From the NCBI GenBank assembly GCA_905479265.1, contig CAJQLX010000049.1:1-37440 (forward strand): a stretch of 37,440 nucleotides of DNA. Direction: 5' to 3'. The notes beneath the pieces are model-generated. The model searched no databases. It saw only the letters and a program-made list of their open reading frames with translations, and was not told the origin of the DNA. Origin of the DNA: an uncultured Alphaproteobacteria bacterium (GTDB lineage Bacteria; Pseudomonadota; Alphaproteobacteria; UBA7985). Both the position numbers and the translations under genes were made by a program. Below are positions 1 to 37,440 of the stretch, piece by piece. The first letter of the stretch is position 1; each line of letters starts with the position of its first letter.

Positions 1-136
1 AATCGACACAGGGCCGTTGGAGTCAGTAATGATTGGAGGTGTCTGTTGGGCTATAGACGCGAAACACGCCCCAATGAATGCGCTGTTTGCGTGTGGGAAA
101 CACCATAGAAACGGAGACCAGCCGTTTGGGGCGATC

Positions 137-1231
137 TTACTCGGTGTCTTCTGCCGGAAAAGCGAGATCGATTGATACAGAATCAGTGAGGCCATTCCCA
201 TCTGATACCGTTATGTCCCAAGTCCAGGTATCGGACTCGATAGCAGCACTACTGCTAGAACCAATCCATGTTTCGAGTTCATCAGACCAAATCAGGTAAG
301 CTGACCCTGCGTCGTTCCAGTAGATATCAAACGCCGCCAACAACTCAGAAGGCGAATTGTAAAGATCGTCATAACCAGTGTAATCGCTCGAGCGGACCCC
401 TGTTATAGTCCAGACCAAGGCGTCCCCATCAGCATCCGTTGCACTGGCATAAGGCAATATGAGGGGGGAGCTTCGAGTCAGTTCAACCCCATTTGCATTG
501 AAGAATTGGCCGCTGGTGTCAAAGTTGCTTGAGGGAGAAATGCTGCCAGGCAACGGGGAAATCGAGCCCGCCTCCTCGATAACGGGGGCAGCATTTGGAC
601 GAGCGGGCGTTGCATCGTCGCCAAGGACATCGTCATCCTCAGACGAACCGCCGCTGTTAAGCATCGCCATCAAAAGCATGCTCCCAGCGCCCCAATGGTC
701 GAGTGGAAGAACCCCGTCGTTTTCGTCGATCGTCGTTTCCGCAGACTGCGCAACCTCATAGCTCTGAAACTCAACCTGCTCTGACAACCGAGGGGCTTGC
801 CCGTTCGTGATCAACAGCGCTTGAGCCGGAGTCGCCGCAGCAACCGTACCATCGATGGTGGCAATCGGAAGGAGGTCTGGCAGCAACGGCGCGCGCACCG
901 ACGCCATCGCGGGCAGGCTGATCATTGACGCTTGAGCCAACGTGTCAGTGATCAGCAGCAGCCCGTCTTGAAGGATCAGGTATTGGTCTGAGGTCAGGCT
1001 GAGAGTCTCGCCAGTCTCCAGCTTGAGCACCACAGCGCCGTTTTCCAACAGCCTGTGGTGTTTCGGCGAGAGCATCATCGGCAAACCAGTCTCTTCGCGG
1101 GCTGCCTCAGCCAAGCTTGACCAGCCAATTGCCCCGGCTGACAAACCGAGCATGGCGGTTGTGTCGCCCAGTGACGCGCGCCGGTTCGGCTTCGTCATCG
1201 GCTGGTTTTGCGGACCCGCTGTGAAAGTCAT
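137..1231 (-). CDS. Putative exported protein with C-terminal cadherin/Ig-like domain
   Basis: A 364-residue protein I do not recognise as a named family. A hydrophobic Ala/Gly/Leu-rich stretch at about residues 25-45 could be a signal sequence or membrane segment, set back from the N-terminus. Residues 60-100 look like a small beta domain (LETGETLSL, DGLLLITD). The middle (about 200-245) is an acidic, Pro/Ser-rich linker. The C-terminal ~110 residues carry the Ca-binding-like motif DADGDALVW and end with a WDITVSDGNG-type strand, as in cadherin-like or Ig-like repeats of secreted adhesins. This suggests an envelope or extracellular protein. It is divergent from the porin gene. A second ATG lies at 1198, but the first has a G-rich stretch at SD distance. 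Function is not assignable; that it is a gene is fairly secure from length and domain-like composition. Confidence 0.6.
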   Translation of the reverse strand: MTFTAGPQNQPMTKPNRRASLGDTTAMLGLSAGAIGWSSLAEAAREETGLPMMLSPKHHRLLENGAVVLKLETGETLSLTSDQYLILQDGLLLITDTLAQASMISLPAMASVRAPLLPDLLPIATIDGTVAAATPAQALLITNGQAPRLSEQVEFQSYEVAQSAETTIDENDGVLPLDHWGAGSMLLMAMLNSGGSSEDDDVLGDDATPARPNAAPVIEEAGSISPLPGSISPSSNFDTSGQFFNANGVELTRSSPLILPYASATDADGDALVWTITGVRSSDYTGYDDLYNSPSELLAAFDIYWNDAGSAYLIWSDELETWIGSSSSAAIESDTWTWDITVSDGNGLTDSVSIDLAFPAEDTE

Positions 1232-1646
1232 CGGATCAGCCCCAATTCAAGAAAAATCGACGAAAGTTGACGCCACCGGAGCGCAGATAAGAAATTCGCA
1301 AGCTCTTGCCTCTTTTGATGGTTCGATAAACCCAATCAAGCCGTGCATCCATCGGGATGCCGCACGTGAGGCGCAACCTTGGTGAGTGAGGGGGAACGGC
1401 AAAACCGCAAATATTACGCCTACATTCTAAGGGTAATTCGATCTCAAAAATGCTTGGACGATAGCGCGGCTCAAAAAGTAAAATAACGCGACATGCTGAT
1501 ATTAATTATGGCAGCCTACTAGGCCTGTTTTTTATCATGATACGGATCACCTTATTTTAAAATCATGACCAAGTTTTCAACAGTGACTCAGCGGATGGTT
1601 TCTGATGTTTTGATCGTAGAAAAAAACAGAAAACCTTTGGCACTCC
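1232..1646. other. Divergent intergenic region upstream of the porin gene
   Basis: About 415 bases without a convincing gene, between two divergent envelope genes. The half nearer the porin (about 1400-1640) is clearly more AT-rich than the flanking coding DNA, and it should hold the promoters of both genes. It includes a small palindrome TATCATGATA near 1534-1543 and runs of A and T. I could not pick out a confident -35/-10 pair or a recognised operator. A short plus-strand open frame at 1565 overlaps the porin start in another frame and looks spurious. Confidence 0.5.
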
Positions 1647-3392
1647 ATGAAGAAACAACTGATTTCCAGTACAATCCTAGCGTCAATGGCAACAGTCAAT
1701 GTGAGTGGCGCTGTCGATATTACGCTTGGTGGGTCCATCGACATGGGTGTTGATTATGGTTTGGGGAAGAAATCCGCCAACTTCACTCTGGGACGTATGT
1801 ACCAAGATTTCGAAATGACCATTTCTGCCGCAGAAACAACGGATTTTGGTTTGCGATACGGTGGTTTGCTTTCGGTAGCATCTCTCCAGAACTTTACCTT
1901 TTTGCCCTACTCAACCGATGAGGGCGGGAAATACATGGTCAAGGCTACCGTCAGTCAGCCGGCGGATATCAAGGCACGCGCATATAACGTGTCCGGTGGC
2001 GAAGAGGTTGCCGAGTCGAAAATTGTGGCGGTGAAGATCAACTCTGATTGGCACGCACTGAACGATACTAAGACTTCTCATTTCTTTGAGCTGTCGGCAT
2101 TCAGTCAGGACAACGTTTGTAAAGTCGCAGGCAGGGCGGGGCCAAGCGCGAGCAAAACAGCCCCCCAGTTCTTTAGTCAAACTGAAGAGGGTCGCATTCC
2201 AACGACGGGGTCTCTTAAATCATTCGCCCAATCAATTTCGTCCTTGTTCAACATCCGCCGGCCAAAGGCCGGGGATTACTTGCCGGTCGGTCAGGTGGCG
2301 AACTGGAACCTGTACACCATCGCTACGGCCTCAACGGTGAATGCCAATCCCGACGCTGTGACCGTCACGGCGATCAAGGAGATCACAAATTGGGTCAGTG
2401 CGGGCGGCATTTCTGCAAGTCTGACACTGCCAAACGCCAATCAAACCGATCTGATCAGGTTCAGGGTAACGGGCACGTACAGCACCACGCTAACGGCGGT
2501 TGCGACACCGGGGCCGGGCGGGGTAGGTGGGCAACGAAAGAACTTGGCCTTACACGTGAAAGACCGCGTGGCGGTAACCCTATCGGACGAAGCCGTCATC
2601 ACCGGAGCAGAGGTTTATGGTGGGCCCTTTATGCAGGTTCGAACCGCGTCTTCGATGACCAAGCTTGTGGTGGGGGCAGCCTGCATAGAGGGTCAGGACA
2701 CGTCAGCGACGGAGTTCTTTCTCGACAACACCTCACCAGTTTTGCGGGCAGGCGACGCTAAAATCTTTGTTGAGGGTGGCTTTGGTACGCTTTCGCTGCA
2801 GTCCGACAATTACGACTATGTCGGTTCCGTCGCGCCAATATTGGAGGCTGGCGGCCAAAGCGACATCGATCCCGATGGGCCGGTTCTTGTCCTTGAAAGT
2901 GCCAACATCCTGGGCCTTCGCCCTTACGCAGCCATCGATTTTCTGCGCGGTGATGTTCTGCTCGGTGGAAGCATCTCTTTGAGTGGCTTCCAAGCCGCTC
3001 TCGATCTCTACTATTTCACGGATACCAACGAAAACCGGGTCTTTGACCTCGCGGCGTGGGATGCGGGCCTTCGCTACTTCCATGGCCTCAGCGAAGTCAG
3101 CATTGTTTTGGATTCTGCGAGCCAATGGGGTGTTTCGGCGGCAACGCATCTGGTCGGCTTTGACGTTCTTGCTCAGGCTTCTTCGCGCACGCAGGACGAT
3201 CACGCAATGGGCGGCCTAAACTATGCGCTTGAGGCTGCCACGACCTTTGATCGCCTCGGCGTGCGTGTGGCGATTGATCAGGCTCTGGCCCCTGCAGTGG
3301 CGCTGAGTTATGACCTTGAGGGGCTTAACTTTTACCTGAATTACGAGGTGGTCGAGGCCGAGGGAAGCATTGGCGCAAAATTTAGCTTCTAG
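1647..3392 (+). CDS. Outer-membrane porin, unusually long
   Basis: A 581-residue protein with a lysine-led N-terminal signal peptide (MKKQLISSTILASM..., probable cleavage near residue 22) followed by beta-barrel-like sequence: GGSIDMGVDYGL, then a stretch with FTLGRMYQDFEMTIS and GLRYGG. The C-terminus alternates polar and hydrophobic residues and ends in Phe (GSIGAKFSF), the classic outer-membrane insertion signal. Residues about 355-581 resemble alphaproteobacterial porins (FVEGGFGTLSLQSDNYDY). Such porins are usually about 300-400 residues; the extra length sits at roughly 140-350, which reads as an inserted loop or extra domain. The likely role is passive diffusion of small solutes across the outer membrane. 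No clear Shine-Dalgarno precedes the ATG, but the signal peptide fixes the start. It is not obviously in an operon with the next gene. Confidence 0.75.
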   Translation: MKKQLISSTILASMATVNVSGAVDITLGGSIDMGVDYGLGKKSANFTLGRMYQDFEMTISAAETTDFGLRYGGLLSVASLQNFTFLPYSTDEGGKYMVKATVSQPADIKARAYNVSGGEEVAESKIVAVKINSDWHALNDTKTSHFFELSAFSQDNVCKVAGRAGPSASKTAPQFFSQTEEGRIPTTGSLKSFAQSISSLFNIRRPKAGDYLPVGQVANWNLYTIATASTVNANPDAVTVTAIKEITNWVSAGGISASLTLPNANQTDLIRFRVTGTYSTTLTAVATPGPGGVGGQRKNLALHVKDRVAVTLSDEAVITGAEVYGGPFMQVRTASSMTKLVVGAACIEGQDTSATEFFLDNTSPVLRAGDAKIFVEGGFGTLSLQSDNYDYVGSVAPILEAGGQSDIDPDGPVLVLESANILGLRPYAAIDFLRGDVLLGGSISLSGFQAALDLYYFTDTNENRVFDLAAWDAGLRYFHGLSEVSIVLDSASQWGVSAATHLVGFDVLAQASSRTQDDHAMGGLNYALEAATTFDRLGVRVAIDQALAPAVALSYDLEGLNFYLNYEVVEAEGSIGAKFSF

Positions 3393-3467
3393 GGGGCACC
3401 CGGCTAAAATCGCTTGTTTCGACGCGATGAAAGTCCCCAAGCTGCGGCCATCACAGAGGGGAAAATC

Positions 3468-4109
3468 ATGCGGGACGCGACCAAGCAGCGAGATATGACG
3501 GCGATCGCTTCTCTGAGCTTCGAAGCGGCATTCCGTGCCAGTCTTGATGACGCCGGCGGGGCTTTGGTCCGCAACGAGGCGGGAGCTGAAAATCTGTGCG
3601 TCGCGCAGATCGAGACACCGCTCGATACTATGGTTGCCATTGCTGACGACCACGCTTTGCATATGCTGGAGTTTTTCGACCGCAGCATTTTTGGTCGAGA
3701 AGTGGAAGTCATCACGCAGGCGACGGGGAAGAGCGTCGCCGTTGCCGAAAATCCAGTCATCCGCACAATTCGGAACGAGCTAGGGGCATTCTTTGCAGGG
3801 GCAAAGGGGACTTTTGAGACTCCTCTTGCGCTGCATGGGACCGACTTCGTCCAATCCGTATGGCGCGCACTGCTCCGGGTTCCACCGGGTGAGACCCGCA
3901 GCTATGGCGCGCTATCACACGATCTCAATAACCCACGCGCTGTCCGAGCTGTCGCCCAAGCCAATGGCGCAAATCGCTTGGCAATTGTTGTGCCCTGTCA
4001 TCGAATCATCGGCGCCGATGGTTCGCTGACGGGCTATGGTGGGGGGCTTTGGCGCAAGCGGTGGCTGTTGGATCACGAAATCCGCCATTTTGGCCACCGG
4101 TTGCTTTGA
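3468..4109 (+). CDS. ogt: Methylated-DNA-[protein]-cysteine S-methyltransferase (Ogt/Ada C-terminal type)
   Basis: Direct-reversal DNA repair: the protein moves the alkyl group from O6-alkylguanine (or O4-alkylthymine) irreversibly to its own cysteine. The active-site motif PCHRIIG is at about residues 176-182 (Cys177). It is preceded by the helix-turn-helix part (FVQSVWRALLRVPPGETRSYG) and the NPRAVRAVAQANGAN segment, and followed by GSLTGYGGGLWRKRWLLDHE, all typical of the family. I chose the ATG at 3468 because GAGGGG lies just upstream; an in-frame ATG at 3414 would add 18 residues without an SD. The resulting 213 residues fit Ogt-type proteins. There is no Ada N-terminal Zn/AraC domain. 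It is convergent with the next gene, with only 3 bases between. Confidence 0.9.
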   Translation: MRDATKQRDMTAIASLSFEAAFRASLDDAGGALVRNEAGAENLCVAQIETPLDTMVAIADDHALHMLEFFDRSIFGREVEVITQATGKSVAVAENPVIRTIRNELGAFFAGAKGTFETPLALHGTDFVQSVWRALLRVPPGETRSYGALSHDLNNPRAVRAVAQANGANRLAIVVPCHRIIGADGSLTGYGGGLWRKRWLLDHEIRHFGHRLL

Positions 4110-4112
4110 CGG

Positions 4113-4811
4113 TTAAGCAGGCTCGCTTGCTTCGCTGTCGTCGGGCTCGTCCCTGTAACGCTGACCGCCGCCTGAACTTCTGGACCGCACCTTGTCGGCC
4201 ATGCTTTGCATGCGTTCTCGAAGCTGACCCAAGCCACCGCCCACGTTGCCCCCCTCAACCGAATTCGCCCAACGTTCGGCGTCGGATAAGGCTTGATCCA
4301 TTGTTTTCATGGTCGAAGACAGGTCTTCGGTCTCGTCTTTGAGCCAAACCAGTGACGTCCGGACATAGACCAAGGCCAACCCATTGCGCCGGAATGTGCC
4401 TTTCCATCCGCCAGAATTCAATCCAGCGGCCTCCAGCATCCATCCCATCGATTGCTCAATGCTGCGGCGGGTTTTCGCGGCGAGGTGCAGGTCTGAGCGC
4501 GCCGCCATCGCCATGACGCCAAGCGCGTCTTTGAACGGTTCAAGAGCGTCAAAGCGGGCCATCATGACTTCAAACAATCGGTCGCGCGCAGGATCGTCCG
4601 GATCGACCGATCCGACCTCGTTCAGAACCTCAGCGTCGATTTGCCGATTGAGCTGACCAATCAGGTCGTATTTGCTGCTCAAGTGACCGCGCAGCGTTGC
4701 GAGATCCATTTCTGTGACCTGGGCAACGTCCGAAAGGCTCAGGTTTGCCCAGCCTTTTTCGGCAATCGCGTCATAGATGCGCTTGAGAGTGTCGAGGGGG
4801 AGGGACGCCAT
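4113..4811 (-). CDS. TetR-like / COQ9-like protein
   Basis: A 232-residue protein. Residues 1-50 fit a TetR-type helix-turn-helix (RIYDAIAEKGWANLSLSDVA, then LRGHLSSKYDLIGQLN). The remaining helical part, with FDALEPFKDALGVMAMA, WMLEAAGL and LALVYVRTSLVWLKDETED, resembles the COQ9/TetR-fold group found in alphaproteobacteria. Members either act as DNA-binding repressors or, for COQ9, bind lipids in ubiquinone synthesis; sequence alone does not decide. The last 50 residues are Gly/Ser/Arg-rich and acidic and probably disordered. The start at 4811 has AGGAG eight bases upstream; a further in-frame start at 4844 lacks an SD. It appears to be a single gene, bounded upstream by the terminator of the VWA gene. 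Confidence 0.7.
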   Translation of the reverse strand: MASLPLDTLKRIYDAIAEKGWANLSLSDVAQVTEMDLATLRGHLSSKYDLIGQLNRQIDAEVLNEVGSVDPDDPARDRLFEVMMARFDALEPFKDALGVMAMAARSDLHLAAKTRRSIEQSMGWMLEAAGLNSGGWKGTFRRNGLALVYVRTSLVWLKDETEDLSSTMKTMDQALSDAERWANSVEGGNVGGGLGQLRERMQSMADKVRSRSSGGGQRYRDEPDDSEASEPA

Positions 4812-4901
4812 GCTTCGTGCTCCTGTTATCAAACCAACCAACATATGGGGTCGATGGGAGGGAAATTTTAGACGTTACAGAGTCGCGGATAGGCGTAGGG
4901 G

Positions 4902-4938
4902 CAAAAATAAAGGGCGGCAACCCGAAGATTGCCGCCCT
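4902..4938 (-). terminator. Rho-independent terminator of the VWA/coiled-coil gene
   Basis: A perfect 10-bp stem (AGGGCGGCAA paired with TTGCCGCCCT) with an 8-base loop, followed on the minus strand by TTTATTTTTG. It starts about 35 bases after the stop codon of the minus-strand VWA gene. It also separates that gene from the TetR-like gene. Confidence 0.92.
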
Positions 4939-4973
4939 GAAACAGAGGCCGAAGGGGCCGATTAAGCGAGGCG

Positions 4974-7900
4974 CTATTGTGCCGCGCAGAGCGCTTCGAG
5001 TTCCGCAGCGCTCGAACCACCGGTAATCAAGCGCGCGATGTAGGCTTCCTGATCGCTCAGTTGACCGCGCTGGTTGTCGATGAACACGTTATTCTCGCGA
5101 ACAACACGTTGCAGTCGAGCCAACTCCTCGGACATGTTCCGGCGGGACGTTTCACAACCTTCAAGGCTGATTAAGGCCTCTTCCAGCTGAGCCTTGATAA
5201 CAGCGTAAGACGGGTTTTGCCCTGCCAACGCTGCGGCCAAGCGATCGCGCTCGAGCGTTACCGCTTCCAGCCGGTTTGAGATCGTCTCGTAGGATGGGTC
5301 TTGGACGCTCAGTATTGCCAGCAGACGATCCCGCTCGGCGGTCAGATTTTCCACCTGCGATTTCAGGACAATGTAAGACGGGTCTTGACTGTCCAGAACG
5401 CCGATCAGTTGATCCCGCTCGCGGCTTACTTGCTCAAGCTGCATGACGACCTGATCGTAATCGGGATCCTGGCGATCCAGCAAAGCAACCAAGCGCGCAT
5501 TTTCCGCTTCAACCATCGCCAACCGGGAAACAACAAGGTCATAGGCTGGATCTTGGGCGGTCAGGGTGGCCCGCAGGGTATCGCGCTCTTCGACAATCAG
5601 GGAAAGCTCACGCTCAACCATGGTGACGTTGATGTCATTGTTGCCGGTCGACGAGGCAATGATGGCAATCAAGCTGTCGTGCTGTGCTTCGAGCTCGGCC
5701 ACACGGTCACGCAGAACGGCATAACTTGGGTTTTGCTCGCTGATCGTCGCCTGCAGCGCGTCGCGCTGTTCGGTCATCGTCTGCAGATCGGCAACCAGCG
5801 TATCGCGGGAAATCCGAAGCGAAGAATAATCGCCGATACAGGCTTTGGCTGCATCCCCGAGATCTTCAAACTTGGCGTCTGCGAAGGCCACCATTTCTTC
5901 ATCCGTGCTGCAGCTTTGCAGCAAGCTGAGGAAGGAGCCACGGGCTTCTTCGAGCTGTAAATGCAGGCGGCGGGTCCGGATGCGTTCGTCACCCAAAGCC
6001 ATGCGAGCCTCGTCCAAGGTGGTCCGCAGGGCGCGGAGGTCGAGGGTCAAATCTTGGATTTCGATATCTCGCTCTTCGACCACCATCGTCAGATTCTGGT
6101 TGGTTGCCGTCAAATCGCGGTTCGCGATGAGCAAGCCATCACGATCGTCTGTGACAGATGCCAATTCGATCATCAGCTCATCGATGATCCGTGAGCGTTC
6201 TTCGAGTTCCAATTCCAAGGCACGAACACGCGCTGACAGGTCTTCGTTTTCAACCTTGAGCGTATCGATTTCGACGTAGGCCGCATTCAGGCGGTCACGC
6301 AGATCAATCACCAAGGCATCCAGAGCATCACGCTCCTGCTCAACATCGGTGATGTGGATGTTCAGCGTGTTGATTTCCAAGTCAGAGCCGCCTTTGGACG
6401 CAACAGCTTCATCGCGTTCAATGGTCAGTGTTCTGCGCTCGCTGAGCCAATCGCTCTGCTGACCTTCCAACAAAATAACCTGCTGTTCGAGGCCTTCTTT
6501 GTCCTGGGCCAATTCGTCGGCCTGTGCCTGCAAAATCAAGACGTTGTTTTCGGCATCAGCGGTTGCGCGCTGTGCTTCTGAAAGTTGATCCATCAAGACG
6601 ATAAGGGCCTGGTCGCGCTCATCGATGATGATGGTCAACTGGTTCGCTTGCGTCTGCATTTGCTCAACGGTCTGTGCCAGCGTTTCAATCTGGGTTTCGT
6701 TGGCACCAGAAGACTCACCCAAAACCACGATCGATTCGCGTGCTTCTTCCAAGCTGCTGGTCAGGTCGGTGATGGTCATCTCGTTGCTGCTCAGGTCTTC
6801 ACGCAAGGCGAGGATGATGGTGTTCAAGCGGGCGATTTCGTCGTCTTTTCCGCCCACCGCGCTCAAGCTCTCACGGAGGCTTGCAATTTGCTCGTTCAGG
6901 CTAGCAATCACCGCGTTTTTGCGGGCCAGAAGACCGTTCAGGCTTTCGATGGTCCGGCGGAGTTGAGCGATTGTCGCGTCGCGGTTTTCGATGATCTGAT
7001 CCTTGCCGGCCAGTTCCGAAGACACGCGAGCAAACTCAGAGCGCAAGGTGCGTTCATTGGTTTCCAGCTCAGTGATCCGAGCCAGCAACTCTCCAATCCG
7101 GTCGTCTTTGCCTGCCGCATCATTCGCCTGACCTTGCAGGATCACGAGCGTGCGGTTGTTTTCGGCCAGCAGCGCCTCTAGGCGTGCAATCTCGGCCCGG
7201 AGCGTGTCGTTGTCCGTGCTCAGACCTTCAACCGCGCCCGTCAGGCTTTCGATTTGCAGGACCAGCTGTGCATTCTCGCTGCTCAAGCCTTGGTTCTCAG
7301 CGCTCATTTCATCAATCATGCGCTGCAAGCGGCTGTTGGTTGAGTTGGCTTCGGCCAATTCGGTGCCCAAGGATTCGACCAAAACGCTCAACCGGGCGAT
7401 TTCGGCCTTGAGTGCGGCGATTTCATCGCTGTCGCGCTGGTTCGCCAACGCCGCGTTCAGACGATCCTGCAGTTGACCGATCAAGTCGTTCAAGCGGTCG
7501 ATTTCAGCTTGCTTCGCTGCGCTTTCTGCCGTGAGCGATGTCTTGTCTTGCTCCAAGAGCAAAATAGCCGCTTCGAGGCCGGTGATCCGCTGCTGCTTCT
7601 CGTTATTCGAGGACCGAAGGCGTGCGATCTCAGCCTGCAGAGCGTCAAGCTCTTCTGTCCGATCTGCGTCTGCGAGGCGTTGGGTCAGAATGATGATTTG
7701 GTTTTCAAGGTCAGCCTGCACCTGCTGCTGATCGGCGAGCAGGGTTTGCATCGCCATCAGGTCATCGTTCAACCGGGCATTGGCTGTACGCAAACGCGAT
7801 AGGCGGAAAAGGAAATCAGTGTAACGCGGCAGCTCTGCGGCGCTCTCCGTCTGGATCAGGAAGCCGCCGGTCTCATCGCTCAAGCACTGGATCTGCTCAA

Positions 7901-8441
7901 TCGATTCCTCCTGCAGGGCGATACCCAGCAAGAACACGGGAATACCGCGGTTCTTGAGCGTTGGAACGAGGTCACAGACATTCACGCCGCAATTGTCTTC
8001 CCCATCAGAGACCACCACGATCGCGCCTTGGGAGTCGGATGGGATCTGGTTCGCAGCCAGAGCGACCGAATCGCGCAGCGGGGTCTTGGCGCGATTGACC
8101 GGGGCCAGTGTGCTGACGTACCCGCGCAGACTATCCAAAGAAGCGCCCGGCTTGGCGAACAGTTCAATATCAGAACAATCGTTTTCGCTGCGGTGACCGA
8201 AAGCGACCAAGCCCGTGTTGGACTGTGCGGTTACATCCGGAAGCACGTCGACCAGCATCGACTGCGCAATCTCGTAACGGCGCTCACTTCCGAGGAGTTT
8301 TAGCATCGACCCTGACATATCCACGACGATCATGGTGGTGGTGTCGGCGCTGTCTTGCGCGCTGGCGGGGATAGCTGAAGCGCCGAAGGTCAACGCGGTT
8401 AGAGCGCCGAGGGTTCGCGCAATCACGGTAGAAAGTTTCAT
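4974..8441 (-). CDS. Secreted von Willebrand factor A domain protein with very long coiled coil
   Basis: A 1155-residue protein. A signal peptide (residues 1-29, ending ASAIPASAQ) is followed by a VWA domain (about 36-215). Its MIDAS metal site is visible: DMSGS (residues 41-45), a Thr in AKTPLRDS, and the Asp of VVSDGED. Such domains bind protein ligands through a divalent cation. From about 225 to near the end the sequence is almost continuous heptad coiled coil, rich in Glu, Leu, Ala and Arg. One break at about 840-875 carries two cysteines (LLQSCSTDEE, AAKACIGDY). Residues 903-1102 hold 28-residue repeats beginning Q-D/N-P-x-Y. It should be a periplasmic or surface rod with a VWA head. 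The ATG at 8441 is chosen for the signal peptide and the AAAGG upstream; the frame stays open to 8627. It is single-gene with its own candidate promoter and terminator. The partner is unknown. Confidence 0.88.
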   Translation of the reverse strand: MKLSTVIARTLGALTALTFGASAIPASAQDSADTTTMIVVDMSGSMLKLLGSERRYEIAQSMLVDVLPDVTAQSNTGLVAFGHRSENDCSDIELFAKPGASLDSLRGYVSTLAPVNRAKTPLRDSVALAANQIPSDSQGAIVVVSDGEDNCGVNVCDLVPTLKNRGIPVFLLGIALQEESIEQIQCLSDETGGFLIQTESAAELPRYTDFLFRLSRLRTANARLNDDLMAMQTLLADQQQVQADLENQIIILTQRLADADRTEELDALQAEIARLRSSNNEKQQRITGLEAAILLLEQDKTSLTAESAAKQAEIDRLNDLIGQLQDRLNAALANQRDSDEIAALKAEIARLSVLVESLGTELAEANSTNSRLQRMIDEMSAENQGLSSENAQLVLQIESLTGAVEGLSTDNDTLRAEIARLEALLAENNRTLVILQGQANDAAGKDDRIGELLARITELETNERTLRSEFARVSSELAGKDQIIENRDATIAQLRRTIESLNGLLARKNAVIASLNEQIASLRESLSAVGGKDDEIARLNTIILALREDLSSNEMTITDLTSSLEEARESIVVLGESSGANETQIETLAQTVEQMQTQANQLTIIIDERDQALIVLMDQLSEAQRATADAENNVLILQAQADELAQDKEGLEQQVILLEGQQSDWLSERRTLTIERDEAVASKGGSDLEINTLNIHITDVEQERDALDALVIDLRDRLNAAYVEIDTLKVENEDLSARVRALELELEERSRIIDELMIELASVTDDRDGLLIANRDLTATNQNLTMVVEERDIEIQDLTLDLRALRTTLDEARMALGDERIRTRRLHLQLEEARGSFLSLLQSCSTDEEMVAFADAKFEDLGDAAKACIGDYSSLRISRDTLVADLQTMTEQRDALQATISEQNPSYAVLRDRVAELEAQHDSLIAIIASSTGNNDINVTMVERELSLIVEERDTLRATLTAQDPAYDLVVSRLAMVEAENARLVALLDRQDPDYDQVVMQLEQVSRERDQLIGVLDSQDPSYIVLKSQVENLTAERDRLLAILSVQDPSYETISNRLEAVTLERDRLAAALAGQNPSYAVIKAQLEEALISLEGCETSRRNMSEELARLQRVVRENNVFIDNQRGQLSDQEAYIARLITGGSSAAELEALCAAQ
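5136..5735 (-). repeat. 84-bp (28-residue) coding tandem repeats in the VWA rod
   Basis: Units start at minus-strand positions 5735, 5555, 5471, 5387, 5303 and 5219, an exact 84-base period for the last five. A 96-base block without the motif (5651-5556) separates the first from the rest. Each unit opens with Q-D/N-P-(S/A/D)-Y and then continues as four heptads, often with (E/A)ERDRL. Third-position changes between units show the array is old rather than a recent slippage product. Confidence 0.9.
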
Positions 8442-8528
8442 TGTGCTGCCTTTGTTTTTTCTGCGCGCGGTCAAACAGGTATCAACCACGCTGAAAAGGA
8501 CGTTTTTGGCCCCTGATACAGGTGCGCA

Positions 8529-8558
8529 TTTATAGTCTTGGCTCTTACAGATGACCAA
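8529..8558 (-). promoter_or_regulatory. Candidate promoter of the VWA gene
   Basis: On the minus strand, TTGGTC (8558-8553), an 18-base spacer, then TATAAA (8534-8529). A start near 8522 would give a leader of about 80 bases before the ATG at 8441. The match is good by eye but untested. Confidence 0.45.
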
Positions 8559-8717
8559 AGAAACGGCAACGATTTGACGGCATTCCCCAGCTTTTAGCAG
8601 CCCGCGACGCAAATTTGAGACAATCATGTCACGATATTTCGAATTTTACGGACCTACTTTGTAGGCGAAAATCTCTGACAAAGCGGATGAGCTGTGGGAT
8701 TCGGTTGTATTGAGGCC

Positions 8718-8752
8718 AAAAAACCGTGTTTCATTCTTTTTATAGGCACGGT
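8718..8752 (-). terminator. Possible terminator downstream of the LysE/FG-GAP gene
   Basis: On the minus strand ACCGTG and CACGGT form a 6-bp stem around an A-rich 18-base loop, followed directly by TTTTTT. It lies 43 bases after the stop of the last gene in the long rsfS-led operon. The stem is short and the loop large, so it may be weak. Confidence 0.45.
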
Positions 8753-8794
8753 GGGTCGCCGTCGCCCGATGCGAATTGCAATAACCCAGTTTCC

Positions 8795-10186
8795 TTAGAA
8801 TTGGTCGCGTAACTTAGCGCATGCTACGTTCTGATCGAAGAAGTCCGCATTGATTCGCTCTGCGGGTTTGGCCGAGATTGAGCGCAGGGTGTTGGTCTGC
8901 ATATCCAGCAAAAACACGCCAGCCTCGCCGCGCATCGACGGTATTTGAACCGCCGCCTGTCCGTGTGTTCCAATGTCGCAAAAGATCGCGCCGGCGAGGT
9001 CCATCGACCCCATGACATGATTTGTATGCTCGGTCAGCTCAAAGCGTGCAATCTCGTCCAGCTTGCTGCCGTTCCACTGGTGAATGCGCAGAGTGGGACG
9101 AATATGCGGGGTCTCGATCACGGCGATTTCCCGGCTGCCATCGCCATCCAAATCAACCGCGCCATCGAGGGGGTTCAGCCAGCGCTGTCCCACGCCAATA
9201 AATTCAGACTGCGCCATGGGGAAGACAGATGCAGACTCCCCGTCCGTCCCTTTGTCGAACGCATACAAAGCCACAGATGCGCCCAGCTCGCGGTGGGTGA
9301 CAATGACGATGACTTCCTTGCGCCCATCATCATCCAAGTCTGTGACCCGCACCCGACGGTCTTCAAAAACCATCTCATAGGGCAAATTGTAGGGGTGAAG
9401 CGCCGAGCCTCGGGCATCGATGGTCATCAGGGTGCCGTACTCAAACGACTGCCCGAAAACGCCGTGCTGATAGCGCTTTGTCGGGTTCGCCAAGCAAACC
9501 CCGGTCAGATCCTCACAGGGCCCCAGCTTGACCGTATTCACCACGGCTTGAGCATTTGCCTCTGCCGGTGAAAGCGCCATGAGGGTCGCAAAGATGAACA
9601 TGATGGCAGCAACAATGCTGTCGAGGATCCGTGCGCCGCGCACGGTTGAAAGCGCGGGTGCCATTTGCTTGGCGCCATAGGCAATCGAGAAAAACCATAC
9701 AAATGAAGCCGTCATCGCGCCCACCGCAAACCACCAACGCTGGTCCCCAAACTGCGCCCCGGTCGACCCAAGCTTCACGACGGTGTCGAAGTAGACGTGC
9801 GGGTTGAGCAGCGAAAAGCCCAGTGTCGTGGTCACAGCGCGCATCGCGGTCGCAGGGGCGTCACTGCCGCTGGTCAACCAGCTGTCTTCAGGCTTCTGAA
9901 ACACACGACGCAAGCTCACCAGCCCGTACCATGTCAAAAACCCAACCGCCAACCACTTGGCGATAAACGCGATGACGGGAAACTGTTCAATGACAAGAAA
10001 CAGCCCGCCAATACCCAAGAAGATCAGGACGGTGTCGCAAATGGCAGCGGTCAGTGCTGTTGGCAGCACTTGGCCCCCGCGCAATCCTTGGCGAATGACA
10101 AACACGTTTTGAGCGCCAATGGCCACGATCAGACCGAAGCCGAGCACAAGCCCAGCGAGGAGGGGGGGTAAACTGAGAAGATTCAT
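8795..10186 (-). CDS. LysE/ArgO-type amino acid exporter fused to an FG-GAP/VCBS-like domain
   Basis: A 463-residue two-part protein. Residues 1-205 are a LysE/ArgO-type exporter: LGFGLIVAIGAQNVFVIRQG, CDTVLIFLGIGG, and LGFSLLNPHVYFDT, with about six membrane segments. Relatives export basic or other amino acids. Normally the protein ends after the last segment (ARILDSIVAAIMF), but here the frame continues through SPAEANAQA, which looks like a signal-peptidase site. A ~250-residue soluble domain follows with two FG-GAP-like calcium loops, DLDDDGRKE (about 283-291) and DLDGDGSRE (about 345-353). FG-GAP domains are usually extracytoplasmic beta-propeller blades. There is no SD before the internal ATG at 9601, so one polypeptide is favoured. 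It is the last gene of the operon, 12 bases after the Tag-like gene and without a clear SD, suggesting translational coupling. Confidence 0.82.
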   Translation of the reverse strand: MNLLSLPPLLAGLVLGFGLIVAIGAQNVFVIRQGLRGGQVLPTALTAAICDTVLIFLGIGGLFLVIEQFPVIAFIAKWLAVGFLTWYGLVSLRRVFQKPEDSWLTSGSDAPATAMRAVTTTLGFSLLNPHVYFDTVVKLGSTGAQFGDQRWWFAVGAMTASFVWFFSIAYGAKQMAPALSTVRGARILDSIVAAIMFIFATLMALSPAEANAQAVVNTVKLGPCEDLTGVCLANPTKRYQHGVFGQSFEYGTLMTIDARGSALHPYNLPYEMVFEDRRVRVTDLDDDGRKEVIVIVTHRELGASVALYAFDKGTDGESASVFPMAQSEFIGVGQRWLNPLDGAVDLDGDGSREIAVIETPHIRPTLRIHQWNGSKLDEIARFELTEHTNHVMGSMDLAGAIFCDIGTHGQAAVQIPSMRGEAGVFLLDMQTNTLRSISAKPAERINADFFDQNVACAKLRDQF

Positions 10187-10198
10187 CGTGGTGGACTA

Positions 10199-10876
10199 TC
10201 AGGCGTCGGTGCTTAAAGCCAGCACACGGCTGATCACTGTTAACGAACGTCCGCTTTCATCCATCCAGCGGTTGCAAGCGTCCTGCGTCGCACGCTGCGC
10301 GGACTTTGTGCTCAAGGCTTTGTCGATGACCCCGGATTGCCGCAGAGCGGCTTCGACGCTGGCGCTGGCGATGAAGCTCGGCGCGCCCATGAAGCGCAAA
10401 AAGTACTGCCCGGTTGTGCCGCCCAAGCGCGTGCCTTCCTTCTTCATTTTTTCGAGCAAGCCAAAATACGCGTCCGCTGGCCAGTGACCCACCATCGCGC
10501 CAAAGGAGCCGAACTCATCAGCAACGCGCAAGAACCAAAGCGCATTGTCCTGGACTGACTTGATCTTTGCGCCGTGACGAATGATCGAGGCATCGCTTGC
10601 CAGCGCATGCAGCCGCTCATCCGGGAAATGCGCGATGGCGTTGGGCGAAAAATTCTCGAACGCGACTTCGTGGGATGGCCATTTTTGATCGACGACCTTC
10701 CAGTTAAAGCCTGCTGAGAAAATCATGCGAGAGGCTTGTGACAGCCAACGGTCATCGGGAATGGCAGCGAGTGTGGCGGCGTTCAAAACGGTCGAGTTCG
10801 AAAGAATATTTTCCAGTGCATCGGCACCGCCCTTCCGCGCAGCGGCCTTGTCGTACAGCTCAGCAAATTTGATCAC
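10199..10876 (-). CDS. DNA-3-methyladenine glycosylase I (Tag)-like protein
   Basis: A 225-residue helical protein of the Tag (COG2818-type) group. Family members cut alkylated adenine from DNA as the first step of base-excision repair. Visible family features are FAELYDKAAARKGG at the start, the core FSAGFNWKVVDQKWPSHEVAF and the downstream KIKSVQDNA helix. The residue matching the Glu ahead of the QAGLSW motif in E. coli Tag seems to be Met here, and the N-terminal zinc cysteine is absent. It may be a divergent subfamily, and activity on 3-methyladenine is uncertain. The start is GTG with an AGAGAG-like SD. It lies 14 bases after the DUF924 gene and 12 before the LysE fusion. Confidence 0.72.
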   Translation of the reverse strand: MIKFAELYDKAAARKGGADALENILSNSTVLNAATLAAIPDDRWLSQASRMIFSAGFNWKVVDQKWPSHEVAFENFSPNAIAHFPDERLHALASDASIIRHGAKIKSVQDNALWFLRVADEFGSFGAMVGHWPADAYFGLLEKMKKEGTRLGGTTGQYFLRFMGAPSFIASASVEAALRQSGVIDKALSTKSAQRATQDACNRWMDESGRSLTVISRVLALSTDA

Positions 10877-10890
10877 GGCAAGCGTCTCTC

Positions 10891-11436
10891 TTAAAATCCA
10901 CGACCGTCTTTTAGGAATTCGATCTCATCCGCCGTCGAGTCCCGCCCAACAATAGCATTCCTGTGCGGATAGCGGCCAAACGTTTCCAGCACCTTTGTAT
11001 GGCTGCGCAAGGATTTGAGATTGTCTTCCATACCGGGCCGGTCGAACAGCTTTTCCGCAATTTCGTGCATGGCCAAGCTTTCGGCGTGCATGAATGGCAT
11101 ATAGAGGAAGGCGAGGTGGTCTGGATTGATCCGCTGATCGTCGCCGGCGGCGATGGCTTCCTGCGCCAGCACCAAAGCAAGGGTGTCTGTCGCAAAGCTG
11201 CGCGGGTCGTTTCGGAACAGATTGCGGGAGAATTGATCGAGCACGATGATTTCCGCCAAGCGTCCATCCGGGGTCTCGCGCCAGTCAAACAGCTCACCCC
11301 GGCTTGCGGCGTCATGGGTTTGGGCAAAGCGCGTCGCGATCGCCTCGTCCACCTTGGCAAAAGTGTTGAACCACTGCTGAGGTGTGAGTTCGTCAAACCA
11401 AAAGGAAAGCACGTCTTGAACGCTCGCTAGAGCCAT
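10891..11436 (-). CDS. DUF924 family protein
   Basis: A 181-residue protein of the DUF924 family (alpha-helical, TPR-like fold, biochemical role unknown). It shows the family's opening SFWFDELTPQQWF, the LDQFSRNLFRNDPRSFATD motif and the later FLYMPFMHAES and GRYPHRNAI motifs. Length is normal. It sits in the long minus-strand operon 18 bases after rppH and 14 before the Tag-like gene. Nothing in the sequence points to a specific reaction. Confidence 0.88.
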   Translation of the reverse strand: MALASVQDVLSFWFDELTPQQWFNTFAKVDEAIATRFAQTHDAASRGELFDWRETPDGRLAEIIVLDQFSRNLFRNDPRSFATDTLALVLAQEAIAAGDDQRINPDHLAFLYMPFMHAESLAMHEIAEKLFDRPGMEDNLKSLRSHTKVLETFGRYPHRNAIVGRDSTADEIEFLKDGRGF

Positions 11437-11454
11437 TTGCGGTCTCGTGTTGGG

Positions 11455-11958
11455 CTAGGACTGTTCGCGAAGTTTGTCTCGCACCGGCAGGAAGCGGTCA
11501 ACAATCTGTTGGTACAGGTCGCGTTTGAAAGGCACGATCAGCGACAATGTTTCTTCGAGATCGACCCACTGCCAAGCGCTAAACTCTGCGTGTTCCGTCG
11601 CGATATTGACGTCCGTATCCTGACCGAGAAACTGCAGTGCGTACCACTTTTGCTGTTGGCCCACGTAGGAGCCGCGCCAAAGCTGCTTCCGCAACTCTTC
11701 GGGGAAATCGTAACTCAGCCAGCGTTCACCCCCGCCGAGAAACGTGGTCAGCGCGGGGCTTACACCGGTCTCTTCTTCCAATTCACGGAAAGCGGCTGCT
11801 TTGGGGTCTTCGTTGGGGTCGAGGCCGCCTTGGGGCATTTGCCAAGCCGAACCGGGATTGTCGATGCGCTGTCCAACCCAGACCTTGGCCTGGCTGTTAA
11901 ACAGAACGATGCCCGCGCCACGTCGGTAGCGCGGGTCCAGTTGATCGGTGTCAGACAT
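11455..11958 (-). CDS. rppH: RNA pyrophosphohydrolase RppH
   Basis: A 167-residue Nudix hydrolase that removes pyrophosphate from triphosphorylated mRNA 5' ends and so starts RNase E-dependent decay. RYRRGAGIVLFN opens the fold. The Nudix box runs from Gly44 to Val66 with the pattern G-x5-E-x7-RELEEETGV (RELEEET at 58-64), so the metal-binding glutamates are intact. WQMPQGG just before the box, and WYALQF and EFSAWQWV later, match RppH/NudH rather than other Nudix families. The start codon overlaps the ctpA stop as ATGA, so translation is probably coupled. Confidence 0.92.
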   Translation of the reverse strand: MSDTDQLDPRYRRGAGIVLFNSQAKVWVGQRIDNPGSAWQMPQGGLDPNEDPKAAAFRELEEETGVSPALTTFLGGGERWLSYDFPEELRKQLWRGSYVGQQQKWYALQFLGQDTDVNIATEHAEFSAWQWVDLEETLSLIVPFKRDLYQQIVDRFLPVRDKLREQS

Positions 11959-13433
11959 CAGTTCTGGAAAATCGCAATGCCGCGGATCAGGTCTTTGGCC
12001 CGAACCAGCTGGAAGTCGAAGAATTCTTCTTCCGCAGGCTCGTCCTCTGCTGCCGCGTCGTCTTCGCCTTCACCGCTCTCCTCGCTGCCTTCACCATCGC
12101 CCGGTGCTGCGTCACCGTCGGCGTCCCCGTCGGTGTTGCCGTCTTCGCCGTCTGTGGCGGGTGCCGTGTCGTCATCAGCGGTGCCGTCGTCAGACGGCGC
12201 AGCATTGTCGCTGTCCGCTTCATCGCTGCCTTCAGCCGCTGCGTCGGTGTTGGCGCCGTCATCGAGGGCGTTGTTGTAGTCGCTCTCGTAACGGAAATTC
12301 TCGGAGCCATAGCCTTCCAGCGGCTCCAACTTGGCAAGCTCGACCAGAATATCCGGCTCGATGCCTTTAGCCTGAATTGAATCACCCGATGGGGTGTAAT
12401 ACCGCGCGGTTGTCAGTCGCAAACCGCCTTGATCCCCCAAACCAATCAACGTCTGAACCGAGCCTTTGCCGAAGGTTGGCGTACCCAGAAGGATGCCGCG
12501 CTGGTGATCTTGCAGCGCCCCTGCAACAATTTCCGAGGCGGAAGCGGAGCCGCCGTTAATCAGGACAACCAGCGGCTTGCCATCGATCAAGTCGCCGGCC
12601 TTGGCAAAGTATGAGGCGTCGTCTTCGCTGTTCCGGTTGCGTACGGAAACGATCTCGCCCTGTTCAAGGAACGCATCGGCCACGACGATGGACTGGTTCA
12701 AGTTGCCACCCGGATTGTTGCGCAAATCCAAGATGTACCCGGCCAATTCCACGTCGTTTTCTGCGGCTTCTTCTTTCAGGCTGGTAATCTCATTTTCCAG
12801 GCTCTTGCCGGTCGTGCCCAAGAAGCGGTTGATGCGGATATAGCCAATGTCATCGTCTTCGATGACGCTGCGGACCGATAGCAAGGGAATGTTGCCGCGC
12901 GTGACCGTAACGTCGAAGGATTCCTGCGTTGCCGGGCGAAAGACGCTGAGGGTGATGTCGCTGCCCAACTCACCGCGCATGACGTCTACGGCCTCGTCCA
13001 GCGTTTTGCCTTGCACGCTTTCCCCGTCCAGAGCCGTAATCAGGTCTTCGGCTTGCAAGCCGGCGCGCGCACCCGGGGTGTCATCAATCGGTGCAATGAC
13101 TTTGACGTAGCCGTCTTCCATCGTCACTTGAATGCCAATGCCGCCAAAGGTGCCGCGCACGTCCTTGCGGGTCTCTTCATAGGCTTCGGGCGCTTCAAAG
13201 GCCGAGTGTGGATCAAGGCTTTGGAGCATGCCTTGGATCGCCGCTTCGATCAGTTCCTTGTCGTCAACTTCTTCGACATAGTTTTGACGCACGGTATCAA
13301 AGACGTCCCCAAACAGCTTGAGCTGACGATAGGTTTCATCATTTTGCGCTGTGCTCAGCGGTGCCCAAACTGCTGCGCCTATGACGCCAGCAGCGAGAAC
13401 GGCGCTAATGCCGCGACGGAACATCTTATTCAT
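11958..13433 (-). CDS. ctpA: Carboxyl-terminal processing protease (S41 family)
   Basis: A 491-residue periplasmic serine protease that trims C-termini of envelope proteins. Order: signal peptide (1-29), N-terminal helices, PDZ domain (about 93-180), and the S41 core with the catalytic pair Ser298 (GGSASASEI) and Lys323 (TPTFGKGSVQT). The core continues to SIQAKGIEPD. From about 391 to 471 comes an unusual acidic, Asp/Glu/Gly/Ala-rich low-complexity stretch, then a short hydrophobic end (FFDFQLVRAKDLIRG). The acidic part makes it longer than typical relatives of about 440 residues. The start overlaps the envC stop by 8 bases and the stop overlaps rppH. The neighbouring EnvC suggests a shared job in peptidoglycan remodelling, since in other bacteria Ctp proteases control murein hydrolases. 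Confidence 0.93.
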   Translation of the reverse strand: MNKMFRRGISAVLAAGVIGAAVWAPLSTAQNDETYRQLKLFGDVFDTVRQNYVEEVDDKELIEAAIQGMLQSLDPHSAFEAPEAYEETRKDVRGTFGGIGIQVTMEDGYVKVIAPIDDTPGARAGLQAEDLITALDGESVQGKTLDEAVDVMRGELGSDITLSVFRPATQESFDVTVTRGNIPLLSVRSVIEDDDIGYIRINRFLGTTGKSLENEITSLKEEAAENDVELAGYILDLRNNPGGNLNQSIVVADAFLEQGEIVSVRNRNSEDDASYFAKAGDLIDGKPLVVLINGGSASASEIVAGALQDHQRGILLGTPTFGKGSVQTLIGLGDQGGLRLTTARYYTPSGDSIQAKGIEPDILVELAKLEPLEGYGSENFRYESDYNNALDDGANTDAAAEGSDEADSDNAAPSDDGTADDDTAPATDGEDGNTDGDADGDAAPGDGEGSEESGEGEDDAAAEDEPAEEEFFDFQLVRAKDLIRGIAIFQN

Positions 13434-14388
13434 TGGTCATTGATCCCACTAAAGCCAAAGGATCGACCGATTGCTGGTTGACCCTGAATTCAAAATATAA
13501 GCGCGGTGCCGAAGACGTCTCGGTCGCTGCTTGTGTAGCCATTAAGCCCAACGGCGCACCCTGCCTTACCCAGTCGCCGACAGAGATGGCGAAACTATGG
13601 AGCCCGGCTACTAACGTAGCGCCCTCGCCTTCATGTTCAATCACGACAAGGTTACCAAACGACCGATAGGGGGCAGCATAAGCGATTTTGCCTTCAAAGG
13701 GGGCGTAAACCGTTGCGCCCGGTGACGTGAGCAGTTGCACGCCCTTGGCATAAACCCGCGCTGGGTCGTTTGGATCTTCTTCACCAAAGCCATATCGGAT
13801 ATCACCCTGCTTGACCGGCAGCAGCAGGGGCTTGAGGTCTTGGGCCAAATCGATGTCGGGAAAGGCGCGAAAGTCGCTTTGACGCTGGGTGTAAACCCCC
13901 TCGGGCAGCGCGATGATTGGGTCTGTTCCGCGCGGGGTCCGTTCTGCGGCTTGACCGGTGTCAACGCCTTCCATGACCAGCGCGGACCGCAAAGACTCCA
14001 CAGCGTCATTCAGAGAATGGACCCGAATGCGCAAGGCATCCAAGGGGGCCAGCTGACCCAAGGCAGCATCAAGGTTCAGCGCCAGATCGCGCTCGACATA
14101 GCGCGCGAGCGCCCGTGCTTGCAGGTCTTCACGCGACAATCCCGTGGTTGGCCAAACCTCCTCGCGTTGGCTGAGTTTGCTGGCCAGTGTCATGGCGTTG
14201 GCGCGGTAATGCTGCAGCTGTGTGGTTTGGGCGTTGATCACAGCCTCTTGCCTTTGGGCCTCGCGCAGCTGGGTCGTTAAGCCCAGCAGTGCCCGCGCGC
14301 GCTGCTCCTCCTCTCCGTCCTGTGCTGCGGCGAAGCTGGATAGCACCACCAGCGCTAAACCACTGAACAGGGCAACGATTCGCCCCAT
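13426..14388 (-). CDS. envC: Murein hydrolase activator EnvC-like (degenerate M23/LytM domain)
   Basis: A 320-residue exported protein: signal peptide (MGRIVALFSGLALVVLSSFAAAQ), a helical coiled-coil-like N-terminal half with many Gln and Arg, and a C-terminal LytM (M23) domain (about 205-315). In LytM enzymes zinc is held by GxHxGxD and HxH. Here those places read DIRYGFGEED and LYFEFRVN, so the zinc site is lost. This fits EnvC, which activates cell-division amidases rather than cutting peptidoglycan. The ATG at 14388 overlaps the gpmI stop as ATGA. The frame stays open up to 14574 inside gpmI but that extension lacks a signal peptide, so it is rejected. It is followed by ctpA with an 8-base overlap. 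Confidence 0.88.
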   Translation of the reverse strand: MGRIVALFSGLALVVLSSFAAAQDGEEEQRARALLGLTTQLREAQRQEAVINAQTTQLQHYRANAMTLASKLSQREEVWPTTGLSREDLQARALARYVERDLALNLDAALGQLAPLDALRIRVHSLNDAVESLRSALVMEGVDTGQAAERTPRGTDPIIALPEGVYTQRQSDFRAFPDIDLAQDLKPLLLPVKQGDIRYGFGEEDPNDPARVYAKGVQLLTSPGATVYAPFEGKIAYAAPYRSFGNLVVIEHEGEGATLVAGLHSFAISVGDWVRQGAPLGLMATQAATETSSAPRLYFEFRVNQQSVDPLALVGSMTNE

Positions 14389-15902
14389 CAAATCAGTGCT
14401 TCGCCCGTCATATCGCTGGGTTGTTCGACCCCCAGCAGAGCCAGAATGGTCGGGGCAAGGTCGCCCAATCGCCCATCGCGCAGCGCCAGAGTGCCCTTTT
14501 CCGCGCCGACCAGAGCCAGCGGGACGAGGTTGGTCGTATGGGCGGTGTGTGGTCCTTTGGTGGCTTCGTCCCACATGGTCTCGCAGTTTCCATGATCGGC
14601 GGTGACAAGCATTTTACCGCCCTGTTCCAGAACCGCGTCTATCGCCCGGCCAAGCTGCTCATCGACGGCTTCACATGCCTTGATCGCAGCGTCGAGGTCG
14701 CCCGTGTGGCCGACCATATCGGGGTTTGCAAAGTTGCAGATGAAGACGGCATTCTCTGGGTTCTGGATCGTTTCAACCAAGCGATCCCCAACTTCAGGCG
14801 CGGACATTTCCGGCTGCAGGTCATAGGTCGCGACTTTGGGGCTTGGAACCATGATGCGGGTTTCGCCCGCGTTGGGGGTTTCGATGCCGCCGTTGAAGAA
14901 AAAGGTCACGTGCGGATATTTCTCCGTCTCCGCAATCCGTGTCTGTCGCAGCCCCGCTGCTGCAAGCACTTGCCCCAAGGTATTGGGCAGGGGTTCTGGC
15001 GCAAACGCTACGTGCATGCGCGCTGCGAGATCGTCTGAATAGGGTGTCATGGCCAAAGCGCTGGAGAACGTTGGCCGGTCGCTGACATCAAAGCCGTCGA
15101 AGTCCGGCATCAGCAGCGCATTGAGGATTTGCCGCACCCGATCGGCTCGAAAATTAAAGCACGCCAACGCGTCTCCATCTTCCATCGGCACAAAATCGGC
15201 GGTTATGACGGGCTCAAGGAATTCATCGGTTGTGCCGCCAAGATGGGCTTGCTCAATCGCAGCGCCCAGATCGCTGACCGCCGCTCCCCGGCCATTGCGG
15301 AGCGCGTGGTAGGCTTTTTCCGTGCGCGCCCACCGCGTATCGCGATCCATCGCCCAATAGCGCCCTTGCAAGCTGCCGATTCGGACGTCGGGAAACGCTT
15401 TCTGGAAACGACGCAGGTCCGTGGGCGCGGTTGTCGGCGGCACGTCGCGGCCATCGGTGAAGGCGTGAACAATCACATCCAGCCCCGCAGCGGACAGGAT
15501 TTTCACCAAATGCCCCAGATGATCTTGGTGCGCGTGCACGCCGCCGGGGGATAGCAGCCCCAGCATATGGACCCGCCCACTTCCGGCTTTCGCTTCACGG
15601 ATAAAGGTATGGATGGCGGCATTGCTCGCGGCATCGCCGGTGGCAAAACTGTCCGACATGCGGGGCAGGGTCTGCATCACTTTGCGCCCGGCACCAATGT
15701 TCAGGTGCCCCACTTCCGAGTTACCCATTTGCCCCTCCGGCAGCCCCACATCCGCACCGCTGGCCGACAGATGCGCGGTCGCAAACCGCTGCATCATGGC
15801 ATCGAAGTTCGGGGTGTTGGCCAAGACCGGGGCGTTGAAGGCTTCGCGATCGCCAATGCCCCAACCGTCTAGAATGATGAGACCAACAGGTGTGTCAGGC
15901 AT
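14388..15902 (-). CDS. gpmI: 2,3-bisphosphoglycerate-independent phosphoglycerate mutase
   Basis: A 504-residue cytosolic enzyme of glycolysis and gluconeogenesis that interconverts 3- and 2-phosphoglycerate using two manganese ions. The N-terminal LIILDGWGIGD metal motif and the phosphoserine site MGNSEVGH (Ser62) are intact. Later family motifs are AFTDGRDVPP, GRYWAMDRDTRW, FNFRADRVRQI, FFFNGG, SPKVATYDLQPEMSA and VTADHGNCE. Length matches the family. GAGG lies eight bases before the ATG. It is the third gene of the rsfS-led operon, with a 44-base gap after rlmH, and overlaps envC at its stop. Confidence 0.96.
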   Translation of the reverse strand: MPDTPVGLIILDGWGIGDREAFNAPVLANTPNFDAMMQRFATAHLSASGADVGLPEGQMGNSEVGHLNIGAGRKVMQTLPRMSDSFATGDAASNAAIHTFIREAKAGSGRVHMLGLLSPGGVHAHQDHLGHLVKILSAAGLDVIVHAFTDGRDVPPTTAPTDLRRFQKAFPDVRIGSLQGRYWAMDRDTRWARTEKAYHALRNGRGAAVSDLGAAIEQAHLGGTTDEFLEPVITADFVPMEDGDALACFNFRADRVRQILNALLMPDFDGFDVSDRPTFSSALAMTPYSDDLAARMHVAFAPEPLPNTLGQVLAAAGLRQTRIAETEKYPHVTFFFNGGIETPNAGETRIMVPSPKVATYDLQPEMSAPEVGDRLVETIQNPENAVFICNFANPDMVGHTGDLDAAIKACEAVDEQLGRAIDAVLEQGGKMLVTADHGNCETMWDEATKGPHTAHTTNLVPLALVGAEKGTLALRDGRLGDLAPTILALLGVEQPSDMTGEALI

Positions 15903-15946
15903 GGATTATCCTCAACGCAGAAAACAGATGAAAAGATTATCCGTCT

Positions 15947-16387
15947 CTATACGCGATGATAGGGGTGTCCGAGAAGAATCGTTTCTGCGCGGTATATCTG
16001 TTCAAACAGGAGGCCTCGCACAATCTGATGCGGCCATGTCATGCTGCCAAACCGCAGCAATGTGTTGGCCCGCTCCCGCAATGCATTGGACAGGCCATCT
16101 GCGCCGCCAATAACAAAGGCCAAATCGCGACCTTGATCCAGCTGGTCGCCCAGCAACCGAGCAAATTTCACGCTTGGGATGTCGTCGCCACGCTCATCGA
16201 GCGCCAGCACAAAGCTGGTCGCGGGGATGGTCGCAAGCAGGGCGTCGCCCTCTTGCTCCTTGCTCGCGCGCTCTGGCAATTCGCGCACGGTGGTCTTCAG
16301 CCGTTTCAAGCGCTTGGTGTAGCGCTCAACAAGCTCCGTCTCCGGCCCACGTTTCAAGCGGCCGATTGCATAAACGGTGACAGCCAT
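15947..16387 (-). CDS. rlmH: 23S rRNA (pseudouridine1915-N3)-methyltransferase RlmH
   Basis: A 146-residue SPOUT-fold methyltransferase that methylates pseudouridine 1915 in helix 69 of 23S rRNA on 70S ribosomes, using S-adenosylmethionine. The C-terminal trefoil-knot motifs are clear: FVIGGADGL, then LRFGSMTWPHQIVRGLLFEQIYRA and the terminal HPYHR. The N-terminal AIGRLKRGPE..ERYTKRLKR is typical too. An AGG precedes the ATG by six bases. It lies 12 bases downstream of rsfS, the usual neighbour in many bacteria. Confidence 0.94.
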   Translation of the reverse strand: MAVTVYAIGRLKRGPETELVERYTKRLKRLKTTVRELPERASKEQEGDALLATIPATSFVLALDERGDDIPSVKFARLLGDQLDQGRDLAFVIGGADGLSNALRERANTLLRFGSMTWPHQIVRGLLFEQIYRAETILLGHPYHRV

Positions 16388-16399
16388 CGAAGCCTACGA

Positions 16400-16810
16400 C
16401 TAGGCTGCGGTGGCTTCGTTCGTATCGCTGGTTTTGGTGTCGAACTTGGGGTCCCACATCTTTTCCAGCTGATAGTATGCTCGCACTTCCGGGCGGAAGA
16501 TGTGGATGACGACGGCATTGGCGTCGACACAGATCCAGTCTCCCTGACCCGTTCCCGTGATGGAAACGATGTCAGCGCCCGCTTTCTTCAAATCCTGCCG
16601 CAGGTATTCCGCAAGCGCGCCGACATGGGTGGTCGAGCGGCCTGAGCAGATTACCATATGATCGGAAACAGAAGAGCGTTCGCGCAAATCAAAAGTGGTT
16701 ACGTCCTCGGCTTTGTTATCGTCGAGTACGGACTGCACAGTCTCCAGCACCAATGCTGGATCGATTTCATTCGCGGTCCCTCCGGATTGGGAGAGCGCCG
16801 CCGGCGGCAC
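16400..16810 (-). CDS. rsfS: Ribosome silencing factor RsfS
   Basis: A protein of about 136 residues, or about 147 if the upstream start is used, that binds ribosomal protein L14 and blocks subunit joining when nutrients are short. Family motifs: LDDNKAEDVTTFDLRE, SDHMVICSGRSTTHV, TGTGQGDWICVD, VVIHIFRPEVRAYYQLEKMW. The start is unclear. GTG at 16810 is in frame with only a weak GAGG upstream, whereas a perfect AAGGAG (16857-16852) sits eight bases before an in-frame CTG at 16843. There is no in-frame ATG nearby. It is the first gene of the long minus-strand operon and follows the rplS terminator. Confidence 0.93.
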   Translation of the reverse strand: MPPAALSQSGGTANEIDPALVLETVQSVLDDNKAEDVTTFDLRERSSVSDHMVICSGRSTTHVGALAEYLRQDLKKAGADIVSITGTGQGDWICVDANAVVIHIFRPEVRAYYQLEKMWDPKFDTKTSDTNEATAA

Positions 16811-16851
16811 ATTTGGTGCGGCCTCAATAGCCTGAGCGTTCAGGACAAGTG

Positions 16852-16857
16852 CTCCTT
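16852..16857 (-). promoter_or_regulatory. Strong Shine-Dalgarno upstream of rsfS, far from the GTG start
   Basis: AAGGAG on the minus strand lies 41 bases before the GTG at 16810 but eight bases before an in-frame CTG (16843). A TTG three bases after it is out of frame and runs into a stop after two codons. This site favours initiation at the CTG. Confidence 0.5.
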
Positions 16858-16923
16858 GTAAAGCGTGTAACCCTACAATTCATAGAGTACGCCAAAATTC
16901 TTAAACTGAAAACCTCAAACGGC

Positions 16924-16954
16924 AAAAGCCCGCCTCCCTCGTAAGGGCGCGGGC
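16924..16954 (-). terminator. Rho-independent terminator after rplS
   Basis: On the minus strand GCCCGC and GCGGGC flank an inner CCC/GGG pairing around TTACGA, followed by TTTTG. It sits 45 bases after the rplS stop and closes the ffh-rpsP-rimM-trmD-rplS unit before rsfS begins. Confidence 0.8.
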
Positions 16955-16998
16955 AATCAGGAGCCGACTGATGTCTCAGCAGGGGCGAAAGAAGAAGG

Positions 16999-17418
16999 CT
17001 ACTTCTTCTTTTCAGCCGCACGCTTTTCGCGCGCTGCTTGGTTCAGCTTCGCAGACCAACCGGATGTCTTCTCGGCGATACGAGCAGACTTACCCGTGCG
17101 GCCGCGCAGGTAGTAAAGCTTCGCACGACGAACACGACCACGGCGAACAACGGAGATGTCGTCCAGACGGGGTGAGTACAGCGGGAACACACGCTCAACA
17201 CCTTCGCCGTTGGAAATCTTCCGTACGGTGAAGGAGGAGTTGAGGCCACGGTTCTTACGAGAGATGCAAACACCTTCGTAAGCCTGAAGACGCTCGCGAG
17301 CGCCCTCAACCACGCGTACGTTTACACGTACGGTATCGCCAGCGGCGAAATCAGGGATGGACTTGCCGTCAGTCAACTTCGTGATCTGTTCGGCTTCCAG
17401 AGTTTGGATGAGGTTCAT
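16999..17418 (-). CDS. rplS: 50S ribosomal protein L19
   Basis: A 139-residue ribosomal protein at the 30S-50S interface. It is recognised from [52 protein letters not shown] and the [23 protein letters not shown] core. The C-terminal tail is Lys/Ala/Glu-rich ([12 protein letters not shown]). The start overlaps the trmD stop as ATGA and is preceded by AAGGAA..GAGG inside the trmD end, so the two are translationally coupled. L31 (rpmE) often follows in Rhodobacterales but is not present here. Confidence 0.97.
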
Positions 17419-18140
17419 GGCCTCTTCCTTTCTTTTGAAACAGTTTCATCGACAGCGGCTTGTTCCGTATCCAAAAGATCCGGTCGCCGCGCCGTAGTTA
17501 TCTCTATCGCTTTATCAGCGCGCCAACGGGCAATAGCCTCGTGGTTCCCGGAAAGCAACACTGAAGGGACAGTTCTGCCTTGCCATTCTGCAGGGCGGGT
17601 ATAATGCGGGTACTCCAAAAGCCCGCCCTCAAAGCTTTCATCGGTGCCTGAGAGGTCATTTCCCATGACGCCGGGCAGCAATCTTATAATCGCATCCAAC
17701 ATCACCAACGCGCCAACTTCGCCGCCGGAGAGGACATAATCACCAACACTGACCTCCAGCGGCTCGTGCTTGTCGATCAAACGCTGGTCGATTCCCTCGT
17801 AGCGGCCACAGAGAATACGCACCCCGGGCTCCGTGGCCAGCTCCCGGCACAGGGCTTGATCCATAGGGCGCCCACGAGGGGTCATCAGCACCAAGCGACC
17901 GGGTTTGCCCGCATGGGCATCCAGCGCGGCGTCGATGGGCTGTGCGGACATCACAAGCCCTGCACCGCCGCCATAGGGGACTTCATCTACTTTGTTGTGC
18001 TTGTTTTCGGTGTAGTCGCGAATATTCACGGCGTCACAAGCCCACTGACCGGTCTGTAGCGCCTTACCCGATAGGGCATGGCCCAATGGCCCCGGAAACA
18101 TCTCAGGGAACAGGGTGAAGACGGTGGCGGTGAATGACAT
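17415..18140 (-). CDS. trmD: tRNA (guanine37-N1)-methyltransferase TrmD
   Basis: A 241-residue SPOUT methyltransferase that makes m1G37 in tRNAs reading CNN codons and prevents +1 frameshifting. Motifs: [58 protein letters not shown] and [20 protein letters not shown], which form the knotted SAM site. The C-terminal domain ([26 protein letters not shown]) is complete. It sits four bases after rimM and overlaps rplS by four bases. Confidence 0.97.
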
Positions 18141-18144
18141 GGCG

Positions 18145-18693
18145 CTAGTGTACGTTACCCTGCTCGTCTTGAGCAGTGACTTCTGGCGGTGGGTTTAAAA
18201 CCACGTAGCCTTCGCGCATGTTTATTTCTGGAAAATTCGCGTTGCTAAACTCGTAGGAACGGACTTTGCCATCCTCGTGCAGCACGTCGACAATATCGCC
18301 CGCACCATGATCGAGGATGTTGCGGATCAAACCCGAGATCTGACCGTTGGCGTCGCGTGTCTCCAACCCCAATAGATCAGAGGTGTAGAATTCATCATCG
18401 TCGAGATCGTCGGGCAGGTCTTCGCGGAGGATATAGAGCTCCACACCCCGCAGCGCATCAGCACCATCGCGGTCATCAACGCCGTCAATCTCACACAGCA
18501 GCGTGCCTTTGGCATCTCCAACAATGGAAATGTCATACACAAGGCTACCATCGTGATTTGTTACGTCACCGTATTCAACAAAGGCGTCTGGATCTTCGGT
18601 AAACGAACGTATCTTCACGGTTCCCCGCACGCCGTGCGGGGATGTGATGACGCCGATTTTCAGACGTTTTGGTGTTTCGGTTGAAGTTGTCAT
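18145..18693 (-). CDS. rimM: Ribosome maturation factor RimM
   Basis: A 182-residue protein that helps assemble the 30S head, binding S19. The N-terminal RimM domain starts [24 protein letters not shown]; the C-terminal PRC-barrel part has [14 protein letters not shown] and [15 protein letters not shown]. The ATG at 18693 is favoured because GAGGG lies nine bases before it; an upstream TTG at 18699 sits only three bases from the same SD. It follows rpsP by about 33 bases in the usual ribosomal block. Confidence 0.95.
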
Positions 18694-18726
18694 GGACAAT
18701 GACCCTCGACCTGAAACCGTGAGTGC

Positions 18727-19137
18727 TTACTCTTCAGCTGCTGCTGCTTCTTCAGCAGCAGGTTCAGCAGCGGCTTCAGCAGCAGCTTCGGCTGCGGCCT
18801 TTGCTGCTTCTTCCTTCTCGCGAATGCGCTCAAGTGCTTTTGTCTTTGGCCTGTCTTTCTTGGTCTGCTCAGTGCGAGCTTTTGACTCAACAAGACCAGC
18901 CTGCGCCAAAAGACGCTGAACACGATCAGAAGCCTGAGCGCCAACAGACAGCCAGTGCGTGACGCGATCGCCTTTAATCACGAGACGGTTTTCGTCGCCG
19001 TGTTCGAGCATTGGGTTGTAGGAACCAACGCGCTCGATGTAACGGCCATCACGTGGCATGCGGGAATCCGCAACAACCATGCGGTAATAAGGACGGTTCT
19101 TGGCGCCACCACGGGCCAAGCGAATTTTCAAAGACAT
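18727..19137 (-). CDS. rpsP: 30S ribosomal protein S16 with Ala/Glu-rich tail
   Basis: A 136-residue S16, an early 30S assembly protein. The core is clear: [40 protein letters not shown] and [17 protein letters not shown]. About 55 extra residues follow the usual ~80-residue core, first basic and helical ([19 protein letters not shown]), then an Ala/Glu run. Such tails are common in alphaproteobacteria. The frame is open upstream to 19176, but MSLKIRLA is the family start. Confidence 0.96.
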
Positions 19138-19195
19138 ATTGTCGATCCATTCATTTTTTATGGGGTTTGGCACCAACCGATAAGCGCTGATACCG

Positions 19196-19214
19196 GGCCG
19201 TGGGATCTACGGCC
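19196..19214. repeat. Inverted repeat between ffh and rpsP
   Basis: GGCCGT and ACGGCC form a 6-bp stem with a 7-base loop about 10 bases after the ffh stop. There is no T-run on the minus strand, so it is not a normal terminator. It may mark an RNA-processing or partial-attenuation point between ffh and rpsP. Confidence 0.4.
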
Positions 19215-19224
19215 TAAAACGAAG

Positions 19225-20691
19225 TTAGTTTTTGAAACCAGGCGGGAGTCCGCCCGGCATCTTGGGCAGGCTCTTAGGGTCGATACCGGATTTGGTCAAC
19301 ATTTCTTGCAGTTCTGCGGGGTCCATATTCCCCATGTCTGGCATGCCGCCACCTCCGGGCATGCCCGGGAAGCCCCCTTTTCCGCCCATTTTCTTCATGC
19401 GTTTCATCATCTTTGAGGCCTTGTCGAACTGCTTCAACAGCTCGTTGACCTGCTGGACCGACGTGCCAGAACCCGCCGCGATTCGCTTTTTGCGGTTTGC
19501 TTTGATGACATTGGGGAAGGTTCGCTCCTGCACGGTCATCGAGTCGATAATCGCGATCTGGTGCTTCACTTTGCGCTCGTCCATGCCGGCAGCGGCCATT
19601 TGCTTCTTCATCTGGCCTGCGCCGGGCAACATCGACATTAAACCCTGCAGACCGCCCATCTTGTTCATTTGCTGAAACTGAGACCGCAAGTCGGTCAGGT
19701 CGAAGGAGCCTTTCTTGAGCTTCTTCGCCATCTTCTTGGCTTCATCCTCGTCAAAGGCTTCTGCCGCCTTTTCGACCAGTGAAACCACGTCACCCATGCC
19801 CAGGATGCGACCGGCGATGCGGTCAGGCTGGAACGTTTCCAGCGCGTCCATTTTCTCGCCCATACCCAGCAGCTTGACCGGCTTGCCCGTCACGCCGCGC
19901 ATCGACAGCGCAGCACCACCACGGGAGTCACCATCCACCCGCGTCAGCACCAGACCCGTAATGCCAACCTTTTCGTCAAAGGCGGTCGCCGTGGTGACGG
20001 CGTCCTGACCGGTCATGGCATCAGCAACCAGCAGCGTTTCGTGCGGCTGAACCAAATCGCGAACGGCCACGACTTCATCCATCAGGGCATCATCGATGGT
20101 CAGACGACCTGCCGTATCGAGGATAACCACGTCATAGCCCCCAGAGCGGCCTTCACGCATGGCCCGCTCTGCGATCTGTGTTGCGCCTTCGCCGGCAACA
20201 ATCGCCAGGCTATCGACGCCCGTTTGCTCACCCAAAACCCGCAGCTGCTCTTGGGCTGCTGGACGGTGAACATCCAGTGACGCCAGCAGAACGCGGCGCT
20301 TGTCCTTTTGCGTCAGGCGAAGCGCGATTTTTGCGGATGTTGTGGTTTTACCGGAGCCCTGCAGACCAACCATCAGGATCGGAACGGGCGGGTTGCCATT
20401 GATCTTCAGCGCGCCTTCGCCGTCGGCGGGCGTCAGCGTCTCGACGAGCGCGTCGTGAACGATCTTCACAACCTGTTGGCCCGGCGTCACCGAAGAGAGC
20501 ACTTGCTCCCCAATCGCGCGTTCTTTGACTTTGTTGATGAGGTCTTTGGCGACGGGCAGGGCCACGTCAGCCTCAAGCAGGGCGATGCGGATTTCACGCG
20601 CAGCGGCAGAGACATCGGCTTCGCTCAGCTTTCCTCGTCCACGCAGCGTATTAAACACGCCCTCAAGGCGGTTGCTCAGACCTTCAAACAT
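19225..20691 (-). CDS. ffh: Signal recognition particle protein Ffh
   Basis: A 488-residue GTPase that binds 4.5S RNA and signal sequences and delivers nascent membrane proteins to FtsY. The N domain starts MFEGLSNRLEGVFNTLRGRG. The G domain has the P-loop GLQGSGKTTTSAK, DVHRPAAQEQL, DTAGRL and the TRVDGDSRGGAAL region. The M domain is Met-rich, with QFQQMNKMGGLQGLMSMLPG and the RNA-binding SGTSVQQVNELLKQF, and ends in a Gly/Met/Pro-rich tail. It heads the ffh-rpsP-rimM-trmD-rplS block. The chorismate-mutase-like gene often found between ffh and rpsP in Rhodobacterales is absent. Confidence 0.97.
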   Translation of the reverse strand: MFEGLSNRLEGVFNTLRGRGKLSEADVSAAAREIRIALLEADVALPVAKDLINKVKERAIGEQVLSSVTPGQQVVKIVHDALVETLTPADGEGALKINGNPPVPILMVGLQGSGKTTTSAKIALRLTQKDKRRVLLASLDVHRPAAQEQLRVLGEQTGVDSLAIVAGEGATQIAERAMREGRSGGYDVVILDTAGRLTIDDALMDEVVAVRDLVQPHETLLVADAMTGQDAVTTATAFDEKVGITGLVLTRVDGDSRGGAALSMRGVTGKPVKLLGMGEKMDALETFQPDRIAGRILGMGDVVSLVEKAAEAFDEDEAKKMAKKLKKGSFDLTDLRSQFQQMNKMGGLQGLMSMLPGAGQMKKQMAAAGMDERKVKHQIAIIDSMTVQERTFPNVIKANRKKRIAAGSGTSVQQVNELLKQFDKASKMMKRMKKMGGKGGFPGMPGGGGMPDMGNMDPAELQEMLTKSGIDPKSLPKMPGGLPPGFKN

Positions 20692-20768
20692 GTCGGCTCA
20701 TTTCTTGGTTTGGAACTTCCTAGTCACTGACATAGGCTCTACCAGCCGACCACGCAAACGCAGGAAAG

Positions 20769-21194
20769 TTGAAATCGTTGAAAAATACTGTTTTTGCCCC
20801 GTTGATCGCTTGGATGGCACTGCTCTTTGCCCCCTTGGCCGGTGCCGCCGGGATTGATCAAGAAGCCTATATTGAGGGCGACGTCTTGCGTGCGCTGGTC
20901 TTGGACAAGACGTGGTACGGGCGATCGGTGGGGGGTGGCTTTGATTGGGTGGAGTATTACAGCCCAAACGGCGATGCATTTTACCTCGATGATCAGGGGT
21001 TTTTGCCGGGAACTTGGACCATCGTGGGGGATCGAGAGATCTGTTTTGACTATCCGGCGCTTGGCACCTTTTGCTTTGCCGTTTACGAAACCGACCAAGG
21101 TCAGATCGCGATCTATGATCTGGACGACAATACCCTGATCCATATCACGACGGAAATCGTCGCTGGGGACCGCGAGGGCCTGAGCCGCCGATGA
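20769..21194 (+). CDS. Small exported protein of unknown function
   Basis: About 141 residues with a clear signal peptide (ending FAPLAGAA), then an acidic, Trp/Tyr-rich beta-type domain (TWYGRSVGGGFDWVEYYS, GTWTIVGDREICFDYP, GTFCFAVYETD). Two cysteines (CFDYP and CFAVY) could form a disulfide. Similar small periplasmic proteins occur in Rhodobacterales; I cannot name the family or function. The start is TTG at 20769, or TTG at 20778 in the same frame; AGGA lies just upstream. It is divergent from ffh across 77 bases. A weak GC-rich hairpin and a T-run follow the stop. Confidence 0.65.
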   Translation: MKSLKNTVFAPLIAWMALLFAPLAGAAGIDQEAYIEGDVLRALVLDKTWYGRSVGGGFDWVEYYSPNGDAFYLDDQGFLPGTWTIVGDREICFDYPALGTFCFAVYETDQGQIAIYDLDDNTLIHITTEIVAGDREGLSRR

Positions 21195-21380
21195 TTGCCG
21201 GGGATGAACGGTGGCGGAAATGAGTTTTTTAATCCGGTTCATTCATGCCTGAGCGCGAAGATTAGCAGGTGCCTTGCGCAACTGGTGGCGCGAATGGGCG
21301 GTTTTTTGGCGTGGGGTCTGTCACGCTGAAACCTTACAGTGGCCAATGACGACCGCTGAACGAGAAGTACTTGGCATCCG

Positions 21381-22607
21381 ATGGCAGTTCGTCCACCGCT
21401 CCTAAGGCCGGTTTCACAGTCGGAAAACCTGACAAGCCTATTTCTCGGCCTTCTCTACGGCTTGGAAAACCTCCCACGGGCTTTTGTCGTCACGATCATC
21501 TCTTATGACGCGTTGCGGCTTATGGGCAGTGAGAGCAATGCATCCTATATGCTTGCCTGTGCTGCCATTGGCTCGCTGGTCGTTACCCTCAATTCCGGGC
21601 GGTTGATCCGCCTTATGTCCCGCAAGTGGGTGTTCACCCTTGCCGTGGCAGGGCTCGGCCTTGCTGGGGTTTTGACCATGTGGGGTGATCCGTGGCTGTT
21701 TACCTTGGGGCTGTTTTTCCGCAACGCCGGGGCCGGACTGACCTTGGTTATTCTCTCGCTCTACGTGCTCGACTTTGTGCCACAAAAAGATTTGGTACAG
21801 GCGGAGAGCCGCAGGATGTTCTTCGCAGGCGCAGTCTGGCTCTTCGCGCCCACCGCGGGCGTCTTTGTCTGGCATGCCTTTGGACCCGCAACAGCCTACT
21901 TGATGACCGTACCGGCGGCCGGCCTGCTGTTGACGGTGTTCTGGGCGTTGCGTCTGCGCGAGGCTGAGAACGTGGACGCCGAGCCGACCAAGGCGCGGGT
22001 CAACACGCGGGAAGCCATGCGCCGCTACTTCAACGACCCAAACCTAGCCATTGCCTACTTTATTGCTGTCAGCCGTTCCGTGTTCTACGTGTCGATCTTC
22101 ACCTACGTTCCCATGTACGTCGTCAGCGTGGGTTTGGACGAAGCGCTGGGGGGCTACTTTATCTCTGCCTCGACGCTGGTTCTGTTCGCCGGGCCATTCC
22201 TGTCGCGGTTTGTCCCGATGATTGGTGTGCGACGGCTGATCATGTGTTCATTCTTCTTCGCCGCGTTTTGCTTGATTATTGCGGGCAACCTGACGGCCAG
22301 CCAAGCCTACCTCGTGTTTGGCTTGCTGCTGGCTTCAACGGTGTCAGCCAGTGTCTTGGATATTGTCGGAAATCTGCCGTTCATGCGGTTGGTAAAGCCC
22401 GAAGAGCGCACGGAGATGAGCGTGGTCTTCTACACATGGCGGGATTTGAGCTTTGCAATGACGCCCTTGTTTGGCGGATTTATCATCTCGCTGGGCGGTA
22501 TCGAGGCCGTGTTTGTGGTTCTCGGCGCCATGTTCTGCTTGATGACGGGCCTGACCTTCGCTTTGCCGCGCATCGTCATGTCCAACGATGCGCGGCCAGC
22601 GATCTAG
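21381..22607 (+). CDS. MFS transporter
   Basis: A 408-residue membrane protein with about 12 hydrophobic segments and basic loops, typical of the major facilitator superfamily (for example LFLGLLYGLENLPRAFVV and the central SRSVFYVSIFTYVPMYVVSV). After the second segment comes SGRLIRLMSRKWVF, matching the usual GxxxDRxGRR-type loop in degenerate form. A hydrophilic loop of about 30 residues (LRLREAENVDAEPTKARVN) lies between the two halves. The substrate cannot be read from sequence. It is convergent with pheT, 14 bases apart. The upstream 185 bases probably hold its own promoter, though no clear one was seen. Confidence 0.85.
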   Translation: MAVRPPLLRPVSQSENLTSLFLGLLYGLENLPRAFVVTIISYDALRLMGSESNASYMLACAAIGSLVVTLNSGRLIRLMSRKWVFTLAVAGLGLAGVLTMWGDPWLFTLGLFFRNAGAGLTLVILSLYVLDFVPQKDLVQAESRRMFFAGAVWLFAPTAGVFVWHAFGPATAYLMTVPAAGLLLTVFWALRLREAENVDAEPTKARVNTREAMRRYFNDPNLAIAYFIAVSRSVFYVSIFTYVPMYVVSVGLDEALGGYFISASTLVLFAGPFLSRFVPMIGVRRLIMCSFFFAAFCLIIAGNLTASQAYLVFGLLLASTVSASVLDIVGNLPFMRLVKPEERTEMSVVFYTWRDLSFAMTPLFGGFIISLGGIEAVFVVLGAMFCLMTGLTFALPRIVMSNDARPAI

Positions 22608-22621
22608 TCTCGTCGCGCGAT

Positions 22622-25009
22622 CTAGCCGCGCAACGCGCCACCAAGGTTCTTCGCAACCAAAGCAACGATCTTTTCTGAAACGCCGTCGATGTCTTCATCC
22701 GTCAGCGTGCGCTCGGTTGGCTGCAACGTCACGTCTACAGCCAGCGATTTTTTGCCTTCAGGCACGTTGTCACCAACATAAACATCGAACAGAGCAACGC
22801 CGGAAATCAGCGTTTTGTCAGCCCCACGAACGGCCTTAACCAGCTTCTCCGCCGACACGTCCGCATCGACGATAAAGGCGAAGTCACGCTTCACTGGCTG
22901 AAAGGCAGACGGCTTGAGCAGCGGTTTTGCGGTGCCGGGCTTGCCCTTCTTTGGTGGGACTTTATCCAAGAACAGCTCAAAGCCCACCATGCGGCCTTTG
23001 ATGCCCAACGCACGCAAAGCCTTGGGGTGAAGCTCACCGAAAACCGCCAGCGTGTTCTTGCCCAGTCCCATGGTGCCGGAACGACCCGGATGGAACCACG
23101 CGGGAATGTCTCGCGTGTCGGTCATCAGGTTGTCAACGGGTGCGCCAAATGCTGCCAGTGCGGCGAGTGCGTCAGACTTGGCGTCAAAGGCATCAACCGC
23201 GCGAGCGCCGCCCGCCCAGTGGCGCGGATGGGCCGAACCCATGCGCACGCCACCCACGGTTGGCACCTGTCCATCCGGCTTGGTGGACAGAAAGCGCAAG
23301 CCCGCCTCAAACAAAGCAACGTCGCCGTAGCCCCGGTCATTGTTCCGGCTTGCGGCCATGATCAAGTTGGGCAGCAGCGACGGGCGCATGACGTCCAGAT
23401 CGGCGCTGATGGGGTTGGCGAGCAGCAAGTCAGATTGGCTGTCGCGGTCCCAACCAAAGTGTTGGGCAATCTCGGAGGAGGTAAACGACCACAGAACCGC
23501 CTCGTCCATGCCTTCGGCGGCCAAAGCACGCTTCAGGTCGCCCATGGCCCGTTGGTGCGCAGACAAAGCCACCGCAGGCATATTATCAGGCCGGGTAAAG
23601 GGGGTGGTTGGCAGCGCATCCAGACCGATGATGCGCAGCACTTCTTCAACCAAATCGGCCTGACCGTCGATGTCAGGACGCCAAGAGGGGACTTGAACGG
23701 TGGAACCGCTGACCCGAAAGCCGAGGTCTTCAAGAATGGCCGTTGCTTGCGCGGTTTCAACGGCCATGCCGCCGCGGCGCTCAATCATGCCAAAGTCAAA
23801 CTCAATGGATTTTTGCCAAGCCGGTTCTTGACCCGCGATGTGGACTTCACCCGGCTCGCCGCCGCAGAAATCCAGAATGTACTGTGTCGCGATGTCCAGT
23901 CCATCCACCGCAGACGCACTGTCCGTCCCGCGTTCAAAGCGGAAGCGCGCATCGGTGTGAATGCCCAGCTTGCGGCCTGTGCGTGCAATGTTGGACGGGT
24001 TCCACAAAGCAGCTTCGACCAGCACGTTGACCGTGTCTTCAGAGCAGCCCGTTTCCGCCCCGCCAATGATACCGCCCAAGGACACCACGCGATCAGAGTC
24101 AGCAATCACCACCATTTCAGGGTCAAAGCTGTATTCCTTGTCGTTCAGTGCCATCATGGACTCGCCATTCGTGGCGTGCCGCACTGTCAGCGAGCCGCCA
24201 GCGATTTTGTCAGCGTCAAAGACGTGCATGGGGCGGTTTTGGTCCAGGGTCATCCAGTTGGTGATATCCACCAAAGCAGAAATCGGCTTTTGACCAATGG
24301 CCTCCAGCTTGCGTTTCAGCCAGTCAGGGGACTCGCCATTCTTGACGTTCCGCACGACCCGGTAGGTAAAGATCGGGCAGTTTTCCGTCTCAATGGTCAC
24401 CGAAACCGGGCTGGCGCCAGTGCCGCCGACGTAAGCCGCGCGGTTGTCGCGCAGCGTGCCGAGCTTCGCGGCTGCCAAATCACGCGCAACCCCGCGGACG
24501 CCAAGACAATCAGCACGGTTGGGCGTCACGTTGATCTCAATCACAGGATCATTGATGTCGCGATAGTCGATGTAGGCCATGCCAATGGGGGCATCTTCGG
24601 GCAGCTCGACGATACCGTCGTGGTCCTCAGAGATCAGCAGCTCCTTTTCAGAGCACAGCATGCCTTCGGACCGTTCGCCGCGAATGGAGCCCAGCTCAAG
24701 GGTGAAGTCCTTGCCCGGGATGTACGTGCCAACGGGCGCAAACACCGACACCAACCCCGTCCGCGCGTTTGGCGCGCCGCAGACAACATTGTAGAGGGTG
24801 CCATTGCCCGGATCCACTTTACAGACCCGCAGCTTGTCAGCGTTTGGGTGCTGCTCAGCGGAGATCACCTTGGCCACCACAAACGGGGCCAAAGGGCTTT
24901 CTTCGATTTCTTCAAGCTCAAGACCAACGGCGGTTAACTTGTCGGTAACAGCCCGCAGGTCTGCATCGGTATCGAGGTGCTCTTTGAGCCAATCCAGCGT
25001 GAATTTCAT
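22622..25009 (-). CDS. pheT: Phenylalanine-tRNA ligase beta subunit
   Basis: A 795-residue subunit of the alpha2-beta2 enzyme that charges tRNA-Phe; the beta subunit edits mischarged Tyr and holds the tRNA. The N-terminal EMAP/OB-type tRNA-binding region shows HPNADKLRVCKVDPG and CGAPNARTG. The B3/B4 editing region includes VTPNRADCLGVRGVARDLAA; the B5 region and core domain (LWSFTSSEIAQHFGW) follow. The C-terminal anticodon-binding domain has PVKRDFAFIVD and LAVDVTLQPTERTLTDEDID. Length equals the E. coli protein. It lies three bases after pheS. Confidence 0.97.
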   Translation of the reverse strand: MKFTLDWLKEHLDTDADLRAVTDKLTAVGLELEEIEESPLAPFVVAKVISAEQHPNADKLRVCKVDPGNGTLYNVVCGAPNARTGLVSVFAPVGTYIPGKDFTLELGSIRGERSEGMLCSEKELLISEDHDGIVELPEDAPIGMAYIDYRDINDPVIEINVTPNRADCLGVRGVARDLAAAKLGTLRDNRAAYVGGTGASPVSVTIETENCPIFTYRVVRNVKNGESPDWLKRKLEAIGQKPISALVDITNWMTLDQNRPMHVFDADKIAGGSLTVRHATNGESMMALNDKEYSFDPEMVVIADSDRVVSLGGIIGGAETGCSEDTVNVLVEAALWNPSNIARTGRKLGIHTDARFRFERGTDSASAVDGLDIATQYILDFCGGEPGEVHIAGQEPAWQKSIEFDFGMIERRGGMAVETAQATAILEDLGFRVSGSTVQVPSWRPDIDGQADLVEEVLRIIGLDALPTTPFTRPDNMPAVALSAHQRAMGDLKRALAAEGMDEAVLWSFTSSEIAQHFGWDRDSQSDLLLANPISADLDVMRPSLLPNLIMAASRNNDRGYGDVALFEAGLRFLSTKPDGQVPTVGGVRMGSAHPRHWAGGARAVDAFDAKSDALAALAAFGAPVDNLMTDTRDIPAWFHPGRSGTMGLGKNTLAVFGELHPKALRALGIKGRMVGFELFLDKVPPKKGKPGTAKPLLKPSAFQPVKRDFAFIVDADVSAEKLVKAVRGADKTLISGVALFDVYVGDNVPEGKKSLAVDVTLQPTERTLTDEDIDGVSEKIVALVAKNLGGALRG

Positions 25010-25012
25010 GGG

Positions 25013-26083
25013 TTAGCGCCCCCGAACCAGAGATGGGAGAAGATGCGGCTCGAAGCCGTAGTGCTGTAACCAACGGACGTCGCCGTCAAAGAACGTGCGC
25101 AAGTCGGGGATCCCGTACTTCAGCATGGCCAGACGCTCGATGCCCAAACCAAAGGCAAAGCCCTGATACTCTTCGGGATCCAAGCCACAGGCTTCCAGAA
25201 CCCGCGGGTTCACCATGCCCGAGCCAAGGACTTCCAACCAGTCGTCCCCCTCACCAATCACCAACTTACCGCCCGAGCGGTCGCAGCGAATATCAACCTC
25301 GGCTGAGGGTTCAGTGAACGGAAAGTATGAGGGACGGAACTGCAAGGTCAGGTCCGGAGCGCGGAAGAAGGTTCGACAGAACTCCAGCAAGCAACCCTTG
25401 AGCTGCGCCATGTTGGACGTTTTGTCGATCACCAGCCCTTCGACTTGGTGAAACATCGGGGTGTGGGTCGCATCGCTGTCTGAGCGGAATGTGCGCCCGG
25501 GAACAATCACCCGAATGGGCGGCTTTTCTTTCAGCATCGTGCGGATCTGCACGGGCGAGGTATGGGTGCGCAGGACCAGCGAGCCTTCATCGCCGCTGTG
25601 GCCGTTCATGTAGAACGTATCCTGCATTTGCCGCGCTGGGTGGTCGGTGGGCATGTTGAGGGCGGTAAAGTTGTGCCAGTCGTCTTCGACTTCTGGCCCT
25701 TCAGCCCAAACAAAACCCATCTGGCCAAAAATATCGATGATCTCATCAATTGTTTGCGTGATGGGGTGCAGGCGTCCCACTTTGCGGGGGCGCGGGGACT
25801 GCGACACGTCGATGGCTTCGGCGGCCAAGCGCGCGTTCAGCTCCGCATCGGCAAAACCGGATTTTTTGGCATCCAACGCGCCCGCGATCACGTCCTTCAA
25901 CGCGTTCAGCGCCTGTCCGGCCGCCTTTCGCGCTTCGGGGTCCAGACCGCCGAGTTGTTTCATCTGCGCGGTGATTTCGCCTTTCTTACCTAAGGCGGAA
26001 ACGCGGATGTCTTCCAGCGCGGCAACGTCGCCTGCGGCGTCGATACGGGCCATAAGATCCGACTTGAGGGCTTCTAAATCCAT
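25013..26083 (-). CDS. pheS: Phenylalanine-tRNA ligase alpha subunit
   Basis: A 356-residue class II synthetase subunit carrying the catalytic site. The N-terminal coiled coil is followed by HPITQTIDEIIDIFGQMGF, the motif 2 region (VIVPGRTFRSDSDATHTPMFHQVEG) and motif 3 (GFAFGLGIERLAMLKYGI), all intact. ATG at 26083 (MDLEAL) or the adjacent ATG at 26086 is the start; the open frame upstream to 26185 is not conserved-looking. The gene is 125 bases past the rplT terminator, so it probably has its own promoter. I see no phenylalanine leader peptide. Confidence 0.96.
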   Translation of the reverse strand: MDLEALKSDLMARIDAAGDVAALEDIRVSALGKKGEITAQMKQLGGLDPEARKAAGQALNALKDVIAGALDAKKSGFADAELNARLAAEAIDVSQSPRPRKVGRLHPITQTIDEIIDIFGQMGFVWAEGPEVEDDWHNFTALNMPTDHPARQMQDTFYMNGHSGDEGSLVLRTHTSPVQIRTMLKEKPPIRVIVPGRTFRSDSDATHTPMFHQVEGLVIDKTSNMAQLKGCLLEFCRTFFRAPDLTLQFRPSYFPFTEPSAEVDIRCDRSGGKLVIGEGDDWLEVLGSGMVNPRVLEACGLDPEEYQGFAFGLGIERLAMLKYGIPDLRTFFDGDVRWLQHYGFEPHLLPSLVRGR

Positions 26084-26207
26084 CATCGACCACTTGTGTC
26101 TATTGGTGTTGTTCGCGGCACTATGCCAGTAAGCGCGCCTCGGGTGCAGCGCTGCTAGGTCTTTGGCCGCATGCGTGAGGCGCAACGGGAGCCCGGCGCG
26201 TCAGCAC

Positions 26208-26234
26208 AAAAAAAGGGGCCGCAAAGCCCCTTTT
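26208..26234 (-). terminator. Rho-independent terminator after rplT
   Basis: On the minus strand AAAAGGGGC and GCCCCTTTT form a 9-bp stem around a 6-base loop, with the T-run continuing for eight Ts. It lies 22 bases after the rplT stop and separates infC-rpmI-rplT from pheST. Confidence 0.92.
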
Positions 26235-26256
26235 CTGTCGCCAAGAGCAAACCGAC

Positions 26257-26625
26257 TTAAGCGGCTGCCTTTTCCAACGCGCCCTTTGCCGTTGCAACAA
26301 TCGCTGCAAAAGACTCAGGCTCACGCGCTGCAATGTCGGAAAGAACCTTACGGTCAACTTCGACACCGGCTTTGTTCAAGCCGTTCATCAGCTGGGAGTA
26401 CGTCAGGCCGTTTTCACGGGCGCCGGCGTTGATCCGCTGGATCCACAGACCGCGCATCTGCCGCTTTCTGGTGCGACGGTCGCGGTATGCGTACTGCAGA
26501 TCCTTATCGACGCGCTGTTTAGCGGTCTTGATCAGGCGGGAACTTGCGCCGCGCGAACCTTTCGCGAGCTTGAGAACCTTCTTGTGACGAGCGTGGCTGG
26601 TGACGCCGCGTTTAACTCGAGCCAT
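26257..26625 (-). CDS. rplT: 50S ribosomal protein L20
   Basis: A 122-residue L20, needed for early 50S assembly. It has the family's opening [20 protein letters not shown] and the conserved core [36 protein letters not shown] strong GGGAGG precedes the ATG by nine bases. It is 14 bases after rpmI. In E. coli and other bacteria L20 represses its own operon by binding the mRNA upstream of rpmI, which makes the hairpin at 27011-27050 relevant. Confidence 0.97.
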
Positions 26626-26639
26626 CTATTCAGCCCTCC

Positions 26640-26888
26640 CTATGCCTGAGCCATGGCCGCACGCTGCGCACGGGACTTCCGGCGCTGCTTACGGTCGTAA
26701 GGCATGTAAACTTTAACCAAGCGTGCATCCGCTTCGCACATGATGGATGTGCCGCGGGCTTTACGCTTCATTTTCTGGGGCTTGTTTGACTGCATGTGGC
26801 GCATGAACGCGTTATTCATGCGAACTTTGCCAGACCCAGTCATGCGGAAACGCTTTTTGGCGCCCGACTTTGTCTTCATCTTCGACAT
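26640..26888 (-). CDS. rpmI: 50S ribosomal protein L35, divergent and extended
   Basis: An 82-residue L35. The start MSKMKTKSGAKKRFR and the end of the normal domain (VKVYMPYDR) match the family. The middle (MNNAFMRHMQSNKPQKMKRK) departs from the usual alphaproteobacterial GKRHGMIKR-type sequence. About 16 extra residues, basic and Ala/Gln-rich, follow the usual MPYDR end. L35 is usually about 65 residues. It stands between infC and rplT as expected. Confidence 0.93.
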   Translation of the reverse strand: MSKMKTKSGAKKRFRMTGSGKVRMNNAFMRHMQSNKPQKMKRKARGTSIMCEADARLVKVYMPYDRKQRRKSRAQRAAMAQA

Positions 26889-27010
26889 TTCATCTACTCA
26901 CTAAAAGTGTTGATACGACCGCGCGCAGGCATGTCGATTAGGCCAAGCGCACAGGGGACTCGCACTGCGACCGTAAAGACGCAAAGCGATTGGCGGTTTC
27001 TATAGGGGGG

Positions 27011-27050
27011 AACCACCCTTGGCAAGCGTTGGCTTACGCAAGGGTGGGTT
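27011..27050 (-). repeat. Long hairpin between infC and rpmI
   Basis: On the minus strand AACCCACCCTTG pairs with CAAGGGTGGTT (11 bp with one bulge), and an inner GCGT/ACGC stem closes a 6-base loop. It sits 30-70 bases after the infC stop and about 120 before rpmI. No T-run follows, so it is not a plain terminator. It could be a processing site or part of an L20-dependent control element, as known at this place in other bacteria. Confidence 0.5.
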
Positions 27051-27080
27051 TCAACGGATAATGGGCCCGCTGACCGGTCT

Positions 27081-27629
27081 TTAGGTCGGCTTGGGCGCTA
27101 CGATCATAACCATTTGGCGGCCTTCCATCTTTGGATGAGCCTCCAACTTCACAGCATCACCCAATTCAGCCTGCACACGCTCAAGAACGCGGCGACCCAA
27201 ATCCTGGTGTGCCATCTCACGCCCACGGAACCGCACGGTGAACTTCACCTTGTCTTCGTTCTCAAGGAACTTGTTCGCGTTGCGCATTTTGGTTTGGTAA
27301 TCGTGATCGTCGATGCCTGGACGCATCTTGATTTCTTTCAGCTCAACGATCTTCTGGCGTTTGCGCGCCTCGTTGGCTTTCTTTTGCTGTTCATATTTGA
27401 ACTTGCCGAAGTCCATGATCTTGCAGACCGGTGGATCTACGTTTGGGGACACCTCAACCAAGTCGAGGCCGGCTTCTAGCGCGCGATCAAGTGCGTCGCG
27501 CGTTGTGAGGACACCGTAGTTGGTACCTGCATCGTCAATAAGACGGACTTTAGGTACGCGAATATCGCGGTTGGCCCGAAACTGATCCTTTTTGTTCGGC
27601 TCCAAACGAAGGGGTGGACGTGCTATGAT
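27081..27629 (-). CDS. infC: Translation initiation factor IF-3, probable non-ATG/GTG/TTG start
   Basis: IF-3 binds the 30S subunit, blocks early 50S joining and checks the start codon and initiator tRNA. Core motifs are intact: RANRDIRVPKVRLID, EAGLDLVEVSPN..PPVCKIMDFGKFKYEQQKK, then KFTVRFRGREMAHQDLG and the C-terminal HPKMEGRQMVMIVAPKP. The conserved N-terminus IARPP is preceded by ATC (27629), which lies six bases after CAGGG; ATA is the next codon. The nearest in-frame TTGs are at 27692 (no SD, unconserved extension) and 27605 (no SD). Initiation at ATC or ATA gives about 182 residues, the normal length. A rare start codon would allow IF-3 to control its own synthesis, as with AUU in E. 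coli. It lies between thrS and rpmI. Confidence 0.93.
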   Translation of the reverse strand: MIARPPLRLEPNKKDQFRANRDIRVPKVRLIDDAGTNYGVLTTRDALDRALEAGLDLVEVSPNVDPPVCKIMDFGKFKYEQQKKANEARKRQKIVELKEIKMRPGIDDHDYQTKMRNANKFLENEDKVKFTVRFRGREMAHQDLGRRVLERVQAELGDAVKLEAHPKMEGRQMVMIVAPKPT

Positions 27630-27746
27630 TCTAATCCCTGTAGTGAAAAATGAGTACAGCGTCGCTGTGTACGCCAGCGGCGTCTGCGTCAAGCAAATAA
27701 CACCAACAGTTGCACCCGTTAAGCGTCAACACATACAAATAATGCG

Positions 27747-27780
27747 AATTGGCCAAGATATTAGACATTCTTGGCCAATT
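27747..27780 (-). repeat. Perfect 12-bp inverted repeat between thrS and infC
   Basis: AATTGGCCAAGA and TCTTGGCCAATT flank a 10-base loop, starting 10 bases after the thrS stop. On the minus strand the sequence after the stem is CGCATTATTTG, not a real T-run, so termination would be partial at best. It may attenuate thrS read-through, act as a processing stem, or be an operator. Confidence 0.6.
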
Positions 27781-27789
27781 TTATTGGTT

Positions 27790-29721
27790 TCAGCTGTATG
27801 GCGCCCGCGTTAGGTCGCTGATCTGCTCCAACGCAGCATCCAGCGCCATCATTTCTTGATCTTTGCCGCCCAACGTCCGGAGCGCGATGGTTCGTTCATC
27901 CGCTTCGCGACGACCGACGACGGCAACCAATGGCACCTTTTGGTGCGAGTGCTCGCGGATCTTGTAGTTGATCTTTTCGTTGCGCAGGTCCGAAACGGCC
28001 CGAATGCCCCGACTTTTCAGCTCGGCAACCACTTCTTCGGCGTAGTCGTTGGCGTCTGTTGTGATGGTTGCCACCGTCACTTGCGTCGGCGCGAGCCACA
28101 GCGGCAGTTTGCCCGCGTAGTTCTCGATCAAGATACCAATGAAGCGTTCGAAGGAGCCCAAAATCGCGCGGTGCAGCATGACTGGACGCTGCTTGGATCC
28201 ATCCTCGGCGATGTAGTTGGCGTCCAAGCGCTCGGGCAGAACGAAATCGACCTGCCATGTCCCGCATTGCCAATCACGACCAATGGCGTCCCGCAGCACA
28301 AACTCCAGCTTTGGACCGTAAAACGCCCCTTCGCCCGGGTTCATGGTGTAGGGCAGTCCAGCGTCTTCGATGGCCTCGCGCAGCGCGCCTTCGGCTTTGT
28401 CCCACGTCTCATCCGTACCGGCCCGCGTTTCAGGGCGGTCCGAGAATTTAACAACGACATCGGTAAAGCCAAAATCTGCGTAAATCTGCATGAGCAGCGT
28501 ACAGAATTCCTTGGTCTGCTCGGTCACCTGTTCGGGTGTCGCAAAGATATGCGCGTCGTCTTGGGTAAAGGCGCGGACCCGCATAATGCCGTGCAAAGCG
28601 CCGCTTGGCTCATTGCGGTGACAGGAGCCAAATTCCGACATTTTCAGCGGCAGGTCGCGGTATGATTTGATGCCCTGGTTAAAGATCTGCACGTGGCAAG
28701 GGCAGTTCATTGGCTTCAGCGCCAGAATACCAGCGTCATCGTCTGCTGCGTCACCGGTGGTGAACATGTGCTCGCGGAATTTCTCCCAGTGGCCGGAATC
28801 TTCCCACAGCTTGCGATCGACCAGTTGCGGTGTCTTCACTTCTTCATAGCCAGCGCCGTCCAAACGGTAGCGCATGTACTTTTCCAGCTCGGTGTAGATC
28901 CGCCAGCCCTTTGGGTGCCAGAAAACGCCGCCGCGGGCCTCTTCTTGCATGTGGAACAGGTCGAGTTCCTTGCCCAGCTTGCGGTGGTCCCGCTTGGCGG
29001 CTTCTTCGAGCATGGTCAGGTGGGCGCGCAGAGACTTGGGGTCTTCGAACGCTGTGCCATAGATCCGCTGCAACTGTTCGCGGTTGCTGTCACCGCGCCA
29101 ATAAGCGCCTGCGACGGAGAGCAGCTTGAACGCCTTACCGACTTTCCCTGTCGTCGGCGCGTGTGGCCCACGGCACAGGTCAATCCAATCACCCTGAGAG
29201 TACAGCGTGATGGTTTCCCCTTGGGGTAAATCCTGGATCAGTTCGACCTTGAACTGCTCACCTTTGGCTTTGAAAAACTCAATCGCTGCATCGCGGTCCA
29301 TGACCTGCCGTTCAAAGGCTTCATCCCGCGCGATAATCTCGTGCATCTTCGTTTCGATGACTTCGAGGTCTTCGGTGGTGAAGGGGTCAGCGCGGTAAAA
29401 GTCGTAAAAGAAGCCGTTTTCAATGTTCGGCCCAATGGTGACTTGAGTCCCGGGAAACAGCTCCTGCACCGCTTCGGCCAGCACGTGTGCGCAGTCGTGG
29501 CGAATGATCTCCAGCGCTTCTTCCGTGCCTTTATCGCGGACGATAATTGCGACCTCAGAGTCTTCTGTGATTTCGCGGCTAAGATCCCAAGCCTGACCAT
29601 TGACGGTCACCGCCAAGGCTTTCTTTGCAAGGCCCGGAGAGATCGACGTGGCGATATCCATGCCGGAGGTGGAACCGTCGTACTGACGCTTAGCGCCATC
29701 GGGGAGGGTAATTTCAACCAT
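27790..29721 (-). CDS. thrS: Threonine-tRNA ligase
   Basis: A 643-residue class II synthetase. Order: TGS domain (1-60, [16 protein letters not shown]), editing domain with [11 protein letters not shown] and the second zinc-type motif [12 protein letters not shown], and the catalytic core with [15 protein letters not shown] (zinc-binding Cys), [20 protein letters not shown] (motif 2) and [17 protein letters not shown] (motif 3). The C-terminal anticodon domain ([17 protein letters not shown]) completes it. No Shine-Dalgarno was seen before the ATG. In E. coli ThrRS represses its own translation through an operator stem upstream; I see no such structure in the 90-base leader here. Confidence 0.97.
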
Positions 29722-29811
29722 TTTTGATCACAGATATTCTCTGGTGAATGAGGAACGCACCGCTTTGATCACGCGCGCAGCGATACGTTATGACGAAACC
29801 GTCAGGAATCC

Positions 29812-30975
29812 TTACGCAAGTAGCTCATCGTAGATGTCAAAAATCTGACGGGCGGTTTCATCGCGTTTGTAGGTCTTGAAGGCGTGCAGCATGGCATTGT
29901 TCTCAAGCTCCGCCCGCTTATCCGGCTCCATCGTCATCGCCCAACCCAGCGCCATGGATAGCGTCTCCGCGTCACCGGGATCAAACAGAGCCCCATTCAC
30001 ACCCGGGTCAACCTGAAAAGCCGTTGAGCCATTATTTGCGCCGAGCACGACTTTACCCGCCGCCTGACTTTCTGCGCAGGCATAGTCGAAGGCGAGATTG
30101 CCGTTGACGGTTGAAATCACGATGTCGGTCAGCTTGTACAGGGTCGCAGGGTCTTCGGTGCCTTCATATATTTTGATCCGACGCTCCAGACCTTCGGCTT
30201 CGAGTTTTTGCGACAGGCGGTAGTGATACCGCCGCTCGGCCTGACCCACGCCAATGAACAAACACACCCAAGTCTTATCCAGATGCTGCTTCAACGCTTC
30301 AATCACGGCGTCATGGCCGGCACTGTCTTGCAGCGCGGCAGGGAAGATGATCACGGGGCTTTGCGCGGTGATTTCCATGTCGCGCACCATGCGCGTCAGG
30401 CGTGCTGCGGTAACCACCGACGGATGCAGCGCGTTAACCGCCAACCCGGGCGGAACCACGCTCGCGTTCACGTCATGCAGGTAACCCGCTTCACTCAATA
30501 AATTCTGCAGAAAAGGCGAGGCGAGCAAAACCCGGTCGCCTTTCAGCGCGGTTTGCAGTCCGGGCGTGGGCTTGCCGTTGCGCCGAACCGGCAGGTCGTA
30601 AAGGCTGACAACATGGGGCACGCGATGCTTACCCACGGCCTTTATCACCAGTCCCGCTGCGTCTTCGCCGTGCGAATGCACCAACTGCGCATCCCACTCT
30701 GTCAGCTTTCCGGCAATTTTACCGGCTGGATTTCCGATGGGGTTTACGGACGAAATGGAGATGGTTTCGTGCTCAACATTCGCGCGCTGGGCTTCAGCAA
30801 CCATCAGGCCGCCGCCGCTGACAATTTTACTGTTGCCGCCAAACCGTTGAATGGCAGCTGCTAAATCCAGCGCGACACGGTTGACCGGGCCAGCCTCAAG
30901 ATATTCCGAGACCTGAACGATTGCGCCGTTCGACCCTTCGCCCGTTCCACCACTGGTGGGGGTATTTGCCGTCAT
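29812..30975 (-). CDS. GT4-like glycosyltransferase
   Basis: A 387-residue protein with the two-Rossmann layout of GT-B glycosyltransferases. The N-terminal half has IVQVSEYLEAGPVNRVALDLA and VHSHGEDAAGLV. The C-terminal half has SPVIIFPAALQDSAGHD, CLFIGVGQAERRYHYRLS, then the donor-site region with a family-4-like FDYACAESQAAGKVVLGANNGST and GALFDPGDAETLSMAL. This resembles enzymes of lipopolysaccharide or surface-glycan synthesis; the sugar donor and acceptor are not evident. It ends 90 bases before thrS and is divergent from the alpha/beta hydrolase gene. I judge it a separate unit. Confidence 0.8.
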   Translation of the reverse strand: MTANTPTSGGTGEGSNGAIVQVSEYLEAGPVNRVALDLAAAIQRFGGNSKIVSGGGLMVAEAQRANVEHETISISSVNPIGNPAGKIAGKLTEWDAQLVHSHGEDAAGLVIKAVGKHRVPHVVSLYDLPVRRNGKPTPGLQTALKGDRVLLASPFLQNLLSEAGYLHDVNASVVPPGLAVNALHPSVVTAARLTRMVRDMEITAQSPVIIFPAALQDSAGHDAVIEALKQHLDKTWVCLFIGVGQAERRYHYRLSQKLEAEGLERRIKIYEGTEDPATLYKLTDIVISTVNGNLAFDYACAESQAAGKVVLGANNGSTAFQVDPGVNGALFDPGDAETLSMALGWAMTMEPDKRAELENNAMLHAFKTYKRDETARQIFDIYDELLA

Positions 30976-30998
30976 GGTTCACCCAACACTTTCACTCT

Positions 30999-31019
30999 CT
31001 CAGGCTGATCAGTCCTGAG
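30999..31019. repeat. Nested palindrome in the glycosyltransferase/hydrolase divergent region
   Basis: CTCAGG and CCTGAG flank the 8-base palindrome CTGATCAG with one extra T. It lies 24 bases upstream of the glycosyltransferase ATG. The symmetry suits a dimeric regulator site or an RNA hairpin in the leader. Confidence 0.5.
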
Positions 31020-31028
31020 CATTTATCG

Positions 31029-31045
31029 CGCCAGTTCCCCTGGCG
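31029..31045. repeat. Second short inverted repeat in the same divergent region
   Basis: CGCCAG and CTGGCG form a 6-bp stem around TTCCC, 10 bases past the nested palindrome. With no T-run on either side it is not a terminator. Together with the first it may control one or both divergent genes. Confidence 0.45.
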
Positions 31046-31136
31046 GGTTGTCCGTTGCGGTCATGTGTGAGATGCCAACGGGAAACGTCAGCGGGCACGA
31101 AAACCTGACAAACCTGCAATACAGTCGAGGCGCATA

Positions 31137-31895
31137 ATGACAAATACGCTAATTCGGACCGATGGGACAAGGCTGGTCTACGATCGGTTGAAGGGTCAAC
31201 ACGATATTTCCAAGCCGGGATTGGTGTTTTTATGTGGTTTCGGGTCGGATAAAGAAGGTTCAAAGGCGTTATTCCTAGAGGAACACGCAAAAAAAACCGG
31301 TCAATCCTTCGTCCGTTTCGATTATTTCGGTCACGGTCAGTCTGACGGCGACTTCAAAGACGGCACAATCAGCCGCTGGGCCGAAGATACCTTGGCCGTC
31401 ATCGACGCGCTGACCGACGGTCCGCAAGTGCTGATTGGCTCGTCCATGGGGGGGTGGCTGATGCTGCTGGCGGCTTTGGCGCGCAAAGACCGCGTGGCTG
31501 GCCTCATCGGCATTGCGGCGGCGCCTGATTTCACCAAGCGCTTGCAATGGACGAAACTGACCGCCGAGCAACAGCAAATCTGCATGGAACAAGGGTTCGT
31601 GCAGGTGCCGTCAAACTATGAAGACGATTATATCTTCACCCGCGCCCTGTTCGAAGATGGCGCGCAGAACCTGCTTCTCGATGGACCCATCGACCTCGAT
31701 ATTCCCATCACCTTGCTCCACGGCCAGCAAGACGCGGATGTTCCGGTTGAGATTTCACTGGAAATCGCTCAGCAGGTCCACAGTCAAGACGTGGTGATCG
31801 AACTGGTCAAAGCCGCCGATCATCGCTTCTCCGGACCGGGGGAGCTCACCCGGTTGGCCGCGGCTGTGGATACGATGACGGAGAACCTTAGCTGA
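31137..31895 (+). CDS. Alpha/beta hydrolase
   Basis: A 252-residue alpha/beta-hydrolase-fold protein. The nucleophile elbow GSSMGGW (Ser101 or so), the acid region LLHGQQDADVPVEIS and the terminal KAADHRFSG supply Ser, Asp and His. FDYFGHGQSDGDFKDGTISRW precedes the core. This resembles small acyl-hydrolases/thioesterases of the ABHD10-like group. Substrate is unknown. GAGG lies seven bases before the ATG. The stop overlaps the start of the metalloprotease gene by one base (TGATG), so the two are co-expressed. Confidence 0.85.
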   Translation: MTNTLIRTDGTRLVYDRLKGQHDISKPGLVFLCGFGSDKEGSKALFLEEHAKKTGQSFVRFDYFGHGQSDGDFKDGTISRWAEDTLAVIDALTDGPQVLIGSSMGGWLMLLAALARKDRVAGLIGIAAAPDFTKRLQWTKLTAEQQQICMEQGFVQVPSNYEDDYIFTRALFEDGAQNLLLDGPIDLDIPITLLHGQQDADVPVEISLEIAQQVHSQDVVIELVKAADHRFSGPGELTRLAAAVDTMTENLS

Positions 31896-32695
31896 TGGCT
31901 CGAACCCCCAAGGAACCAACCAGTACCCTCAAGCTGCCGGTGCGATCCGCCGTTGCGCTGGAGATGATGCTGTCCGCCCTGATTTCACTGCTGCTGGTCG
32001 AGCTGGGGCGCATGGGTGGCCCGGTTGGCTGGGCTTTTGGCCCGCTCAGCACTTTGTTCAATTGGTTCGCAACCTTCTTTCACGAATTCGGCCACGGCTT
32101 CTTCGTTCTGGTCAGCGAAAGCACCTTGGTTGATTTCAAGCTCAACTGGGATGGATCCGGCAGTGTGACCTACACGGTTGAGAGCTGGCGGCTACCCATA
32201 ACGTGGGCCGGCTACGCCACGCCGCCCTTGGTCGGTGCCGTGCTTTACTGGGAAGCGCACGGGCGGGGTTTGGAGACGCAGGGAACGCTGGTCGTTCTCG
32301 CGTTGATGATTGGCGCCGTAACCCTGTGGTGGCCCAAGGACGACGCTGTATCCACCATCACCATTGCCGCGATTTTGGTGGTAAGCCTGCTGGTCGTCGC
32401 TCTGTTGTGTGCGTCCAGCATTGGCCAGCGTGTACCCGTCGATTGGGTGCAACGCATTCTTGCTGCGACCTTGCTGATCGAGGGGGTTCGGTCGGTCTGG
32501 TATCTCTTGGGTTTGGGAGAGCCATCCGATGCCGCTTCGTTGGCCAGCCTTTACATGTTGCCGGAGTTTGTGTGGGTGCTGACCTGGCTGGTGTGGACTG
32601 CGCTTTGCGTGGGCATCACTTATCGGCTGGAGGTCATCGACCGCCGCCGCAAACTGCTTAATCCGCCCCGGAAAACCCGGACGAAGAAAAAATAG
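31895..32695 (+). CDS. M50B-like membrane metalloprotease
   Basis: A 266-residue membrane protein with the zinc motif HEFGH (His63, Glu64, His67) just after the first hydrophobic segments, matching the M50/M50B-type group. About five more hydrophobic stretches follow, and GYATPPLVGAVLYW may be the second conserved membrane region. M50 enzymes cut substrates inside the membrane, though distant members may not be active. The C-terminus is basic (RRRKLLNPPRKTRTKKK), probably cytosolic. It is translationally coupled to the alpha/beta hydrolase, which suggests a joint function in membrane or lipid quality control, but this is inference. The 3' end overlaps the convergent epimerase-like gene by 38 bases. 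Confidence 0.75.
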   Translation: MARTPKEPTSTLKLPVRSAVALEMMLSALISLLLVELGRMGGPVGWAFGPLSTLFNWFATFFHEFGHGFFVLVSESTLVDFKLNWDGSGSVTYTVESWRLPITWAGYATPPLVGAVLYWEAHGRGLETQGTLVVLALMIGAVTLWWPKDDAVSTITIAAILVVSLLVVALLCASSIGQRVPVDWVQRILAATLLIEGVRSVWYLLGLGEPSDAASLASLYMLPEFVWVLTWLVWTALCVGITYRLEVIDRRRKLLNPPRKTRTKKK

Positions 32696-33563
32696 CATCC
32701 AGTCCCTCGCGGTAGGTTGGGAAAGCGGGTTGCCAGTCTAAAACGTCTTTTAGCTTTTGGTTCGAAACCCGCTTGTTGTCCGCGTAGAAACTACGGCCCA
32801 TGGGCGAGAGCTGTGCTTCATCCATGGAAACGGGCTGGGGAACCGGATGATTGAGCAGGGCGCAGGCATAGGCGATCACGTCCCCGGGCGCGCATGAAAA
32901 ATCATCACAAACATTGAAAATGTCCGCCGAGGTCGGGGTCGCGGTTCCGGCTTGCATTGATGCAAAGACCGCCGTGGCGATGTCCTCAACGTGGATGCGG
33001 CTGAAGACCTGCTCAGGCTTGTCGATAATCCGCGCGCGTCCGCCGCGAACGGTCTCAAGCGCATTTCGCCCCGGTCCATAAATGCCGGCCAGCCGAAAAA
33101 CGTGCAAAGGCCACCCCAACGCCGCCCAAGCCGCCTCCGCCGATAAGCGTGACAAGCCGCGGGTTGAGGTGCTGCGAGCCGGGGCGCTTTCATCGACCAA
33201 TGCCCCTTGCCAATCGCCGTAAACCACGGTCGTCGATAAGTACCCCGCCCACTGGGGCTGCAGCGCTGGTGCTAAGGGTTGGATGAGCGGCAGCAGGGGG
33301 TCGTTACCGGATTTTGCGGTGCCAATGGACTGCAGAATATGGGTGCTTTGGTGCAAGGCCGAGATGACCTCGCCGGAAAGGGCGGGAGCTGTGCTGGCGT
33401 CAAAGGCAAAGGCGTTGATGCCTTGGGCGCGAAGCCGCTGCGCTTTCTCTTCCGTCCGCACGGTTCCGCAGACGGTCCAACCGTTCGTCAAGGCGAGGCG
33501 GGCCAACGCTTGACCAGAAAAGCCCAGGCCGAAGCAGAATAATTGTTTAAAAGGGGTGCTCAC
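32658..33563 (-). CDS. NAD-dependent epimerase/SDR-like protein
   Basis: A 301-residue Rossmann-fold protein. The nucleotide loop is CFGLGFSGQAL. DASTAPALSGEV, YLSTTVVYGDW, VFRLAGIYGPGRNAL and RIHVEDIATAVFASMQ follow the order of extended short-chain dehydrogenases of the YeeZ type. The canonical Tyr-x3-Lys pair is not obvious (LSRLSAEAAW sits there), so catalytic activity is doubtful. It is convergent with the metalloprotease gene, with a 38-base overlap of the 3' ends. It is divergent from the TPR gene, starting 33 bases apart. Confidence 0.78.
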   Translation of the reverse strand: MSTPFKQLFCFGLGFSGQALARLALTNGWTVCGTVRTEEKAQRLRAQGINAFAFDASTAPALSGEVISALHQSTHILQSIGTAKSGNDPLLPLIQPLAPALQPQWAGYLSTTVVYGDWQGALVDESAPARSTSTRGLSRLSAEAAWAALGWPLHVFRLAGIYGPGRNALETVRGGRARIIDKPEQVFSRIHVEDIATAVFASMQAGTATPTSADIFNVCDDFSCAPGDVIAYACALLNHPVPQPVSMDEAQLSPMGRSFYADNKRVSNQKLKDVLDWQPAFPTYREGLDAIFSSSGFSGAD

Positions 33564-33596
33564 GGTTTTGCCACGCTCATCAGCTAATTAGATCCC

Positions 33597-34400
33597 ATGA
33601 CACTTAGTGATATTTTTCGCCGGACAAGCATAGGGTTGATTTGCCTCACCACGCTTTTTGCGGTCGAGGGCTGGGCTATTGACCCCGAAGACGTCCCAAA
33701 CGATTTTCGGGGCACCTTCGTCAGCTGTATGGCCAAGGGCGAATTCGACCCAGTCGCGGCCAAGGAATACGCCGAACAATGGCTTGCATCCGATACCGGT
33801 GGCGATCCCTATGCCTTTTACTGCTTGGCCGTTTGGACGTTTCATACCGGTGACCCGCGCCGTGCTGCTGAAATTCTGGAAAACCTCAGCGAAGATCCTG
33901 TGCTGCGTGATACCGATTACGCGCTCACACTGCTGCGGTCGGCGGGCGATTTGTTCGACGCGGCAGGCGAGCTGGAGCTGGCCTTTCGGGCCTATTCCAA
34001 AGCCTTGGATCAAAACAGGTTCGAGCCGGAGCTTTGGGTCGATCGTGCTTTGGTGCGCGCGGCGCTTGGTGACTTTGCGGGGACGCTGGCTGATCTGGAC
34101 CTGGCTTTGGCGCTGGATGCGGACAATGTCGAAGCGCTGGTGTTCCGGGGTTCGAGCTATTTGGCCGTCGATGAGTTGGACGCCGCCGCAGACGATGCCC
34201 TGCAAGCCCTGCTGCTGGAGCCCTTTAACATCCCGGGACTTTGGCTGCGGGCGCAAATCGCTTTAGAAACCGGTGACGCCCAGCTCGCGGCAAGCGACCT
34301 AGAGCGGATTATTGCCCGAGACCAAGGCGAATACGCCAACCTTGCCCGTGAAGCGCTCGAAATTGTGTCTTGGGCCGCTCAAAAATCCACGTTGGAGTAA
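33597..34400 (+). CDS. Exported TPR-repeat protein
   Basis: A 267-residue protein with an N-terminal signal peptide (SIGLICLTTLFAVEGWA) and then about five tetratricopeptide repeats from residue 60 to 255, such as YCLAVWTFHTGDPRRAAEIL, VDRALVRAALGDFAGTLADL and RAQIALETGDAQLAASDLER. TPRs bind partner proteins, so a periplasmic scaffold role is likely. The partner is unknown. Its 3' end overlaps the convergent GST gene by 22 bases. A clear SD was not found. Confidence 0.78.
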   Translation: MTLSDIFRRTSIGLICLTTLFAVEGWAIDPEDVPNDFRGTFVSCMAKGEFDPVAAKEYAEQWLASDTGGDPYAFYCLAVWTFHTGDPRRAAEILENLSEDPVLRDTDYALTLLRSAGDLFDAAGELELAFRAYSKALDQNRFEPELWVDRALVRAALGDFAGTLADLDLALALDADNVEALVFRGSSYLAVDELDAAADDALQALLLEPFNIPGLWLRAQIALETGDAQLAASDLERIIARDQGEYANLAREALEIVSWAAQKSTLE

Positions 34401-35029
34401 TGTCGAGGCGGCGGAACGCCATCGATGCGGTCGGCGAGGATCGCTTCCATCGCACGCCGTGACTTGACGCGCGCGTACCAGCGCCGGAGCACGGGGTAGC
34501 GATCCCACTCGATCAAATCCACGTAGTCCAACACCGAAATTTGCGCCACCGCTGCGATGTCGGCGAGACTGTACGAGCCCCCGGCAATCCAATTTCGGTG
34601 TTCGTAAAGCTCCTCAATCGCGCCCAAGTACTTGGTCGAAAGCTGCACGGCAGTGCGCATGGCGGTGCTGTCGGGCGCGCCCAGACGGGCCATCGGCTTC
34701 TGCACTTTTTCAAACAAGATGGGTTTGGTGACACGCCCCCCCATATCCACCGCAAAATAGTGCGTCAGGCGACGGGTTTCAGCGCGCTCAATGATGTCGC
34801 GACCAATCAAGGGGGGCTCAGGATAGCTCTCGTCGAGGTATTCTGCGATCACCATCATGTAAGGAAGCTGTGCCCCCGTTACGTCTTCCAGCGTCGGAAT
34901 TTCCATCACGGGCGCGTCCGGCACGGGCATTGATGGCGGCGCTTCCCGAAAATCGAGCCGCTTTTCACCCAGCATCAGGCGGATGATTCGGCAATTGGGA
35001 TCCAGAGGGAAATGATATAATGTTCGCAT
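34379..35029 (-). CDS. Glutathione S-transferase family protein
   Basis: A 216-residue GST-fold protein: N-terminal thioredoxin-like part (LYHFPLDPNCRIIRLMLGEK) and helical C-terminal domain with NWIAGGSYSLADIAAVAQISVLDY, the usual N-capping-box region. IPTLEDVTGAQLPYMMVIAEYLDESYP holds the cis-proline-type segment (Pro of IPTLED). GSTs conjugate glutathione or act as reductases/chaperones. Length is normal. The start is ATG with a weak SD. It overlaps the convergent TPR gene at its 3' end. Confidence 0.86.
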   Translation of the reverse strand: MRTLYHFPLDPNCRIIRLMLGEKRLDFREAPPSMPVPDAPVMEIPTLEDVTGAQLPYMMVIAEYLDESYPEPPLIGRDIIERAETRRLTHYFAVDMGGRVTKPILFEKVQKPMARLGAPDSTAMRTAVQLSTKYLGAIEELYEHRNWIAGGSYSLADIAAVAQISVLDYVDLIEWDRYPVLRRWYARVKSRRAMEAILADRIDGVPPPRHYSNVDF

Positions 35030-35332
35030 AATATTCGCCTACAACCTCAGACGATAGCTGACAAGGCTTTGGCGGCAGCAAAGGGCATTCAAGAAGGCCA
35101 AAAAACGACAATTCCATTGAGAAATCATAGCCCTAGCCGTTTTTGGTGGCCTGTGACCCGTTGCTCTTTCGCAACGCTGTGCATCCCAAGGCACAGTCTG
35201 TCCGCGAGTTCGCCCAAAACGGGCTCCCCGATTGTTTCCCTGAGGGTTTGAGGGGATGACCAAAGGCATCGTTTTTCACAAAAACCTCGTAAGGGGCCAG
35301 AAAAACGCACAATCACTGCTTAGGCGTACTGC
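35030..35332. other. Intergenic region between GST and uppP with a hairpin cluster
   Basis: 303 bases without a convincing gene, between two divergent genes. The middle holds three consecutive small inverted repeats: GTTGC/GCAAC (35160-35164 with 35171-35175), CTGTGC/GCACAG (35177-35182 with 35191-35196) and GCCC/GGGC (35212-35215 with 35221-35224). A short plus-strand open frame (35069-35251) covers it but has no SD and no recognisable domain. The hairpins may be a leader or a small RNA. Confidence 0.5.
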
Positions 35333-36181
35333 ATGTTTGGGCTGCTCGTTCTTCAATCGATTGTTCAGGGTGTTACGGAATTCCTTCCCGTTTCCAGCTC
35401 AGGACATCTCGTGCTTATCTGGAGCGCTGCATCCTGGGTCGGTATTGGCGATGGGGTGACCCAAGCGGAGATGCTGACGCTCAACGTCGCGCTGCACGTG
35501 GGAACATTGGCCGCTGTGGTGCTGTATTTCTGGCGGATGGTGTTCGACGTGGCGCAAGGCGGCATCGATGCCTTGCTGTTTCGAAAAACCTACAACCGCC
35601 GCCTCTTCTTATTCGTGGTGATTGCCAGCTTGCCGCTGATGGCCGCAGGTTTGGCCGTGGCAACCTTTGTGCCCGATGCGTGGCTGCTGAATCCAATGGT
35701 CGTGGCGACCGCGACGTTGGTTTTTGGTTTGGTGCTGCTGTTTGCTGACATTGGTTTTGGCAGTCGGCGCGCGGCCAAGGACATCACTGTTGTTGATGCT
35801 TTGGTGTTCGGTCTCATGCAGTGCCTTGCGCTCATCCCCGGAACATCACGGTCGGGCATTACAATGACCGCTGGTCGAATGCTGTCCATCAATCGGACTG
35901 ATGCGGCGCGCCTGTCCATGGTGCTGTCGATCCCGGCGATTATCGCCGCTGGCGGCTATGAGACATTTTCAACGGTAAGCGCGGGTAATTGGGAGCTCAG
36001 TCGCCTTGCGCTCTTGGGCGCTGGCTTGGCCTTTGTTTCGGCTGTCATCGCCATCTGGCTGTTTATGCGGTTCATCCGGGTCTCGGATTTGCTGCCGTTT
36101 GTGATCTACCGCGTTGTTCTGGCGCTTTCCATCTTCGCCTTCATCTTGGTCATTGGGGTGTCAGCGACACCCCCGATCTAA
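35333..36181 (+). CDS. uppP: Undecaprenyl-diphosphatase UppP
   Basis: A 282-residue membrane phosphatase that recycles undecaprenyl diphosphate to the monophosphate carrier used for peptidoglycan and surface glycans; high dosage gives bacitracin resistance. Signature motifs are intact: EFLPVSSSGH (about residues 17-26) and PGTSRSGITMTAGR (about 168-181). About eight membrane segments are visible. A TAGG about eight bases before the ATG is a weak SD. It is convergent with the NDUFA9-like gene 12 bases away. Confidence 0.95.
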   Translation: MFGLLVLQSIVQGVTEFLPVSSSGHLVLIWSAASWVGIGDGVTQAEMLTLNVALHVGTLAAVVLYFWRMVFDVAQGGIDALLFRKTYNRRLFLFVVIASLPLMAAGLAVATFVPDAWLLNPMVVATATLVFGLVLLFADIGFGSRRAAKDITVVDALVFGLMQCLALIPGTSRSGITMTAGRMLSINRTDAARLSMVLSIPAIIAAGGYETFSTVSAGNWELSRLALLGAGLAFVSAVIAIWLFMRFIRVSDLLPFVIYRVVLALSIFAFILVIGVSATPPI

Positions 36182-36193
36182 AACAGCAGCGCG

Positions 36194-37135
36194 TTAGCCC
36201 GCTGAAGCTTTGGCGTATTGCCCGCCATTTCTGAACCGCACCAAATAGGTCGGCAGAATGGACTCGATGGGAGCCGGTTCGACGCCCAAAGCCTCGACGC
36301 CCGGTAAAGCACCCGTCGCAACATTGTCCGTGCGCAGCAACAGCACCTGATCCCGCGTCAATGGTGGGACCGGAAGCGCCGTACCCATCAAGCCAATAAG
36401 CTCAGCCACGCCCCAGGGAATGTGAACCTGCGGCGCCTTGGAGTAGGTGATGGACTGCATCAGCGCCATCAGCTCTTTGAACGAATAGGTCGTCGGCCCG
36501 GCAAGCTCAAAGACTTTGCCTTGCGTCGCGCTATCGTTCACGGCGGCCATCACACTGTCCGCGAGATCAATCACAGTGATTGGCTGGAACAGGGTCTTGC
36601 CGCCACCGATCAGCGGCACCATCGGCATTCCACCGAAGCGGTTGAAGAAACCGTCCTCTGGGCCAACCACAATGCTTGGGCGCAGGATCGTTGCTTTGGG
36701 AAAGGCGCGCAGGACCGCTTTCTCGCCCAAGGCTTTGCACCGAGCATAGTCTGAAGCACTGCTCGCATCCGCGCCCAAGGCTGAAACCTGAACCAGTGTG
36801 GAGGCGCCAGCCTTGGCGGCAGCAGCGGCGATGTTTGCAGCGCCATCCACCATCGTTGCCTCAAAAGATTGGCCCTTGCCGCTTTCAAACAGCAGCCCGA
36901 CCAAGTTGATCACAACGTCCGCATCCTCAACAGCCCGCGCCACCGCGGTTTTGTTTTGAACCGGCGCGTAGACCGGCTGAACCTGGCCGACATCGCCCTG
37001 TGTCAGCAGGTGGCGCGCCCTGGACGGGTGGCGCGATGCGATCCGGACACGATACCCTGCTTTGGTCAGCTGGGGCACGATGTACCGGGCCAGAAAGCCC
37101 GTACCGCCAAATACTGTTGCAATCTTTTGAGACAT
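36194..37135 (-). CDS. Complex I NDUFA9-like NAD-binding protein
   Basis: A 313-residue atypical short-chain dehydrogenase. The N-terminus has VFGGTGFLARYIVPQL (NAD loop GGTGFLAR). ILRPSIVVGPEDGFFNRFG, FQPITVIDLADSVMAAV and YSFKELMALMQ are typical of the NDUFA9 family, which in alphaproteobacteria and mitochondria accompanies complex I as an accessory subunit. The start at 37135 has GGAG nine bases upstream; an in-frame extension to 37246 is unconserved-looking. It is divergent from tRNA-Leu and convergent with uppP. Confidence 0.88.
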   Translation of the reverse strand: MSQKIATVFGGTGFLARYIVPQLTKAGYRVRIASRHPSRARHLLTQGDVGQVQPVYAPVQNKTAVARAVEDADVVINLVGLLFESGKGQSFEATMVDGAANIAAAAAKAGASTLVQVSALGADASSASDYARCKALGEKAVLRAFPKATILRPSIVVGPEDGFFNRFGGMPMVPLIGGGKTLFQPITVIDLADSVMAAVNDSATQGKVFELAGPTTYSFKELMALMQSITYSKAPQVHIPWGVAELIGLMGTALPVPPLTRDQVLLLRTDNVATGALPGVEALGVEPAPIESILPTYLVRFRNGGQYAKASAG

Positions 37136-37274
37136 TTTCAGAAACTCCGAACGCGTCTGCCCAAAAGGGCAATTTGAAGGTTTGAAAACACCAATAGTCC
37201 ATGCCTGCCCCGGTGACAAAGCGCGTATTGACCAAGGGAGGTTCACACCGCAGAAAATGATAGGCTGGCATGTG

Positions 37275-37303
37275 TTGACATGTGCGGCGAAACGGGCTTT
37301 ATC
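37275..37303 (+). promoter_or_regulatory. Near-consensus sigma-70 promoter of tRNA-Leu
   Basis: TTGACA (37275-37280), a 17-base spacer, and TTTATC (37298-37303). A start near 37310 would give about 40 bases of 5' leader before the mature tRNA at 37353. It is the best promoter match in the window. Confidence 0.75.
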
Positions 37304-37352
37304 CGGCTCACTTCAGTCCGGCTGCGGAGTCAATTCGCGGTGCTGAGACGGA

Positions 37353-37439
37353 GCCCAGGTGGCGGAATTGGTAGACGCGCAGGTTTCAGGTACCTGTGCC
37401 CTTAGGGGCGTGGAAGTTCGAGTCTTCTCCTGGGCACCA
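37353..37439 (+). tRNA. tRNA-Leu (anticodon CAG)
   Basis: An 87-base class II tRNA with GCCCAGG/CCTGGGC acceptor stem, D-arm around GGAATTGGTAGAC, anticodon stem CAGGT/ACCTG with loop TTCAGGT giving anticodon CAG, a long variable arm typical of tRNA-Leu, a T-arm with TTCGAGT, and an encoded CCA end. It reads CTG codons. Confidence 0.96.
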
Positions 37440-37440
37440 T

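Follow-up and report, generated by a model that had tools for sequence, protein, structure and literature searches.

In the window analyzed here, i.e., an entire 37.4-kb contig from a draft genome of 2.9 Mb, one gene encodes a VWA head followed by a near-continuous heptad coil, and the coil has kept its length among close orthologs and differs by a single large block from a more distant one. We put a probability of roughly 0.5 on the reading that the protein is an exported molecular spacer, a metal-dependent head on a parallel-dimer rod, that serves as a spacer or tether in the cell envelope. Its architecture, its register, the conservation of its length and the single length change are directly supported by the analyses below. 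The parts are of known kinds; new, to us and with respect to the libraries searched, are their combination, its restriction to one order in the samples searched and a one-step, modular change in length.

Gene, flanking signals and VWA head

Encoded on the minus strand, the gene comprises 1155 codons from an ATG at 8441 to the stop codon at 4974-4976 (Table 1). A previous reading of the sequence alone (hereafter the sequence-only reading) had given the correct coordinates for the gene and no strand; its description of the protein holds, and for register and length the case is stronger than it had put it. An alternative, longer frame begins at 8627; ATG 8441 was taken as the start because it is preceded by AAAGG and because the signal peptide opens there. 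The proposal that the gene forms a transcription unit of its own is in line with a terminator stem followed by a T tail, although sharing of this terminator by the orthologs is not obvious. A sigma-70 scan upstream of the gene found no promoter. In an alignment, a 24-nt block (8570-8547) that is nearly identical among three species contains TTGGTC, a plausible candidate for a -35 element, which is followed after 18 nt by TATAAA at 8534-8529 on the same strand. The block is present in one copy per genome and in none in a backwards control.

Table 1 Features of the rod gene and its surroundings (positions in the window).
Feature	Position	Strand	Basis
VWA-headed coiled-coil rod gene	4974..8441	minus	1155 aa; translation and orthologs L008, L009, L076, L077
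Putative Sec-type signal peptide, residues 1-28 (...IPASA-QD)	8358..8441	minus	sequence and hydropathy; inferred
VWA domain, ~residues 29-215	7797..8357	minus	Pfam PF13519 above cut-off; 53-sequence alignment
First coil, residues 215-843	5913..7799	minus	heptad analyses and AlphaFold helices; ~93 nm at full extension
Two-cysteine element C844-C868, residues 844-868	5838..5912	minus	invariant in four orthologs
Array of Q-[D/N]-P-x-Y units	5136..5735	minus	motif spacing; Pro at heptad f; 172 residues missing in G001 ortholog
C-terminal cap, residues 1096-1155, with C1096 and C1152	4977..5156	minus	highly conserved
Intrinsic terminator	4911..4938	minus	12-bp stem (4938-4911) and T tail
Conserved upstream element GTTGCCGTTTCYTTGGTCATCTGT	8547..8570	minus	24-nt block, three-species alignment

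Residues 1-28 (MKLSTVIARTLGALTALTFGASAIPASA-QD) look like a Sec signal peptide, and in this respect as well as with regard to an intact MIDAS in the VWA domain our results agree with the sequence-only reading. The protein contains no lipobox, its first cysteine being residue 89. A hydropathy scan yielded no 19-residue mean above 1.3 after residue 30 and no second hydrophobic segment (maximum 1.18 beyond residue 215), and neither an autotransporter barrel nor a cell-wall anchor, SLH or other anchor domain was recognized by Pfam and hydropathy. The head matches Pfam VWA_2 (PF13519) with 30.8 bits (cut-off 27), and its MIDAS consists of D41-S43-S45, T120 and D146. Across the 53 aligned VWA sequences D41, S43, S45 and D146 are invariant, together with four cysteines (89, 151, 156 and 186) that fit an exported, disulfide-bonded domain. 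When checked for the Rossmann-like fold of VWA domains, the head was modeled by AlphaFold as alternating strands and helices, at low confidence (pLDDT ~40, three sequences in the alignment). Judged by sequence comparison, the head is a member of a proteobacterial secreted family.

A long, near-continuous heptad coil

The hydrophobic period of residues 215-1140 is exactly 3.5 residues, and the power at this period reaches 17 for residues 215-840 and 17.5 for residues 870-1130, with a chance expectation of about 1. When fitted to four orthologs, a heptad model scored 523 compared with 70 +/- 13.5 for identically refitted shuffles, i.e., 33 standard deviations above them, and the roughly 900 residues of near-continuous coil proposed earlier are thereby confirmed. 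Over 926 residues the register shifts just nine times, and never within 537-846 or 953-1140; towards the C-terminal end, the register breaks at 847-854, within the cysteine element, and at 934-949. Between close orthologs, positions a and d are 81-89% identical and positions b, c and f 48-58%. In full-length AlphaFold models (three sequences, mean pLDDT 55), helix is likewise predicted almost throughout, including nearly all of the C-terminal ~900 residues; gaps are found at 661-699, at 842-846 and at the repeat motifs. Note that residues 661-699 are non-helical in the model, yet the heptad model holds its register there. Fully extended, the first coil would measure ~93 nm and the second 40 nm. 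Leu (27%), Ile (25%) and Asn (8%) are frequent at position a, and Leu makes up 55% of position d. Composition rules for a and d link such a pattern of Leu, Ile and Asn to parallel dimers, and judged by them the rod is probably a parallel dimer.

It was stated previously that a helix of this length has to be exposed at the surface, run along the envelope or double back on itself. This is a fair statement, but the sequence does not pick among the three. A rod folded back at a C844-C868 hairpin, with residues 872-1140 running antiparallel to the first coil in a shorter, compact arm, appears improbable to us. The two cysteines, found at the place where the sequence-only reading had put a break (~840-875), are both invariant, the element is modeled as two short helices and, with pLDDT 74-82, as the most confident C-terminal part, and the loss of AlphaFold helix at 661-699 would also suit a fold. 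However, the heptad phase barely changes across the element (2.7-2.8), the composition of a and d suits a parallel dimer, and a 172-residue change in one arm without a change in the partner arm, as described below, is hard to fit to such a structure. By eye, a two-cysteine element common to the rod and its paralog L002 seemed likely; profile comparison gave it a probability of 1.5%, and we make no such claim.

The long unbroken register (537-846 and 953-1140) and the presence of several coil paralogs within one genome could also speak for a periplasmic filament former, whose rods would join laterally or end to end in the manner of intermediate filaments and be cross-linked by the VWA heads. 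We regard this as rather unlikely. The 28-residue charge period expected for myosin-type packing is absent from the main coil (216-840; power 0.1 at 28), and weak matches to coil families, such as that of paralog L005 to Rod_CreS, which is far under the cut-off, are generic.

The Q-[D/N]-P-x-Y array

The coil is closed by six Q[DN]PxY motifs at residues 903, 963, 991, 1019, 1047 and 1075. The gaps between them are 60, 28, 28, 28 and 28 residues, with 60 corresponding to 2x28+4 and a loop predicted at 932-938 within this first gap, and the same spacing is found in two other species. The exact four-heptad repeats noticed before thus hold for the last four gaps. Beyond residue 205, the only prolines of the protein are the six of these motifs. 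All six place Gln at d, Asp or Asn at e, Pro at f and Tyr at a. The array therefore keeps the coil register, which is unbroken from 953 to 1140. AlphaFold predicts helices between the motifs (965-989, 995-1017, 1022-1044 and 1051-1074) and a break at every Q-D-P; with a mean pLDDT of 55 and 66, the models lend this weak support. Because of these breaks we interpret the array as a series of joints, in phase and probably flexible, one every 4.2 nm. The expectation that proline would kink or cap the helix at regular intervals holds in part: in the low-confidence models the helix is interrupted at every one of these motifs, but the coil is not thrown out of step, with proline pointing outward at f. 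The array is followed by a C-terminal cap with the motif RLQRVVRENN...DQExYIARLITG.

Conservation of length

Over all 1155 residues, not a single insertion or deletion separates the protein from its orthologs at 70 and 67% identity. Alignment with the G001 ortholog (45% identity) shows, after residue 34 and thus beyond a linker that follows the signal peptide, one gap of 172 residues (6x28+4). It corresponds to residues 879-1050, i.e., the array minus its last unit, and G001 retains a single unit, QDPTY. Neighboring genes on the same contigs served as controls. Pairs with 60-75% identity had 0.54 gaps per 100 aligned residues and pairs with 30-50% identity had 1.69, all three of the latter being the periplasmic M23 protein EnvC. 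At the control rate, one ortholog would be free of gaps with a Poisson probability of 0.002. For one gap or fewer in 950 residues, the probability lies between 0.05 and 2e-6 depending on the rate used, a spread that shows how rough the test is. Paralog L002 behaves similarly, with 904 residues in three species at 67-68% identity, no gap and eleven cysteines at the same positions, while the VWA-coil paralog groups L003/L017 and L071/L073 do have indels.

Equivalent array units are 68-86% identical between species, whereas differing units within one protein mostly share 30-54%. The array is thus old and fixed; it predates the split of the three species and has not changed in length since. As close orthologs lack indels and G001 differs by one 172-residue gap, the array looks like an extension that a length-constrained rod underwent once and that has been fixed ever since. 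Read without an outgroup, its gain is simpler than a loss in G001. Coils generally resist indels, most of which shift the register. For this reason, and because orthologs are few and other VWA-coil groups do have indels, we consider a constraint on rod length likely, not proven. Selection on length is moreover deduced from few branches, with only four orthologs and relatives that are all draft genomes. Conserved length combined with sequence divergence is a published mark of coiled-coil spacers (PMC5082667), and depletion of indels has been read likewise for the synaptonemal complex (PMC8598163).

Relatives, distribution and gene loss

Searches covered six genomes in the genus, eleven in the order and samples of 385 genomes from the class and 398 from the phylum. 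The relatives are metagenome-assembled draft genomes, and we read their marine origin off their MED names. Matches to the query were found in 56 of the 385 class genomes and in 49 of the 398 phylum-sample genomes (class members included). Nearly all concerned the head, and in the class a few concerned the coil only. The C-terminal part alone, suggested earlier as a query, was searched with residues 840-1155 and found relatives within the genus only, none turning up elsewhere in the eleven order and 385 class genomes; two weak class matches were dismissed as generic coils in an OmpA/MotB-like protein. A search of 85,000 genomes returned no match with the single protein and three loci with the ortholog alignment, corresponding to G001, G003 and G002. 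Viral contigs yielded no match.

Six other VWA matches are encoded in the same genome. Five of these proteins (L002, L003, L004, L005 and L007) have tails that are rich in coil or coiled in part; the sixth, L006, has no coiled tail. VWA-coil proteins that end in a cysteine pair occur in families f2 and f3 of the order as well, so that by sequence coil tails on a VWA head appear in three families of one small uncultured marine order. Outside the order, about 50 loci were examined and none showed a heptad coil behind the VWA head; the tails there are mostly Pro-rich, and those of L099 and L101 consist of AEAEK-type charged repeats, not heptads. A tree of VWA heads is compatible with one as well as with several origins of the coil fusion (support 39/78).

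The gene is preceded by genes for a nudix protein, a DUF924 protein and an FG-GAP-like protein and followed by a COQ9/TetR-like gene. The five further genomes of the genus keep these neighbors as far as their contigs extend. In G004 and G005, all that is left at the locus is a remnant of the C-terminal tail beside the end of the FG-GAP gene, and the cap remains recognizable in G005. We conclude from this that the rod gene was deleted in both; in G004, which is 94% complete, the query matches nothing else. Since these two congeners retain just remnants, the gene is not essential. This loss, together with one in-frame TAG in the G001 copy, a draft sequence with ambiguous bases, could indicate a lineage-specific gene that is neutral, decaying and of no importance to the cell. 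We find this hardly credible: codon position 3 is changed in 52-64% of codons and position 2 in 7-19%, and length, heptad core, cysteines and upstream element have been kept across species.

Proposed function

According to the spacer reading, the chain would pass the inner membrane via Sec, and the VWA head with its four invariant cysteines would fold in an oxidizing compartment and offer a metal-dependent MIDAS binding site. Two chains would pair as a parallel two-stranded coiled coil of up to ~130 nm, and this rod would hold the head, of which each dimer probably has two, a constant distance away from the cysteine-bearing C-terminal cap. Selection would weigh on rod length more than on surface sequence. 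One lineage would have lengthened the rod once by tandem four-heptad modules with proline outward at f, which would add ~25 nm of probably more flexible rod with the register kept. Dimer, disulfides, binding, tethering and the direction of the length change are what we infer in this scheme.

We slightly favor a location in the envelope, i.e., in the periplasm and along it, over one at the cell surface. As no anchor was recognized, a periplasmic rod must lie along the envelope or fold. Alternatively, the protein may be a surface adhesin whose rod is exported past the outer membrane, with the cap attached to the surface and the head at least 100 nm out, where it would bind other cells, particles or matrix; to us this seems possible, if somewhat unlikely. 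VWA/MIDAS adhesins are common at surfaces, with Bd0875 as a precedent (PMC11003981), the extended rod is longer than a typical periplasm, and the genome contains a secretin gene. A surface location would, however, need a route across the outer membrane. Lipobox, autotransporter barrel and cell-wall anchor were not recognized, and the lone secretin, a single gene for which type II secretion and pilus are not told apart, could belong to either.

It is a more doubtful idea that the VWA-coil proteins form a new class of envelope rulers, in which one small marine order would have fused metal-dependent VWA heads, perhaps repeatedly, to rods that differ in length from each other but stay constant between species. 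Length would then be adjusted by whole four-heptad modules with proline at f, and each of the several paralogs would define a distance of its own, within the envelope or outside it.

Few examples are available of bacterial coiled-coil spacers of seemingly constant length. Here, nature provides matched rods: three species have the array that is longer by 172 residues, one has a single unit and two are gene-less. The role of spacer length in the bacterial envelope therefore becomes testable. The array furthermore suggests a design rule, according to which Pro at f, Gln at d and Tyr at a are tolerated every four heptads with the register kept.

Comparison with known systems

No named family combining a VWA domain with such a coil emerged from Pfam, NCBIfam and PDB sequence searches, in agreement with the sequence-only reading, which could name none. 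The match to SMC/Rad50 (TIGR02168; 97.5 bits versus a cut-off of 567) is restricted to the coil, lacks the ATPase head and reflects a generic likeness. Pfam HALZ scored above its cut-off; the family being a homeobox leucine zipper, we read this as a chance coil match. The PDB sequence search returned VWA relatives only, with 4rck and 8s05 as the best, apart from a lone coil match that is meaningless. Foldseek found no significant match with either AlphaFold model.

With its MIDAS and four cysteines, the head resembles secreted proteobacterial VWA_2 proteins with the motif (A/Y)(F/Y)GHRxxxDCxDIE; unlike those examined outside the order, the rod protein carries a heptad coil behind the head. Bd0875 and Bd1483, MIDAS adhesins of Bdellovibrio, are also exported VWA proteins with a MIDAS motif (PMC11003981), and the former is active at the contact zone and depends on its MIDAS (PMC11003981). 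Both possess a lipobox and a small beta domain with no coil reported, whereas the rod protein has neither lipobox nor beta domain. McaA of Magnetospirillum is a periplasmic VWA protein whose MIDAS is needed for localization (PMC9512821). Like the rod protein, it comes from the Alphaproteobacteria and combines a signal peptide with a VWA domain with intact MIDAS, and by analogy it may serve as a precedent within the class for a periplasmic VWA protein that positions things through its MIDAS. It differs by a transmembrane segment and a cytoplasmic C-terminus; the rod protein has no transmembrane segment after the VWA domain. Omp-alpha of Thermotoga maritima is a coiled-coil periplasmic spacer of 50 nm (PMC5082667). 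It is an outer-membrane protein, while no membrane anchor was recognized in the rod protein, which bears a VWA head and could be ~2.5 times longer; both are exported coiled-coil rods that share the logic of a spacer.

Loss of the rod gene in congeners and conservation of its upstream element

In two of the other five genomes of the genus, G004 and G005, the gene for the rod protein (VWA head followed by a long coiled coil) is lost, as read from remnants of its C-terminal tail that persist at the syntenic place. A 24-nt element upstream of the gene occurs once per genome and is almost unchanged across three species, while the surrounding intergenic region has diverged.

Coordinates of the features discussed
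Feature	Position	Strand	Location
Rod protein	window 4977-8441	-	
24-nt element	window 8547-8570	-	upstream of rod gene
LysE-FG-GAP fusion	window 8795-10186	-	
Remnants of rod C-terminal tail	L029 ~3616-3765; L030 1296-1598		syntenic place in G004 and G005

The rod protein contains 88 arginine versus 20 lysine residues, and its net charge beyond residue 214 is approximately -85.

Also in the window, a secreted FG-GAP-like protein is joined to a LysE-type transporter as one fusion. In G001, G004 and G005, the FG-GAP protein is separate and has an apparent signal peptide of its own, the position of which is occupied by the last LysE helix in the window's genome and in G002. G003 agrees with the fusion, its sequence ending at a contig edge.

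Related VWA proteins

Six more VWA proteins (L002-L007) are encoded at scattered loci of the same genome, and in five of them the tail is rich in coil or coiled in part. Across three species, the 904-aa L002 shows no indel and identical cysteine positions. VWA heads of the rod protein's type are also present in proteins of a different family of the phylum, f189 (L099 and L101), in which AEAEK-type charged repeats replace the heptad coil.
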